A stretch of 64,000 bases of DNA from positions 2,542,001 to 2,606,000 of the forward strand of contig NZ_CP014945.1 in the NCBI RefSeq assembly GCF_001606025.1, in the 5' to 3' direction. The stretch comes from Psychrobacter alimentarius (GTDB lineage: Bacteria > Pseudomonadota > Gammaproteobacteria > Pseudomonadales > Moraxellaceae). A program made the translations under genes and the position numbers. Under the pieces are notes generated by a model, which made no database searches, was not told the DNA's origin, and worked only from the letters and a program-made list of their open reading frames with translations. Below are positions 1 to 64,000 of the stretch, in pieces (position 1 is the first letter of the stretch; every line of letters begins with the position of its first letter).

Positions 1-2
1 CG

Positions 3-128
3 ATAAATCACGCTTCAGCCTACAATTATTCTCAATTTGCACCGTCTGGCTCAATTAATAGCAATAATGTGCGCTCTATCGGTGAAGAGGATGGCTTATC
101 TGTTTCATTTAGGGGCACTTTTCGGTAA
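3..128 (+). CDS. C-terminal end of an upstream gene (possibly an outer-membrane beta-barrel protein)
   Basis: An open frame enters from the left edge and stops with TAA at 126-128, giving 41 residues. The tail is polar and Asn/Ser-rich with an R-S-I-G-E-E-D-G stretch, then an alternating hydrophobic end (S-V-S-F-R-G-T-F-R). That pattern resembles the last strand of TonB-dependent receptors, where 'IGEPR'-like turns precede the final strand. The usual terminal aromatic residue is replaced by F-R, so this is only a suggestion. The start and most of the gene lie outside the window. Confidence 0.45.
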   Translation: MNHASAYNYSQFAPSGSINSNNVRSIGEEDGLSVSFRGTFR

Positions 129-232
129 GATAAGCGCATACTATTTTTCGATATCTGGTCAAATATGGCATTGCTGCTCTAATTTGACGATTTAAACCCA
201 ACGCTTTTCATACAAGTATTTGAGAAACCTTT

Positions 233-892
233 ATGGCCTTGTACCCCTACACGCTGCAACCTGTCGCCTTAAACATCACCGAGGCTGAATTTCACCAAGC
301 ACAGTACGAGCTTTTTGCCAGTGCTAGCCCTTCTTTTGGTTTAAAAACCATTAAGAAAAAAGAATGGATCATCATGGCAATCGTGGTGATATTAGCAGTT
401 ACAGGGCTTGTTTTTGTCACTGGCTATTCCACCATTATTTTTTGGTTGATGATGGTTGCCGTGGTTATTTATCTATTGGTTCGTACGCTTGGCTTTAAAT
501 GGTATGTCAAACGGGAGTTTGAGAAACAAGTGGCCGATCAAGAAATGCCTGATGAGATGCGCCAAATGAAATTGGGTGTGCAAAAACATGGTTTGGTGAT
601 GGCAATGCCAAGCAACCAACCTGAAATGATGAAAAGTAATCAGATGCGCGGTATGCAGATGCGAGCTGGCTCTACTCAGCAAGCCGTTATACCTTGGAGC
701 GCTATTAAAAGCTGGGATGAGACTGACGACTATATTTTTATGATGTTTGAGATGAAAGGTCAGCAAGGTAGCCAAATCTTGCCAAAACGCTTGCAAGCAC
801 AGAAATTCCCCATTGACACCGTACGTCAACACTTACAAGAAGTAGTTGCCGTTAAAGGGTTAAATCCTGAAAACTTAAAACCGCCAGTGTAA
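233..892 (+). CDS. YcxB-like membrane protein
   Basis: A 219-residue protein with a short cytoplasmic N-terminus, two adjacent membrane segments (about residues 46-64 and 67-87) and a soluble C-terminal domain (about 110-205). The C-terminal part has the pattern of the YcxB-like domain: a hydrophobic strand, then 'I-P-W-S-A-I-K', an acidic 'E-T-D-D-Y-I-F' strand and 'I-L-P-K-R' near the end. The function of this family is unknown. The start is the first ATG, with a weak GAGA about ten bases upstream. Methionine is abundant in residues 100-140 (about a dozen), which is unusual. The gene stands alone between the upstream fragment and dps. Confidence 0.6.
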   Translation: MALYPYTLQPVALNITEAEFHQAQYELFASASPSFGLKTIKKKEWIIMAIVVILAVTGLVFVTGYSTIIFWLMMVAVVIYLLVRTLGFKWYVKREFEKQVADQEMPDEMRQMKLGVQKHGLVMAMPSNQPEMMKSNQMRGMQMRAGSTQQAVIPWSAIKSWDETDDYIFMMFEMKGQQGSQILPKRLQAQKFPIDTVRQHLQEVVAVKGLNPENLKPPV

Positions 893-1266
893 AGCAAAAC
901 CTCCCTTTTATCGTTCATGTAATAAGCGATAAAGGGGATATCGTTGTTAATAAGTACCAGTAGTCGCTTGGATACATGTTTGTTTGGATTGCAATTTTAT
1001 TAAACCATAATAATTTGTAAAACCAATCGCATTATTAAATTCATTGAATTTAACTTATAGAAAGTTATTTGTTATTATAATAAGCATCAAAAGAAGGGTA
1101 AAAAGCTTTATTGATTCAAACGTACTTTATTAACTCTGGTTCAAAAAACTTTAACATTATAAGTCGCCATATATAAAGTATGTATGGTAATACAGCAAGC
1201 GAGTTGTTACACTTTTAATCTTCTTTAAGCCTGCTATATCAACACTCACACTATAAGGATAATATT
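893..1266. other. Intergenic region upstream of dps
   Basis: 374 bases without a gene. An imperfect hairpin lies just after the YcxB-like gene: an 11-base arm at 903-913 pairs with 927-937 with one mismatch. It has no T-run, so it is a weak terminator candidate. The rest is AT-rich and must carry the dps promoter, but I see no clear -35/-10 pair. The dps ribosome binding site (AAGGATAA) is at the right end. Confidence 0.4.
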
Positions 1267-1752
1267 ATGAGTCATACTAATAACGATACAAACCAAATTG
1301 GTCTAGAAACAGCCGACATGAGCGGTATCATCACGAAGCTAAACGGTCTGTTATCAAGCTATCATACGTTTTATATCAACGTGCGTGGCTATCATTGGAA
1401 CGTGAAAGGCGAGCATTTCTTTTCATTACATCCTAAGTTTGAAGAGTTATATACTGAACTACAATTACAGATTGATGAGATCGCAGAACGTATCCTAACG
1501 CTAGGCGGCACACCGCTTCACGCTTATAGCGACTTTGCTCAGTACACAACCATCAAAGAAGATAAAAATGTCAAAGATGGCAAAACCTGCGTAAAAGGCA
1601 TTGTAACTGGGTTACAAACACTGATTGAAGAACAACGTGATGTGTCAGCCGCAGCGCAAGAAGCAGAAGATCAAGGTACAGCGGATTTAGTCGATGAATA
1701 TGTGCAGCTACAAGAAAAGCATGTATGGATGTATAATGCCTTTTTGGGTTAA
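1267..1752 (+). CDS. dps: Dps-family ferritin-like DNA-protection protein
   Basis: A 161-residue Dps/miniferritin. Such proteins form 12-subunit shells that oxidise Fe(II), using hydrogen peroxide, and protect DNA. The inter-subunit ferroxidase ligands are present with exact family spacing: H43 (in YHWNVKG), H55, D70 and E74 (in IDEIAER), matching H51/H63/D78/E82 of the E. coli protein. The length is typical for the family. The N-terminus has few lysines, so DNA binding through a basic tail is not obvious. An AAGGATAA ribosome binding site precedes the ATG. It is a single gene that ends at a strong terminator shared with the convergent DUF2057 gene. Confidence 0.93.
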   Translation: MSHTNNDTNQIGLETADMSGIITKLNGLLSSYHTFYINVRGYHWNVKGEHFFSLHPKFEELYTELQLQIDEIAERILTLGGTPLHAYSDFAQYTTIKEDKNVKDGKTCVKGIVTGLQTLIEEQRDVSAAAQEAEDQGTADLVDEYVQLQEKHVWMYNAFLG

Positions 1753-1824
1753 TAACCCGCTTAAATAGTCCCTTGTATTCATAACATCAAAGAATTCATG
1801 GCACTAAAAAATATGTAGCATAAG

Positions 1825-1853
1825 AAAAAAGCACCTTAACAGGTGCTTTTTTT
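1825..1853. terminator. Bidirectional terminator between dps and the DUF2057 gene
   Basis: A hairpin with arms GCACCT/AGGTGC and loop TAAC, flanked by six A's on the left and seven T's on the right. It can therefore serve both converging genes. Confidence 0.85.
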
Positions 1854-1880
1854 GGTCTCAAACTTGATAGAAGTAACGCG

Positions 1881-2588
1881 TTATTTTTGTACCCACTGAC
1901 GCATTTTTTCACGCTCAGCTGGCGTTGCTTGTAACCAAATTTGCATAAACTGATCCAGCTTATCCGTAGATGCATTCATGTTTGTGGTTTGAGTGGTAGA
2001 AGTAACTACTCCAGCACTCATGTTATTTTGAGTATTTGTCGTTGCTGGACTGATCGCGGCAATAGCGCGCTGATTTTGCATTTCAGCATCACCTGCGCCA
2101 TCAAATACACCGCCTAGCGCTTTACCTAAACCTGCAAACAAACTACCCTGACTGCCCGCCATCGCCTTTTGACTTGCGATTATTGTGCCGTTCTGCTGTA
2201 TCGCTAGCGTCGGTTGTTTGGCATATTCTTTGGCAGCTTGATACTCTTCTGGCTGATTTAGCATGACAAGACGATAGTTTTGGTTGTCTGCCAATTCTGC
2301 GACGACACTGACGTTACCAGAGCGCAAGTAGTCATGTTCATCACGGCGCAAGTCATATAGACGATCGTATTTTGCAGTAATTGCGTGACGACCCGGCTCA
2401 AGAGTAAACTCTTTGGTTAGTGGCTGAAAAATACTTTGCTGCAACTCCTGTCCATTGATAGCAGTTACTTTTATATGATCATCAACGGACAAAGTGACCG
2501 CGGCTTGTGACAGCATAGGAACGGACGCAGCAGCAACAAGTAACGTGCTGAGAGTCATTTTTTTTAGCAAAGAAGCGTTGGATTTCAT
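1881..2588 (-). CDS. DUF2057 (YccT-like) exported protein
   Basis: 235 residues from the chosen start. A signal peptide (KK-M-T-L-S-T-L-L-V-A-A-A, cleavage near S-Q-A-A) is followed by a DUF2057-like domain: a beta-strand N-terminal half ending in 'LEPGRHAITAKYDRLYDL', which matches the family's 'pG.h.l.lrY' core. The C-terminal part carries a Gly/Ala-rich stretch and a Thr/Asn-rich low-complexity linker, then a charged helix (PAEREKMRQWVQ). The start at 2588 is preferred to the ATG at 2600 because GGAAC sits at the right distance only for the former. The family is periplasmic and its role is unknown. It lies 56 bases downstream of hda on the same strand and may share its transcript. Confidence 0.65.
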   Translation of the reverse strand: MKSNASLLKKMTLSTLLVAAASVPMLSQAAVTLSVDDHIKVTAINGQELQQSIFQPLTKEFTLEPGRHAITAKYDRLYDLRRDEHDYLRSGNVSVVAELADNQNYRLVMLNQPEEYQAAKEYAKQPTLAIQQNGTIIASQKAMAGSQGSLFAGLGKALGGVFDGAGDAEMQNQRAIAAISPATTNTQNNMSAGVVTSTTQTTNMNASTDKLDQFMQIWLQATPAEREKMRQWVQK

Positions 2589-2644
2589 AAAGGGTTCCAT
2601 TAATAGTAAAAGCGTTTTGGATAAAAAAATGGGTGTTCTTAATA

Positions 2645-3448
2645 CTAAAAATCGAGGGGCATTGTATGCTGCTCTTGACCAGCCGCATCGTTATCTACTT
2701 GTGTTTCTTGTGCAATATCAGCAAGCTCAGCTGCGAGCGTCTGCTCATCAATAGTACGTAGAGCGTCGCTGATGACTGCTTTGGATATATTACTACGCCC
2801 AAGGTTAGAGAACATCGGCTGAATATAGTTAAGTACTTCCATCATGGCCCCAATACGATGAGGCCCCTCTGTTAGCAAATGATCAATAATTCGATCATCA
2901 AACTGCCAGCCACGACGACGTAAAATAGACTGTAACAATGCCTGACGGTCAGCAAGATCATGACCGTTAGGGACTTTAAACGTAGGCGCTTGTGCCAAAC
3001 GAGTCATCAAATCTCTTAGCTGAAATGGCAAATCACCAGCAGGCGTATTGGCCGCAAACAACAACTGACGTTGCCCTTCACGGCTGCGATTAATCAGGTG
3101 AAATAAGGCTTCTTGCCACTGACTGCTTTGCTCTAACACTTCTAAATCATCAATGGCAATCAGATCAAAGTTCTCTAAAGAGGACAGTACGTGCACATCC
3201 GTATGAATCAGCTCATTGAGTGACAAACAAATCGCCGACTTGTCCATCTCAATAAACGACTCACAAATAGCAGACAGCAGATGAGACTTACCCGTGGCAG
3301 GACTGCCAAACAGATATAGCTGACCAATCAGGCCGACATGGAGTTGCCGTACTGCGTCAATAATCGACATCCAACCCGGACCGGCAAAGTCGCTTAAACT
3401 TGCATCATGCTTAATGTCCAGATTGAGACTTAGCTGTGCTTCTGCCAT
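2645..3448 (-). CDS. hda: DnaA regulatory inactivator Hda (DnaA-like AAA+ protein)
   Basis: A 267-residue AAA+ protein lacking DnaA's DNA-binding domain. Hda, bound to the DNA-loaded sliding clamp, stimulates hydrolysis of DnaA-ATP and so prevents re-initiation of replication. An N-terminal clamp-binding motif QLSLNL lies at residues 5-10. Walker A is GSPATGKSH (48-56) and Walker B LIAIDD (96-101). An arginine-containing sensor region (TRLAQAP) and the lid follow. The C-terminal tail of about 25 residues is polar. The protein is somewhat longer than E. coli Hda (about 233-248 residues), mostly through this tail. It is monocistronic or linked to the DUF2057 gene downstream. Confidence 0.88.
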   Translation of the reverse strand: MAEAQLSLNLDIKHDASLSDFAGPGWMSIIDAVRQLHVGLIGQLYLFGSPATGKSHLLSAICESFIEMDKSAICLSLNELIHTDVHVLSSLENFDLIAIDDLEVLEQSSQWQEALFHLINRSREGQRQLLFAANTPAGDLPFQLRDLMTRLAQAPTFKVPNGHDLADRQALLQSILRRRGWQFDDRIIDHLLTEGPHRIGAMMEVLNYIQPMFSNLGRSNISKAVISDALRTIDEQTLAAELADIAQETQVDNDAAGQEQHTMPLDF

Positions 3449-3812
3449 GAATCATCAACTCGTTTTGCGTAATGCAATATAATAAAAAGGAATAGAGTAT
3501 CAATATTTTTAAAGGTACGAACTGCTCTGATACTATTTAGTATGAACTATCTAATGCGAATTACTTGCTACCGATTGACAGCGTTCATAAATTGTCTTTT
3601 TTTAAATGTAAACCACAGGCGTATTTACTAAAATGACGCTTGTGCCTGACATGCTTGATAGCAACTTATACCATCAATACTGCGCCTATATATAACATAT
3701 TTGCAAAATGACTGACAAGTCTTTTACAGATTAAGGTTGAATAGGCGCTGCTTTCCTACCTTGCCATTCGTCATCAAGACTCCATGGCCCAATTGACTAA
3801 CTAATGACCTAC
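3449..3812. other. Intergenic region between perM-like gene and hda
   Basis: 364 AT-rich bases between two minus-strand genes. It must carry the hda promoter. I see no strong hairpin, repeat or small ORF with a ribosome binding site. Confidence 0.4.
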
Positions 3813-4919
3813 CTACTCTTTTTTAAACAAAACCAGTTGTTTACGGCCTCTATAAAAATCCGTTGAGCGATAGTAAGCGTATAAATGGCGGAACAATACA
3901 TTAAGCACAGCAGAAACGGGCAAGGCAATCAACATACCAACGAAGCCCAACAGGCTGGCTCCTGCTAGTACAGCAAAAATAACCCATAATGGTGATAAAC
4001 CGATTTTATCCCCTAAGAGCAATGGCTGTAGAATATAGCCTTCTGCTGCCTGCCCGACCAAGAACGCACCAACAACCAACGCCAAATATGTCCAATCTAG
4101 TCCAAACTGAAATAGACAGGCGATGATGGCGGCAATAAAACCAATACCAAAACCCAAGTAAGGAACAAAGCTTGCAATACCTGCAACCATACCAATGATA
4201 AGTCCAAGCTCAAGCCCAATCAGTTGTAGCTGTACTGCGTAAATAGCCCCTAGTAGCACCATCACCAGTAACTGACCTTTGATAAAAGCCATCAGCGCAC
4301 GATCACATTCTTGAGCGATATGAATAATTCTTTCGCAATGAGAGGCAGGGAGTGCCATCTTCCATGTATGCAAGCGCTTGTCCCAATTAAATAAGAAATA
4401 GAAGGTCAGAATTGGTACAAGTACAATAAGTCCTGCGTTGTTGATAAAGATCATACTCGATGCAATGACTTGACTCATCAAGGTACTGGCATCTGAAAAT
4501 TTATAATTCGTTTGCATATAATCTAGCAAAGTATCAGAAAACTCTTTGGACTCAAGCCTTGGCAGACGCATGGGAGTGTTAGCCACAAACCATTCACGTA
4601 CCACTTGATTGTACCAATTCAGCACTTTAGGCAAGTACTCCCACGCGGCTTGCAACTGATACCACAATGTCGGGACTAACCACCAAAGTAGTAATGCCAT
4701 CCCAAAAGTAATGGTGGAGTACACAATGATAATCGCCACCCAACGTTTGAGATACTTTGACAAACGTCTCACCAGCGGATTGAACAGGTATGCAAGTACG
4801 AAAGCGACGACAAAAGGCATAATGACCGGTAGCATCAAATATAATAAATAAATAGCGACAACCAGACCAACGACAATAAATAAACGCCGAAAAAAGGGAT
4901 CTATTGGTTGGTTTATCAT
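3813..4919 (-). CDS. AI-2E/PerM family membrane permease
   Basis: 368 residues of the PF01594 (AI-2E transporter/PerM) type. Several strongly hydrophobic segments are visible: two near the N-terminus (YLLYLMLPVIMPFVVAFVLAY and the following hairpin), a soluble stretch at about 90-160, and at least five more segments towards the C-terminus. The late 'PLLLGDKIGLSPLWVIFAVLAG' region is characteristic. Family members include autoinducer-2 exporters and Na+/H+ antiporters, so the substrate cannot be named. The ATG at 4919 (AGGA nine bases upstream) is preferred to an in-frame TTG at 4928. It lies upstream of hda, a common arrangement in related genomes, and is divergent from purM. Confidence 0.8.
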   Translation of the reverse strand: MINQPIDPFFRRLFIVVGLVVAIYLLYLMLPVIMPFVVAFVLAYLFNPLVRRLSKYLKRWVAIIIVYSTITFGMALLLWWLVPTLWYQLQAAWEYLPKVLNWYNQVVREWFVANTPMRLPRLESKEFSDTLLDYMQTNYKFSDASTLMSQVIASSMIFINNAGLIVLVPILTFYFLFNWDKRLHTWKMALPASHCERIIHIAQECDRALMAFIKGQLLVMVLLGAIYAVQLQLIGLELGLIIGMVAGIASFVPYLGFGIGFIAAIIACLFQFGLDWTYLALVVGAFLVGQAAEGYILQPLLLGDKIGLSPLWVIFAVLAGASLLGFVGMLIALPVSAVLNVLFRHLYAYYRSTDFYRGRKQLVLFKKE

Positions 4920-5259
4920 GATAAGCAATCCTATGACAGGGCTAATTTAAGACATCGGCGTGATTGAGTAGATCTTATATCTATTGAGTAACACCAGTAT
5001 AATAATGAGCCGTTATTGACAATAAATTTAGCGTTCCATTATCGCAGAGTCCAAAAAAAAATCCGTCATTTTTTTGTTTCTTGACGTCTGATTGATGAGT
5101 TATAGCAAATCCTAGTGAAAATCAGCCAAATATCGGCAAGTTGCTTTGCGAGTGAGGGGCATTTTTGGGTATAATGCGCGCACTATCAGCAAAATTAACA
5201 TGACCGATTCGCTTTTCTACTGACTGACCTTCATTCCCCTATAAAATTGTGAGATGACC
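4920..5259. other. Divergent perM/purM intergenic region
   Basis: 340 bases between divergent genes. The purM promoter is recognisable near the right end (separate entry). A run of nine A's and seven T's occurs near 5050-5080 within AT-rich DNA. No hairpin with regulatory appearance was seen. Confidence 0.4.
5146..5175 (+). promoter_or_regulatory. Probable sigma-70 promoter of purMN
   Basis: TTGCGA (5146-5151), an 18-base spacer and a perfect TATAAT (5170-5175), about 85 bases before the purM start. Only the -10 box is a strong match. Confidence 0.6.
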
Positions 5260-6309
5260 ATGAGTAACAAGCCTTCTTTAAGCTACAAAGATGCTGGCGT
5301 TGATATTGATGCTGGCGATGCGCTGGTTCAACGTATTAAATCAGTGGCAAAAGCCACCTCTCGTCCTGAGGTTGTGGGCGGACTTGGCGGCTTTGGAGCG
5401 CTTTGTCGCATTCCAACTGGTTACACGTCGCCTTTATTAGTATCGGGTACTGACGGCGTTGGTACTAAGCTCAAATTGGCCTTGCAGCTAAATCGTCACG
5501 ACACAATCGGTATCGACTTGGTCGCTATGTGCGTCAATGATTTATTGGTATGCGGTGCAGAGCCGTTATTCTTTTTAGATTATTATGCAACAGGCAAGCT
5601 TGATATCGATACCGCTGCTACTGTGGTTACTGGTATTGGTGAAGGCTGTAAGCTATCAAACTGTGCATTGATCGGCGGCGAAACGGCTGAGATGCCAGGC
5701 ATGTATCAAGATGAAGATTACGACTTGGCCGGATTCTGTGTGGGTGTGGTTGAAGAAAGCGAAGTCATCACGGGTGAAAATGTTGCTGAAGGTGACGTAC
5801 TGATTGCACTTGCTTCAAGTGGCGCGCACTCTAATGGTTACTCATTGGTTCGAAAAGTCATCGAAGTAAGCGGTGTTGATGTGACTAGCAGCGATGAGCA
5901 GCTAGATGGTCAACCTATCCAAGACGCACTAATGGCCCCTACTCGTATCTATGTAAAGGCCATCAAAGCCTTACAAGACACTCTTGGCAGTTCAGCTTTA
6001 CATGCGATGTCTCACATCACAGGTGGTGGTCTGACCGATAACTTACCTCGTGTCTTACCAGAGAATTTGGCCGCCAGTATCGACACCAATAGCTGGCAGT
6101 TCTCAGAGCTATTCACTTGGTTGCAGACTCAGGGTAATATCGAACAAAGCGAGATGTATCGCACTTTTAACTGCGGCGTTGGTTTTGTCATCGTTGTTCC
6201 TAAAGACAAAGCTGAGAGCGCAATCAAAACGTTAAACGATGCAGGCGAGAAGGCATGGCAATTGGGTGAAATGGTCAATCGTGACTTCGACGCGGTGGTA
6301 TATCGTTAA
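5260..6309 (+). CDS. purM: Phosphoribosylformylglycinamidine cyclo-ligase (AIR synthetase)
   Basis: PurM closes the imidazole ring of formylglycinamidine ribonucleotide using ATP, giving aminoimidazole ribonucleotide, step five of purine synthesis. The 349-residue protein has the family's N-terminal '[14 protein letters not shown]', the glycine-rich '[12 protein letters not shown]', '[11 protein letters not shown]' and '[13 protein letters not shown]' motifs, over its full usual length. The start at 5260 aligns with known PurM N-termini and has a GAG nine bases upstream. An ATG at 5254 would add only two residues. Its stop overlaps the purN start in TAATG, so the two are translationally coupled. 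Confidence 0.96.
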
Positions 6310-7046
6310 TGCCTGTTGATATCAAATCTGTTGACACCATGCCCATAGATACTGTGTCGACTAATCATCCAAACCAAACGCTCAAACCATTACGAGTGGC
6401 GGTTTTGGTCTCTGGTAGCGGCAGCAATCTACAAGTCTTGATCGATGCCATGCAAGCCGGCGCGCTACCCATCGAGATAGTTGGGGTGATTAGCAATCGT
6501 GATGACGCTTATGCCATCACACGTGCCAATGCTGCCTCTATTCCAGTGGCCGTGTTGTCACACGTTGCTAGTGGCAAGCGTATGGGTATCAAAACCTTTG
6601 AGCGCCATGCCAGTGAGCAGCTTCAAGCATGGCAACCAGATCTCATTGTGCTGGCAGGTTTTATGCGGGTATTGAGTGCCTCATTTATCAATAACTCACC
6701 AGCACCGATGATCAATTTGCACCCTTCTCTACTGCCTGCCTATAAGGGTCTTGATACGCATAAACGCGTCATACAAGCAGGTGAGTATCATCATGGTTGT
6801 AGCATTCATGTGGTGACCGCTGAGCTTGATGCTGGAGCCGTTCTGACCCAAGCTGTCCTATCTTTGGATCAAAAAGATACGGCTGAGAATTTGCAGAAGC
6901 GTGTCCAGAAGCTTGAGCATCAATTGCTACCTTGGACCGTTTTATTATTGGCAAAAGGCGTATTATCATTGAATCACGGTGAGTCAAATAGTCAGGCCAG
7001 CACTTTTTTACCAGCTTTGCCTTTGAAACTGTATCTAGACAGTTGA
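6309..7046 (+). CDS. purN: Phosphoribosylglycinamide formyltransferase
   Basis: PurN transfers a formyl group from 10-formyl-tetrahydrofolate to glycinamide ribonucleotide, step three of purine synthesis. Seen: SGSGSN phosphate-binding loop (residues 35-40), catalytic N136 and H138 in INLHPSLLP, and D174 in 'ELDAG'. At 245 residues it exceeds the usual length (about 212) through an N-terminal extension of about 25 polar residues and a C-terminal tail. The one-base overlap with purM (TAATG) fixes the start, although an internal ATG at residue 11 is possible. It ends at a strong terminator. Confidence 0.95.
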   Translation: MPVDIKSVDTMPIDTVSTNHPNQTLKPLRVAVLVSGSGSNLQVLIDAMQAGALPIEIVGVISNRDDAYAITRANAASIPVAVLSHVASGKRMGIKTFERHASEQLQAWQPDLIVLAGFMRVLSASFINNSPAPMINLHPSLLPAYKGLDTHKRVIQAGEYHHGCSIHVVTAELDAGAVLTQAVLSLDQKDTAENLQKRVQKLEHQLLPWTVLLLAKGVLSLNHGESNSQASTFLPALPLKLYLDS

Positions 7047-7090
7047 TGGGATAATAAGATAAAAAATTATTATTCAAAGACAGTTAAACA

Positions 7091-7124
7091 AAAAAAGCCC
7101 AGTCACTTATGACTGGGCTTTTTG
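7091..7124. terminator. Bidirectional terminator between purN and the aldehyde dehydrogenase gene
   Basis: An 11-bp perfect stem (AAGCCCAGTCA paired with its complement) with a CTTA loop, flanked by A's on the left and T's on the right. It serves both converging genes. Confidence 0.88.
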
Positions 7125-7178
7125 ATATATAAGTTAATAAGCAGTATTTATTAAAAATTGGTACTACCTTTGCAAGTA

Positions 7179-8561
7179 TTATTTACCATCAAATACATGT
7201 ACTGCCTTAATATTGACAAATTCTTTGATACCAAATCCACCATGTTCACGGCCATGACCTGAGTCTTTAACACCGCCAAATGGAAGTGCTGGGTTTGCAA
7301 GACCGTAACCATTGATGTAGACCATACCTGTATCAAACTCTTCACGAGCTAGGCGAATCGCTTTCTCTTCATCTTTAGAGAAAATTGCGCCACCCAAGCC
7401 ATAACGGCTGTCGTTAGCAATACGCAAAGCATCGTCTTGATCTTTGGCACGTATTAGTGATGCCACCGGTCCAAACAATTCGTCGTCATAAGCTGGTTGG
7501 CCTTTTTCAACGTTCTCTAAGATAGTTGCTGGGTAGAAGCTGCCTTTACCTTCTGGTAAGGTACCACCTGTTGCGATAGTAGCGCCTTTTTTCACACTTT
7601 CTTCTACTTGCTCATGCAACTTCTCTTGCAGATCTTTGCGAGCTAATGGGCCAATGTTTGAGCCATCATCCATTGGATCGCCTGTTTTTACGTTCTCGAA
7701 CTTTTCAACGATGCGCTGACGGAAGTCATCATACAGGCTATCAACAACGATGAAGCGCTTCGCGGCCACACAAGTTTCACCATTATTAATCAGACGCGCT
7801 TGAGCACAAGTTTCTACTGCGACATCTAAATCGGCATCTTCTAGGACGATGAATGCATCGTTTGAACCCAACTCTAGAACCACTTTTTTGATGGCTTTTG
7901 CAGCTTGCTGACCAACGATACTGCCTGCACCATCACTACCTGTAAGAGTCACACCGCGTATTTTATCATGACCAATCAATTCTTCTGACTGATCGTGATC
8001 GATTAAGATAGTGCGGAATAAGTCATTTGGTAAATCAGACTCGTGGAAGATTTTTTCAATCAATAGGCCTGAGCCAGTCACATTTGCTGCATGCTTAAGT
8101 AAAATACTGTTACCAGCCATCAGATTGGCGATGGTATAACGGAATACTTGATATGCTGGAAAGTTCCAAGGTTGCATACCGTAGATCACACCAATAGGCT
8201 GATAGGTAACGATACCCTTTTTCATGTTTTCGATTTCGCGCTCATCATCTGCAAGAGCAGTAATACCATTCTCGGCAGTATAATCACAAATGCCTTTACA
8301 CAAATCTACTTCTTGCAAGCTCTGGCTATAAAGCTTACCACGCTCTTCAGTCATCAATTTAGACAACTCTTCTTTGTATTTCATCAAAGTATCGCCAATA
8401 GAGTTGATCACTTTCGCACGCTCTTCATGACTGGTTTTACGCCATTCTAAAAACGCTTCGTGCGAGGCATCAACAATCTTATTGACCTCATCTTTACTCA
8501 TGTAATTGTATTCTTTAATATTTTCGCCCGTTGCTGGGTTTACCGTAGTAATATCTGCCAT
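7179..8561 (-). CDS. NAD(P)-dependent aldehyde dehydrogenase, succinate-semialdehyde dehydrogenase-like
   Basis: A 460-residue member of the aldehyde dehydrogenase superfamily, closest in length and motifs to the short succinate-semialdehyde dehydrogenases (Sad/YneI/GabD2 type). Catalytic residues are visible: N133 in QPWNFP, general base E230 in LELGSNDAF and nucleophile C264 in NNGETC. The usual GQ before the catalytic Cys region is GE here. 'LFGPVAS' and 'PFGGVKDSGHGREHG' near the C-terminus are typical. The real substrate cannot be set from sequence. It is a single gene without metabolic neighbours. The start is the first ATG, where 'MADITTVNPATGE' matches the family N-terminus. Confidence 0.85.
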   Translation of the reverse strand: MADITTVNPATGENIKEYNYMSKDEVNKIVDASHEAFLEWRKTSHEERAKVINSIGDTLMKYKEELSKLMTEERGKLYSQSLQEVDLCKGICDYTAENGITALADDEREIENMKKGIVTYQPIGVIYGMQPWNFPAYQVFRYTIANLMAGNSILLKHAANVTGSGLLIEKIFHESDLPNDLFRTILIDHDQSEELIGHDKIRGVTLTGSDGAGSIVGQQAAKAIKKVVLELGSNDAFIVLEDADLDVAVETCAQARLINNGETCVAAKRFIVVDSLYDDFRQRIVEKFENVKTGDPMDDGSNIGPLARKDLQEKLHEQVEESVKKGATIATGGTLPEGKGSFYPATILENVEKGQPAYDDELFGPVASLIRAKDQDDALRIANDSRYGLGGAIFSKDEEKAIRLAREEFDTGMVYINGYGLANPALPFGGVKDSGHGREHGGFGIKEFVNIKAVHVFDGK

Positions 8562-8937
8562 GACTTTTGTCCTTATTATTAGGAATTTTTATTGGTTTAA
8601 TTGCTTCGTTATTTAAGAAATGTATAGGATTGAGTTATGAATTATGCATCTTTCTACAAATATAGATAATGTTGCTGGGCTTAATAATAAGCCTTGTACG
8701 TATCTTTTTTCTTAAAGTGCAATCATCATAACAAACTGTATGAGCAGTAGTTTTACAAGTTATGAAGAAGTGTGCATAAGATGTTAATAATGTGACTGTC
8801 TTATTAACTACGCCTTAAATATTTTTTTTGACAGAATTTGGACAACAAAAAACCAGCTTGTTCGCTGGTTTTCTATTTAATGATAAAGCAGAAATATTCG
8901 AAAAAGCTGCGCCATGCCTTAAAAGATTCCTTTCGTA
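8562..8937. other. Intergenic region between aldehyde dehydrogenase and lysR
   Basis: 376 bases between two minus-strand genes. It holds the lysR terminator (8847-8873) and, to its left, AT-rich DNA that must contain the aldehyde dehydrogenase promoter. No operator-like palindrome was recognised. Confidence 0.4.
8847..8873 (-). terminator. Terminator downstream of lysR
   Basis: A 7-bp stem AACCAGC/GCTGGTT with a six-base loop. A-runs on the left give a U-run on the minus-strand transcript. It lies 65 bases after the lysR stop. Confidence 0.75.
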
Positions 8938-9927
8938 TTAAAACAAGTGATTGGTCACAGGAATATCTTGTGGCGGATTCTCTTCTTCTGCGACCACCTG
9001 ACGAGCCACATGCATGATGAGCTGACGCAACCAGCGATGAGCAGGATGGTGCTGTAATAACGGTGACCATGCCATGGTTAGCTCAAATTCAGGAATAAAA
9101 AATGGCGGCTCTTCCATCATAATACTGTCATTATTGGCCTGCATTCTTGCCACACGAGTCGGCAAGGTTGCAATCAAATCTTTATTGGCGGCAAGCATCG
9201 CAGGCATTTGATAATGGCGAGTAAAGACACTGATTTGACGTTTTTGACCCAAGCGCTGGAGGGCTTGATCAATAGAGCCAAGACCACCAGACTTTTCTGG
9301 ATTGACACCAAAACCGACGCCCATACCCGTTTTAGATACCCACACATGCTGGGCTTTTAGATAGTTTTTTAGATTAAAGCGATTGGCATAAGGGCTTTCA
9401 GAAGACAGCAAACAACTAAAGGTATCACGCCATACTAATACTTGATGAAAACTTTGGGGGATTTCATTAAAGCGATTGATTGCCAAATCCACTCGACCCT
9501 GCTCCATATCACGATAAGAGACGTCAGATGGGGTCAAAAAGTCTAAAATAACGTTGGGCGCTTCAGAACGCAGCGCCTTAACCAATTTGGGTACTAATGT
9601 CGCCTCTGCATAATCTGACGTCATAATACGAAAGACACGCGAGGTGCTATAAGGGCGAAACTCTGTGCGTGGCTCTAATACTTGTGTCAAGTCAGCAAGT
9701 ATCTCACGAATACGAGGCTGCAATTCCAAGGCGCGTTCCGTTGGCGTCATGCCTTCTGAGGAACGCACTAATAATGGGTCATTAAATAACTTTCGAAGAC
9801 GACGTAATATATTACTCATCGCAGGTTGGGTAATTCCAAGCTGCTCAGCTGCCCGAGTGACGTTTTTTTCTCGTAGCAACACATCTAAATGTACCAATAG
9901 GTTTAAATCTACCCGCTGCAAATTCAT
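8938..9927 (-). CDS. LysR-family transcriptional regulator
   Basis: 329 residues from the chosen ATG. The N-terminal winged helix-turn-helix is clear (residues 6-65: DLNLLVHLDVLLREK, then AAEQLGITQPAMSNILRRLR, then F-N-D-P-L-L-V-R). A LysR substrate-binding domain follows from about residue 90. The start at 9927 has an AAGAGA ribosome binding site, while an upstream in-frame ATG at 9960 has none. It is divergent from aceA across 771 bases. A divergent LysR gene often controls its neighbour, so a role in the glyoxylate shunt is a reasonable guess, not shown by sequence. The effector is unknown. Confidence 0.85.
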   Translation of the reverse strand: MNLQRVDLNLLVHLDVLLREKNVTRAAEQLGITQPAMSNILRRLRKLFNDPLLVRSSEGMTPTERALELQPRIREILADLTQVLEPRTEFRPYSTSRVFRIMTSDYAEATLVPKLVKALRSEAPNVILDFLTPSDVSYRDMEQGRVDLAINRFNEIPQSFHQVLVWRDTFSCLLSSESPYANRFNLKNYLKAQHVWVSKTGMGVGFGVNPEKSGGLGSIDQALQRLGQKRQISVFTRHYQMPAMLAANKDLIATLPTRVARMQANNDSIMMEEPPFFIPEFELTMAWSPLLQHHPAHRWLRQLIMHVARQVVAEEENPPQDIPVTNHLF

Positions 9928-10698
9928 ATATATGTCTCTTAGCCTTTGGATAAATACCATAAAAAACTTGGTATTTTTGGTGCTGTTTCAGTTGTTTATA
10001 ATTTAACACAGCGAAATTTTACTGTTTTTCGGTCAAATTCATACAGTATTTGTCAATTATAACTCAAATTACCTACTGTAAGATACTGTTTTACATACAT
10101 TATAATTAAATAAAATACTAAAGATAATAATCATAAATTAGATAAATCTTAGTGACACAGTTATAGTGAGTCTCATGGATGATTTGTGACACAGACAATA
10201 AAAATTAGGTAAGCATGCCGATGCTATTTTACAGACTGAAACAACCATTCAATATATTAGGATATTTACCTTAACTAAAATATTGTTGGCTTTCATACTA
10301 GAAGTATCATTAGTTAAGGCGTTTATGACCAGCAACTTATCGTCAAAACTGTCTGTTATTGTACCATCTCTTACTGTCAGTTATGCCCTCATGGGGCGAT
10401 AAATAGCGCAAACGCCTCAGAATATGCGAACAGAACCCATCTTCTTCGATATATCGCTAATTATTTCTAACTGCTGAGTTCAGTAATTGCCTTGTATTCA
10501 TTGCTGGGTTTGTTTAGTGTAAATAAGACGTTGACCAATAATTTATGGTTACGCTGGCTCTAAATGAGATGTCAATACCGTTCGTAGCAAGTCTAAATAT
10601 ATACTTTTTAGTAAAACTGAATTTTTTAGTCATACCCAATTGTCACTATTTTAGCACTTAATTTATTTGTTTTTCATACCCCACCAAGGAGACTACAG
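9928..10698. other. Long lysR-aceA intergenic region with repeated motifs
   Basis: 771 bases without a convincing gene. Seen: ATACAGTAT (10041-10049), TACTGTA (10074-10080) and ATACTGT (10084-10090), which are related short palindromic words; a direct repeat GTGACACAG at 10152-10160 and 10186-10194; a 10-bp inverted repeat at 10269-10278/10310-10319; and a small GCCC/GGGC hairpin at 10385-10397. The aceA ribosome binding site (AAGGAG) is at 10686-10691. The region is long enough for several operators, a long leader or an unrecognised small RNA. Confidence 0.5.
10269..10319. repeat. Nested inverted repeat upstream of aceA
   Basis: Perfect 10-base arms CCTTAACTAA and TTAGTTAAGG are separated by 31 bases. 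These contain a second 5-base hairpin, ATACT-AGA-AGTAT. There is no T-run, so it does not look like a terminator. Confidence 0.6.
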
Positions 10699-12285
10699 AT
10701 GTCAACTGCATATAAATCAGCGATCGACTTAGTACGTGAATTAAAGCAAAAGCACGGTAACTGGCAGAACATTAGCGAGACTGATGCAGCACGTATGATG
10801 TCCCAAAACCGCTTTAAAACAGGTTTGGATATCGCCAAATATACTGCAAAAATCATGCGTCAAGACATGGAAGATTATGACAATGATACGTCTCAATATA
10901 CCCAGTCTTTAGGGGCATGGCATGGCTTTGTGGCACAGCAAACCATGTACGCTAAGAAAAAATATTTTGGTACTACAGCCAAAACCTACATTTATCTATC
11001 AGGTTGGATGGTAGCGGCCCTACGCTCTGAGTTCGGTCCTCTACCTGACCAATCTATGCATGAAAAAACATCAGTACCCAAACTGATTGAAGAGATTTAC
11101 ACGTTTTTACGTCAAGCAGATGCCAAAGTATTGAATGATTATTTCCGTGAGCTAAACGCTGCTGAAGAAGCAGGTCAAGACACCTCAGCTATCTTAGAAA
11201 AAATCGAAAACTTTGATTCGCATGTAGTGCCAATCATCGCTGATATCGATGCAGGTTTTGGTAATGAAGAAGCCACTTACCTATTGACTAAGCAGATGAT
11301 CGAAGCGGGTGCTTGTGCGATTCAGGTTGAAAACCAAGTTTCTGACGCTAAGCAGTGTGGTCACCAAGCGGGTAAAGTAACCGTACCGCATGAAGACTTC
11401 ATCTCTAAGCTAAACGCTATTCGTTATGCTTTCTTAGAGCTTGGGGTTGAAGACGGTGTGATCGTTGCTCGTACTGACTCTGAAGGCGCATCACTAACGC
11501 AAAAAATCCCAGTATCAAATGAGCCAGGCGATCTTGCTTCTAAATACATCGATTTTATCGAAATGGAAGAAGTCACGCTTGAAGATGCAAAAGAAAATGA
11601 CAGCTTACTTAAGCATAACGGCAAACTAGTACGTCCCGTTCGTCTACCAAACGGCTTATACCAGTTCCGTGAAGAGACCAACATTGACCGTGTTGTACTT
11701 GACTGTGTGACTGCGCTAGAAAACGGTGCGGATTTACTATGGATCGAAACACCAACTCCAGACGTAGAACACATCAAAATGATGGTTGACCGTATCAAAC
11801 AGCAGCAGCCAAAAGCGAAATTGGTATACAACAACAGCCCATCATTCAACTGGACGCTTAATTTCCGTAAGCAAGTCATCGCTCAGTGGGAAGAAGAAGG
11901 CAAAGACATCTCGGCGTACAATAAAGCGGACTTGATGAGTGCTGATTATGACGGTACTGAGCTTGATGCAGCAGCTGACATCGCCGCTAAGAACTTCCAA
12001 CGTGATGCATCACGTGAAGCAGGTGTATTCCATCATCTAATCACGCTACCGACCTATCACACTACCGCTCTAAGCGTGCATGAGCTTGCTAAAGGCTACT
12101 TTGGTGAAGAAGGTATGCTTGCTTATGCCGCTGGCGTACAACGTAAAGAAATCCGTGAAGGCATCGCTTGTGTCAAGCACCAAGCAATGGCAGGTTCTGA
12201 CCTTGGTGATGATCACAAAGAGATTTTCTCAGGTGACAACGCGCTAAAAGCAGGCGGCGGCAAAAACACGATGAACCAGTTCTAA
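10699..12285 (+). CDS. aceA: Isocitrate lyase (long form)
   Basis: Isocitrate lyase splits isocitrate into glyoxylate and succinate, the first step of the glyoxylate shunt used on acetate or fatty acids. The 528-residue protein belongs to the long bacterial form found in Acinetobacter and Pseudomonas (about 530 residues, against 434 in E. coli). The active-site loop reads KQCGHQ (residues 218-223) with C220, instead of the E. coli KKCGHL. Metal and substrate residues are in IIADIDAGFGN (179-189). An AAGGAG ribosome binding site fits the start. It ends at a strong terminator. The partner malate synthase lies about 20 kb away at 32327-34525. Confidence 0.95.
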   Translation: MSTAYKSAIDLVRELKQKHGNWQNISETDAARMMSQNRFKTGLDIAKYTAKIMRQDMEDYDNDTSQYTQSLGAWHGFVAQQTMYAKKKYFGTTAKTYIYLSGWMVAALRSEFGPLPDQSMHEKTSVPKLIEEIYTFLRQADAKVLNDYFRELNAAEEAGQDTSAILEKIENFDSHVVPIIADIDAGFGNEEATYLLTKQMIEAGACAIQVENQVSDAKQCGHQAGKVTVPHEDFISKLNAIRYAFLELGVEDGVIVARTDSEGASLTQKIPVSNEPGDLASKYIDFIEMEEVTLEDAKENDSLLKHNGKLVRPVRLPNGLYQFREETNIDRVVLDCVTALENGADLLWIETPTPDVEHIKMMVDRIKQQQPKAKLVYNNSPSFNWTLNFRKQVIAQWEEEGKDISAYNKADLMSADYDGTELDAAADIAAKNFQRDASREAGVFHHLITLPTYHTTALSVHELAKGYFGEEGMLAYAAGVQRKEIREGIACVKHQAMAGSDLGDDHKEIFSGDNALKAGGGKNTMNQF

Positions 12286-12312
12286 TCACCAATATCTATA
12301 ATCCTACGTTAC

Positions 12313-12350
12313 AAAAAAAGCCGCTCTACTTAAGATAGAGCGGCTTTTTT
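12313..12350 (+). terminator. aceA terminator
   Basis: An 11-bp GC-rich stem (AAGCCGCTCTA and its complement) with a CTTAAGA loop, then a run of T's. Confidence 0.9.
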
Positions 12351-12416
12351 GTTGCGGTTTAAACACTCATAGAGTGGTAGACTAATAATCATTATTCAGA
12401 ATTACTAGGAGCCATT

Positions 12417-14042
12417 ATGCAAGAGATAGAGCTGAAGTTTTTGGTGCCAGAATCACGACTAAAAGGGCTGATGCGTCAAGTACAAGTCAAATCTTCAAAG
12501 CTGACGCAACTGGCGGCGCATTATTACGACACTCTTGACCAGCAGCTAGCAAAAGCAGGTATTGGTTTGCGTATTCGCAAAGAAGGGGATGCTTGGGTAC
12601 AAACCCTCAAAGCTGGCGGCGATGGTATTGCAGCACGTCTAGAACATAATGCCATACTAGATAACGAACAGGTACAGGCAATGCTCGATAACAATGCGCT
12701 CATGCCTGATTTAGGCATTTATAAAGATACGCCCGCTGCCGCTGCTTTCGATGGCTTCAAGCTTAAAGAGTTGGCCAAAAAACTGACACAACGCTATGTC
12801 ACCGATGTCGAGCGCACCACACGGTTTCTAACAGAAAAGACCAGTGACGCCCTTGAGGATAGTACAGATAACTGTATCGAGGTCGCTTATGATCAAGGAG
12901 AAATCATCCATGGTGAGGACGACACCCAACGAGAAGCCATTCAAGAAATTGAGTTTGAATTGATATCAGGTGATTTAGACTTTTTATTTACAACAGCCAA
13001 AGCGTGGTGCAAACGCTATAAGCTCAGCCTCTCTACCGTGACCAAAGCTGAGCGCGGTGGACTACTTATTAGAGGGCAATCTCATAGCCAAGCGATTGGC
13101 GCAAACCTTAATGAGCTAAACGTCAGTCGAAAAACCAGCCTGCCTACTTTTGTGCGCGCAGCTGTCCATAATTGCCTCATCCAAATTCTACCCAACAGCA
13201 GTGCCATCGTCGCCGGTAGTACTGACCATGAGCATATCTTGCAGTTTTACATTGGTATCGACCGTTTGCTGACGGCAATAACAACATTTGCAAGCTTCTC
13301 TGATGAGATCAATCCTGATTGGCAGCCTATTCTAAAGCAAACCTTGACCCTACTTGATGACTATCGTGAGCTGACATATCTAGCAGAACACCTTGAACCC
13401 CAGTTGCAAGAACTCGGCGCGCCTGCAACTGACTGGACAACAGACATTGATACGCTCAAAATCAAGCCAATGGATGCGGTAAAAGCCAATGACTTTCAGC
13501 TGATATTGCTAGAGCTGATAGCCTTCACCATGAGCGATCCAAAACTGGAACCTCAAAATGACAAACTGGCCATCGATAAGCTGGCTAAAATTCTGTCTCA
13601 GCAATACAAAGACTTGCTCAACCTTGATAAAAAACGTGATGATATAGAAAATAGTGAGATTGACGATACACAAAGCTTAGAAGCAGAAATTTCAGAAATG
13701 AAAAGCGATGATTCAAAAAGTAGCGATGAAGAGCATCCTCAATATGAATTGTACCGTCAACTAAAAACACTACGCTATATGAGTGAATTTTCTGCACCAG
13801 TATTTCATAAAAAATCGTCTAAAAAGAAAACCAAGCTTTGGCTCAAGAATCTGACAAAAGCGCAAAAAGCCTTGAATAAATATCAGGCTTATACACAATA
13901 TCAGCAGCGTTATCAGCTAAAATCCGCATCGGACAGCAACGCGTTATATGGCGCAGGTTGGATAATAGCTGCCTTAGAAAAAGACCACCAACGTGCTGAG
14001 AAACGTTTAATGAAACTAAAAGATGGAAAAAAGTTTTGGTAA
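12417..14042 (+). CDS. CYTH-CHAD domain protein (inorganic triphosphatase-like)
   Basis: 541 residues. The N-terminal CYTH domain starts with the ExExK signature at E3-E5-K7 (EIELKF). It continues with Y-Y-D-T, 'GIGLRIRKEGDAWVQTLK' and a late 'EIEFELISG', the acidic and basic residues lining the triphosphate tunnel. A helical CHAD domain rich in His and Lys follows from about residue 240 to the end and probably binds polyphosphate. An acidic insert (about 405-445) interrupts CHAD. This arrangement matches E. coli YgiF, an inorganic triphosphatase. The ribosome binding site AGGAG precedes the ATG. A polyphosphate kinase is also encoded in the window (37587-39848), but not adjacent. Confidence 0.85.
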   Translation: MQEIELKFLVPESRLKGLMRQVQVKSSKLTQLAAHYYDTLDQQLAKAGIGLRIRKEGDAWVQTLKAGGDGIAARLEHNAILDNEQVQAMLDNNALMPDLGIYKDTPAAAAFDGFKLKELAKKLTQRYVTDVERTTRFLTEKTSDALEDSTDNCIEVAYDQGEIIHGEDDTQREAIQEIEFELISGDLDFLFTTAKAWCKRYKLSLSTVTKAERGGLLIRGQSHSQAIGANLNELNVSRKTSLPTFVRAAVHNCLIQILPNSSAIVAGSTDHEHILQFYIGIDRLLTAITTFASFSDEINPDWQPILKQTLTLLDDYRELTYLAEHLEPQLQELGAPATDWTTDIDTLKIKPMDAVKANDFQLILLELIAFTMSDPKLEPQNDKLAIDKLAKILSQQYKDLLNLDKKRDDIENSEIDDTQSLEAEISEMKSDDSKSSDEEHPQYELYRQLKTLRYMSEFSAPVFHKKSSKKKTKLWLKNLTKAQKALNKYQAYTQYQQRYQLKSASDSNALYGAGWIIAALEKDHQRAEKRLMKLKDGKKFW

Positions 14043-14073
14043 ATATAGATATGGATAAATAACCCATGCTATA

Positions 14074-14112
14074 AAAAAGACAGCTTCTTTTATAGGAGCT
14101 GTCTTTTTTTAA
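14074..14112 (+). terminator. Terminator after the CYTH-CHAD gene
   Basis: A perfect stem (AAAAGACAGCT and its complement) around an 11-base loop, with A's before and seven T's after. It may also serve the convergent YkuD gene. Confidence 0.85.
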
Positions 14113-14169
14113 GTACTATTTGTCGCTAAGTGTTATTTGCTGCTTAATATTTGATTGTCTAAACTCAGT

Positions 14170-14685
14170 TTAACCCGCCATGATAGTCACGGACACGCCC
14201 TCTTCTACCTGTTCAAACAGCTCAACGATGTCTTCATTGCGCATACGTACACAGCCATGTGAGAGTGGTACACCCATCGGCTCAGTGTCTGGGGTTCCAT
14301 GAATATAAATATAACGCTGATAAGTATCACACACGCCTTGAATGTTGCTGCCTTTATTCACACCCTCCTCAAGACCACTTAACCATAAGATGCGGCTCAG
14401 TATCCAATCGCGCTCAGGATGAAGCTCGCCAAGCGCTGCATCATATTTCTCACCTGTAGGTACACGTCCAACGAACACAGAGCTTATAGGAGAGTCACCC
14501 CCTATTTTTTTTGCAATGACATGCTGACCTAGCGGCGTACAACCACTATCTTCTTGGCTACCAATACCGTTTTTAGCCGTAGAGACTGGGTACTTTAGTA
14601 TTTTTTTTTGTTGCTGATATACCGTCAATGTTTGCTCAGCAATATTGATGATTAATTGTTTATCAGAGTTTTGATGATGATTCAT
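14170..14685 (-). CDS. YkuD-fold L,D-transpeptidase/L,D-carboxypeptidase without signal peptide
   Basis: A 171-residue protein consisting of little more than a YkuD catalytic domain. The signature is complete: H129-G-T-P, then S142-H-G-C145-V-R147, with Cys145 the nucleophile. YkuD enzymes normally act on peptidoglycan tetrapeptides in the periplasm. No signal peptide or membrane segment is present here: the N-terminus is polar (N-H-H-Q-N-S-D-K-Q). A cytoplasmic YkuD protein acting as an L,D-carboxypeptidase in peptidoglycan recycling is known in Acinetobacter (ElsL), and that role fits better than cross-linking. The ATG at 14685 is preferred over GTG at 14691. Single gene. Confidence 0.82.
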   Translation of the reverse strand: MNHHQNSDKQLIINIAEQTLTVYQQQKKILKYPVSTAKNGIGSQEDSGCTPLGQHVIAKKIGGDSPISSVFVGRVPTGEKYDAALGELHPERDWILSRILWLSGLEEGVNKGSNIQGVCDTYQRYIYIHGTPDTEPMGVPLSHGCVRMRNEDIVELFEQVEEGVSVTIMAG

Positions 14686-14822
14686 AAACACGTCCAGTGG
14701 TTATCGATAGTATGACTTACGACATTTTTGATAAAAATCTGTGAAAATTTCTATTATCAAGGGATTGTAACCAGGCTTTTGGCACCGTAAGATAGAAGCA
14801 CACTTTTTGATGCTAGCAGATT

Positions 14823-16088
14823 ATGACGACTATTTCACCGACACGTGTGTCGATGTATGATTTTCTATATCAAGATACCAAGCCTATGCTGTCACTATTG
14901 GCAGATGCGGCGCAGCTTTCACTCCCTCAAGCTCGTCTAGCTATGGATGCCAGTTTACAGGCTATTGTAAGCGCCTTACTTGTTTATCAACAGCATCATA
15001 AAGGGCAAGCCGTCAGTAAAAAACTATTTGGTCGCGCAGCGGTCAAAGAACTGCGGCAATACAATTCTATGAATTTTGTGACCATCAATGCGACGTTATA
15101 CCATCGTCAGGACGCCGCCGATGCTATCTTTCATGACAATGAATGCGTGATCAAAGCCAGTGAACACATCGCCTCAAACATTGATGCAAAAATACCGCAA
15201 GTTCAAATTTTATTGACATCCTTGTGTGTGGTCGTGCTGCGTGAATTGGCTATTTTGACAGAGTACAGTCAACTTGATCATGATGAGATTAATAAGTGGT
15301 TTGCCTTGCAGCCACAGTTTTTGTCAGCGAAACGTTTTGATGTGAGTCAGCCAGATTTAGCATCAGCTGAATCGGTAGCCGTCAGCCCTGATAGCATAGA
15401 ACAATCCACATTATTAGAGAGTAGTTCAGACACAGAACAAAACGCTTCTGATCTACCTCTTCTAAAGGCTGAGCAGCTGTTAGATACCCCGCCCGCTTTT
15501 GACACTTATTGGTATGAGCTTACCTCATTCAAACCTGAAAATCAGGAACCTGTACAAGACATGCAGATGGCAACAGGCAATTATCTAAAAGCCATCGGTC
15601 GCTCCCCTGATAATCTACAGCAAGGACGCCATAATGACATGCTGGTATTTGCAGACATGCCAGCCATTGCCTTACCGCATCAACGTTGGTTATTACAGTT
15701 GGCAAAAATATCTGATATCTACCTTAGTCGCAACCGACTGCGCGTGAATTCTGAGCCTGTCAATCCACCCAAACCCCCACTAGTTAGTTTGGGATTAATC
15801 GGTGGTAACAACGACAACATTCCTGCAACGATCAGTGAAAAACCGATTGAATACGATGCCGCAACGCCGCTTTGGAAAAATCCGGTCATTCTTATCATTA
15901 TCCTCGTCATCAGTACGCTGGGTGCGCTTGCCACTCTTAAATATCAGACTCAAAAGTCCAATGGTCACATTCTTGCGACAGAAGAAGTATTAGAGCAGGA
16001 AGTCATTAAGGAACGTCAGCAGCAAGATGTGGCCATTGTCAGAGTAGATGATGAATCTAGCACTGAAGAAATAGCAACAGACAAATGA
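14823..16088 (+). CDS. Hypothetical protein with C-terminal membrane segment
   Basis: 421 residues that I do not recognise. The N-terminal part (about 20-165) is helical, with a stretch 'LSLPQARLAMDASLQAIVSALL' loosely like DUF937 proteins, then 'KKLFGRAAVKEL'. A low-complexity Ser/Glu/Asp-rich linker follows (about 180-225) and a second soluble part with Trp and Tyr residues (about 225-320). One membrane segment lies at about 354-373, followed by a short charged tail. With no signal peptide, the bulk is probably cytoplasmic and tail-anchored. The ribosome binding site is weak (AGCAG). It converges on argG across a shared terminator. Confidence 0.55.
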   Translation: MTTISPTRVSMYDFLYQDTKPMLSLLADAAQLSLPQARLAMDASLQAIVSALLVYQQHHKGQAVSKKLFGRAAVKELRQYNSMNFVTINATLYHRQDAADAIFHDNECVIKASEHIASNIDAKIPQVQILLTSLCVVVLRELAILTEYSQLDHDEINKWFALQPQFLSAKRFDVSQPDLASAESVAVSPDSIEQSTLLESSSDTEQNASDLPLLKAEQLLDTPPAFDTYWYELTSFKPENQEPVQDMQMATGNYLKAIGRSPDNLQQGRHNDMLVFADMPAIALPHQRWLLQLAKISDIYLSRNRLRVNSEPVNPPKPPLVSLGLIGGNNDNIPATISEKPIEYDAATPLWKNPVILIIILVISTLGALATLKYQTQKSNGHILATEEVLEQEVIKERQQQDVAIVRVDDESSTEEIATDK

Positions 16089-16149
16089 GGCCATATAGCG
16101 ACTAAAGAAAAAAAATGAAAACTCATTTTGCTAACGATCTATTACCCAT

Positions 16150-16187
16150 AAAAAAACAGAGGCACTATGAATAGCACCTCTGTTTTT
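16150..16187. terminator. Bidirectional terminator between the 421-aa gene and argG
   Basis: An AACAGAGG/CCTCTGTT stem extended by a further CTAT/ATAG pairing, with A's on the left and T's on the right. Confidence 0.82.
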
Positions 16188-16227
16188 ATTGATTAACGTC
16201 TACTCAACTATAATGTCGTGTAAAAGC

Positions 16228-17466
16228 TTATTTTGATAAGTCACGACCACGGCTGGCTTCGATAGCAAGACGGAGACCATTTAGACGGATAAAACCTTCT
16301 GCATCCTTTTGATCGTAGGCACCTGCATCGTCTTCAAAAGTCGCGATTTTTTCGTCAAACAATGAATCATCTGACTTACGGCCGACTACGCTCACAGCAC
16401 CTTTGTATAGTTTGACACGCACAGTACCGTTTACGTACTCTTGAGACTTGTCAATCAATGCTTGCAACATCATACGCTCAGGGCTGAACCAATAACCATT
16501 ATAGATGATTTTTGCATAGCGTGGCATCAACTCATCTTTTAGGTGAGCCGCTTCACGATCTAGCGTCAATGACTCAATACCGCGATGCGCTTTTAGCATA
16601 ATCGTGCCAGCTGGTGTTTCGTAGCAACCACGTGACTTCATACCAACATAACGGTTTTCAACGATATCTAAACGACCGATACCGTGCTTACCACCGATCT
16701 CGTTTAATTTAATCATGACCTCAAAAGGCTTAAGCGCTTCGCCATCGATTGCAACGATATCGCCTTTTTTATACTCAAGCTCTAAGTATTGTGCTTCGTC
16801 AGGTGCTTCTTCTGGACTGACTGACCAGCGCCACATGTCATCTTCGGCTTCAGCATACGGATCTTCTAGCACACCGCCTTCATATGAAATATGAAGTAAG
16901 TTGGCATCCATTGAGTAAGGAGATTTTTTTGTGCTACCTGCATAATCAATCGCAATGTCATGCTCTTTTGCATATTGCATCAAGCTTTCACGGCTAGACA
17001 AATCCCACTCACGCCAAGGTGCAATCGTTACCACATCTGGTGACAAAGCAACTGCACCCAGCTCAAAACGTACTTGGTCATTGCCTTTACCCGTCGCACC
17101 ATGACTGATGGCATCGGCATTGTGTTCTTTAGCAATTTCAACCAAGCGCTTAGCAATCAATGGGCGCGCGATAGAAGTACCTAGTAAGTATTCGCCTTCA
17201 TAAATGGCATTGGCACGGAACATTGGGAACACATAGTCACGAGCAAACTCTTCGCGCAAATCTTCGATGTGAATATTTTTAATACCCATGGCCTTGGCTT
17301 TAGCTCGGGCTGGCTCGACTTCTTCACCTTGACCGATGTCAGCGGTAAAGGTAATCACTTCGGCATCATAAGTTTCTTGTAGCCATTTAGCGATGATTGA
17401 GGTATCAAGGCCACCTGAATATGCCAATACGATTTTATTAATATTTTTTGGATCAAGCTGAGCCAT
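16228..17466 (-). CDS. argG: Argininosuccinate synthase
   Basis: ArgG condenses citrulline and aspartate with ATP to argininosuccinate, the penultimate step of arginine synthesis. The 412-residue protein has the N-type ATP-pyrophosphatase P-loop [11 protein letters not shown] near the N-terminus, '[13 protein letters not shown]' and 'YEGGVLEDP'. It is the standard long bacterial/eukaryotic type, full length. The ATG at 17466 is chosen because an AGGAG site lies six bases upstream; the in-frame TTG at 17472 overlaps that site. No ARG-box was recognised upstream. Divergent from pyrC. Confidence 0.96.
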
Positions 17467-17792
17467 GAACAACTCCTATTATGAGAATGTAGCGTTAGCG
17501 ATAGCGCTAAGGTTGAATCAAAAGATGAATTACTTGCTCAGTGTACATCATATTTACTATAGGCAAAAGTCTAACTGCCATTAGGCGCTCGCTTTTGGTT
17601 TAAATTCAAGCATTACATTTTGGACGGCTTTGTCAAAACCATATGTCATAAAGATACACAAAAGACAGCTAAACGAATTATCTACCTATATTTGGTCGCA
17701 TATTTAGTCAAGTAGGCAAATCTGTTATGATAGCACTACAGTACTCCCTCCTTTTTACTTCCATATATGACGATATAGAGCGCGACGACATT
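17467..17792. other. Divergent argG/pyrC intergenic region
   Basis: 326 bases. A candidate pyrC promoter is TTAGTC (17704-17709), a 16-base spacer and TATGAT (17726-17731). It supports the later pyrC start, because an upstream in-frame ATG at 17727 would lie inside the -10 box. No terminator or operator was recognised on the argG side. Confidence 0.45.
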
Positions 17793-18863
17793 ATGACTGA
17801 TTCGATTAGAGAGTTGACCCTCCTCCAGCCAGACGATTGGCATATTCACCTGCGTGATGGCAAAGCTTTGAGCACTACTGTACCGCATGCAGCCAACAGC
17901 TTTAATCGCGTGATTTGTATGCCAAACCTAGTACCACCCGTTAAAAACGCTGATGAGGCGCTTGCCTATCGCACTCGCATCTTGGCGCATTTACAAGCCA
18001 GTGATCTGAATGCTGAGCGAAAAACAGCGTTTGATCCACGCATGACTTTGTATTTGACAGACAATACGACGGCACTAGATATCGAAACAGCGGCTAAGTC
18101 AGGAATCGTTCAGGCAGTCAAACTGTACCCTGCTGGAGCCACGACCAACTCATCTGATGGTGTGACTAACATTAATGCCTGTGTTGATGTCTTTGAAGCA
18201 TTAGAAAAGTACAATCTGCCCTTACTACTTCATGGTGAAGTAACCCAAGATCATGTGGATATTTTTGACCGCGAGAAGCGCTTTTTGGACGAAGTATTGG
18301 GACAAATTATTGCCAAATTCCCTACATTAAAAATCGTCATGGAGCACATTACCACAAGTGATGCGGCAGACTTTGTATTGGCTCAAGGCAATCATATTGC
18401 TGCTACTATCACACCGCAACACTTAATGTTTAACCGCAACCATATGTTGGTCGGTGGCATCAAACCACACTTTTATTGCTTACCTATTTTGAAGCGTGAA
18501 AGTCATCAGAAAGTTTTGTTAGACGTTGCAACAAGTGGCAATCCTAAGTTCTTTTTAGGAACTGACTCCGCCCCGCACGCAACAGACAAAAAAGAAGCGG
18601 CGTGCGGTTGTGCTGGCTGTTACAGCGCTGAGACGGCTTTACCATTATATGCCACCGCTTTTGATAGTGTGGGCAAGATAGATAAGCTAGAGGGCTTTGC
18701 CAGTCGTTTTGGGGCGCAGTTTTATGGCCTACCCCTAAACGAAAGTAAAATAACGCTTGTCAATACGCCAATGCAAGTACCTGCAAGTTATCCTTATTTT
18801 GACGGCGGTTCACTAACGCCGCTTATGGCTGGTGAAACGTTGCCTTGGTCTATCAAAGCATAG
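17793..18863 (+). CDS. pyrC: Dihydroorotase (type II)
   Basis: PyrC interconverts carbamoyl-aspartate and dihydroorotate in pyrimidine synthesis. The 356-residue protein has all the zinc-site motifs of type II dihydroorotases: HIHLRDG near the N-terminus, the carboxylated lysine in '[12 protein letters not shown]', H in 'LLHGEV', 'EHITT' and D in 'GTDSAPH'. A Cys-rich '[13 protein letters not shown]' follows, also typical. The start at 17793 matches the E. coli N-terminus. An in-frame ATG at 17727 adds 22 unconserved residues and overlaps the promoter. Confidence 0.95.
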
Positions 18864-18893
18864 AGCAGACTCAGTAAAACATTTTTACTTTAT

Positions 18894-18947
18894 CCTACGA
18901 TATGAGTAATCTCCTTATATAAAGGAATATGGCTTTTATCGTAGGAG
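18894..18947. repeat. Nested inverted repeat after pyrC
   Basis: Perfect 10-base arms TCCTACGATA and TATCGTAGGA enclose a second hairpin (TCCTT/AAGGA around 18912-18927). It lies 30 bases after the pyrC stop and has no clean T-run. It may be a processing or Rho-independent stop with a weak tail. Confidence 0.6.
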
Positions 18948-19002
18948 ATCTCTTTGTTTATTTAATATAACAGTACGACTGATAAAAGCGATTTAACCTG
19001 AT

Positions 19003-19782
19003 ATGACCATTCAAAATGATGCCGCCTTAACTGATACCCATTCAACACACCACTTAAATAGCACACCTGATAACGACTCAAGTATCCCTACTGAAGATAC
19101 TGTGACAGAAGAACGAGCGCCACTGAGCTTAAAAGACCGCTTTCGTAAGTTTTTGCCAGTTGTGGTTGATGTAGAGACAGCAGGTTTTAATGCACAAACG
19201 GATGCGTTGTTAGAAATTGCCTGTATTCCTATCTTATTAGATGAAGAAGGTGTGTTTTATCCAGGCGATGCGTTTAACGCTCATATCGAGCCGTTTGAAG
19301 GTGCAAACTTAGAACCAAGCGCTCTTGCCTTTACAGGTATCGACCCGACCAATCCGATGCGTAAAGCAATTGCTGAAGATGAAAAAACAGCCTTACGCCG
19401 TATTTTTAAGGGACTAAAAGAAGTACGCCGCGCAGAAGACTGCCGTCAATGCGTCTTAATCGGACACAACGCGCACTTTGATTTGTCTTTTTTGAATGCC
19501 GCAGTACTACGTACCAATAGTAAAAGCCATAACCCTTTTCATAATTTTTCAGTGTTTGATACCGTTACATTATCAGCACTGGCATTTGGTCAAACTGTAT
19601 TAGCACGCGCTTGTAAAGCAGCAGGACTGGATTTTGATGGTAAAGATGCGCACTCGGCGCTATATGACACACAAAAGACAGCTGAGCTGTTCTGCTACAT
19701 TCTCAATCATTACCCCATGCTATCGAATATGATGCATGCTGAGCCTACCAAAGAGTCATCAGCAGATAATGAAGAGGAATGA
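19003..19782 (+). CDS. rnt: Ribonuclease T
   Basis: RNase T trims the 3' ends of tRNA and other stable RNAs and turns over the CCA end. It is a DEDDh 3'-5' exonuclease: D56 and E58 in VVDVETAGF, 'GHNAHFDLSFL' in the middle, and the late 'DAHSALYDTQKTAEL' with catalytic His and Asp. 'FTGIDPTNPMR' is characteristic of RNase T. At 259 residues it is longer than E. coli RNase T (215) because of a disordered Thr/Asp-rich N-terminal extension of about 40 residues. A shorter start is possible but no better ribosome binding site was seen. tRNA-Glu lies 390 bases downstream. Confidence 0.93.
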   Translation: MTIQNDAALTDTHSTHHLNSTPDNDSSIPTEDTVTEERAPLSLKDRFRKFLPVVVDVETAGFNAQTDALLEIACIPILLDEEGVFYPGDAFNAHIEPFEGANLEPSALAFTGIDPTNPMRKAIAEDEKTALRRIFKGLKEVRRAEDCRQCVLIGHNAHFDLSFLNAAVLRTNSKSHNPFHNFSVFDTVTLSALAFGQTVLARACKAAGLDFDGKDAHSALYDTQKTAELFCYILNHYPMLSNMMHAEPTKESSADNEEE

Positions 19783-19920
19783 GGCACTCTCACACATCAT
19801 ATATTGCTAACCACGCATAATAATGCTATTTGTAATACTTAATAACTTTATAGAGGTCTAAGTTGGCAGCACTGGTTTGAGCGAAGAAAAATATGCAGAC
19901 TTAATGGGAGGGACGTTATC

Positions 19921-20118
19921 ATGGATCCACAATTTAAGTTATGGGGCACCATCATCGGTTATATGTTGCTCGCGCTGACTATCAGTACTTGTACTTCTTT
20001 ATGGATTCGGTATCATTTAAAGCGTAAAGACCTACATCCTCGTCGCGCACTCAAAAAAAGATATTTAATTGCAAAAAGGCGGAAAAAAAGTCTTGACAGA
20101 AAACGCAGAGGCTATTAG
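19921..20118 (+). CDS. Small membrane protein with basic tail
   Basis: 65 residues with a strong GGGAGGG ribosome binding site, so probably a real gene. One membrane segment (about residues 8-28) is followed by a strongly basic tail with many Lys/Arg (K-K-R-Y-L-I-A-K-R-R-K-K), indicating a cytoplasmic C-terminus. I do not recognise it. Its last codons overlap the tRNA-Glu promoter: the -35 box is inside the gene and the TAG stop forms part of the -10 box. Confidence 0.6.
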   Translation: MDPQFKLWGTIIGYMLLALTISTCTSLWIRYHLKRKDLHPRRALKKRYLIAKRRKKSLDRKRRGY

Positions 20119-20121
20119 AAT
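20093..20121 (+). promoter_or_regulatory. tRNA-Glu promoter
   Basis: Perfect TTGACA (20093-20098), a 17-base spacer and TAGAAT (20116-20121), 50 bases before the tRNA. It is embedded in the end of the upstream small gene. Confidence 0.85.
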
Positions 20122-20170
20122 ACGCACCACTTCAGCATAAATGGTGAAAGCAGTTGAAGTGTTGTTACTA

Positions 20171-20246
20171 GTCCCCATCGTCTAGAGGCCTAGGACACCG
20201 CCCTTTCACGGCGGTAACGGGGGTTCGAATCCCCCTGGGGACGCCA
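20171..20246 (+). tRNA. tRNA-Glu (anticodon UUC)
   Basis: 76 bases ending in encoded CCA. The acceptor stem GTCCCCA (20171-20177) pairs with TGGGGAC (20236-20242). The anticodon stem CCGCC/GGCGG holds the loop CTTTCAC, with anticodon TTC at 20205-20207. The T-arm GGGGG-TTCGAAT-CCCCC is perfect. Confidence 0.98.
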
Positions 20247-20312
20247 CTATTCGGCGTCACTTATTAGCAAAACTGCTACCAAGCATCAAATCAGACTAAT
20301 AAGCGTACCATC

Positions 20313-20354
20313 AAAAGCCCGCATCACAATATACTGTGATGCGGGCTTTTTTAT
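20313..20354 (+). terminator. tRNA-Glu terminator
   Basis: A perfect 16-bp stem (AAAAGCCCGCATCACA and its complement) with loop ATATAC, followed by T's. Confidence 0.93.
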
Positions 20355-20496
20355 ATTCGTAAGTTTTATAATTATATTTTCAAAACTTAGTTTAAGCGAT
20401 TCCATGCATATAACGATTAATGTCGCTATTATCAGTGTTCAAACGCTTGCTATGCCTAACTTCAGATTGACGCCTTTGATGTTATTATAACGTTCA

Positions 20497-20524
20497 TTAA
20501 AAAAGCCAGCATTAAATGCTGGCT
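20497..20524 (-). terminator. Terminator of the BLUF gene
   Basis: An AGCCAGCAT/ATGCTGGCT stem. Six A's on the left give a U-run on the minus-strand transcript. Confidence 0.85.
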
Positions 20525-20570
20525 CTTATGAGTAGATACTATTTTCTTGTAAAAACAACCACACCCGCTT

Positions 20571-21179
20571 TTATAGCATCAGCCAAATGAGGGCTAGTAT
20601 AATCAATCCACCTAAGATGGCTTGGATCAATAAGAATGCTTGGTGCTGCCCTACTACTTTACCCAAGGTGAGACCTAACGTACTGTATTTAATAGGTTGG
20701 GTGTCGATATCACCGCTTTCTAACTGCTCATCGTAATAGTCTTTCAAAATATCTAAAAATTCCTTGTGTTCATTAGAGTCCCAACTGTCAGGCTTAAATG
20801 GCATAAACGATTTAAGTCTAGGCTCATTTGTCATCCAACGTTCGAGCGTGATAGAACGTAGTGACCAACCAGAAAAACGACGCTCAGTAATTGCTGAAAA
20901 ATCCAGTATTTTTAAATCTTTATGGCGATCGTCCAATATCAAGCGATTTTTAAGATTGGTCAGGGCTGCTTCAGAGCCCTCTACACACTGTAAGAAGTAG
21001 CCATTGCCGTAGCAAAGGATACCAGTAATATTTTCTATTGTATTACGCTCAATAGCGACTTCTGCAATGTCATTAAGCGTGCTGGCATTTGACAGGCCAG
21101 TCGAAGTAATATGGCTCAGATATACAAGCTGGCAGAGATCTGACGTTACTGGACTTGTAGAATCATTGAATGTTGACAA
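20571..21179 (-). CDS. BLUF-domain blue-light sensor with C-terminal membrane anchor
   Basis: 202 residues. The N-terminal BLUF domain (about 15-115) binds FAD and senses blue light. The key residues are present: Y20 in LVYLSHI, an Asn at 46 or 50 in the 'NITGILCY' region, Q64 in FLQCVEG, and W105 in FSGWSLRS. A charged linker follows (about 120-170), then a hydrophobic stretch at about 178-201 that forms a tail anchor. Short BLUF proteins are common in Acinetobacter (BlsA) and Psychrobacter, but they normally end without a membrane segment. No EAL, GGDEF or other effector is attached, so signalling must go through a partner. Single gene with its own terminator. Confidence 0.88.
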   Translation of the reverse strand: MSTFNDSTSPVTSDLCQLVYLSHITSTGLSNASTLNDIAEVAIERNTIENITGILCYGNGYFLQCVEGSEAALTNLKNRLILDDRHKDLKILDFSAITERRFSGWSLRSITLERWMTNEPRLKSFMPFKPDSWDSNEHKEFLDILKDYYDEQLESGDIDTQPIKYSTLGLTLGKVVGQHQAFLLIQAILGGLIILALIWLML

Positions 21180-21601
21180 TCAGCTTCCCCTATAATCAGG
21201 TAAATGTAGCTAAGACAACTATAATAACTTTAGAAAAAACATAGAAACTAAACCTTTGAATGTATCAAATCGGTTTGGTATATTATTGATTTTATAAATG
21301 TTTATATTAATTGTATTAAGTTGGTTACATCATAGGCCAATTTCGTCATCAAAGCAACTTATGATTATATAAAATTGGTAAGTGTTATAAGTAAACATTT
21401 TTTTAGAAAAAACATATTATTGATTTTGACAGCTATTAGTTGCTTGAGCAAACATTATTTTCTAAAAATGATGACAAAACATTAATTATTTGAAACGCGA
21501 TTATTGAATAAGACAAAATCCGACACAGATTCAAATCGTATCTATATCGCGTCAACTTAGGCGATTTAGGGTAAGAGAAGTCTACCGTTATTTAAAGTAC
21601 G
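21180..21601. other. AT-rich region between ispD and the BLUF gene
   Basis: 422 very AT-rich bases containing the BLUF promoter. A 15-base direct repeat TTTAGAAAAAACATA occurs at 21229-21243 and 21402-21416, and a related inverted word TTTTCTAAA lies near 21458. No gene with a ribosome binding site was seen. Confidence 0.5.
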
Positions 21602-22351
21602 TTAGGGCTGATCAGATTGAGCGGTAAGGATGGCAGATAGCAATAAAGCATCGTCAGGATAAGTAAGCTTAATGTTTTGGCGACTGCCAGTAACCAGACG
21701 GATGGGCAAGTCTAAATACTCAAAAGCACTGGCTTCATCTGTGATAGTTAGCTGATGCTCAGCCACATAATTCAATACTTTTTTAAGCGCTCCTAATCGA
21801 AATACTTGTGGCGTTTGTGCTTGCCACATGCTGCTTCTATCTATAGTACGTTTGGCATAATAGCGCTGATTATTTTTATCTGATAGATTGTCTGTAGTTA
21901 CAGACTTGATATACGAGGTTTTGAGAGTGTCCGCTACTGGTGTTGCTAAGATAGCACCATAAGGCTCTAGCAATGCAGCTTTAATAACTTGATCAATATC
22001 ATGACTAGGTACAGCTGGACGCGCCGCATCGTGAATCAGTACCAAGTCTGAGTCATCAGCCCCTGTACTCCCAATCGCTGACACTCCCGCTTGAACCGAT
22101 TGCCAACGCTCAACACCGCCAAGAGCGTAATAAACAGGTATGGCAAAGTCGAGTGTTCGTGCCGTAATATCATCTTCGGCCACCACCAATAAACATTGAT
22201 TGATATACTTGCTACTCGCAAGTCTTGCCACACTAAGCTGTAGCAATGTCTGGTCTTGCAACTGAGTATATTGTTTGGCAACGGATGCACCAAAACGGCT
22301 ACCACGGCCAGCAGCGACAATCATGGCATAGGTGCGAGGAAGAGGATTCAT
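21602..22351 (-). CDS. ispD: 2-C-methyl-D-erythritol 4-phosphate cytidylyltransferase
   Basis: IspD attaches CMP to methylerythritol phosphate in the MEP isoprenoid pathway. 249 residues: the N-terminal nucleotide-binding motif 'IVAAGRGSRFG' has the usual basic residues, followed by 'GGVERWQSVQAG' and 'IHDAARPAV', the family signature. 'QTPQVFRLGAL' and 'TDEASAFEYL' are also typical. A short insert sits in the middle (about 150-165). The ATG at 22351 places the glycine-rich motif about ten residues from the start, as in relatives. An ATG at 22378 is also possible, and neither has a good ribosome binding site. It follows eno and ftsB, a conserved gammaproteobacterial order. Confidence 0.93.
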   Translation of the reverse strand: MNPLPRTYAMIVAAGRGSRFGASVAKQYTQLQDQTLLQLSVARLASSKYINQCLLVVAEDDITARTLDFAIPVYYALGGVERWQSVQAGVSAIGSTGADDSDLVLIHDAARPAVPSHDIDQVIKAALLEPYGAILATPVADTLKTSYIKSVTTDNLSDKNNQRYYAKRTIDRSSMWQAQTPQVFRLGALKKVLNYVAEHQLTITDEASAFEYLDLPIRLVTGSRQNIKLTYPDDALLLSAILTAQSDQP

Positions 22352-22489
22352 AAGATAATACTTAAGGCTGTGGCCCATGACAGTATGATTAAAAAGAAAT
22401 GTGAATAAAAGCTAGGATAGAATTACATACGAAATACACCGCTACTGTAAGAAATAGAGTGCCTTATAGTATTGTCGTATCTTGGTAGA

Positions 22490-22798
22490 TTAATAACGAG
22501 TATGTGTCGTTGGCGCGGTAGATACCTGAACAAACGTCTCATTTGGTTTAATCAAGCCCAAATCCAAGCGGGCATGCTCTTCGACTGCTTCCAGACCATT
22601 TTTGAGGTCATAGACATCCGTACGTAATAAATTATTAGCAGCGACTTGATTATCATTTAGGTGCTGCTGCTCTTCAATCTGAGTTAATAATTTATTATGC
22701 CCAGATCGTCCATTCTCACCCAGCCAATACTGATATTGCAGTCCTAACAGCACTGCAACCGCTAAAGCAAGTAACATAAATTGGCTAAAGTATTTCAT
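22490..22798 (-). CDS. ftsB: Cell division protein FtsB
   Basis: 102 residues from the chosen start. FtsB is a small bitopic protein of the FtsQBL complex that activates septal peptidoglycan synthesis. A short cytoplasmic N-terminus is followed by a membrane segment (about residues 5-22), the family's 'YQYWLGENG', a coiled coil (about 28-75) and 'EEHARLDLGLIKPNETFVQ', the conserved region that contacts FtsQ. An in-frame ATG at 22885 would add 29 unconserved residues, so 22798 is preferred. The position between eno and ispD is the classical one and supports the call. Confidence 0.92.
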   Translation of the reverse strand: MKYFSQFMLLALAVAVLLGLQYQYWLGENGRSGHNKLLTQIEEQQHLNDNQVAANNLLRTDVYDLKNGLEAVEEHARLDLGLIKPNETFVQVSTAPTTHTRY

Positions 22799-22928
22799 GT
22801 GATCACGCCAAACAACAGAAAATTTGTAAAATAAAAATAAGCTAGGCTTATTATTAGCTGAATTTGCTAAGCGATATATCCTCATATCAATGAGTCCTTA
22901 TCGCCTAGCATTAGCTATAAACTTGCTT

Positions 22929-24579
<1,651 letters not shown>

Positions 24580-26937
24580 TCAGACTGTTTTTGGATGATT
24601 TGTCTTAGTATGAGTAGCAGAGACAGTATTGTCGAGCACTACCTTGGTTTTAAACCGTGTCAACCGTAATGCATTCATTAGTACTGAGATGGAGCTAAGT
24701 GCCATCGCAGCCGCTGCAATCATAGGATTCAAAAAACCAAATGCAGCCAGCGGAATACCCAGACAATTATAAATGAAAGCAAAAAATAGGTTCTGTTTGA
24801 TATTACGCAGCGTTGCTTGCGCAATTTTTTGAGCCGCATCAATATGCATGAGCGACTCACCCATCAACCGAGCGGAGGCACTATATTGTGCCACATCGCT
24901 CCCTTCAAACATAGCAAAGCTGGCATCTGCAGTTGCCATTGCGGGCGCATCGTTTACCCCATCTCCTGCCATCGCAACTTTATGACCGGCGGTTTGTAAT
25001 CGCGCAATTTGGCTGGCTTTGTCACGTGGACTCATTTTACCGTATGCTTGTTCGATACCTAGCTGCCCTGCGACATGGTTAACGACAGATTGCTTATCAC
25101 CGCTCATCAAAATCACATGAAGGCCAGACTCTTGTAATGCAGTGATGGCTTGCGGCGTATCGGCTTTTAAATCATCAGCCAACGCAAATGCACCAAGGGG
25201 TTCATCGTTGATACTGACTGCCACTGTACTGGCAATTTGCCATGCTTTTGGCATAAACTTGGGTAGCGTTAGACTTGCAAACTCTGCTGTACCGACTTTA
25301 ACCAGTCCAAGCCCATCAATCTGTGCTTGAATGCCTGCCCCTTTGATGACATTGATATCAGTCACAGGTAGTAATGGCAAATCACGTTTTGCAGCTGCGT
25401 TGATTAGTGCTGTCGCTAACGGATGACTGGCATGAGCCTCAACGCTGGCTGCAATTTGTAAGACATCGTCGACGGCTAATGATTTATCTACCATCACTTG
25501 ATCGACAATGGTAGGTTTACCCATCGTCAAGGTGCCAGTTTTATCAAGTACCACCGTATCGATATTACCAGCGGCTTCCAAACTTTGAGCATCTTTAAAC
25601 CAAACGCCATGACGCGCGGCGACACCCATACCAGCCATAATCGCGGCTGGTGTTGCCAGCCCTAATGCACAAGGACAAGCAATGACCAAGACCGATACGG
25701 CATGCATCAAGGCCGTCTCCATCATTCCTGTCAACCACCATGTCAGTCCAAAAGTAACCAAAGCAATGGCAACCACGACAGGAACAAAGATGGCGGTTAC
25801 TTTGTCCGCAAGACGTGCCAAATTGGCTTTTGAGCCTTGAGCTTCACTCAATGCTTGTACCATGTCCCCCAACTTGGTATCGCTGCCTTTGGCACTGACG
25901 CGATACAGCAAGCTACCATTTTCTAGCAACGCCCCTGCCAGCAGCCCATCGCCCACATCTTTTTTGAGTGGCACCGATTCACCAGTTAAATGACTTTCCT
26001 CACACCAGCCGCTTCCATCGATAACCGTACCATCAGTGGCTACGCGGCTACCTTGCTTGACGCGCAGGATATCGCCTATTTGAATGTCTTTGAGTGCAAC
26101 AGAATGAAACTCACCATTGGACTGCTGGCGCTCGACCTCATCTGGCGTCAATGACAATAATAAATCAATACTGTTTAAACTGTGCTTTTTGGTGCGCTCT
26201 TCCAGATATTTACCTGTCCGTACAAAGGCAATAACCATCACACCTGCTTCAAAATAAACAGCAGGACCGTGGTCAATGCCGTGACCAACTGCATGACTGG
26301 TTTGCAGCAAGCTATTTAAGCTGCCATCACCATGAGTGAGCCACAGGTAAGTTGAGTACGCCCAAATGGTCACTGTACCAATGACCACCAACACATCCAT
26401 ATTGGCAAGACCGCCTTTAATTGAGGCCCACGCACTCTTATAGAACGGTAGGGCAAAACCAAACTGTACAATCGTGGCTAAAACAAACTGAAGCCAAATA
26501 GCTGGCATCCATGCCATCCCCTGACCTGTCAGCATGCCAGCCATACCAATTAAAAAGGGCAATAAGCAAATCCATAGCCCAATCAAACGCCATGGATACT
26601 GCGTCGCTGTATCTTCATCCGTTTGTGAAAAAAGACTATCAGCTGCCTGCAGATTGGCAACAAAACCCGTTTTGTTCACCCATTCTGTGATTTGCTCTGG
26701 CGTCGTCTGCGTAGGATCATAATCCACATTTGCCGTCTCGCCTGCAAAATTCACATTGACCTCATGTACTGAGGGCTTCTTGTTCAGCACCTTTTCAATG
26801 CGTGAAGCGCATGCCTGACAGGTCATGCCTTCAATCGCAAGTTGTAGATGGGCACGCTGTGGCGTGATTTTTGTATTGGATTGAATATCGGTATCGACGT
26901 CGTAGGTGTGATGGTTATCAGTATGGGAATCATTCAT
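24580..26937 (-). CDS. copA: Copper-exporting P1B-type ATPase
   Basis: 785 residues. One N-terminal heavy-metal-associated domain has GMTCQAC (C40, C43). Eight predicted membrane segments follow, with the metal-binding CPC motif in 'VIACPCALGLATP', typical of Cu(I)/Ag(I) pumps. Also seen: 'TGES' actuator loop, phosphorylation motif 'DKTGTLTMGKP', 'ASHPLA' and 'AMAGDGVNDAPA'. It pumps Cu(I) out of the cytoplasm at the expense of ATP. A His-rich N-terminal stretch (about 4-15) and a His-containing loop between membrane segments (H-G-I-D-H-G) may add metal sites. The copZ-like gene lies 214 bases upstream but is separated by a terminator, so copA probably has its own promoter. Confidence 0.93.
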   Translation of the reverse strand: MNDSHTDNHHTYDVDTDIQSNTKITPQRAHLQLAIEGMTCQACASRIEKVLNKKPSVHEVNVNFAGETANVDYDPTQTTPEQITEWVNKTGFVANLQAADSLFSQTDEDTATQYPWRLIGLWICLLPFLIGMAGMLTGQGMAWMPAIWLQFVLATIVQFGFALPFYKSAWASIKGGLANMDVLVVIGTVTIWAYSTYLWLTHGDGSLNSLLQTSHAVGHGIDHGPAVYFEAGVMVIAFVRTGKYLEERTKKHSLNSIDLLLSLTPDEVERQQSNGEFHSVALKDIQIGDILRVKQGSRVATDGTVIDGSGWCEESHLTGESVPLKKDVGDGLLAGALLENGSLLYRVSAKGSDTKLGDMVQALSEAQGSKANLARLADKVTAIFVPVVVAIALVTFGLTWWLTGMMETALMHAVSVLVIACPCALGLATPAAIMAGMGVAARHGVWFKDAQSLEAAGNIDTVVLDKTGTLTMGKPTIVDQVMVDKSLAVDDVLQIAASVEAHASHPLATALINAAAKRDLPLLPVTDINVIKGAGIQAQIDGLGLVKVGTAEFASLTLPKFMPKAWQIASTVAVSINDEPLGAFALADDLKADTPQAITALQESGLHVILMSGDKQSVVNHVAGQLGIEQAYGKMSPRDKASQIARLQTAGHKVAMAGDGVNDAPAMATADASFAMFEGSDVAQYSASARLMGESLMHIDAAQKIAQATLRNIKQNLFFAFIYNCLGIPLAAFGFLNPMIAAAAMALSSISVLMNALRLTRFKTKVVLDNTVSATHTKTNHPKTV

Positions 26938-27105
26938 AAATAGGACTCGTTATGGCGTTTACACAAGGTATAAGCCATAAAAACAACAATGGGTGGAGAG
27001 ATTTAAATCAAACAACTATTACATTCTCAAACTATCGGTTTTATTTGAACGGTTTATAGTCAATTCGTCTTAAAAAAATAAACAGGCAGTGCCAATTTTT
27101 AATCA

Positions 27106-27136
27106 CTAAAAAACCAGCCATGACAGCTGGTTTTTA
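27106..27136 (-). terminator. Terminator between the copZ-like gene and copA
   Basis: A 7-bp stem AACCAGC/GCTGGTT with a seven-base loop, with A's on the left and T's on the right. Its stem sequence is the same as that of the lysR terminator at 8847-8873. Confidence 0.8.
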
Positions 27137-27151
27137 AATAAAGGACAAAAC

Positions 27152-27376
27152 TTATGAATTAGCGACGGTTGCATCAAAGCCTGCGTCATCGATAGCCGCA
27201 GCGATTGCTTCTGCACTTGTCTTACTATCATCAAAGGTGACTGTGGCTTGATTGTCAGCAAGCTCAATGCTCATATCATTTAAACCATCAATATCTGCGG
27301 TAGCATTGTGAACGCTTGCAACGCAGCCACCACAAGTCATCCCTTCGATTTTAATAATGCGCGTTTGGTCTGCCAT
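27152..27376 (-). CDS. CopZ-like copper chaperone (HMA domain)
   Basis: A 74-residue stand-alone heavy-metal-associated domain with the Cu(I)-binding motif GMTCGGC (Cys residues about 15 and 18), followed by the usual beta-alpha-beta pattern ('ADNQATVTFDD' and 'IAAAIDDAGFDA'). Such proteins carry Cu(I) to CopA in the cytoplasm. An AAGGAGCC ribosome binding site precedes the ATG. It lies between a degenerate HMA gene (98 bases upstream) and copA. The protein is acidic. Confidence 0.88.
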   Translation of the reverse strand: MADQTRIIKIEGMTCGGCVASVHNATADIDGLNDMSIELADNQATVTFDDSKTSAEAIAAAIDDAGFDATVANS

Positions 27377-27474
27377 AGTAGGCTCCTTATTTTTCTTGGT
27401 AAATAATCTTTTTTTACGTATTCATTAATACTATTACTAAACCAGTATCAGTCGTATTGGTAGTAACACAAGGC

Positions 27475-27729
27475 TCAATCATTATAGTGTGGATTTTGCG
27501 GTGCATCGATGGGAAATGGCTGAGTGACATAATCCACCATACTAATGGCAGCAGTCAAAGCATGAATGCTCGTGTCTGTATCATCGTAGCGTACATGCGC
27601 CGTGTGGCTCGCTGTATCCAGCTCAATGTCCATAACGCCCGAGATATTCTTCAAGGCTGTCATCACACTGTCTAACCCGTTAGCATCATCGATGTTTTCA
27701 ATACTTACCTGTGCAATCTTTATTGCCAT
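27475..27729 (-). CDS. HMA-fold protein lacking the CxxC metal-binding motif
   Basis: 84 residues with the beta-alpha-beta-beta-alpha-beta pattern of a heavy-metal-associated domain ('MTALKNISGVMDIELDTASHTAHVRYDD', then 'IHALTAAISMVDY'). The metal loop is replaced by 'I-E-N-I-D-D-A-N-G', and the protein contains no cysteine at all. Several His residues are present. The GGAG ribosome binding site selects the ATG at 27729 over one at 27792, which lies inside kdsA. It begins 19 bases after the kdsA stop, so the two are probably co-transcribed, with the copZ-like gene next. It may be a regulator, a partner protein or a decayed chaperone; the sequence does not decide. Confidence 0.65.
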   Translation of the reverse strand: MAIKIAQVSIENIDDANGLDSVMTALKNISGVMDIELDTASHTAHVRYDDTDTSIHALTAAISMVDYVTQPFPIDAPQNPHYND

Positions 27730-27748
27730 GGTGTTATCTCCTACTTCA

Positions 27749-28639
<891 letters not shown>

Positions 28640-28784
28640 TTATTGTTATCAATATTTCTATCCCATATTGTAACCGATAGCGTCGTTAAAAAAAGTGTAC
28701 AAGCGTAATTACCCAATATTCGCCATTATTGCTGATTTAAAATCAAAATCTCTGTCCCAGATACAAATACAAAAATACACCCAC

Positions 28785-28817
28785 AAAAAAAGACCAATCC
28801 GAAGATCAGTCTTTTTT
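28785..28817 (-). terminator. Terminator after pyrG
   Basis: A GAC/GTC-based imperfect stem with a CGAA tetraloop centre (GATC region), A-run on the left and T-run on the right. It lies between pyrG and kdsA, so kdsA probably has its own promoter. Confidence 0.7.
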
Positions 28818-28864
28818 AATATACATAGAGCGATACAATTCTAAGGGTTGTTTACATTCTACAA

Positions 28865-30619
<1,755 letters not shown>

Positions 30620-30640
30620 TTATTGGAAACAGACATAACA

Positions 30641-30669
30641 AAAAAACTCACCCCGAAGGATGAGTTTTA
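30641..30669 (-). terminator. Porin gene terminator
   Basis: AAAACTCA/TGAGTTTT stem extended by CC/GG around CGAA. The A-run on the left gives a U-run on the minus-strand transcript. Confidence 0.8.
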
Positions 30670-30691
30670 TAATCAGATTCTAATGGTTAGA

Positions 30692-31783
30692 TTAGAATTT
30701 GTATTCTAGACCAGTACCAATTACAACTACTTTAGCATCGCCAGACGTGCGAACTAATTGATCATTCTCTTCACGTGAACTATCAGTCCATGTATAAGCA
30801 GCATTATCAGCTTTATTCATACCAGCATAAGCATGCATGATGATGTTGTCTTTAAAGAAGTATTTACCACCAACAACGATTTGGTCTGAATCAGAGTTAT
30901 TAAAACCGTTTAGGTTGCTAGTGTTGTTGTACTGAGCATAAATAGAAGCTGGACGAGCAAAGTTAGTTAAGCCCATTTGACCACTAACAATTAAACCTTT
31001 TTCTTTCTTACTATCGCTTGAGTTATCAACACCATCATAATCAGCTACTTGATATAAAACACCAAGTGTTACAGGCGCTGCGATATATTTACCTAGATCA
31101 ACACTAGTTGTAGCACGGATGATATCACCCTCAATGTTTTGATCTTTGTCATATGCAATACCAGCAGTAAAGCCTGTGCCTTGATCAAACATAGCAGCAA
31201 CACCGAAACCAGCATTATCATTGTTGTTTGCATCGTCAGAGCTATACATTGCTGTAAATTGTAATGGTAGGCCATCATACTTAGGCGCAGTCCAAATCAC
31301 TGAACTTGGGATACGGTTACTATCCGCCATGTTCAATGCATCAACAGCTTCGTTTTCATTTTGTGTAGTACCTAGGTTATCCCAGTAACCTTGACCAACA
31401 ACAACATTGTCAATACTAGCTAAGCTTGATTGGTTTTTACCAACACGGACCTCACCAAACTGCTTGTTTACAACACCAAGATACGTATCACGGTTAGTGA
31501 AACCATTGTTATCACCATCGATGCGCGTGCCATACTCTAACTGATAGATAACATCAGTGTTAGCAGTCATGGCTTCAGAGCCTTTGATACCGATACGTGA
31601 AGCATGAGAGTTAATCTCTACTGTATCTTCATCATAGTTGAAAGCAGGAAAACCTGTGTTTGAATCAAAATCGGTATTAACATAATCAGCCGCTAAGAAT
31701 GCTTTACCATAGACAGTAGGTGCTGCATTGGCTGCAGATACAGATAGGGCAGCAACTGCTGTAGCTAAAAGTAGTTTTTTCAT
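30692..31783 (-). CDS. Gram-negative porin
   Basis: 363 residues. A signal peptide (M-K-K-L-L-L-A-T-A-V-A-A-L, cleavage after A-N-A) is followed by 'APTVYGKAFLAADY', the usual first strand of general porins. Alternating beta-strands continue, with 'LEYGTRID', 'TYLGVVNKQFGEVRVGKNQS' (the family's constriction-loop region) and the last strand ending 'GLEYKF' with terminal Phe for outer-membrane insertion. Asp/Asn-rich loops suggest an acidic surface. It presumably forms a trimeric channel for small solutes. A GGAGATA ribosome binding site lies before the ATG. Single gene with terminator. Confidence 0.9.
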   Translation of the reverse strand: MKKLLLATAVAALSVSAANAAPTVYGKAFLAADYVNTDFDSNTGFPAFNYDEDTVEINSHASRIGIKGSEAMTANTDVIYQLEYGTRIDGDNNGFTNRDTYLGVVNKQFGEVRVGKNQSSLASIDNVVVGQGYWDNLGTTQNENEAVDALNMADSNRIPSSVIWTAPKYDGLPLQFTAMYSSDDANNNDNAGFGVAAMFDQGTGFTAGIAYDKDQNIEGDIIRATTSVDLGKYIAAPVTLGVLYQVADYDGVDNSSDSKKEKGLIVSGQMGLTNFARPASIYAQYNNTSNLNGFNNSDSDQIVVGGKYFFKDNIIMHAYAGMNKADNAAYTWTDSSREENDQLVRTSGDAKVVVIGTGLEYKF

Positions 31784-32142
31784 GGGGTATCTCCACTTTA
31801 CAATTTTAGTAATAAGCGAGCTATTATTAGCTGGTGCTCACAATGGTATCGTCACAAATCCTCAAAGATATAATGTGTAACTGGCTACCGAGATTAGTCA
31901 GAAACAAGTGTGGCGAAGTTCTATTACAGTAAGATGAAAAAAACCATGACTTACATAACTGGGATTAAAAAAGTAACTGCCATGTAAACTTAGGTCTTTA
32001 TCGGTCTGTTGCGTAACATCCGTTACCAAACTCATACTTCGAGTACAAGCATAACAACTTTGACATAATTTGCAACATATTTTTTCGCTTTTTAAACTTA
32101 TCAATTTATCATCGTAAAATTATCACTCAATAATCAAAGCGC

Positions 32143-32180
32143 CAAAAAAAATCCCTATCCAGTCAACTAGATAAGGATTC
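32143..32180 (-). terminator. Probable glcB terminator
   Basis: AATCCCTATC/GATAAGGATT stem with one mismatch and a ten-base loop. Eight A's on the left become a U-run on the minus strand. It lies about 150 bases after the glcB stop. Confidence 0.65.
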
Positions 32181-32249
32181 TATTGATTAATATTATTACT
32201 AATAAATTGAAACCACCTTAACGAATATACCCTTACCATCGTAAATAAC

Positions 32250-32277
32250 GCGCTATTTATCTACGAATAAATAGCGC
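32250..32277. repeat. Perfect 11-bp hairpin after glcB
   Basis: GCGCTATTTAT (32250-32260) pairs exactly with ATAAATAGCGC (32267-32277) around a six-base loop, CTACGA. No T-run follows on either strand. Confidence 0.7.
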
Positions 32278-32326
32278 TAACAAAAACGATATATTTTATT
32301 ATTAGGTGCAATAAAAGGAAATAAGC

Positions 32327-34525
32327 TTAGCTGTTTGCCTTCAAATCGAGACGGGCTTGATGCAATAGTGGCTCAGTGTAACCGCTAGGTTGCTCGCGTC
32401 CTTTAAATATCAAATCACAAGCGGCCTTAAAAGCATAAGAGCCATCAAAATTGTCTGCCATCGGTTGATACTCGCTGTCGGCTGCATTTTGCTCATCAAC
32501 GACTTTGGCCATGCGCTTCATCGTCTCTATCACCTGCTGCTCGCTCACCACGTCATGATGCAACCAGTTGGCAATATGTTGACTTGAGATGCGCAAAGTC
32601 GCTCGGTCTTCCATTAGCCCCACATCATCGACATCGGGCACCTTAGAGCATCCAACCCCTTGATTGACCCAGCGTACAACGTAACCCAAAATCCCTTGCG
32701 CATTATTTTCCAATTCTTGCTGTTTTTGCTCTTCTGTCCAATTGGTGTCTTTTGCCAATGGAATGGTCAAGATATCATCCAAACTTGCACGCTCACGCGA
32801 CTTTAAGCGATCCTGTACGTCAGCAACATTTACTTGGTGATAATGGATACTATGCAAGGTTGCCCCTGTGGGTGATGGTACCCAAGCCGTCGTAGCGCCT
32901 GATTGAGGATGCGCCATTTTGGTCTCCATCATCTCTTTCATCTCGTCAGGCTTTGCCCACATTCCTTTGCCAATCTGAGCATGCCCCTGTAGACCTGTCT
33001 CTAAACCAATGTCGACGTTCCATTGCTCGTAGGCTGGTTGCCAAGCTTGTGATTTCATCTCCCCTTTTGGCACAAATGGACCTGCATTCATGCTGGTATG
33101 CATCTCATCACCAGTACGGTCTAAAAAGCCTGTATTAATAAAGATTACACGCTCTTTCGCTTGGCGAATGGCCTCTTTTAGATTGACCGTCATGCGACGC
33201 TCTTCATCCATAATTCCAATTTTAAGACTGTAACGTTTTAAGCCTAATAAATCCTCTGAGGCATTAAAAAAATCATTGGCCATTTTGACTTCTTCTGGAC
33301 CATGCATTTTTGGTTTAACGATATACATGGAACCCTTACGTGAATTCGATAACTCGTTTCTACCGTTAAGATCATTGAGCGACAATAGTGGAGTAACCAA
33401 GCCATCCATCAGACCTTCGAAGATTTCCTCTAAGCCATCACCCAAATCGACTAAAATAGCAGGGTTTTGCATTAAATGACCGACATTACGGATCAATAGC
33501 AATGAGCGACCTGGCAAGATAAGCTTGCCGCCGTCTGGTGTATTATATTCACGGTCTGGGTTTTGCTTACGTGTACGAGTCTTGCCGCCTTTTTCGAAGG
33601 TCTCTTGTAAGTCGCCATTCATCAAACCAAACCAGTTGCGATATACCTCTACTTTTTCCTCTGCATCGACCGCAGCAACTGAGTCTTCACAATCTTGAAT
33701 TGCGGTAATCGCTGACTCAAGGAGCACATCATTGATATTAGCCGGATCGTCTTTACCGACTGGATGGCTGGCATCAATCTGAATCTCTACATGCAGGCCA
33801 TTATTTTTTAGCAAAATACCCGTTGGATTTTCTGCTTCATCAACAAAACCAACAAACTGCGCAGAATCTTTTAATGACGTACGACTATCGCCTTGAACCA
33901 CTTCAAGTTGACCATCAGCCACTTTAAAGCCTGTTACATCAACGTATGAGCCTGATGCTAAAGTAAAGTTGTCATCTAAAAACTGTTTGGCGTAAGCAAC
34001 AACAGCAGCACCGCGAGTTGGATTGTAGCTGCCCTTCGCTTCTTGACCATTATCATCGCTGATAACGTCTGTACCATATAGGGCATCATATAAGCTGCCC
34101 CAGCGTGCATTGGTAGCATTTAGAGCATAGCGAGCATTACGTACTGGTACGACCAACTGAGGTCCTGCAATATGTGCAATTTCGTCATCGACATTTTCTG
34201 TACTAACCGCAAAGTCATCACCTTCTGGCAGTAAGTAACCAATATCTTGCAAGAACGTTTTATAGGCAGGATAATCGATTTGACCATCCTTGGCAGGGTG
34301 TTGTAGATGCCACCGATCAATTTGTGCTTGAATCTTGTCACGAGTCTCTAGTAGCGCCTTATTGCGTGGCGTAAACTCTTTGATAACCTTTTCAAAACCC
34401 GACCAATAACTCTCTGAATCAACACCGACTTTTGGCAGTACTTCGTTTTCAATAAAGTCATATAACTGCTGGTCGATGGCAAGAATGCCTTTTTGAATAC
34501 GATTGGCGTTAGAAGACTGACTCAT
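32327..34525 (-). CDS. glcB: Malate synthase G
   Basis: Malate synthase G condenses glyoxylate with acetyl-CoA to malate, the second glyoxylate-shunt step. The 732-residue length is that of the G isoform (about 723), not the A isoform. Recognised: '[18 protein letters not shown]', '[17 protein letters not shown]', '[14 protein letters not shown]', the metal-binding '[13 protein letters not shown]', '[16 protein letters not shown]' and the C-terminal '[15 protein letters not shown]'. Single gene, far from aceA. Confidence 0.96.
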
Positions 34526-35038
34526 GTTGTTATCCTTATCTGTACGTGAGGTGTGTTAATACGAATTGCTACCACAATGATAAACAGTGACGATCTGGCA
34601 TTGGTTCCTAACTTGGATGACATACGACGCAAAATTTCTTTGACTCAAATAGATATAAACAGATCTCATCCTACTTTCTGCTATTTATATCGCAGTGGCA
34701 ATTGCTATAATATGTACCATTCCTTATTGCAGGACTATTAATCAGTCTATATGACTGGCAATTAAAGTACGTCGTTAATAAAATTAAGTACAATAGAGCA
34801 AAATCTCATCCTACTATCAAATAAAGAAATAAACAAGAAAACACCATTCACCAAGTAAATATTGGGGTTGTATATTAATGATACTCTATGCATCATCTGT
34901 CCTAAAGAGTTTTACCCATACTCTTCGGTCGAAAATTAATATATAGATATAAAGCGAATTATTATCGATAACGCAATTCCTGCTGAAATATACTTTGCTC
35001 AATATTTGCACCCGATTACGACATAAATACATTCAACT
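34526..35038. other. Divergent glcB/miaE intergenic region
   Basis: 513 AT-rich bases between divergent genes, holding both promoters. A 13-base direct repeat ATCTCATCCTACT lies at 34663-34675 and 34803-34815. No ORF with a ribosome binding site and no strong hairpin was seen. Confidence 0.45.
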
Positions 35039-35788
35039 ATGACCAATACTATGAATAAAGAAAGCAAAAATGTAAGGCATGACCCTGTTAACGTCACTAA
35101 CAATGGTATGAATAACGCAGTTGATACCAGCAATGATATAGCAGAAGATAGTGTCGATATCGCAAAACTGCGCACGCCCATCAAAGTAGATTTGTCTTTT
35201 GTTTATGACTTTTTGGGCGCTAGAACCACACAGTCTTGGGTCGATGCAGCGATTGCAAATTTGCCTTTGATCATACAGGATCATGCCAACTGTGAAAAAA
35301 AGGCGGCTGGTACCGCAATGAATATGATGTTCCGCTATGAGTTTTCTTATGATTTGCAGTGTAAGTTGGCACAATTGATCAGAGAAGAGATGCTACATTA
35401 TGAGCAAGTGCTCGGTATCATGAATGATCGAGGACAAGATTGGGAATATCTCAGTGCTGGGCGTTATGCCAAAGGAATGCTAAAACATAAGCGTACTTAC
35501 GAGCCAGCAGCCATGATAGATGTCCTCATTATTGGCGCATTTATCGAAGCGCGTTCGTGCGAACGGTTTGCAGCGTTAGCTGAAGTGATCAATGACGAGC
35601 GTTTGGCAAAATACTATTGCTACTTACTAAAGTCAGAGAGTCGTCATTTTGAGGATTATCTGGCATTGGCGCAATCGCTGTCAGAAGATAGTATCGATGA
35701 GCGCGTGGCCTTCTTTAAAGAAGTAGAGGCGGAACTGATATCAAGCCCCGATACTGAGTTACGTTTTCATAGTGGCGCACCTGTCTAG
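35039..35788 (+). CDS. miaE: tRNA 2-methylthio-N6-isopentenyladenosine-37 hydroxylase
   Basis: MiaE is a non-haem di-iron monooxygenase that hydroxylates the isopentenyl group of ms2i6A37 in tRNAs. The 249-residue protein has the ferritin-like four-helix bundle and iron ligands in family motifs: 'DHANCEKKAA', 'REEMLHYEQV', 'IEARSCERF' and 'SESRHFEDYLAL'. An Asn/Asp-rich N-terminal extension of about 40 residues precedes the domain. No clear ribosome binding site marks the start, and ATG codons at 35039, 35051 and 35108 are all possible. It ends before a perfect 25-bp hairpin. Confidence 0.9.
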   Translation: MTNTMNKESKNVRHDPVNVTNNGMNNAVDTSNDIAEDSVDIAKLRTPIKVDLSFVYDFLGARTTQSWVDAAIANLPLIIQDHANCEKKAAGTAMNMMFRYEFSYDLQCKLAQLIREEMLHYEQVLGIMNDRGQDWEYLSAGRYAKGMLKHKRTYEPAAMIDVLIIGAFIEARSCERFAALAEVINDERLAKYYCYLLKSESRHFEDYLALAQSLSEDSIDERVAFFKEVEAELISSPDTELRFHSGAPV

Positions 35789-35823
35789 CTCACACTCAGC
35801 TAGTTTATTATTAATGTAACTAA

Positions 35824-35878
35824 AAAAGGTATAGTCACTATCTCGAACGACGTGTTCGAGATAGTGACTATACCTTTT
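35824..35878. terminator. Perfect 25-bp hairpin, bidirectional terminator between miaE and the acidic-protein cluster
   Basis: The arms at 35824-35848 and 35854-35878 are exactly complementary over 25 bases around the five-base loop GACGT. They start with AAAA and end with TTTT, so both transcripts end in U's. This is much longer than the other terminators here. Confidence 0.85.
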
Positions 35879-35941
35879 ATATATCAGTGCATAATGAATT
35901 GGTTATACTACAAAATAGAGAGACTGCTAGATAGTGCACGG

Positions 35942-36148
35942 TTACTTATCACTTTCCATCAATGGACTATCGTACTGCTTATGGTCTTTGGCAATACGGT
36001 GCGGGTCATGATCTTCAGTAGCTCTCTCAGCCGCTGCTGGGTTTACTTTTTGCAATGCATCATCAGGAACAATACCATTATTGTCATCCGCATCTTTTAA
36101 CTGATGGCCAGTATTCTTTTCTTGTTTATCATCATCGGGTAAGCTCAT
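35942..36148 (-). CDS. Small acidic, probably disordered protein (cluster member 4)
   Basis: 68 residues, almost without hydrophobic residues and rich in Asp, Glu, Lys and Asn (P-D-D-D-K-Q-E-K-N, D-A-D-D-N-N, E-D-H-D-P-H-R). No Cys or Trp, no signal peptide and no membrane segment. An AAGGAATAAAG ribosome binding site precedes the ATG, which supports a real gene. It is the last of four similar small genes read from 37209 to 35942. The composition is like hydrophilins or other stress-related disordered proteins, but I recognise no family. Confidence 0.65.
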   Translation of the reverse strand: MSLPDDDKQEKNTGHQLKDADDNNGIVPDDALQKVNPAAAERATEDHDPHRIAKDHKQYDSPLMESDK

Positions 36149-36208
36149 CTTTATTCCTTAGTATGTATTCCATGTTGATATGGCTTCTTACCGAAATCCT
36201 ATTCTTCG

Positions 36209-36589
36209 TTATCTGTTGCTATTCTTTTGATCAGGATTTAGTACGCGTGTCTGAGCATTATCGATATTGGCATAACGATTCATGTCATTAACATTGTAGC
36301 TATCAGGGGCTTCACTCCCAACAGTATCTTCATTAATATTGTCATCAAAGCCATTGCTGTCTTGATCGCGGCGATCAGGTTGGCGAGCTGGGTTGTCATT
36401 ATCATTCACATGTTCTGAGTCAACTACATCTTCTGTAAAGGTATCTGTGCCTTTATTCTCAGTGAGATTTTCATCAATCTCATCGTGATTACTAGGATGA
36501 GTATTCCCAATATGGCTTTCATCAACTGTTTGATGCGCCTCGGTTTCTGCAATTCGAGATTTGGTTAGCGCAGGGTCTTTGGTTTCCAT
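36209..36589 (-). CDS. Small acidic, probably disordered protein (cluster member 3)
   Basis: 126 residues dominated by Asp, Glu, Asn, Thr and Ser, with no Cys or Trp and no hydrophobic core. It contains 'DESHIGN', resembling 'AESHIDN' in the 83-residue neighbour, which hints at common ancestry. An AAGGATATAATA ribosome binding site lies just before the ATG. It is 102 bases downstream of member 2 and 60 bases upstream of member 4, on the same strand. Function unknown. Confidence 0.65.
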   Translation of the reverse strand: METKDPALTKSRIAETEAHQTVDESHIGNTHPSNHDEIDENLTENKGTDTFTEDVVDSEHVNDNDNPARQPDRRDQDSNGFDDNINEDTVGSEAPDSYNVNDMNRYANIDNAQTRVLNPDQKNSNR

Positions 36590-36691
36590 TATTATATCCT
36601 TATCATTATTATTAGATCTGGTTGTTCATACGTTTAAAATACTCGCGCACTTTTATGACTTATCACATGTATGGCTCATCATATTCTTCTG

Positions 36692-36943
36692 TTATTCATT
36701 GCCTTTTTGACTTAAATCATAAGCGTTTAAATCGGCAACATTTTTGCCACCTGCGGGTAAGTCTTCTTCTTTACGAGGATCTACATATATCTCATCTGTT
36801 TCTTGTGAGTCTTGCTCAGGTCCATCGATATTTGGCTGATATTTTCGACCTTCATAACTGTCTTTAGAATTATCGATGTGCGACTCAGCTGGATCTCTAA
36901 CTGGTACGGCTTCTTCACCGTTTGGATGATTATTGATTGACAT
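36692..36943 (-). CDS. Small acidic, probably disordered protein (cluster member 2)
   Basis: 83 residues, strongly hydrophilic, with 'AESHIDNSKDSYEGRKYQP' and 'EDLPAGGKNVADLNAYDLS'. The GAGGAG ribosome binding site suits the ATG at 36943; a second ATG at 36946 is too close, and one at 36970 lies upstream of the site. Same strand as its three neighbours. No family recognised. Confidence 0.62.
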   Translation of the reverse strand: MSINNHPNGEEAVPVRDPAESHIDNSKDSYEGRKYQPNIDGPEQDSQETDEIYVDPRKEEDLPAGGKNVADLNAYDLSQKGNE

Positions 36944-37038
36944 CATTCGCTCCTCAGTTTTATAGCGCAAACTTTCATTAAATGGTTAAATCTCACATTA
37001 CATTTAAAAGAAAATTACTTAAGAAAAAACCAGTAAAG

Positions 37039-37209
37039 CTATTTGTCTGTACGCAAGTCATCTTCAATAAATGGTGTTTGCTCTTCTTCGCTTAACGATT
37101 CAGGCTTGTTTACTTCTTTGGTTTCTTCAAGGTTCTCTGCAATTTTCTGACTGTCTGCTTGCGCCGCTGCTTTATCAATATCTGAGCTATCATTATTAGT
37201 ATTACTCAT
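37039..37209 (-). CDS. Small acidic protein, 56 residues (cluster member 1)
   Basis: A short frame with ATG at 37207-37209, TAG at 37039-37041 and an AGGAACAG ribosome binding site. The product is rich in Asp, Glu, Lys, Asn and Ser (M-S-N-T-N-N-D-S-S-D, K-P-E-S-L-S-E-E-E-Q) and ends F-I-E-D-D-L-R-T-D-K. Composition, size and strand match the three genes downstream, so it is probably the first gene of the cluster. Its promoter must lie in 37210-37470. Confidence 0.6.
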   Translation of the reverse strand: MSNTNNDSSDIDKAAAQADSQKIAENLEETKEVNKPESLSEEEQTPFIEDDLRTDK

Positions 37210-37586
37210 AATCTGTTCCTATTGTTATTATTGCTAAGTTTATGATTTTATATATCACTTTTGAACTATAGTGGTAGATCTACGAATTTTTTAAAACATA
37301 GTCCGTAGACGAATGCTGCTTCGACAAATCTACCGTTTACTCTGTCCTACTATTTACTCTGTGTAGTATAGGGAGAATATTATGGTTGCTACCAGTGTGG
37401 TGCCGTATCAATATGTGAATAAATGTGAGGTTACAAGACAGTTTGTAACTTTGACAGCCAATGTTTTTGTAAAAATAAAAAACCGAGCGTTGAAAATCAC
37501 AACGCTCGGTTAGAGAAGTAAAATTTTGATATTGAAGGTAATTATTTAATTATGACCTTTAATAACCACCTCAAATTAGATCATTA
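37210..37586. other. Region between ppk and the acidic-protein cluster
   Basis: 377 bases. It holds the ppk terminator (37471-37513) and, left of it, the presumed cluster promoter. AT-rich; I could not choose a -10/-35 pair with confidence. No plus-strand gene seen. Confidence 0.45.
37471..37513 (-). terminator. ppk terminator
   Basis: A perfect 12-bp stem AACCGAGCGTTG/CAACGCTCGGTT with loop AAAATCA. The A-rich left flank gives a U-run on the minus strand. 75 bases after ppk. Confidence 0.9.
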
Positions 37587-39848
37587 TTATTGAACATAAG
37601 TGGTCGGCTCTTCTACACTATTAATGGTTTTGAGCAAATGCGCTTGCGCTGTGTGCGGGGCTTCTCCAGCTGCTGGCTGTATCTGTTGCCAGACGCCATT
37701 GCCATTCAGTGCCCACGCTTGTGTGTTGTCGTGTAGGTAATTGAGTAAACCGTCTTCATACACTTGCTTAAACAACTTTTTATTTTCAATCGGAAACGCC
37801 ACTTCCACACGGTGGAATAAGTTACGATCCATCCAATCAGCACTACCGCAGTATAAACGCTCTGCTCCATTATTATAAAAGTAATAAATACGTGTATGCT
37901 CTAAAAAGCGACCAATCACAGAGCGCACCGTGATGTTTTCGGACAAGCCTTTGACTTGCGGACGTAGGCAGCACATCGAGCGCAAAATCAGCTCAACCTT
38001 GACCCCTGCTTGTGAAGCATCATATAACTTGCCAATCAATCGACGCTCAGTTAAAGCATTAGCTTTGATGATAATATGCGTGCGTTTGCCGGCCTTTGCA
38101 TGAGCAATTTCATCGTCGATAAAGCTCATGAGTTTTTCGTGTAATGTAAAAGGGGCATGCAGCAGTTTTTTAAGGTTGGCAGGTTTACCCATACCTGTCA
38201 GCTCTTGGAAGATTTTGTGTATATCTTCTGAGATGTCAGGATCTGCGCTAAACAGCCCATAATCGGTATACACTTTAGCATTAGCGGCATGATAGTTACC
38301 TGTGCCTAAATGAACATAACGGCGAATGCGGTTATCTTCACGGCGCACAATAAGCATCAGCTTCGCATGTGTCTTGTAGCCAACGATTCCATACACAACA
38401 ATCGCGCCCGCTTCTTGTAAATAGTTTGCTACAGCGATATTTGAGGCCTCATCGAAGCGCGCGCGCAGCTCGATAACGGCAGTCACTTCTTTACCGTTAC
38501 GAGCCGCGGCTGCTAATGCTTTGACAATTTCTGAATTGGTGCCTGAGCGATACAGCGTTTGCTTGATGGCGAGTACTTTTGGATCGCTTGCCGCCTGCCA
38601 TAGCAAATTAATAATGGGCGAAAACGCATGGAACGGATGATGTACCAGCACATCACTTTTACGCATGGCCGCAAACATGCTTGTCGCCTTGTCCAGCTTG
38701 TCCATCTCACGGCGGAACTCTTTTGGCACGACATGAGTAAAGGGCTGATAACGCAGCGCAGGAATATTAAAATCAAACAATAAGCGCGTTAAATTGACAG
38801 GGCCATTGACTCGGTACAATTGATTGTCATGCAACTCGAACTCATCAAGTAAGTAATCACTGATGTGTACGGGGCAATCAGTGGTGACTTCCAAACGTAC
38901 TTTGTCACCAAAACGACGGTTCTCTAGTTCGCCTTCTAGCGCTTTGGCGATGTCCTCAACATCATCAGCCAAATCCAAGTCAGCATTACGTGTCAGTCTG
39001 AACTGATGGCAGCCTGTTACACTCATGCCAGGGAATAAGTCACCAATATGTTCATGAATAATGGCTGATAACATTACATGATGCTCTTTACCACCTGTCA
39101 ATTCGTCCGGCAGACGAATTACTCGCGGCAGACTGCGCGGTGCTGGCACAATGGCTAGATTAATATCACGACCAAAAGCGTCTTTGCCTTCCAAGGTTGC
39201 GATGAAGTTTAAGCTTTTATTAACCAGACGCGGAAACGGATGCGCAGGATCAATGCTAATCGGTGTCAATACGGGCGATACTTGCTCAATGAAGTAACGC
39301 TTCATCCAAGCGGACTGCTCAGCATTGAGCTCATCACGCTTTAGGTAACGGATATCCTCGAGGGCAAGGGCGGGCAAAATATCTTCGTTAAGAATACGAT
39401 ATTGCTCATCGATAGCATCATGGGTAATGGTAGAGATTTCATTGAGCAACTCGCTAGGACGCATACCATGAGCGCTGGTCGACACATCTCCCATGCTAAA
39501 CTTTTGCATGATACCCGCCACACGAATCTCAAAAAACTCATCGATATTTGAGGAAAAAATCATTAAGAAAAATAAACGCTCAAGCAGCGGATGGTGTGGA
39601 CTGGCGGCCTGTGCCAAGACACGCAAATGGAACTGTAACAATGACAAGTCGCGATTGATATAGCTGCTGGGTGAATAGCTGCCATCTTCTGAGCGTTGCC
39701 ACTCGACCTCAGCCAACTCTTTACCACGACTTTCTGTATCAATATCATTATTTACGTCAGTAACATCATTTATGTTCATTGTCTCATTAGTCCTGATAGC
39801 GCTATTCACATCCTCATTCTTATTTTTCTGATCGTACACATCTGTCAC
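37587..39848 (-). CDS. ppk: Polyphosphate kinase 1
   Basis: Ppk1 makes inorganic polyphosphate from ATP by a phosphohistidine intermediate, at the membrane. 753 residues. An Asp/Asn-rich N-terminal extension (about 55 residues) precedes the '[16 protein letters not shown]' N-domain. '[14 protein letters not shown]', '[12 protein letters not shown]' and the catalytic region '[15 protein letters not shown]', with the autophosphorylated His, are all present, as is '[19 protein letters not shown]'. The start is GTG at 39848, seven bases after GGAG; no better ATG is near. The CYTH-CHAD protein at 12417-14042 is another polyphosphate-related gene in the window. Divided from the acidic-protein cluster by its terminator. 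Confidence 0.95.
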
Positions 39849-40016
39849 GTCACTACTCCTTTTACGTTATCAATACGCCATCATTTTTTGCACTGTTTTT
39901 ATGCGTTGTTGCTTTTTGGTGTGGTTGCATTACCCTTTTTTATAGCAGTTATTTATGACAAAACATACCGTTGCTGTCCACAATCTATGTTGTTCAAGAT
40001 GAGTACAACTAAACAA

Positions 40017-40703
40017 TCAATCCGACTGCGGTAAGACTGCATTTTTCATACGTTTTTTGATAATACGCTGTTTGTTACGTAGACGTCTATCACCTTGATT
40101 GTCTTGATAATATTTTGGATTGGTCAGCATAGCAATAAGCAAAGCAGATTCATCGCGATTCAGTTTGGCAGCAGATTTGTCAAAATAGTGCTGAGCGGCA
40201 GCTTCGATACCATAGATGCCATTACCAAACTCTGCCACATTGAGATAAGCGGTTAGGATGCGCTGTTTGTCCCAAAACGTTTCGAGCATTAACGTAATAA
40301 CCGCCTCTTCACCTTTACGAACGTATGAGCGATGAGAGGTCAAAAATAGGTTTTTTGCCAACTGCTGGGTGATGGTTGAACCGCCAGCAGACATTTTACC
40401 TGTCTCTTCATTTTTCTTACGTGCTGCTTCAATGCCTTTGAAATCAAAACCATTATGCTGGCTAAACGTCGAATCTTCACTCACTATCGCGGCTTGTTTG
40501 GCAGATTTTGCGATGGCGTCATACTCTGCCCAAGTCTGTGTGACCGTGCCACCGGTTAGGCGATGTGTCAGCATAAACATACTATTATTAATAGGCTGGG
40601 TCTTCCAAATCAACAGTAATCCAGCAACCAACACATGGAATGCGACGACTATCATTATCAATGCCAATAATAGTCGTTTGATAAATTTGCTAAAACTTGC
40701 CAT
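40017..40703 (-). CDS. mtgA: Monofunctional biosynthetic peptidoglycan transglycosylase
   Basis: MtgA polymerises glycan strands from lipid II without a transpeptidase domain. 228 residues: one N-terminal membrane anchor (about residues 9-31), then the family 51 glycosyltransferase domain with catalytic Glu in 'VSEDSTFSQHNGFD', 'GGSTITQQLAKNLFL', 'RKGEEAVITLMLE' and 'YLNVAEFGNGIYGIEAAAQ'. The active domain faces the periplasm. Downstream of it, 168 bases away, ppk begins on the same strand; no operon evidence beyond that. Confidence 0.94.
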   Translation of the reverse strand: MASFSKFIKRLLLALIMIVVAFHVLVAGLLLIWKTQPINNSMFMLTHRLTGGTVTQTWAEYDAIAKSAKQAAIVSEDSTFSQHNGFDFKGIEAARKKNEETGKMSAGGSTITQQLAKNLFLTSHRSYVRKGEEAVITLMLETFWDKQRILTAYLNVAEFGNGIYGIEAAAQHYFDKSAAKLNRDESALLIAMLTNPKYYQDNQGDRRLRNKQRIIKKRMKNAVLPQSD

Positions 40704-41013
40704 GTGAGATACCCAAGTGATTAAAAAAATAATAAGATAAAGCGCAATAAGATAAAGTAAGCCATTACCAATAAGAAGTTACTTTTGATAAAAGAGCACT
40801 ATCGATAAAAGAACACGATCAATAATAAGCGATAAGGCAATGATTATAAATCAGTAAACTAAAACTGCAGATCATCTTACCTAATCTCACAATCGCTGTC
40901 ATTATTTACCCCATTTCTTTATCATGTCGTAAAGGGTAAACAGTATTTAGGTTTTTTAATTGATTTTTTTAGCGCAAATACTTTGTAATGAGTCTTAAGA
41001 TAAGAGAATAAAT
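40704..41013. other. Divergent mtgA/glutaredoxin-like intergenic region
   Basis: 310 bases. It contains short tandem repeats: AATAAGATAAAG twice (40731-40742, 40746-40757) and two adjacent 17-base units at 40787-40803 and 40804-40820 that differ at two positions. No gene seen. Confidence 0.55.
40787..40820. repeat. Imperfect 17-bp tandem repeat
   Basis: GATAAAAGAGCACTATC followed directly by GATAAAAGAACACGATC, 15 of 17 bases identical. Confidence 0.75.
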
Positions 41014-41340
41014 ATGCCCATTGACACCGCACATGATAATCATACGACTGCACTGCGAGCACGTATTATCGCCGAAAATCCTCATCTTGGCACACCTGAA
41101 AAAATCGATAAATGGTGGCTACTGGGTACTGCAGGTTGTCATTTGTGTGACATTGCTGAGCAACTTATCCATCGGTTTCAAGCGGTACAACCGATTGACT
41201 ATGAAAAAATCGATATTGCCGACTTTGATGAGACGCTGATGATGATCTTTGCCACGAGTATTCCTGTTATTTTGACGTCATCAAAACGCTTAGACTATCC
41301 TTTTTCGGTCATGGATTTACAGCAACTGCTAACATCATAG
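41014..41340 (+). CDS. Glutaredoxin-like protein (DUF836 type)
   Basis: A 108-residue thioredoxin-fold protein. The redox motif C-H-L-C sits in 'LLGTAGCHLCDIAEQLI' (about residues 43-46), followed by a beta-alpha 'YEKIDIADFDE' and the cis-proline region 'TSIPVILTS'. That order is typical of the glutaredoxin-like DUF836 family (YfiF/YbbN-unrelated small proteins). It probably reduces disulphides in the cytoplasm; the partner is unknown. It is 40 bases upstream of the FMN dehydrogenase gene on the same strand and may be co-transcribed. Confidence 0.8.
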   Translation: MPIDTAHDNHTTALRARIIAENPHLGTPEKIDKWWLLGTAGCHLCDIAEQLIHRFQAVQPIDYEKIDIADFDETLMMIFATSIPVILTSSKRLDYPFSVMDLQQLLTS

Positions 41341-41380
41341 TAAAAGACGCTTGATTGATAAAACGCCGAGGTAAACAGCT

Positions 41381-42568
41381 ATGAAGAATCTAGAAAAAGT
41401 AACAGACATCGAAGACTTACGTCAGATTGCTGAGCGCAAAGTGCCGCGTATGTTTTATGATTATGTGGATTCAGGCTCATGGACTGAGACTACGTATCGT
41501 AACAATGAAAGCGACTTTGATCGGATTAAGCTGCGCCAACGCGTGTTGGTCAATATGGAAAACCGTAGTCTGGAAACGACCATGATCGGTGAGCGGGTCA
41601 AAATGCCAGTTGCCATTGCGCCTACTGGGTTTACAGGTATGATGTGGGCGGATGGCGAAATCAAAGCCGCGCAGGCAGCAGAAAAATTTGGCGTGCCTTT
41701 CTCTTTGTCTACCATGAGTATCTGCTCTATTGAAGACATTGCCACCCATACCAGTAAGCCGTTTTGGTTTCAGCTGTATGTGATGCGAGATCAGGCGTTT
41801 ATGGCCAATTTGATTCGCCGTGCTAAGGAAGCAAATTGCTCTGCGCTCATCTTAACTGCTGACTTACAAGTGCTTGGACAACGGCATAAAGACATCAAAA
41901 ACGGTCTCTCTGCGCCGCCCAAACCAACGCTGACCAATATTCTGAATCTGATGACCAAGCCTGAGTGGTGTCTCAATATGCTTGGGACTAAGAGGCGCAC
42001 GTTCGGCAATATTGTTGGTCATGCAAAAGACGTTGAGGATCTGTCTTCGCTGTCGGCGTGGACAGCAGAGCAGTTTGATCCTGCTCTTAGCTGGGACGAC
42101 GTGGCTCGTATCAAAGATATGTGGGGCGGCAAGCTGATTATCAAAGGTATTATGGAACCTGAAGATGCCATCATGGCAGCACGCAGCGGCGCGGATGCAT
42201 TGGTGGTGTCAAACCATGGTGGTCGTCAATTAGATGGGGCACTCTCCTCTATCTCTGCCCTTGCAGACATCGTACAAGCGGTTCATGCCGAAAACAGCAA
42301 TATCGAAGTATGGCTCGATAGCGGCGTTCGCTCCGGTCAAGATGTATTAAAAGCCATATCTCTAGGCGCTAAAGGTACCATGATCGGTCGCGCTTTTCTT
42401 TATGGGTTAGGCGCTTATGGTGAAGATGGCGTGCGCCGTGCGCTTGAAATCATCTACAAAGAGTGTGATATATCCATGGCGTTTTGTGGTCATACCGATA
42501 TCAATACCGTCACGGACAATATCTTGGTGAAGGGTACTTATGAGAATCTCAAAACAAACCATTTTTAA
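41381..42568 (+). CDS. lldD: FMN-dependent alpha-hydroxy-acid dehydrogenase (L-lactate dehydrogenase-like)
   Basis: 395 residues of the FMN-linked alpha-hydroxy-acid oxidase/dehydrogenase family. Motifs: 'FYDYVDSGSWTETTYRNN', 'IAPTGFTGMMW', 'PFWFQLYV', 'LTADLQVLGQRHKDI' and the active-site 'VSNHGGRQLDGA' with the catalytic His and Arg, then 'VWLDSGVRSGQDVLKA'. E. coli LldD has 'TVDMPTPGARYRD' where this protein reads 'TADLQVLGQRHKD', a variant common in other Moraxellaceae and pseudomonads. It oxidises L-lactate or a related 2-hydroxy acid and passes electrons to quinone, presumably at the inner membrane. A lactate permease and regulator are not nearby, so the substrate is inferred. Confidence 0.82.
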   Translation: MKNLEKVTDIEDLRQIAERKVPRMFYDYVDSGSWTETTYRNNESDFDRIKLRQRVLVNMENRSLETTMIGERVKMPVAIAPTGFTGMMWADGEIKAAQAAEKFGVPFSLSTMSICSIEDIATHTSKPFWFQLYVMRDQAFMANLIRRAKEANCSALILTADLQVLGQRHKDIKNGLSAPPKPTLTNILNLMTKPEWCLNMLGTKRRTFGNIVGHAKDVEDLSSLSAWTAEQFDPALSWDDVARIKDMWGGKLIIKGIMEPEDAIMAARSGADALVVSNHGGRQLDGALSSISALADIVQAVHAENSNIEVWLDSGVRSGQDVLKAISLGAKGTMIGRAFLYGLGAYGEDGVRRALEIIYKECDISMAFCGHTDINTVTDNILVKGTYENLKTNHF

Positions 42569-42615
42569 AAATAAATCTTTCTGAAATATAATCAATCACT
42601 TTCAAACAGAGTACG

Positions 42616-42692
42616 GTTCTACTGGGGTAAATTTTTCTAAGCCTCTGTCACGCTTGTAAGCAGCCAGCGAGAAAAATTTTTACCCGTAGAAC
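42616..42692. repeat. 77-bp MITE-like inverted-repeat element
   Basis: The outer arms GTTCTAC (42616-42622) and GTAGAAC (42686-42692) continue inwards as GGGTAAA-TTTTTCT and its complement, giving about 23 paired bases per side with small indels. The centre contains GCTT-GT-AAGC. The ends do not resemble a terminator. It sits alone between lldD and the rhomboid gene. Confidence 0.65.
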
Positions 42693-42813
42693 ACGATGAC
42701 TATATATACCACTTTTATTTTAAATTGACTGCAATGCTTGCTAGCTAATAGATAACATCTTCTGACAAGACCCTTTATACTTATCCTACAATCTTTACTG
42801 AATTTTAGCTTTT

Positions 42814-43788
42814 ATGACCATCCAACAATTATTAAAAACAGCGCCTGTCACTACTTTATTATTGATCAGCTTTATCGGGCTATTTGTCGTACAAGTCCTA
42901 AGCGGCGCGGATGCCAATAATCCATCGACTGAAATGCTCATCAAATGGGGCGCTAATGCTCTGCCTTTTACCATGGGTGATGAGCCATGGCGCTTGGTCA
43001 GCAGTGCGTTTTTGCATATTGGTTTGATGCATTTATTATTTAATGGCTTTGCCATGTATTTTTTTGGACAAATCGCTGAGCCGATGTTTGGTTCAGCCAA
43101 GTTTTTGGCATTGTTTTTGTTGGCAGCCATCGGTGGCAACCTACTCAACAGTTATGTGACATGGCAAGGTATTTTGGACGGAAATGGGCAAGCGGGACTA
43201 TCGGCTGGGGCATCTGGCGGTATTATGGGTATTGGCGCCGCTTTATTGGTGGCGGCATTTTTTAAGATATCGGTCAATGGTCTGATGCTCAACCTAAGAA
43301 GCTTACTCTTTATTATGGGTATTAACTTGGTATATGGCTTTGCTGTACCAGGTATTGATAATGCAGGCCATATCGGTGGTGCCGTGACAGGCTTAATAAT
43401 TGCGTCGGCATTTGCCATCGCCTATCGTCGACGCAGGGTCATCACACAGCAAAATATGCCCATACCTCAACATCCTTACCCAATACACGGACCAAGCCCG
43501 TATCAAACTGACGCCCAAAACACTTATCAAACTTATGAGGTTAATCAGTCCTCTGATGTTGATACGTCTTACCCATCTGATCCCAACGCTGAGTTTGATA
43601 CCAGTACTTTAGAGACGAATTTTAGTACGGTGCATAACACAGCGATCAGCCACAAAACCCAAGTAAAACCGTCATTATTTTGGATACTACTTCCATGGAT
43701 TGTGATGCTATTGATCAGTGTTGGCTTTGTCTGGTTGTGGCAAGATATCCATTATCAGATCGTAGAAGTGCTAAAAACCATTGAGTAA
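42814..43788 (+). CDS. Rhomboid-family intramembrane serine protease
   Basis: 324 residues. Membrane segments hold the rhomboid signature: 'LHIGLMHLLFNGFAMYFFG', catalytic Ser in 'GASGGIMGIGAALL' and catalytic His in 'DNAGHIGGAVTGL'. A polar, Gln/Tyr/Pro-rich cytoplasmic or periplasmic linker (about 205-280) separates the core from a C-terminal membrane segment (about 288-310). It cleaves membrane proteins inside the bilayer; the substrate is unknown. Together with the final segment it has seven or so transmembrane helices. Single gene, 245 bases after lldD, separated by the MITE-like repeat. Confidence 0.88.
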   Translation: MTIQQLLKTAPVTTLLLISFIGLFVVQVLSGADANNPSTEMLIKWGANALPFTMGDEPWRLVSSAFLHIGLMHLLFNGFAMYFFGQIAEPMFGSAKFLALFLLAAIGGNLLNSYVTWQGILDGNGQAGLSAGASGGIMGIGAALLVAAFFKISVNGLMLNLRSLLFIMGINLVYGFAVPGIDNAGHIGGAVTGLIIASAFAIAYRRRRVITQQNMPIPQHPYPIHGPSPYQTDAQNTYQTYEVNQSSDVDTSYPSDPNAEFDTSTLETNFSTVHNTAISHKTQVKPSLFWILLPWIVMLLISVGFVWLWQDIHYQIVEVLKTIE

Positions 43789-43914
43789 ACGGTCATACTT
43801 ATTTATCATTGCTGAAATGTTATAAAAGCCGCATACTCATTTAACTTACCCTACCCCATTATTTCTGCTTAGTGGTACTATTCGACCATTCCCACTCAAT
43901 CACGAGACTTGATT

Positions 43915-44730
43915 ATGTTTAAACTTGCAGCGCGACCCAATATCTATACGAGCGCCTCACTCAGCGTGTTAACCGCTACTGCATTATTCAGTGTGGCTAG
44001 CGTTTCTAGTGCCATTCCTTTTCTTGATAAAAACCTGCCAACTGACAAAGATGCTGTCCTCAGCGTGGGTGTCAATGTCATGGCCGTCAAGTCTGCCTAC
44101 AATTTAGATGACAATACCGAGTTCCGTGTATTGCCAGGCGTATTTTATGATAACAATAGAGTCTACGCGCGCGGGGCACAAGCGGGTGCCTATCTAATCA
44201 ATGACGGCACCAATCAGTTGTCAGTCTATGCGCAACCGTCTGGCAACAGTTTTGATCCTGATGATGCCAGTGGCAATTTGGCAGAATTGGACGAGCGTAA
44301 AATCTCAGCGTCGGCAGGTGTGAGCTATCAGCGCCGTACGCCTATCGGTGCTTTCCGCGCCCAAATAGCGACAGACGTTTTGGATAAAAGTGGTGGTAAC
44401 ACGGCGCGCTTGACTTATATTGGTAGAATCAGCGCAGATAAACTCACCATCTATCCAAGCTTTGGTTTTGAGTACTTCGATGAAGATTACAACGACTACT
44501 ATTATGGCGTGACCGAAGCAGAATCAGCAAAATCAGGCGTTGAACCTTATAAGTCTAACAATAGCCTGAACCCGTATATCAATATTAGCGCCAACTATGA
44601 CTTCAATGAAAACTGGGCAGGATTTGCCAATCAAAGCTTGAGTTATTTGCCAAATGAGCAATACGATAGCCCAATGGTCAACTCACGTACGGATGCAACG
44701 ACGACGCTTGGTTTGCTTTATAAGTTCTAA
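43915..44730 (+). CDS. MipA/OmpV-family outer membrane protein
   Basis: 271 residues. A signal peptide (about 1-33, ending S-S-A) is followed by a beta-barrel pattern. The late 'YNDYYYGVTEAES' and the terminal '-L-L-Y-K-F' with C-terminal Phe are typical of MipA/OmpV proteins. The N-terminal hydrophobic stretch is clear (A-S-L-S-V-L-T-A-T-A-L-F). MipA scaffolds peptidoglycan enzymes in E. coli, but most relatives are uncharacterised. ATG at 43915 is chosen over TTG at 43909. Confidence 0.8.
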   Translation: MFKLAARPNIYTSASLSVLTATALFSVASVSSAIPFLDKNLPTDKDAVLSVGVNVMAVKSAYNLDDNTEFRVLPGVFYDNNRVYARGAQAGAYLINDGTNQLSVYAQPSGNSFDPDDASGNLAELDERKISASAGVSYQRRTPIGAFRAQIATDVLDKSGGNTARLTYIGRISADKLTIYPSFGFEYFDEDYNDYYYGVTEAESAKSGVEPYKSNNSLNPYINISANYDFNENWAGFANQSLSYLPNEQYDSPMVNSRTDATTTLGLLYKF

Positions 44731-44752
44731 TTCAGCTTAGATTTTTGATATG

Positions 44753-44792
44753 AAAAAAACCTTGCCGAGTGATGTGGCAAGGTCTTTTTTTT
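44753..44792. terminator. Bidirectional terminator between the MipA/OmpV gene and the abi gene
   Basis: CCTTGCC/GGCAAGG stem with nine-base loop, A's left and eight T's right. Its last 21 bases (44772-44792) recur exactly, inverted, at 45818-45838. Confidence 0.88.
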
Positions 44793-44811
44793 ATAGAACA
44801 TTTGATAAAAA

Positions 44812-45690
44812 CTATACTTTAACCTTTGAGATATTTTCTCCAATTTCTTGAATAGCTGCCTTCAATACATGTAAACATATTTTGGCGGTATCTTCTCTTG
44901 GATTAAATCCAACACTCATTTGCTGATGCGGATGAATATAGTTCCGAAAATCTCGTAGCGTATGGCTAAATCTCTGAATATCATGTTGTACCAAACCTAA
45001 TTCATAAGCAACATCAATAAAAGAGCTTAGCGACCATTTAGAGAGTTCGTAAACTTTACCTGATTTATCCTTAGGAGAGGATTTTGCAGTATTAAAATGT
45101 CTAGGATACTGATTCGCTAAACCTAACAAAACTCCTTCGAGAGTACTGCCTGCTATGATAATCACAGACAAATAGGCTTCTGAAGAATAGCACCTTTCTA
45201 TTTCTTTTATTCTTCCTTCTATTACTTCCGACACCATTCCTTCTAAACCAATTTTTTGTACAGAAACATTTGAAAATTCCTGACTTAAAAATTGGTTCTC
45301 AGTATTAGTCTGATTAGGTTTTAAAGGCTCCTGCACCTCAATCTTATCCAACCGCTTAAAATCAATATTAGCACCGTTACGAACTACCTTCCATTTATCA
45401 AAAGCAATATATTTATTAAATCCCGCGATATAGTTATCTAAGTCTTCTAAACGGTCTATAAAGTTGGCAGGATTAAATAATTCTTTGATACAGCAATCTA
45501 GCTGAGGAGTTCCATTAATACCTTCCAATTTTTTATCAGTATATACCCAGCGTGATGGGAAACCTTGTTCGTAAGTATCATTGAATCCAAGATTATTAAA
45601 TAGGCGAACAAGCTGAGAACCTGACCTATACTCAGTATCTTCATTAATCAAAATACGTAACTTCTCAAGCGACTTAGAACTTAAAAACAT
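44812..45690 (-). CDS. Abortive-infection protein with Abi_C (HEPN-like) domain
   Basis: 292 residues. The C-terminal half (about 155-285) fits the Abi_C pattern: a helix 'LSVIIIAGSTLEGVLLGLANQ', 'KWSLSSFIDVAYELGLV', then R-D-F-R-N-Y-I-H-P, which has the R-x(4-6)-H spacing of HEPN ribonucleases. The N-terminal half (about 1-125) is a separate domain with 'FNNLGFNDTY' and 'DNYIAGFNKYIAFDKW', which I cannot assign. Such genes halt phage growth by killing or arresting the host cell. The gene is clearly AT-richer than its surroundings: two 60-base lines counted were 27% and 35% G+C, against 53% for one in fumC. It sits alone between two related terminators. The ribosome binding site GGAGCTC precedes the ATG. 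Confidence 0.78.
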   Translation of the reverse strand: MFLSSKSLEKLRILINEDTEYRSGSQLVRLFNNLGFNDTYEQGFPSRWVYTDKKLEGINGTPQLDCCIKELFNPANFIDRLEDLDNYIAGFNKYIAFDKWKVVRNGANIDFKRLDKIEVQEPLKPNQTNTENQFLSQEFSNVSVQKIGLEGMVSEVIEGRIKEIERCYSSEAYLSVIIIAGSTLEGVLLGLANQYPRHFNTAKSSPKDKSGKVYELSKWSLSSFIDVAYELGLVQHDIQRFSHTLRDFRNYIHPHQQMSVGFNPREDTAKICLHVLKAAIQEIGENISKVKV

Positions 45691-45815
45691 TCATGAGCTC
45701 CAGTTTTATAACATACACAATAATATGAAAATATATATCTAAAAATCAGTCATAGCGTTTCTCTCTAGCAATCAGTATATAGTGTTACTCTCTTAATTTG
45801 ATATGCTAATTACAA

Positions 45816-45857
45816 CCAAAAAAAAGACCTTGCCACATAGCGTGACAAGGTCTTTTT
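45816..45857. terminator. fumC terminator, inverted near-copy of the one at 44753
   Basis: ACCTTG/CAAGGT stem within AAAAAGACCTTGCCAC and its partner, with eight A's left and five T's right. 21 bases (45818-45838) are the exact reverse complement of 44772-44792. Confidence 0.85.
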
Positions 45858-45883
45858 ACTATTCTAAAAAACTATTAGATAGC

Positions 45884-47287
45884 TTACTTAGGATGTACCA
45901 TATCAGCAGGAATGACCCACTCATCGAACTGCGCTTCAGTTAATAGCTCTAGCTCAACCGCAACTTGCTTCAAGGTTTTGTTTTCTTTGTACGCAGTCTT
46001 AGCGATTTTCGCAGCGTTTTCATAACCAACATGACGGTTCAATGAAGTCACTAGCATCAATGAGTTGTGCAAGAAGTCATCGATTTTGTCTTTTACTGGC
46101 TCGATACCAACGGCACAGTTTTCGTTGAAGCTGTTGCACGCATCACCAAGTAGCTTGATGGATTGCAATAAGTTAAAGGCGATCACTGGCTTATATACGT
46201 TTAGCTCAAAGTTACCTGATGCGCCAGCCATGCTGATAGTCACGTCATTACCCATGACTTGCGCGACAACCATCGTCATTGCTTCTGATTGCGTTGGGTT
46301 TACTTTACCCGGCATGATAGAAGAGCCTGGCTCGTTCTCAGGAATGGTCAACTCGCCTAAACCACAACGAGGACCTGATGCCAACCAACGAACGTCGTTC
46401 GCAATTTTGTTTAAGCTCGCTGCCAATGTTTTTAGTGCGCCTGACGCAAATACTTCGGCATCACGAGCGGCTAGTGCTTCAAATTTGTTTGGTGAGGTGA
46501 CAAATGGCAAGCCAGTCAAAGTCGCTAGTTGCTCCGCTGCTTTTACTGCATAGTCAGGATGGGCGTTTAGACCTGTACCAACCGCGGTGCCCCCTAGTGG
46601 CAATTCATATAGACCTTGTAACGCGTTGTCGATACGAGTCAATGAATGATCAAGTTGGCTTACATAGCCGCTAAACTCTTGGCCTAATGTCAAAGGCGTC
46701 GCGTCTTGTAAATGCGTACGACCGATTTTTACGATGCTATCAAATTCTTTGGCTTTTTTATTTAAGGTATCGCGTAATGCTTGTACCGCTGGGATCAATA
46801 AGCTGTTGATCTGACGAGCAGCCGCCACACGAATCGCCGTTGGGAAGCTGTCATTGGTAGATTGCGCGTGGTTTACATGGTCATTTGGGTGAATTGGCGT
46901 GTAGCTGCCGCGCTCAGAACCCGCGATTTCATTGGCACGGTTGGCAAGTACTTCGTTCATGTTCATGTTTGACTGTGTGCCAGAACCTGTCTGCCATACG
47001 ACCAATGGGAACTGATCGACCAGACCACCATTGATGATTTCGTCAGCAGCTTGTACGATTAAGTCACGCTTGTCGCCGTCGATACGCTCTAGGCTTGCAT
47101 TGGTGATGGCAGCGGCTTTTTTGACCAGTGCCATCGCTTCAATCATTGGACGTGGCAATGTCTCGCCACCGATTTTGAAGTTTTCGCGGCTACGCTGAGT
47201 TTGCGCACCCCAATAAGCATCAGCTGGGACTTCTACGTTGCCCATAGTGTCTTTTTCGGTACGAGTTGCCTGATTCTGTGTCGACAT
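45884..47287 (-). CDS. fumC: Class II fumarate hydratase
   Basis: FumC interconverts fumarate and malate in the TCA cycle without an iron-sulphur cluster. The 467-residue protein carries the superfamily signature '[13 protein letters not shown]', the '[14 protein letters not shown]' region, '[19 protein letters not shown]' and '[16 protein letters not shown]'. It begins '[25 protein letters not shown]', the usual FumC N-terminus. Full length. It is stable to oxygen and is often used under oxidative or iron stress, which fits the sodC and dps genes in the window. Single gene with terminator. Confidence 0.97.
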
Positions 47288-47459
47288 AACTACCCTCTTT
47301 GATGGTTTGTTGTTTTATGACTGCTCTAAAAAATGCAACATCCGCTGCACATAAAGGAGAATACGATATAAAGTGGCGTTATGATAGCATGGCTTTATGC
47401 TAAACGCATTTAGGTTTATGCGCGATTTTAGAGACCTTATAACAATTCAAACCAAACTC

Positions 47460-47873
47460 TCATCCTAGCTTCGTATCCTTCAATTCTCTAATATATTCAT
47501 TATAAATGGCAACTTGTTCTTCTCTACCATCGTGATAAAAGTCAAAAAATGCACGCTGGGCAAAACACTTTGGTGTAATGTTGTAATCCTCTACAGAGTT
47601 TCGCCATATAAATCCTTCGTCATCTTCATGACTGTGCTCCTCATCTTCATAAGAAAATTGATAGATATACCCTTCAGGAATACTTGGATCTATAATGTCA
47701 AAAATACGTTTATCATAAAGACAAGGCCCTACGCCATCTTCTCCATCAATACGATAATATTCTTTCTGAATTTCTATAACTTGATAAGTGCTGCCTTGTC
47801 TTAAACTGGTTCTATCAAGGACTTTTTTGTAGTAGTCATCACACTCACTATAACATTTAAGCCTAACTTTCAT
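47460..47873 (-). CDS. Hypothetical protein, low G+C
   Basis: 137 residues, soluble, rich in acidic and aromatic residues ('YRIDGEDGVGPCLYDKR', 'FSYEDEEHSHEDDEGFIWR'). I do not recognise a family. It might be an immunity-type or phage-derived protein on composition alone, but no toxin gene lies beside it. A strong ribosome binding site, AGGAGG, precedes the ATG, so it is likely expressed. One line counted was 35% G+C, lower than fumC. It lies between fumC and the folate cyclo-ligase gene on the opposite strand. Confidence 0.6.
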   Translation of the reverse strand: MKVRLKCYSECDDYYKKVLDRTSLRQGSTYQVIEIQKEYYRIDGEDGVGPCLYDKRIFDIIDPSIPEGYIYQFSYEDEEHSHEDDEGFIWRNSVEDYNITPKCFAQRAFFDFYHDGREEQVAIYNEYIRELKDTKLG

Positions 47874-47986
47874 GCCGCCTCCTAGCGTTGAGACTTTTAA
47901 CGTTGAAAGGAATATATACTTCTGTTTTACTATAATCTCAAAAAATGTTCTACACTTTCAATCAAGAATCTAGGAATTTGTAAAAT

Positions 47987-48589
47987 ATGACTGTTAGCAA
48001 TCCTCCCAGACGATACTTTACTCGCCAGCGTCGCCAGTTAAATGATGGTGAACGTAGAAATTTGGCTAAAGCAGCGAGCTTGCATTTGAGCAAACTACAA
48101 CAGCACCTGCCAGCACATGCCCGTATTGGCTTATATTACGATGGCTTTGGTGAATTACCCACTCAGCCACTGCTGGATTGGTGTAAACGCTTAGGCTATT
48201 TTCCTTACTTACCTGTAGTTGGTTCGCTCGGCAGTGATGATAAACGATTGCGCTTTGTGCCTGTTTATCACTCAAAATTGGTCAATATCCCTACCCGAAT
48301 TCACCGCTTAGGAATGAAACAGAATCATCATCGGCGCTTGCTGTGGGCAACAGAAATAGACGTGATTATTTGTCCGTTAGTCGCGGTCGATAAACACGGC
48401 AACCGTATGGGCATGGGTGGCGGGTTCTATGATACGACCCTTGGTAACAGCTATCGCTCAGGGGTCAAGAAACCGTTAAAGGTAGGCTGGTGTTATGATT
48501 TTCAAGTGGTTGAGCAATTAGCGCGTCAACCTTGGGATGTGCCATTAGATGGCTTAATTACGCCAAGTGGCATAAGGTGGTTTCGATGA
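47987..48589 (+). CDS. 5-formyltetrahydrofolate cyclo-ligase
   Basis: This enzyme (MTHFS, YgfA/Fau) converts 5-formyl-THF to 5,10-methenyl-THF with ATP. 200 residues: basic N-terminus 'RRYFTRQRRQLNDGER', 'IGLYYDGFGELPTQPLL', 'DVIICPLVAVDKHGNRMGMGGGFYDTTL', where the glycine-rich stretch is the family's phosphate-binding signature, and 'PWDVPLDGLITPSGIRW'. The length is normal. A small acidic gene overlaps its stop codon by four bases (ATGA), so the two are coupled. The upstream gap is 113 bases, too short for the 6S RNA that precedes this gene in enterobacteria. Confidence 0.92.
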   Translation: MTVSNPPRRYFTRQRRQLNDGERRNLAKAASLHLSKLQQHLPAHARIGLYYDGFGELPTQPLLDWCKRLGYFPYLPVVGSLGSDDKRLRFVPVYHSKLVNIPTRIHRLGMKQNHHRRLLWATEIDVIICPLVAVDKHGNRMGMGGGFYDTTLGNSYRSGVKKPLKVGWCYDFQVVEQLARQPWDVPLDGLITPSGIRWFR

Positions 48590-48819
48590 AAGACGATAAA
48601 AATTCTGAAAAAGACTCTAGTGCCGATAATGTGGACGAATATCTACAAACATTAGGCAATGAGAACGCTAGAGAGCAACGCTACTACAGTCAAGAGCAAG
48701 ATTTTAGCTCTGAGGAGCTGACAAGGCTCATTAATGAAGAGCACTTGAACGAGTTATTGGCAAGAAGTGATGATTTTTTAAGTAGTTTAAATAGTGAGAT
48801 TAAGGATTTTGATGAGTAG
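48586..48819 (+). CDS. Small acidic protein coupled to the folate cyclo-ligase gene
   Basis: 77 residues. The ATG overlaps the upstream TGA (ATGA at 48586-48589), so it is likely translated by re-initiation. The first 40 residues are polar and charged (K-D-D-K-N-S-E-K-D), and the second half is an amphipathic helical stretch ('SSEELTRLINEEHLNELLARSDDFLSSLNSEIKDF'). No membrane segment or known domain. A longer frame starts at 48532 but lacks a ribosome binding site. It may work with the cyclo-ligase or be an unrelated passenger. Confidence 0.65.
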   Translation: MKDDKNSEKDSSADNVDEYLQTLGNENAREQRYYSQEQDFSSEELTRLINEEHLNELLARSDDFLSSLNSEIKDFDE

Positions 48820-48854
48820 TTTATTAGTTAATTTAACATCACTTTATTACTAAG

Positions 48855-49070
48855 CTAGCCTATTTCTAACTTACGAATTAAATCTATTATATAATTACGC
48901 TCTTCTTCGTATTTAGCCTTATCAATAGCAAATACTTCCATATAAGGATCACTTCTCACATACGACCATTGTATTAATTCAGGATCGCTCTTTGATTTTT
49001 CAGATAATAGAACTCTAAGCCCTTGTAATAACACCTCTATTTCACGTTGACTAAAATCTTGCATATTCAT
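48855..49070 (-). CDS. Small hypothetical protein, low G+C
   Basis: 71 residues: a helical N-terminus ('QREIEVLLQGLRVLLSEK'), a short aromatic middle ('WSYVRSDPYMEVF') and a helical end ('YIIDLIRKLEIG'). No recognised family and no Cys. GGGTAG precedes the ATG, a moderate ribosome binding site. One line counted was 33% G+C. It is convergent with the 77-residue acidic gene. Confidence 0.5.
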   Translation of the reverse strand: MNMQDFSQREIEVLLQGLRVLLSEKSKSDPELIQWSYVRSDPYMEVFAIDKAKYEEERNYIIDLIRKLEIG

Positions 49071-49138
49071 AATAGCTACCCTGCATTTAATAGATTGTAT
49101 TTTCTAAAGGTTAGCGTTGATTAAAAATTAGTGAAAGC

Positions 49139-49165
49139 TGTAGGGTGCGTACGGCACACCCTACA
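49139..49165. repeat. GTAGGGTG-type palindrome
   Basis: Perfect nine-base arms TGTAGGGTG (49139-49147) and CACCCTACA (49157-49165) around CGTACGGCA. It lies 32 bases after the end of the antiporter gene. It looks like a REP-type palindrome and may also stabilise or end that transcript. Confidence 0.65.
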
Positions 49166-49196
49166 AAACTACTGAGAATTTTACAAATGTTAAAAC

Positions 49197-50558
49197 CTAC
49201 AACACCATCGCTGCTATCCAACCAAACGCCAATAGCGGCAAATTGTAATGCAAAAAAGTCGGCACTACACTATCTTTGATATGGTCATGCTGACCATCAA
49301 TATTGAGACCAGAAGTTGGCCCCAATGTCGAGTCTGACGCAGGCGAACCTGCATCACCCAGCGCGCCAGCCGTACCGATAATCGCAACCGTAGCCAATGG
49401 TGAGAACCCTAAAGAGACGCATAACGGCACATAAATCGCAGCCAAAATAGGAATAGTTGAGAACGACGAACCAATGCCCATAGTCACAATCAGACCAATC
49501 AGCAGCATGATAAACGCCGCCATCGCTTTATTACCACCGAACAGTGACGCGGCACCATCAACCAATGGCTGAATCTGCTCAGTGGCTTTCATGACTTCAG
49601 CAAAACCCTGCGCCGTAATCATGATAAAGCCAATCATCGCCATCAGCTTGATACCGTCATTAAAGACACCATCAGCATCACGCCACTTGACCACGCCTGT
49701 CGCCATAAACACACCAAAACCAAACATTGAGCCTAAGAGTAGCGAATCAGTATAGAGCTGTACCACAAACGCGGTAACAATCGCAGCCAGTGCGACGAGC
49801 GTTTTTAATTTACTTTGTGTTTGCGCATCAGCAGCCGTTTTACTAAGCGCATCGCCCTCTACTACCGCATCATGAGCTTTTTGATCTATTTCTACTTGCT
49901 GGTATTGACGCGGTTTGCGATAACTAATAAAGACCGCTGTCAACAAACCAATCAACATACCCAATGCTGGAATGGCCATTGCCTTTACGACAGAAATATT
50001 GGCAATATCAATACCTGCTTCACCCACGTTTTTTAGCATGATCTGATTGAGATAAATATCGCCAAAACCATACGGAATAAACATATAAGTTGTTACAAGA
50101 CCAAAGGTCAACAAACAAGCAATCAGACGTCTGTCAATGTGCATGCGATTAAAAGCAAGCAGTAACGGTGGTACAAGCAGTGGAATAAAAGCAATATGAA
50201 TAGGGATTAAGTTTTGGCTAAAACAGCTCATGGTGATTAAGCCTGCAAACAGCATATACTTAATCACACCACTGGTGCCGCCTGCACCGATACGCTTAAT
50301 AACAACGCCCGCCAATGATTGCGGTAATCCAGAATGTGCAATAGCGACCGCAAACGCCCCTAACAGTGCGTATGAAAGTGCAATCTGTGCCCCGTTGCGG
50401 ATACCTTCTTGAAAAGCTGCCAAAGTATCTGTGATACCAAGACCTGCCAGCAGGCCACCTGCCAATGCCCCAATTAATAAACTGAGCACCACGTGCACTC
50501 GCGAAAGTGACAGTCCTAGCATGATGATGACTGCCAGCAGTACCGCATTGATTGCCAT
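49197..50558 (-). CDS. Putative Na+/H+ antiporter (NhaC/YuiF-like)
   Basis: 453 residues with about eleven or twelve membrane segments. The N-terminal 'VLLAVIIMLGLSLSRVHVVLSLLIGALAGGLLAGL' is typical of the Na_H_antiport_2/NhaC-like group. Conserved polar membrane stretches include 'GLITMSCFSQNLIPIHIAFIPLL', 'MGIGSSFSTIPILAAIY' and 'GTAGALGDAGSPASDSTLGPTSGLN'. A charged cytoplasmic loop (about 215-255) splits the two halves. Related proteins include both Na+/H+ antiporters and amino-acid transporters, so the substrate is inferred. Its upstream region holds a CTACAA-ATG-TTGTAG palindrome. Confidence 0.78.
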   Translation of the reverse strand: MAINAVLLAVIIMLGLSLSRVHVVLSLLIGALAGGLLAGLGITDTLAAFQEGIRNGAQIALSYALLGAFAVAIAHSGLPQSLAGVVIKRIGAGGTSGVIKYMLFAGLITMSCFSQNLIPIHIAFIPLLVPPLLLAFNRMHIDRRLIACLLTFGLVTTYMFIPYGFGDIYLNQIMLKNVGEAGIDIANISVVKAMAIPALGMLIGLLTAVFISYRKPRQYQQVEIDQKAHDAVVEGDALSKTAADAQTQSKLKTLVALAAIVTAFVVQLYTDSLLLGSMFGFGVFMATGVVKWRDADGVFNDGIKLMAMIGFIMITAQGFAEVMKATEQIQPLVDGAASLFGGNKAMAAFIMLLIGLIVTMGIGSSFSTIPILAAIYVPLCVSLGFSPLATVAIIGTAGALGDAGSPASDSTLGPTSGLNIDGQHDHIKDSVVPTFLHYNLPLLAFGWIAAMVL

Positions 50559-50593
50559 ATGTTGTGCCTTTTTCTATCTGATCTGGTTGTAAC

Positions 50594-50608
50594 CTACAAA
50601 TGTTGTAG
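50594..50608. promoter_or_regulatory. Palindrome upstream of the antiporter gene
   Basis: CTACAA-ATG-TTGTAG, a perfect 6-3-6 dyad. It may be an operator. Confidence 0.4.
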
Positions 50609-51022
50609 CATTTATAAATAGGGTTTGGTTGTCCAAAAAGCGCTCAAACACATTTTGCGCTAAAAGCCCTGTTTTAGACGCGCGTCAGTTTACCTTATTT
50701 TGCCTACAAAACCTATGTATAGAACCCAATAGTTGTCAGCTAGGCAACGCTGTGTGCAACATACTAAAAAGGCATCGAACTACTGCCATACATGTTTTGT
50801 AGCGTTTATTTCCTATTCGATTAGTAGATCAAAACATTTGTGGCAATAGTAGATTGCTACCAATGCGTCCCGCACATTGATTTTATGATAATTCAACTAT
50901 ATTAATGATTTACTCGCATTGGCTTTGATTTATCATCGATAAAATCGATGACAATACACGTGACGATAGCCGCTTAAATAGGATTATTTTAATAAGATAA
51001 ACCAGTCACTTTGCTCATGAGA

Positions 51023-51050
51023 CTTGCAATTTTTTTTGCGAGCACCATTT
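51023..51050 (+). promoter_or_regulatory. Sigma-32-like heat-shock promoter of lon
   Basis: CTTGCAA (51023-51029), a 13-base spacer and CACCATTT (51043-51050), close to the consensus CTTGAAA-N(11-16)-CCCCATNT. It lies 55 bases before the preferred lon ATG. lon is a heat-shock gene in E. coli. Confidence 0.65.
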
Positions 51051-51105
51051 ATCTAACATGAACCACGAACTTGACTTTACAAGTCTGGTGAACGAGGAAG
51101 AATCT

Positions 51106-53688
51106 ATGAGTGAACATAAAATAGCACAAGACAATATCGACATCGATGTCGACGTTTCATCTACTGTTGCAGAAGACAACGAGCAAGACATTTCATCTGA
51201 TACTACATCAGAGTCAGCGTCTGCTACTGTCAAAAATAATAATCTTGATGACAGTGACAAAGACAGTAAGGCGGAAGACTATTTACCGTTACTCGCCCTG
51301 CGAGATGTCGTCGTCTATCCGCACATGCAAATCGCCTTATTTGTAGGCCGCGCACCATCAGTCAAAGCGGTCGAGTTGGCACAGGCCGAATACGGCAATA
51401 AAGTATTGGTCGTTGCCCAAAAAGACTCACTGACTGAAGATATTGATCAAGAAAACCTATATCAATATGGTACGGTTTGCCGCATTGTCAGCACCATGCC
51501 ACATGACAGTGATGAAAACTGCATCAAAGTATTGATTGAAGGTCAGTATCGTGCGCGGGTCGATAACATCGAAAACCACGATGAGCTATTGATGGCAAGA
51601 TTTACACGTGCTGATCTCGATGTGAGTATGGATGAGAGACAACAACAAAACACCATACAAGCTTTGACCACATTGTTTGAAGGCTATGCAGATGCACGCT
51701 TGCGTAATGCCCGTGAGCTGACTCGTGTGGCGAAGCGTATCGATGATTTGCTTGAATTGGTCTACTTCATCTCCACCCGTGTCTCGATGGATCTTGATAT
51801 CAAACAGTCTTTCTTAGAAGAAGACGATATCAAAACGCACATCAATACCTTGACCGAATATTTGGTTAAGCAAAGTGCCGAACAAAACATCGAACAAGAT
51901 ATCCAAGACGCTGTCCGTCAGCAAATGGAAGACAATCAGCGTGAGTACTTCTTAAATGAAAAAATGAAAGCCATCAAAAATGAGCTGTCAGACATGAATG
52001 ACGGTGCATTCGATGGCGAAGATGACGTGGCTGAGCTTGAGCAGCGCTTAGAAGACGCTGATTTGCCAGAAGATGTGCGCAAAAAAGCAGATCAAGAGCT
52101 TAAAAAGCTTAAAATGATGCCGCCTGCGTCAAGTGAATCTTCAGTAGTGCGTAACTATATTGAATGGATTTTGGATACACCGTGGAATGCGACGACCAAA
52201 GTTTCGATCAATTTAGACAAGGCTAAAACCGTCTTAGATGAAGATCATTATGGACTACAAGATGTAAAAGACCGCATCTTAGAGTACCTCGCCGTACAGT
52301 CACGCGTGAAAAAACTCCGTGGTCCGATTCTTTGTCTCGTTGGTCCTCCAGGTGTGGGTAAAACCTCACTAGGTGAATCGATCGCTCGTGCCACAGGTCG
52401 TAAGTTTGTCCGTATGGCGCTTGGCGGCGTGCGTGATGAAGCTGAGATTCGTGGTCATCGCCGTACCTATATCGGCGCGATGCCAGGTAAAATCGTGCAA
52501 TCACTTGCGAAGGTAGAAGTCAAAAACCCACTGTTTTTACTTGATGAAGTAGACAAAATGGCGCAAGACTTCCGCGGCGATCCAGCATCGGCATTGCTTG
52601 AAGTATTAGATCCTTCACAGAACGACACGTTTAACGACCATTATTTAGATATGGACTTAGATCTGTCGCAAGTGATGTTTATCTGTACTGCCAACAGCAT
52701 GGATATTCCGCCAGCACTGCTTGACCGTATGGAAGTCATTCGTCTACCGGGCTATACCGAAGAAGAAAAGGTCAACATTGCCCAAAAGTATCTGGTGCCA
52801 AAGGCAATTAAGCAAAATGGTCTCAAAGAGGGTGAAATTGAGATTGTTGAAGCAGCGCTGCACAGTATCGTGCGTAGTTATACGCGTGAAGCAGGTGTAC
52901 GTAACCTTGAGCGTGAAGTCAATAAAATCTGCCGTAAAGTGGTTCGCGGTTCAGTCGAAGCGCATGGCGCCCGTGCGCCGAAGAAAGCAGAGCGTCAGCT
53001 GGTCGTGGTCGATGACAAAAACATCGATGACTATCTAGGCGTGCATCAGTATGACTATGGGCTGGCGGAAGAAGAGCCAGAGATTGGTCGTATTACTGGT
53101 CTGGCGTGGACACAAGTTGGTGGAGAGTTATTGACCATCGAAGCGGTTGCCATGCAAGGCAAAGGTGAGCTTAGCTTTACGGGTTCACTGGGTGACGTGA
53201 TGAAAGAGTCTATTCGCGCTGCCATGAGCGTGGTTCGTGCTCGCGGTGATCTCCTTGGTATTGACTATGAGACGTTTAAAACAAAAGATGTCCATGTCCA
53301 CATGCCAGAAGGTGCCACACCAAAAGACGGGCCTTCTGCTGGTGGCGCACTGACGACAGCACTTGTATCTGCCTTGACGGGGATCGCCATTCGTCCAGAT
53401 ATCGCGATGACAGGTGAGATTACCTTGCGTGGCAAAATCCTGCGTATTGGCGGTCTCAAAGAAAAGCTACTTGCAGCCCATCGCGGCGGTATCAAGCATG
53501 TACTGATTCCAGCAGAAAACGAGCGTGACTTAGCCGATATCCCTGACAATGTAAAAGCGGGTTTGACCATTCAACCTGTGGCAACGATTGACGAGATATT
53601 AAAAGTTGCTTTGGTCAGTATGCCAAAACCATTGAAACCTGCCAAAGTGACGGTCGATAAAACTTCAGGTAAAGCGCTACATAACTAG
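51106..53688 (+). CDS. lon: ATP-dependent protease Lon
   Basis: Lon degrades damaged and regulatory proteins in the cytoplasm. 860 residues from the chosen start. An acidic low-complexity N-terminus (about 60 residues) precedes the LON substrate domain ('[22 protein letters not shown]'). The AAA+ module follows, with Walker A '[16 protein letters not shown]' and 'FLLDEVDKM', then the Ser-Lys protease domain with the nucleophile in '[13 protein letters not shown]' and catalytic Lys in '[14 protein letters not shown]'. The start at 51106 has a GAGGAAG ribosome binding site; an ATG at 51058 has none and sits at the promoter. Ends at a terminator. Confidence 0.96.
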
Positions 53689-54017
53689 TCGAGTATTCGA
53701 AAGTAAGTTCTCAAGAAATAAGAGTCGCTCATCACAATGATGGGCGGCTTTTTTTATGCACCATATCAAAATATCTTTTATAGAATCAGTATAGTAATAC
53801 GTAATAGCATTTCTTCTCGTACGACATTATTTTATATACTATTCAAACCCATACGTTATTTACATTTATTAACTGATTGTTGCGCTTTTGATGAATATCT
53901 ACTTCTTATCCTTAGCTATACTGATCGGGAAGTTAAGTAATTCTTGAATATTTCAGATAAAACTATCGCTAAACATACTCATCATAACGATTAAATTAAA
54001 TATAAATGGAGATAACA
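53689..54017. other. Region between lon and sodC
   Basis: 329 bases. The lon terminator occupies 53722-53756. The remainder is very AT-rich and holds the sodC promoter, for which no -10/-35 pair was chosen. No gene seen. Confidence 0.45.
53722..53756 (+). terminator. lon terminator
   Basis: GCTCATCA/TGATGGGC stem (one G-T pair) with loop CAA, followed by seven T's. Confidence 0.85.
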
Positions 54018-54575
54018 ATGAATAAGACGATGCTTGCAAGTGCGCTACTATGTGGTTCAGCGTTGGCAATGACAGGTTGCCAAACTGTCGAAAATCAAAT
54101 GCAAACGGGTAACCCTTTAAATCAACCTGCTCTAAAGTCAACGATTAAGACTGTAGATGGTAAAGAAAAAGAAGTAGGACAAATGTTCTTGCGTCCAGTC
54201 GATGGCGGTGTTCAGGTATATGGTAAGCTCATGAACTTGCAACCAGGCAAAACCGTTGCTTTGCATATTCATGAAACAGGTAGCTGTGCAGATATGGGTA
54301 AAGCAGCAGGTGGTCACTTCAATCCAGACAATAAGCCGCATTCAAATCCAGATGACATGAATGGTCATGCTGGTGATCTACCAAATTTGACAGCCAATGA
54401 AGATGGTGTTGCTACTATCAACTACGTGAATAAAAAAATCTCAGCGGCTGAAGCGGGTAAATATAGCGTCAATCGTTTAGCATTTATTGTTCATGCCAAT
54501 GCTGATGACTATAAGAGCCAGCCTGCTGGTAATGCTGGTGACCGCGTCGCTTGTGGTATTATCGAAAAAGCATAA
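54018..54575 (+). CDS. sodC: Cu,Zn superoxide dismutase lipoprotein
   Basis: SodC dismutes superoxide in the cell envelope. 185 residues. The signal peptide ends in a lipobox 'AMTGC', so the enzyme is probably lipid-anchored, which is unusual among E. coli-type SodC but known in other bacteria. Copper and zinc ligands are present: 'ALHIHETGSC', 'GGHFNPDNKPHSNPD', 'NGHAGDLPN' and 'FIVHANADDY', and the disulphide and active-site Arg in 'GDRVACGII'. ATG at 54018 has a GGAG site; an ATG at 54006 is a worse start. The Dps protein and this enzyme together guard against oxidants. Confidence 0.93.
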   Translation: MNKTMLASALLCGSALAMTGCQTVENQMQTGNPLNQPALKSTIKTVDGKEKEVGQMFLRPVDGGVQVYGKLMNLQPGKTVALHIHETGSCADMGKAAGGHFNPDNKPHSNPDDMNGHAGDLPNLTANEDGVATINYVNKKISAAEAGKYSVNRLAFIVHANADDYKSQPAGNAGDRVACGIIEKA

Positions 54576-54592
54576 TCATTATTTATATTTTA

Positions 54593-54633
54593 GACAAAAA
54601 AAACCTCTTAGTATGCTAAGAGGTTTTTTTATT
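54593..54633. terminator. Terminator between sodC and topA (bidirectional)
   Basis: A perfect 10-bp stem AACCTCTTAG/CTAAGAGGTT with loop TATG, A's left and T's right. Confidence 0.9.
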
Positions 54634-54646
54634 GTCGATAGAAAAG

Positions 54647-57301
54647 CTATTCTTCTACCCATTCACCTTTGCGCCAGTAAACGCCCCAACGTGTGGCTTT
54701 ACCGTTTTTCTCAGAACCAATATATTGCTCTTTTTTCTTACGAGACCAGCGCAAAATCGTTGGATTGCCTTCAGGATCTTCATCTGGCCCTTCAAACAAA
54801 TACTGAAACTTATCTTCCATTTTATCTTTGATTTCTCTTAGCTCAGCAAGCTTTGGCGGACGTGTTTCTCGAACTTTTGGGAACTTAGACGCCGCCAAGA
54901 ACATACCAGCAGCGCCTTCACGTAAGATAAAATAATCATCATGCTTGGTCGATTTTAACTCTGGCAGATGAATCGGATCCATACGCGGCGGTGCAGCTTC
55001 GCCTGTTTTTAGTACTTTACGTGTGTTGTCACATTTTTGACAAGCAAAATAAGGACCGAAACGCCCTGTCTTTAGCTCCATCTGTCCGTCACACTTATTA
55101 CAATCGATCGTTGGCGCGTCAGAACCTGGTACTTCAAACTTGCCTTCTTCTAAGATGTAGCCATCACAATCAGGATTATTGCCGCAGACGTGCAGCTTGA
55201 GACCACCATCGACAATATAACCATTCATTGCCGTACCGCATTTCGGGCAACGCTTTTTCTCCATCAAGTCTTTAACTTCAGCCGTTTCATCAGCCGCGTC
55301 GCTTTCATCAAGATTGGCAAAAGCCTCGACTGGCATCAAATTCTTAGTGCCTTTACAACGCTCTTTTGGCGGTAAGTTGTAACCCGTACATCCTAAAAAC
55401 ACCCCTGTTGAGCCAGTACGCAATTGCATCGGACGATCACAAATATCACAGTGCACATCTGGTACGTCGGTCGGATCATTCGGACGCATGCCGTCTTTTT
55501 CTTTGGCGTGCTCAAGGGTTGTTTTAAACTCCCCGTAAAAGTTATCCAGCACGTCTTTCCAATCTTGCTCGCCCTCTGCTACATGATCGAGCTTGTCTTC
55601 TAACGCAGCCGTAAAGGTATAATCCATCAAGTCTGGGAAGCTGGCGGTCAATCTATCGGTGACAATATCACCCATTTTTTCGGCAAATAAGCGCTTGTTT
55701 TCAAGTTTGACATAACCGCGATCTTGAATGGTTGAAATAATAGAAGCATAAGTCGATGGACGACCGATGCCTTTTTTCTCAAGCTCTTTTACTAAGCTGG
55801 CTTCCGTATAACGCGGTGGTGGCTTGGTGAAATGTTGGCTTGGATCAAGCTTATCAAGCGTTAAGTGATCGCCTTTTTTGACATCAGGCAACAACGTATC
55901 GTCTGTTTTGGCCGGCGGCATAACTTTGGTATAACCATCGAACACCAGAGTACGGCCGCGCGCTTTTAGCTCAACGTCATTTGCACCAACAAACAGATTC
56001 ACTGACAAGTATTTTGCTGGTAGCATCTGACAAGCCACAAACTGACGCCAAATCAACTCATACAAACGAATGGCATCACGCTCAACTCCTTTTAGCTGGG
56101 TTGACTTCATATTGACATTAGAAGGACGAATGGCTTCATGTGCCTCTTGAGCGCCTTGTTTGTTGCCATAAAAATTGGGCTTTTCTGGCACGTATTTTGT
56201 GCCATAGCTGTCTTCAATATAACCACGCACGGCAGCCAATGCATCGCCCGATAAAAAGGTCGAGTCAGTACGCATGTAAGTGATGTGACCCGCTTCGTAC
56301 AAACGCTGTGCCAATATCATTGTTTTCTTAACCGAAAAACCCAATCGTGTACTGGCTGCCTGTTGCAAAGTTGAGGTAATAAATGGCGCGCTTGGACGTG
56401 ACTGCGTGGGTTTTTCTTCACGCTCTTTGACAATAAACTCACTGGCTTTTAGAACGTCTAATACTTTATCTGTCTGCTCTTTATTGACCAGTTTGAGTGG
56501 CTTACCAGCTTGTTTGGTCGCCTCTAAACGAATGCCAATTTTCTCGGCATCTTTTTTGCTGTTAGCGACATGCGTGTCTGCATGAATCTGCCAATACTCT
56601 TCTGGAATAAAAGCGCGAATTTCATGCTCACGCTCAACAACCAAGCGCATAGCAACTGACTGTACGCGACCTGCCGACAGGCCTCGAGCAATTTTTTGCC
56701 ATAAGAGTGGCGATACCATAAAGCCAACCACTCGATCTAAGAACCGACGCGCTTGCTGTGCATTAACACGATCGATATCGAGCTTTGATGGCTGCTTAAA
56801 GGCATTTTGAATCGCAGATTTGGTAATCTCATTAAAGACAACACGCTGATACTTACTATCAGGGCCGCCAATGACTTCTTTTAGATGCCAAGCGATCGCC
56901 TCTCCTTCTCTATCCATATCCGTTGCAAGATAGATTTGGTCAGCGTCTTTGGCCAATGCTTTTAGCTCTTTAATCACCTTGGTCTTGTTTGGTAGCACCT
57001 CGTAGACTGCTGCCCAATCATGCTCTGGATCAATACCCATGCGGCGCACCAACGCCTGTTGCGCCTTTTCTTCTTTGCTCAGGCTTTCATCTTTTTTAGA
57101 AACCGTCGCTTTTTTAGCGCTTTTGCTAGCACCCACTGGCAAATCGCGAACGTGGCCAATACTTGAGCGTACAATAAAGTCATCACCAAGATATTTATTA
57201 ATCGTTTTTGCCTTGGCTGGTGATTCTACAATCACCAAAGACTTGCCCTTTGGGCTGTCAGCAGCAGATGCTGAACTTTTTTTGGTTGTGGTTTTTGCCA
57301 T
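54647..57301 (-). CDS. topA: DNA topoisomerase I
   Basis: TopA relaxes negative supercoils by breaking one strand. 884 residues from the chosen start. A Ser/Thr/Lys-rich N-terminus leads into the Toprim domain ('[22 protein letters not shown]', later '[20 protein letters not shown]'). The active-site Tyr lies in '[13 protein letters not shown]'. Three C-terminal zinc-binding modules follow: '[11 protein letters not shown]', '[11 protein letters not shown]' and '[21 protein letters not shown]'. Two ATGs in the N-terminus are possible (57301 and 57316). Convergent with sodC across a shared terminator. Confidence 0.95.
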
Positions 57302-57557
57302 ATGTGACGACACCATAATATAAGTAAATTAAAAGTAAGAATAAATTCAGCAGCATGGCAATTTATAATCGCCCATTAATTTTTGTAGTAATCAGCTGCT
57401 TATGAAAATGGTTATAACACAAACAATAACCATAGAGTAAAAATAGAGTTATAAAGACGTTACACTGCTAAACGTTCAGCTGTCAACAATAAATGAACTC
57501 AGCGTTTGCAAGAAGCACTTGCTTATTGTCTATAAATGGAGATTAGAAAACCATTTA

Positions 57558-58160
57558 CTACTTTGCTGTTGTTTTTTGCATCTGTAATGCCCATTTTTCG
57601 AGGTTTGCCTTTAGCACCAATAAATCGGATTCAATCGCTTTTTGCTGATATTTTGGGTTAGTCGATGGACGCACGTAAGCAATATCTTCCCAATAAATAA
57701 TGATGCTATTTGCCTTGGTTAATAGTCCTTTGACGGAAGGCTCGATACTCACTGGTAAGTCTAGCGGCACTTTATCCAAGCTAAAATTGGTCTTCTTAAT
57801 AGCAATGTCTGGACTACTTTGAGTAGAACGGATAGCACTTGGAATATTGAGCTTGATATCATCTTTAGTTGTATCTACAAAACTGCTGTCTGGGCGCCAC
57901 TGTCCATCAATCACTTGGTAGCGTGTATGCGGCAACTGCGTGTTTTCTAATACTAAGCAGTACTGCCCCATCATGCCGCGCCCGTATTCATTGTCACGGC
58001 CTTTTATCCAATCAGGACAAGTAACCAGCTTTGGATTCAGCTGCAAGTGACGCGCTGTCATGCGCAGATTATCCAAACGCTGATCGATACCGTTAGGTTT
58101 GAGCGCCATCATACTCCCTAATACGAATAGTACAATGATAACGCCAATCAATATTCCCAT
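57558..58160 (-). CDS. Hypothetical protein with N-terminal membrane anchor
   Basis: 200 residues. One N-terminal hydrophobic segment (about residues 2-20, ILIGVIIVLFVLGSMMAL) is followed by a soluble domain of mixed strands with 'CPDWIKGRDNEYGRGMMGQYCLV', whose two Cys could pair in the periplasm. I do not recognise a family with confidence; a conserved gammaproteobacterial unknown is likely. 256 bases separate it from topA upstream, so it is probably transcribed separately. Confidence 0.55.
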   Translation of the reverse strand: MGILIGVIIVLFVLGSMMALKPNGIDQRLDNLRMTARHLQLNPKLVTCPDWIKGRDNEYGRGMMGQYCLVLENTQLPHTRYQVIDGQWRPDSSFVDTTKDDIKLNIPSAIRSTQSSPDIAIKKTNFSLDKVPLDLPVSIEPSVKGLLTKANSIIIYWEDIAYVRPSTNPKYQQKAIESDLLVLKANLEKWALQMQKTTAK

Positions 58161-58482
58161 GATGGTCTGACCTTTTAACTAAATGAAACTACTGCTAAAA
58201 ATACAACTACCCAGCTGACACAGCTATACATGTAAAGAGCGGTGAATAGATAAATGATTGGTATGTAGAGGTTTATAATGAGCGCTAACCATTAAAAATC
58301 AAGCAGCCTATCTGCATAATCAGTGAAAACCTCGCGCTCTTATCTGTGCCTTAGCTGATATTTATATTGTCATATCAAATACTTAGAGCAATTAAAAACA
58401 AATATAATAATCAGATATAAAAAGTTGTCGCTAGCAAAAAGTGCTATGATAAACCATAATTTTAAACGCGCGCAGGTTTATT
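58161..58482. other. Intergenic region upstream of the DUF2799 lipoprotein
   Basis: 322 AT-rich bases between divergent genes. TATGAT at 58445-58450, 33 bases before the lipoprotein ATG, could be its -10 box, with a weak TTGTCG upstream. Otherwise I see nothing. Confidence 0.4.
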
Positions 58483-59022
58483 ATGAATTATCTTATTAAA
58501 CAAAACTCATCGACTGCTGGTTTTGCTAGCAAACTACTTGATAAACTCACTGTTCACTCTGGCATTACCTTATCTCTTATGGGCGCTGCCGTATTGATTT
58601 TATCAGGTTGTGCGACGACCCAGAGTCTGACACCGCAGCAGTGTCAAGACAGTAACTGGCAAGAAGTTGGTTATGCAGATGGTTTGCGAGGACGCTCAGG
58701 TGCTTACTTTGGACATTATGCCAATAGCTGTGCAAGCGTCGGCGGCGCAACGCCCAATCGTATACAGTGGGAACAAGGACGTCAGAAGGGTCTCAAAAAT
58801 TACTGTACCGAGCTTAATGCTTATAAGCTTGGACGCGAAGGTTACGATTGGCAACCTGTTTGTCCCCTTGAAGGTATCGAGAAGCTAGAAGAAGCGTATT
58901 CTCAAGGGCGCTACTATTATATTCGTCAGCGTGACCTTGACTATCTGCGCTCGCCTTATCCATTTGGCTATGGGCCCGGTCATTTTGGTTATGGCTATCG
59001 TCCATTTGGCTATGGTTGGTAA
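58483..59022 (+). CDS. DUF2799 lipoprotein with Gly/Tyr-rich tail
   Basis: 179 residues. A signal peptide with lipobox 'LSGC' predicts lipidation. The mature part fits DUF2799: 'WQEVGYADGLRG', 'YANSCASVG', 'GLKNYCTELNAYKLGREG' and 'PLEGIEKLEEAYSQGRYYY'. The C-terminus is a short Gly/Tyr/Phe-rich repeat (about 160-179: P-F-G-Y-G-P-G-H-F-G-Y-G-Y). The role is unknown. Four Cys in the domain may form disulphides. The first 30 residues before the hydrophobic core are long for a signal peptide, so the start may be further in. Confidence 0.75.
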   Translation: MNYLIKQNSSTAGFASKLLDKLTVHSGITLSLMGAAVLILSGCATTQSLTPQQCQDSNWQEVGYADGLRGRSGAYFGHYANSCASVGGATPNRIQWEQGRQKGLKNYCTELNAYKLGREGYDWQPVCPLEGIEKLEEAYSQGRYYYIRQRDLDYLRSPYPFGYGPGHFGYGYRPFGYGW

Positions 59023-59343
59023 CGTAAAGTCTTTATGGTTGTTATTTGATGACGCAGTCGATTTAGATTATATCTTACTACTTCTACAATGCTCTTATCA
59101 TAAAGCGACGAAGTCATTGCACACGCTACAATAAAGGAAACCTCACAAGGTTACCCAAGCGAGGTGGAAGGAGAGATTTATTATTCTAATTTTTCTTCTT
59201 GTTATTCTAGTAATTTTTTTATTAATAAGCTTACTGGTAATGCTGGTCAGCTTATTGGTATAAAAACTTTAGTCGTATAAGAACTATGACAGCCTCTATC
59301 CCATTATGTATGGTGCTTTGCCAATCATAGGCCTGAGTAGACT
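59023..59343. other. Region between the DUF2799 gene and exbD
   Basis: 321 bases. An AATAAGCT/AGCTTATT hairpin lies at 59224-59257, and a T-rich, highly hydrophobic frame at 59180-59263 (see the findings) follows an AAGGAGAG site. There is no canonical start codon, so I do not annotate a gene. Confidence 0.45.
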
Positions 59344-59745
59344 TTATTCGTTAACAAAGGCAACCTTCGTGAGTCCAGCCTGACTGGTTGCAGCCAGTAC
59401 TTGAGCGACCGTGTCATATTTACTTTCTTTATCAGCACGTAATTGTACAGAAGGGTCTTTACCAGCCACGCTTTGCTGTTGCAGTCGTGTTTCAAGCTCT
59501 TCCATACTGATCGGATCGCTATCCCAGAATATTCCTGCGTCTTTATCGATGCTGATTTGAATGGCTTCTGGTGGCGTATCGTTCACCACTGCACTGGTTT
59601 TTGGCAAGTCTAATGGTACTGTTGGATTTAGCACAGTAGCCGTCAATAAAAATATAATCATCAATACCAGCATGATATCGATAAGTGGAATGAGGTTCAT
59701 CTCATTCATACTTTGAACGTCATCATCACCCAATTGAAATGCCAT
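59344..59745 (-). CDS. exbD: TonB-complex proton-channel subunit ExbD
   Basis: ExbD works with ExbB to convert the proton motive force into TonB movement. 133 residues: one membrane segment (about 18-38) holds the essential Asp in 'LIPLIDIMLVLMIIFLL', followed by a periplasmic domain ending 'GLTKVAFVNE'. ATG at 59745 has a GAGA site; a TTG at 59757 is a weaker choice. Last gene of tonB-exbB-exbD. Confidence 0.93.
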   Translation of the reverse strand: MAFQLGDDDVQSMNEMNLIPLIDIMLVLMIIFLLTATVLNPTVPLDLPKTSAVVNDTPPEAIQISIDKDAGIFWDSDPISMEELETRLQQQSVAGKDPSVQLRADKESKYDTVAQVLAATSQAGLTKVAFVNE

Positions 59746-59841
59746 AATTATTCTCAATACGTTTGGTTATTCTCAATACAGCCAGCCCTTGTGCGCCGGC
59801 TTTGTTTTTTCTTAACTGACAACCTTACTGGTTACTCATTA

Positions 59842-60531
59842 TCAAGGCTGTGATGAGGCTGAGTTACGATAATGACTGGTCTGCTGGATATTTTCAGCAC
59901 TTGCATGTGACTCTTTTACGATTGGCGTTTGAGTCATGGCAGGTTTAGTAGTTATTGAGGCCTGTGCGCTGTCTACCATTCGAGCAGAGTTTGCCAATAG
60001 ATCATGTGCTCTATCATTAGCATGGTACATCACACGGCGATTAATACGTACAGCAAGGTTATAGAATACCACTGCTGGAATGGCAACCGCGATACCAAGA
60101 CCTGTCATGATAAGTGCCTCACCGACTGGCGCTGCTACTTGACCCAACCCTGCTTGTCCGCTCATACCGATATTATGCAATGCGTGGAAAATACCCCATA
60201 CGGTACCGAACAAACCGATAAATGGTGCAATAGCAGCTGTGGTTCCAAGAATAGGCAACCCACGCTCGCTGGAAAAACGATAACGACCAATATGCTTGAG
60301 CAAGGTCTGTTCAGTGACCAAGCGACGTGTAGCCGCATCTGAATCTGCTAGGTTTGCTTGTGTTGGCTGGATTTGCTGACTCAAATCATCTGCCACACTC
60401 GTCGCCAGTTTACGGCTTTGTAGCACACGAATGATACCAGTGACCCACGATACGATGGACAGGACTAAGAGCACAAAGAACAGGCTTTTTGTCACCATGT
60501 CGCTATATTGCCAGTATTGCATAAAGTCCAT
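59842..60531 (-). CDS. exbB: TonB-complex subunit ExbB (MotA/TolQ/ExbB family)
   Basis: 229 residues with three membrane segments: one N-terminal (about 15-37), and two near 105-125 and 138-165 in the family pattern 'APFIGLFGTVWGIFHAL' and 'EALIMTGLGIAVAIPAVVFYN'. It forms the pentameric channel with ExbD. The C-terminal tail (about 195-229) is polar and Ser/Thr/Gln-rich. AAGGAG precedes the ATG. It lies between tonB and exbD. The 111-base gap to tonB contains a CAGCCAC/GTGGCTG hairpin at 60605-60625 that may attenuate or stabilise the message. Confidence 0.94.
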   Translation of the reverse strand: MDFMQYWQYSDMVTKSLFFVLLVLSIVSWVTGIIRVLQSRKLATSVADDLSQQIQPTQANLADSDAATRRLVTEQTLLKHIGRYRFSSERGLPILGTTAAIAPFIGLFGTVWGIFHALHNIGMSGQAGLGQVAAPVGEALIMTGLGIAVAIPAVVFYNLAVRINRRVMYHANDRAHDLLANSARMVDSAQASITTKPAMTQTPIVKESHASAENIQQTSHYRNSASSQP

Positions 60532-60604
60532 GTCAGACTCCTTGATTTGTTATTTCATTGCTATGACTTGAGTATTTTTTGCTTTTGATTTACTGCATAT
60601 ATTT

Positions 60605-60625
60605 CAGCCACGCATATAGTGGCTG
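60605..60625. repeat. 7-bp hairpin between tonB and exbB
   Basis: CAGCCAC/GTGGCTG around GCATATA, without a T-run. Possible mRNA-stability element. Confidence 0.5.
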
Positions 60626-60642
60626 TTATTATGATTTTGTAT

Positions 60643-61611
60643 TTACGGTACTTTATAAGCAATCGGTAGTGTCACGTTGCCGACAACTGGTACACCATTT
60701 TTCATAAATGGTTTAAATTTACCAGAACGTACTTGGCGTTGGGCTTCTTTGTCTAGCAGCGTGTTACCTGATGACTTAGCAACATTGACACTATCAATAC
60801 CACCCTGCTTATTCACTCTTAATACCAAGACCACTTCTAACACATCACCTGGGCTGGCTCTACGAGCAGCACGATCAGGGAAGCTAAAGTTTGGTGCAGA
60901 TGCCCAGTTGGCATTGGTCGCGGTAAAATTCACTGGTGTATTACTGGCCGCAGCTGCTGCTTTAGCGGCCGCATCAGCCTGTGCACGCGCGGCGGCTTCT
61001 TTTGCAGCTTTTGCCTCTGCCGCAGCTCTATCAGCCTGCGCATCTCTCGCAGCTTGAGCTTGAGCCTCACGGGCAGCTTGCGCTTGCGCGTCACGATTTG
61101 CTTGGGCTTCGCGAGCAGCCTGCGCCTGCGCTTGTTGAGCGGCCCTTTCTGCTCGTGCCGCGATGAGTTTGCGTTGCTCATTCGCAGCAGCCTCAGCGAT
61201 CTTGGGATCTACCAATGGCTCTTTTGGCTTTTCTTTAGTTTCTTGTTTTTTTACTGGTTCTTTAGGTGTTGCTTTAGGCTGAACCTTCGTTTCTTTCACT
61301 ACTGGCTTTGCTGGGTTTTTTGGCTTAGGTTGTTCGACAGGCTTAGGTTCTGGCTGCGGCTGCTCTACAACTGGAGGTCTCGGTTCCTCCTTAGGAGCAG
61401 CCTTTACTTCTGCCACTGGTGTCGCCGTTTCAGCTGGTAACGATACAAGCTCTATCTCAATAGGTGATGCGTCATTTTTATTTTCAACTTTTAATTCAGG
61501 AGTTTTGATAGCCGCTAATGCGATCACCGTCAACACATGCAACGCCAAAACTATAATGATAGCTGCGAATAACAGTTTACGTGATGGCGCTTCTAAATCC
61601 GTTGAACTCAT
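60643..61611 (-). CDS. tonB: TonB-like energy-transduction protein with TolA-like region
   Basis: 322 residues. An N-terminal membrane segment (about 14-34) contains the functional His in 'LALHVLTVIAL'. A Pro/Lys/Glu-rich spacer follows (about 60-135), then an Ala/Arg/Gln/Asp-rich repeat stretch (about 145-215, units of A-Q-A-Q-A-A-R-E type) that resembles TolA domain II. The C-terminal TonB domain has 'VEVVLVLRVNKQGGIDSVNVAKSSGN' and ends 'VPVVGNVTLPIAYKVP'. It drives outer-membrane siderophore receptors. The order tonB-exbB-exbD and a Fur-box-like sequence 54 bases upstream support an iron role, not a Tol-Pal role. Confidence 0.88.
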   Translation of the reverse strand: MSSTDLEAPSRKLLFAAIIIVLALHVLTVIALAAIKTPELKVENKNDASPIEIELVSLPAETATPVAEVKAAPKEEPRPPVVEQPQPEPKPVEQPKPKNPAKPVVKETKVQPKATPKEPVKKQETKEKPKEPLVDPKIAEAAANEQRKLIAARAERAAQQAQAQAAREAQANRDAQAQAAREAQAQAARDAQADRAAAEAKAAKEAAARAQADAAAKAAAAASNTPVNFTATNANWASAPNFSFPDRAARRASPGDVLEVVLVLRVNKQGGIDSVNVAKSSGNTLLDKEAQRQVRSGKFKPFMKNGVPVVGNVTLPIAYKVP

Positions 61612-61664
61612 AACACCCTAATATTAATTAACCAAAATAGAATGGTGTAGATAATAATGCAAAC

Positions 61665-61683
61665 GATAATTATTATCAATAAT
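61665..61683. promoter_or_regulatory. Fur-box-like sequence upstream of tonB
   Basis: Contains GATAAT-T-ATTATC and matches the 19-base Fur consensus at 14 positions. 54 bases before tonB. Confidence 0.65.
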
Positions 61684-61827
61684 AATTTATGATAATTTAC
61701 TCAAACCTATCATTAATGTTGAATACAGTCTGAATGTGTCAAAGAAAAACAATACATTAAAATTCTGTTATTTTATCAAAACTTTCTATTTAACAATAAC
61801 ATAAAAAATAACGTCCGTAGTGCTAAT

Positions 61828-61846
61828 AAAAATCATTATCATTACC
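61828..61846. promoter_or_regulatory. Fur-box-like sequence upstream of the siderophore-binding-protein gene
   Basis: The minus strand reads GGTAATGATAATGATTTTT, matching the 19-base Fur consensus at 15 positions. It lies 242 bases before the chosen start of the substrate-binding protein. Confidence 0.6.
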
Positions 61847-62087
61847 GTTGATAATGAATCTCAATTAATCTATCATGGCCACTGATTCGTTTTCCCTATT
61901 GTTAGGTTAATGTCTTTAAGTTACTAAAAATATGAGCGGCAGCAAACTTTAACAATAGAACCAATAATTCTTAACACCCTATTTCTGATCTTGCTTCGTT
62001 TTACATCATACCAAGCAGATTTTTTTATTTTTATTGGCAAATACGTTATTCACCTATTGCCTAACTATCCGATATGCCGAGTTATCT

Positions 62088-63140
62088 ATGTCTCTTACTT
62101 TGTTTTCTAATCGCTCCCCGCTTCCTTTATTCAAGCGTCCGTTATTGACTGTGGTTATAACAGCACTTATAGCGACGGTTAGTGTGACAGGCTGTAGTTC
62201 ACCTGAGTCTAACGATTCTGAGCCTGCAGATGCCAACACTGAAAACCCGACTGCTGATGCCGCCTCGAATGTTGCCAATAATGACGCTGTTTCTGCTCAA
62301 ACTGTCTCAGTAGACACGGTAAAAGGAAAGGTTGATTTGGCGATCAACCCTTCACCCTTTGTTGTTTATGACATGAGTCTGTTACAAGATTTGGCCGCAC
62401 TTGATGTGGCCGTTGATGGTATGCCAAGCAACCTGAGATTAGATAATTTACAGGCAAAAACACAGCCTGAACCCAAAAGTGTCGGTACTGTTTTTGAGCC
62501 GGATCTTGAAGCGTTGAACGCGATGAAGCCACAAGCTATTTTAGTTGGCTCACGTATGGCCGAAAAATATGATGCCTTGTCAAGTATCGCTCCAACACTT
62601 GATATGACCATTGATACCACAAAAATCTATGAATCCAGTAAACAGCGTTTGCATGACTTGGGTGCTTTGTTTGGCAAAAGTGATCAAGCGGCAAAATTGC
62701 AAGGAGACATTGACAGTCTTATTGATGAAACTAAAGTCTTGACCAAGGATAAAGGGACAGGCTTGGTTGTGATGGTCAATGGCAATAAAATGTCCGCTTA
62801 TGGTGAAAAATCACGTTTCGGATTCATACATACCGTACTGGGTGTACCTATGGCAGATAATCAGATTAAAGATGCCAGTCATGGTCAGCCTGTCTCTTTT
62901 GAGTATTTACAAAAGACCAATCCAGACTGGTTATTTATCATTGATCGTAGTGCTGCCATTGGTGAAGATGGTGCAGGTGCCAAAGCCGTATTAGACAATC
63001 CATTGGTTGCGCAAACCAATGCGTGGAGTAAGGATCAAGTGGTCTACCTTAGCCCAGACTCTTATCTTGCTTTTGGTGGGTATTACCAGTGGATTAAAGA
63101 TTTGACCACGATTAAAGATGCGTTTGCTGCTGCCAAATAA
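62088..63140 (+). CDS. Siderophore ABC-transporter substrate-binding lipoprotein
   Basis: 350 residues. A signal peptide with lipobox 'SVTGC' precedes an acidic low-complexity linker and a class III periplasmic binding protein. 'FVVYDMSLLQDLAAL', 'VGTVFEPDLEALNAMKPQAILVGSR', 'HGQPVSFEYLQKTNPDWLFIIDR' and 'YLSPDSYLAFGGYYQWIKDL' match the FatB/CeuE/YclQ group that binds catechol or petrobactin-type ferric siderophores. The exact ligand is not decided. The ATG at 62088 is chosen because an upstream in-frame TTG at 62034 adds 18 unconserved residues. The permease gene follows 71 bases downstream, and tonB is divergent. Confidence 0.85.
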   Translation: MSLTLFSNRSPLPLFKRPLLTVVITALIATVSVTGCSSPESNDSEPADANTENPTADAASNVANNDAVSAQTVSVDTVKGKVDLAINPSPFVVYDMSLLQDLAALDVAVDGMPSNLRLDNLQAKTQPEPKSVGTVFEPDLEALNAMKPQAILVGSRMAEKYDALSSIAPTLDMTIDTTKIYESSKQRLHDLGALFGKSDQAAKLQGDIDSLIDETKVLTKDKGTGLVVMVNGNKMSAYGEKSRFGFIHTVLGVPMADNQIKDASHGQPVSFEYLQKTNPDWLFIIDRSAAIGEDGAGAKAVLDNPLVAQTNAWSKDQVVYLSPDSYLAFGGYYQWIKDLTTIKDAFAAAK

Positions 63141-63211
63141 ACGTGATTACTGTTTGAGCCATGGCTCTAATTTTTAGTTATAATCTTTCACTTTCTAAGC
63201 CAGTAGCCACT

Positions 63212-64000
63212 ATGTCGTTATTCTCACATCGTGCTCATACCAGCGTGAAACCCAGCTCATCTTTGTCAGCAGCTTCATCCAACTGGCAAAGAGAGGCTGA
63301 TAAAGCCTTAATTACCAAACCTCGACGTGCCGCCATACCACCTTGGTTAATCAACCTAGGTAGCCTCATTCTTATGGGGCTTTTGGTTTTATTGAGTTTA
63401 TCTATCGGTGTGGCAGATTTTTCGTGGTCAGGTATTTTTCACAGCTTACTCAACCATAGCGCCAATTCTGATAGCTCGCTTCTTCTTGTCAGCCGGATAC
63501 CACGTACCCTTGCCATTATATTGACAGGGGTTGCAATGGCAGTGGCTGGAATGATCATCCAAGTGGTACTAAAAAACCGCTTCGTTGAGCCTTCTATGGT
63601 CGGTGCTACCCAAAGTGCAGCTCTTGGGTTATTGGTAGTCAGCCTATTGTTCCCAGCGAGCGCCCTCATCATAAAAATGGGCGTGGCTACCTTCTCGGCC
63701 GTCATTGGCATGATGGTTTTTATGGCGCTCATTCACCGTATCCCGCCCACTGATTTTTTAATGATTCCACTCATTGGCATCGTTTTTGGCGGTATCATTG
63801 AGGCTGTGACGACCTTTATTGCATATCAAACCGAGACATTACAGATGCTCAGCGTTTGGCAGTTTGGAGATTTTTCAGGTGTTTTGGCAGGTCGTTATGA
63901 GTTGCTATGGCTGACTGGTGGGTTGTGCGTTCTTGCTTATATTATCGCTGATAAACTGACCATCGTCGGGCTGGGCGACAACATCGCGTTGAACCTAGGC
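63212..64000 (+). CDS. FecCD-family siderophore ABC permease (runs off the window)
   Basis: A frame from ATG 63212 stays open for 263 codons to the right edge. After a polar N-terminus of about 45 residues, hydrophobic segments begin ('LINLGSLILMGLLVLLSLSIGV'). They include 'LVSRIPRTLAIILTGVAMAVAG' and 'FVEPSMVGATQSAALGLLVV', the FecCD family's conserved stretch, and 'FLMIPLIGIVFGG'. It imports ferric siderophore across the inner membrane with the upstream binding protein. A partner permease and ATPase are expected just beyond the window. Confidence 0.87.
   Translation, partial: MSLFSHRAHTSVKPSSSLSAASSNWQREADKALITKPRRAAIPPWLINLGSLILMGLLVLLSLSIGVADFSWSGIFHSLLNHSANSDSSLLLVSRIPRTLAIILTGVAMAVAGMIIQVVLKNRFVEPSMVGATQSAALGLLVVSLLFPASALIIKMGVATFSAVIGMMVFMALIHRIPPTDFLMIPLIGIVFGGIIEAVTTFIAYQTETLQMLSVWQFGDFSGVLAGRYELLWLTGGLCVLAYIIADKLTIVGLGDNIALNLG

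Follow-up and report, generated by a model that had tools for sequence, protein, structure and literature searches.

A putative abortive-infection gene in an interchangeable-cassette slot between fumC and mipA of Psychrobacter, with locus-specific terminators at the boundaries

The 292-aa gene between fumC and mipA in the 64,000-nt stretch of Psychrobacter alimentarius DNA analyzed here (the window) can be read, with moderate confidence, as a stand-alone abortive-infection effector in a slot for interchangeable cassettes, with locus-specific bidirectional terminators at the slot boundaries and exchange between species by DNA uptake and recombination (Table 1). The interval itself is a cassette site at which related Psychrobacter species swap genes. 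At 34.4% G+C the gene is poorer in G+C than mipA (45.9%), the whole window (42.3%) and fumC, as the earlier note had claimed, although the G+C content of fumC is 47.7% and not the 53% given there. It is the sole ORF of at least 80 aa between fumC and mipA in this genome, and no recombinase or integrase gene was found among interval ORFs of that size. Across fumC from the slot lies another low-G+C ORF, of 137 aa (window 47460-47873, minus strand).

Table 1. Features of the fumC-mipA slot and its flanks, in window coordinates
Feature	Position	Strand	Basis
Abortive-infection-type gene (putative), 292 aa	44812..45690	-	ORF; N-terminal part common to Stk2/Abi_C proteins; C-terminal HEPN-type motif
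T_M, predicted mipA-side bidirectional terminator	44753..44792	.	folding of both strands; sequence tracks cargo across genomes
T_F, predicted fumC-side bidirectional terminator	45816..45862	.	folding of both strands; comparable hairpin 3′ of fumC in 68/87 closed intervals
Spacer, mipA stop to T_M	44731..44752	.	
mipA/OmpV-like gene, right flank of slot	43909..44730	+	name from the earlier note; closes 87/105 fetched intervals
fumC, left flank of slot	45884..47287	-	name from the earlier note; match in 105/105 genus genomes

For comparison across the genus, we fetched the fumC 3′ end and up to about 6 kb from each of 105 Psychrobacter genomes; the 18 intervals that were open, with short contigs or mipA out of reach, were omitted from closed-interval counts. 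The 87 closed intervals ranged in length from 79 to 5205 bp. Six were empty sites of 79-194 bp that had a single hairpin and lacked any ORF of 90 aa or more, and a seventh interval (496 bp) had neither a hairpin nor such an ORF. Mechanically called ORFs of at least 90 aa in the closed intervals formed 51 cargo clusters, oriented both ways (61 versus 51), and up to three hairpins per interval alternated with genes. The empty one-hairpin sites and the varied cargo in relatives bear out the suggestion of the earlier note that a cargo gene was acquired at the terminator of convergent genes. Matches to the 292-aa protein (E ≤ 0.001) were present in 7 of the 105 genomes; four were nearly full length (80-100% identity), all of them directly downstream of fumC, so that 101 of the genus genomes are without a close homologue and the gene is not one that all relatives carry. 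Across the family, 12 of 299 genomes have a homologue; Psychrobacter sp. NZS113 and P. frigidicola are among the organisms with the gene.

Frequent cargo included an Nm-ACP-type gene (C00) and a gene that looked peroxiredoxin-like by eye (C01). Cargo with matches to defense families comprised RloB/AbiLii with an AAA_21 partner (the partner being AbiLi as inferred from the tally), PD-T7-4, NsnA/GmrSD with an HEPN gene, a NucC-like nuclease, type I/IIG subunits, and a C5 methylase alongside a TdeIII-type restriction enzyme. Defense-labeled cargo occupied only 13 of the 87 closed intervals, 4 of these 13 with the 292-aa gene itself, and toxin-antitoxin-like genes (the C06/C18 pair named by eye) occupied 7, giving 20 of 87 with either kind. 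Many of the 39 cargo representatives, with C00 set apart, had no Pfam match at E ≤ 0.01.

Searches with the 292-aa protein against Pfam, NCBIfam and the PDB returned nothing usable: there was no match at E ≤ 10 in the two family libraries and a single meaningless one (E = 1.4) among PDB sequences. An identity as Pfam Abi_C (PF14355) is thereby not supported, and the protein gave no match to DUF4145 (PF13643). The N-terminal half, in which the earlier note could name no domain, is matched by the PADLOC Stk2 model at residues 20-105 (E = 1.7e-9), and two PHROGs match residues 19-65 (E of about 2e-6 and about 4e-6), with a third weakly at residues 75-162 (E = 0.058). The protein resembles Stk2 over this part only: the match is confined to model positions 22-116 of 500, the remainder of the model beyond position 116 is unmatched and no Pfam kinase was found in the protein, which gives no sign of the Ser/Thr kinase domain of Stk2. 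A Pfam scan of ten relatives detected Abi_C in three (L157, L166 and L167), and two others leaned weakly to DUF4145 (L161, 17.6 bits; L160, 13.1 bits), under the cut-off of 23.1. Profile comparison joined our protein to the three Abi_C relatives at 99.3% probability over residues 1-216, whereas comparison with two PD-T7-4 sequences found no relation. An HEPN-type motif at the C-terminus, R246-x6-H253 (LRDFRNYIHP), fits Rx4-6H, and R246, F248, R249, N250, H253 and P254 are invariant among 13 and 16 aligned proteins. Because the similarity to Abi_C proteins ends before this motif, the N-terminal part would be one common to those proteins, and the C-terminal part probably belongs to another HEPN-like type. 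What the earlier note called an HEPN/Abi_C defense protein therefore stands as a protein of abortive-infection type with an invariant R-x6-H, but without the Abi_C name.

Relatives were detected by tblastn in 23 of 72,556 plasmid records, several of them annotated as 'abortive infection family protein'. One relative, on a cyanobacterial plasmid (L166), has restriction subunits S and R as its annotated neighbors on either side, and another, in a metagenome-assembled genome (L161), sits by eye in the apparent order hsdM-hsdS-x-hsdR; we take this placement between S and R to be the position of PrrC-like guards. No homologue was found in 50,697 phage records or in an IMG/VR scan with the single sequence, whereas an IMG/VR scan with alignment A1 detected 13 loci, 12 of them near full length at 53-65% identity. 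In six (L170-L173, L177 and L178), the gene presumably lies just after a large terminase gene, judged by eye. On these six viral contigs, the homologue is followed by a 313-aa gene, possibly as a phage-borne exclusion pair, and a further viral contig (L175; 4465-5601, minus strand) carries a homologue of the 292-aa gene together with a protein that, by eye, resembles C41, a PIN-domain cargo from a different fumC-mipA interval.

HEPN abortive-infection proteins such as AbiJ and DUF4145-like ones combine an exchangeable N-terminal domain with a C-terminal Rx4-6H motif, according to passages of PMC3710099. The 292-aa protein is like them in its C-terminal Rx4-6H and in having a relative beside restriction genes, and unlike them in its lack of a Pfam Abi_C match, with weak DUF4145 similarity in two relatives only. 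A possible kinship of its N-terminal domain to AbiJ-NTD1 is suggested by similar fusion partners (kinase and HEPN) described in the same passages, although no AbiJ-NTD1 model matched in the profile libraries searched. As judged from sequence, the gene would add a new member to a type of abortive-infection protein that is already known.

Both flanking hairpins fold on both strands with z-scores of -5.4 to -6.2 and look like bidirectional terminators. They contain the same exact 21-mer, ATGTGGCAAGGTCTTTTTTTT, at 44772-44792 on the plus strand and 45818-45838 on the minus strand, in agreement with the earlier description of two terminators with 21 common bases in opposite orientation. With up to 3 mismatches allowed, the 21-mer occurs at these two places only in the 3.35-Mb genome and is thus not a genome-wide terminator sequence; an uptake-sequence reading of the hairpin arm was ruled out because the genomic copies are too few. 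The pair topped the 9 inverted repeats found with arms of at least 24 nt and spacing of up to 6 kb (45 nt, 82% complementary), and a local palindrome at window 35804-35898 (45-nt arms, 80% complementary) came second. T_M and T_F align over 57 bp at 79% in inverted and over 37 bp at 78% in direct orientation, and the inverted alignment was better in 14, worse in 3 and equal in 5 of 22 genomes in which one detector called two hairpins. Since each hairpin is nearly palindromic, however, their opposite orientation proves little.

Across the genus, the intervals (140 kb) contained 127 copies of a relaxed hairpin motif, whereas 762 kb of sequence past mipA at the same loci, both strands included, contained none. 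A second hairpin pattern was matched in 62 of the 105 genomes, with four places outside the locus (coordinates read manually). The relaxed motif lies 3′ of fumC in 68 and beside mipA in 39 of the 87 closed intervals, and within 170 bp after C00 or C01 in 27 of 31 cases. On the mipA side a different hairpin was counted in 33 intervals by one detector and in 37 by another; such counts depend on the detector, as detectors disagree and strict ones miss long-loop forms. Similarity of T_F to T_M within a genome was not above that between genomes (26 genomes, p = 0.90), and there is no sign of recent in-place duplication.

Many cassettes have demonstrably moved between species. Identity at 4-fold sites between P. 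alimentarius and genome G065 was 92% for the 292-aa gene, 71% for fumC, 60% for mipA and 43% for an lldD-like gene, and the corresponding values for genome G070 were 90%, 77%, 49% and 41%. Silent-site identity to P. frigidicola was 54% for the gene against 35% for the lldD-like gene, so a transfer involving that species, if any, is older. Of 135 same-family cargo pairs, 63 had a silent-site identity more than 0.15 above that of lldD and 3 showed the reverse, with pairs having too few silent sites scored neither way. The sample comprised at most 12 pairs per family; pairs in which lldD was missing were left out, as were five core-like families and those with a single closed member. Some cargo families appear vertical, such as C02 (1/10).

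The extent of the moving unit was estimated by matrix regression, in pairwise tests that account for phylogeny through flank distance only. T_M (36 genomes) tracked the spacer and the cargo (p = 0.008) and not mipA (p = 0.87), whereas the last 60 bp of mipA by the stop tracked mipA and not the cargo (p = 0.374; 87 genomes), and the 24 bp preceding the stop tracked both. On the other side, the fumC trailer tracked fumC and not the cargo (p = 0.20), and T_F (68 genomes) tracked the trailer and the first cargo and not fumC. A mipA-side terminator class, in a crude classification, was common to 80 of 98 same-cargo pairs (p = 0.0005). T_M is thus statistically associated with the cassettes and goes with them, and from this tracking the exchanged unit seems to run approximately from one terminator to the other, taking T_M along. 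Co-transfer of the flanks, which crossovers lying far inside fumC or mipA would be expected to cause, was nearly absent (residual 0.8%, p = 0.048).

Breakpoints of homology were counted in 3645 genome pairs with different cargo. Next to mipA, the breakpoint fell on the mipA stop or the spacer in 1950 pairs. Another 897 pairs had it at the outer edge of T_M, 333 at the inner edge and 288 within the hairpin; in 107 pairs it lay further out, and 70 had it inside mipA. Next to fumC, 2209 pairs had their breakpoint at the fumC stop, 617 had it 11-70 bp beyond the stop and 534 had it 110-200 bp beyond; 84 pairs lost homology inside fumC already, and the breakpoints of 201 were elsewhere. The flanking genes are therefore mostly homologous up to their ends, with the variable part between them. 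Homology commonly ends at a hairpin edge, but it often ends at a gene stop instead, which weighs against the proposed explanation.

Paired terminators may be a general feature of this genome. In 1.26 Mb of the chromosome with 582 terminators, 7 of 1529 near pairs scored higher than any of 20,000 random pairs; six of the seven, the fumC-mipA pair included, are not tandem paralogues, and the seventh (G000:C1:1118673), a tandem paralogue pair, was set aside as trivial. The hairpin sequence of such pairs varies among loci. Gene 3′ ends are duplicated as well. The uvrA 3′ end and its terminator form a direct repeat of 171 bp at 86% (G000:C1:2672270-2673460; L227 and L245), which takes in roughly 115 bp from the end of uvrA together with trailer and terminator and encloses a gene that is LysE-like by eye. 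In 30 uvrA loci of the 105 genomes, viewed up to 1.5 kb downstream, this repeat was found in P. alimentarius and G040 only, and it was not seen in the sister genome G088 over that distance; beside it lies a 564-aa gene of 32% G+C that is DUF262-like by eye. At valS of the same genome, a 127-bp direct repeat covers the terminator plus, by arithmetic, about 70 bp of the valS end. Near-identical 40-nt terminators lie about 1.7 kb apart on the valS side (G000:C1:2883436-2888790; L238), and the repeat adjoins a 651-aa ATPase-like gene of 33% G+C. Second, truncated copies of the valS 3′ end occur 184-500 bp downstream in 9 of 30 valS loci (L308-L312, L314, L318, L327 and L333), where the match covers the gene end with no clear terminator. 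At pgsA, 11 of 30 loci repeat 20-41 bp of the post-stop stretch, none with a gene remnant.

Inside the fumC-mipA interval, a 3′-end remnant of fumC or mipA was found in 4 of 98 tested, and in one of them (L110) the repeat continues through the terminator for 277 bp. The sister genome G088 has a 97-bp mipA remnant about 30 bp from a terminator, the same spacing as at the real mipA; it matches the mipA of its own genome and that of P. alimentarius equally (78/97 each), so that a donor/recipient reading with the remnant as the recipient's copy is not supported. In the L051 interval of the sister species, a remnant of the mipA 3′ end lies by a terminator at about +938 to +1081 after fumC, an arrangement suggestive of a newer cassette having joined next to mipA. 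Repeats at gene 3′ ends and terminators vary in length between about 30 and 277 bp, some being direct and others inverted. Additive joins would be the expected outcome of homology-anchored, one-sided illegitimate recombination during transformation, a process known from Acinetobacter. ComEC and DprA matches are present in P. alimentarius and say little on competence because 10 and 11 of 14 control genomes have them too. With the recipient-copy prediction having failed and flank co-transfer nearly absent, the mechanism of exchange is one that we infer. Tentatively, a genome-wide form of integrase-free gene gain anchored at terminators can be considered, in which DNA joins the 3′ end of a core gene and brings in a gene plus a second copy of that end with its bidirectional terminator, the duplicated terminators then marking out a lasting slot for the exchange of defense and other genes among species.

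Several other origins of the paired hairpins were weighed. The earlier note proposed that the fumC terminator was duplicated in place, in inverted orientation, when the gene entered, and the exact inverted 21-mer, the better inverted alignment in 14 of 22 genomes and the six single-hairpin sites are all in its favor; nevertheless, T_F and T_M are no closer within than between genomes, T_M tracks the cargo rather than mipA and orientation is weak evidence in near-palindromes, which leaves this model improbable. An old terminator duplication whose products later traveled with the cassettes is still compatible with the data. Site-specific integration, by a tyrosine recombinase or transposase (own or in trans) that uses and duplicates 3′ ends or hairpins as attachment sites, could account for the resemblance of the gene-3′-end duplicates to att duplications and for transposase-like genes in a few other intervals (C23 and C51, named by eye). 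We regard it as similarly implausible, given that the 292-aa gene stands alone among ORFs of at least 80 aa in its interval, that paired hairpin sequences vary by locus and that the repeats range so widely in length and occur in both orientations. Convergence, in which both flanking genes evolved similar terminators under selection, is very unlikely: hairpins with A-tracts and T-tracts are common to terminators by function, and another mipA-side hairpin type exists in many genomes, but the motif is found 127 times inside and never outside the intervals, and seven near pairs, one of them a tandem gene duplicate, score above every random pair.

For the protein, the alternative is a housekeeping or stress RNase rather than a defense function. 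That many cargo clusters have no Pfam match is consistent with such a role, which we nonetheless consider unlikely in view of the patchy distribution of the gene (4/105 genus and 12/299 family genomes), its horizontal movement, its homologues on viral contigs and the annotated position of one relative between the S and R subunits of a restriction system.

In integron cassette arrays, genes and hairpins alternate, as they do in Psychrobacter; unlike those arrays, the interval of P. alimentarius has no integrase, and cargo ORFs across the genus point both ways. The closest known kind of slot, by analogy, would be the minimal mobile elements of Neisseria, here with terminator boundaries. Passages of PMC3082526 and PMC3898611 describe these as a conserved gene pair with differing whole-gene cassettes between them, by strain. 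The Psychrobacter slot likewise places different whole-gene cassettes between two conserved genes (fumC in 105/105, mipA closing 87/105), here between species rather than strains. It is unlike the elements as described for Neisseria in its repeated locus-specific boundary terminators, and it is further set apart, on the Psychrobacter side, by few crossover signs inside the flanks and some additive events with 3′-end duplicates. Inverted repeats of one sequence also form terminators in the case of Neisseria uptake sequences, of which a passage of PMC3898611 reports nearly 2000 copies genome-wide, whereas the Psychrobacter sequence is confined almost to one locus. The slot is thus minimal-mobile-element-like, with locus-specific terminators as common cassette boundaries for its unusual feature; no description of the fumC-mipA site or of terminator-bounded minimal mobile elements was found in the literature searched.

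In the proposed explanation, the N-terminal domain of the protein would sense infection and the HEPN-like C-terminus, by virtue of its invariant R-x6-H, may act as an RNase that stops the cell. A locus-specific bidirectional terminator is common at the slot boundaries, so that transcription would be expected neither to run from an insert into its neighbors nor to enter it from them. Cassettes have moved between species, as silent sites show, and the mipA-side terminator is statistically associated with this movement; the route is probably DNA uptake and recombination anchored at conserved gene ends. Some events are additive: they duplicate the host gene 3′ end, together with the terminator at uvrA and valS in P. 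alimentarius. If this is true, single genes, including those for defense, would need no integrase of their own to settle beside core genes, and the transcription of their neighbors would be undisturbed. Paired locus-specific terminators, sometimes with a gene 3′-end remnant, would be a sequence signature for listing such slots elsewhere, and the origin of recombinase-free gene-swap hotspots would become a directly testable question. The finding suggests a simple way in which bacteria may trade genes while leaving the neighbors undisturbed.
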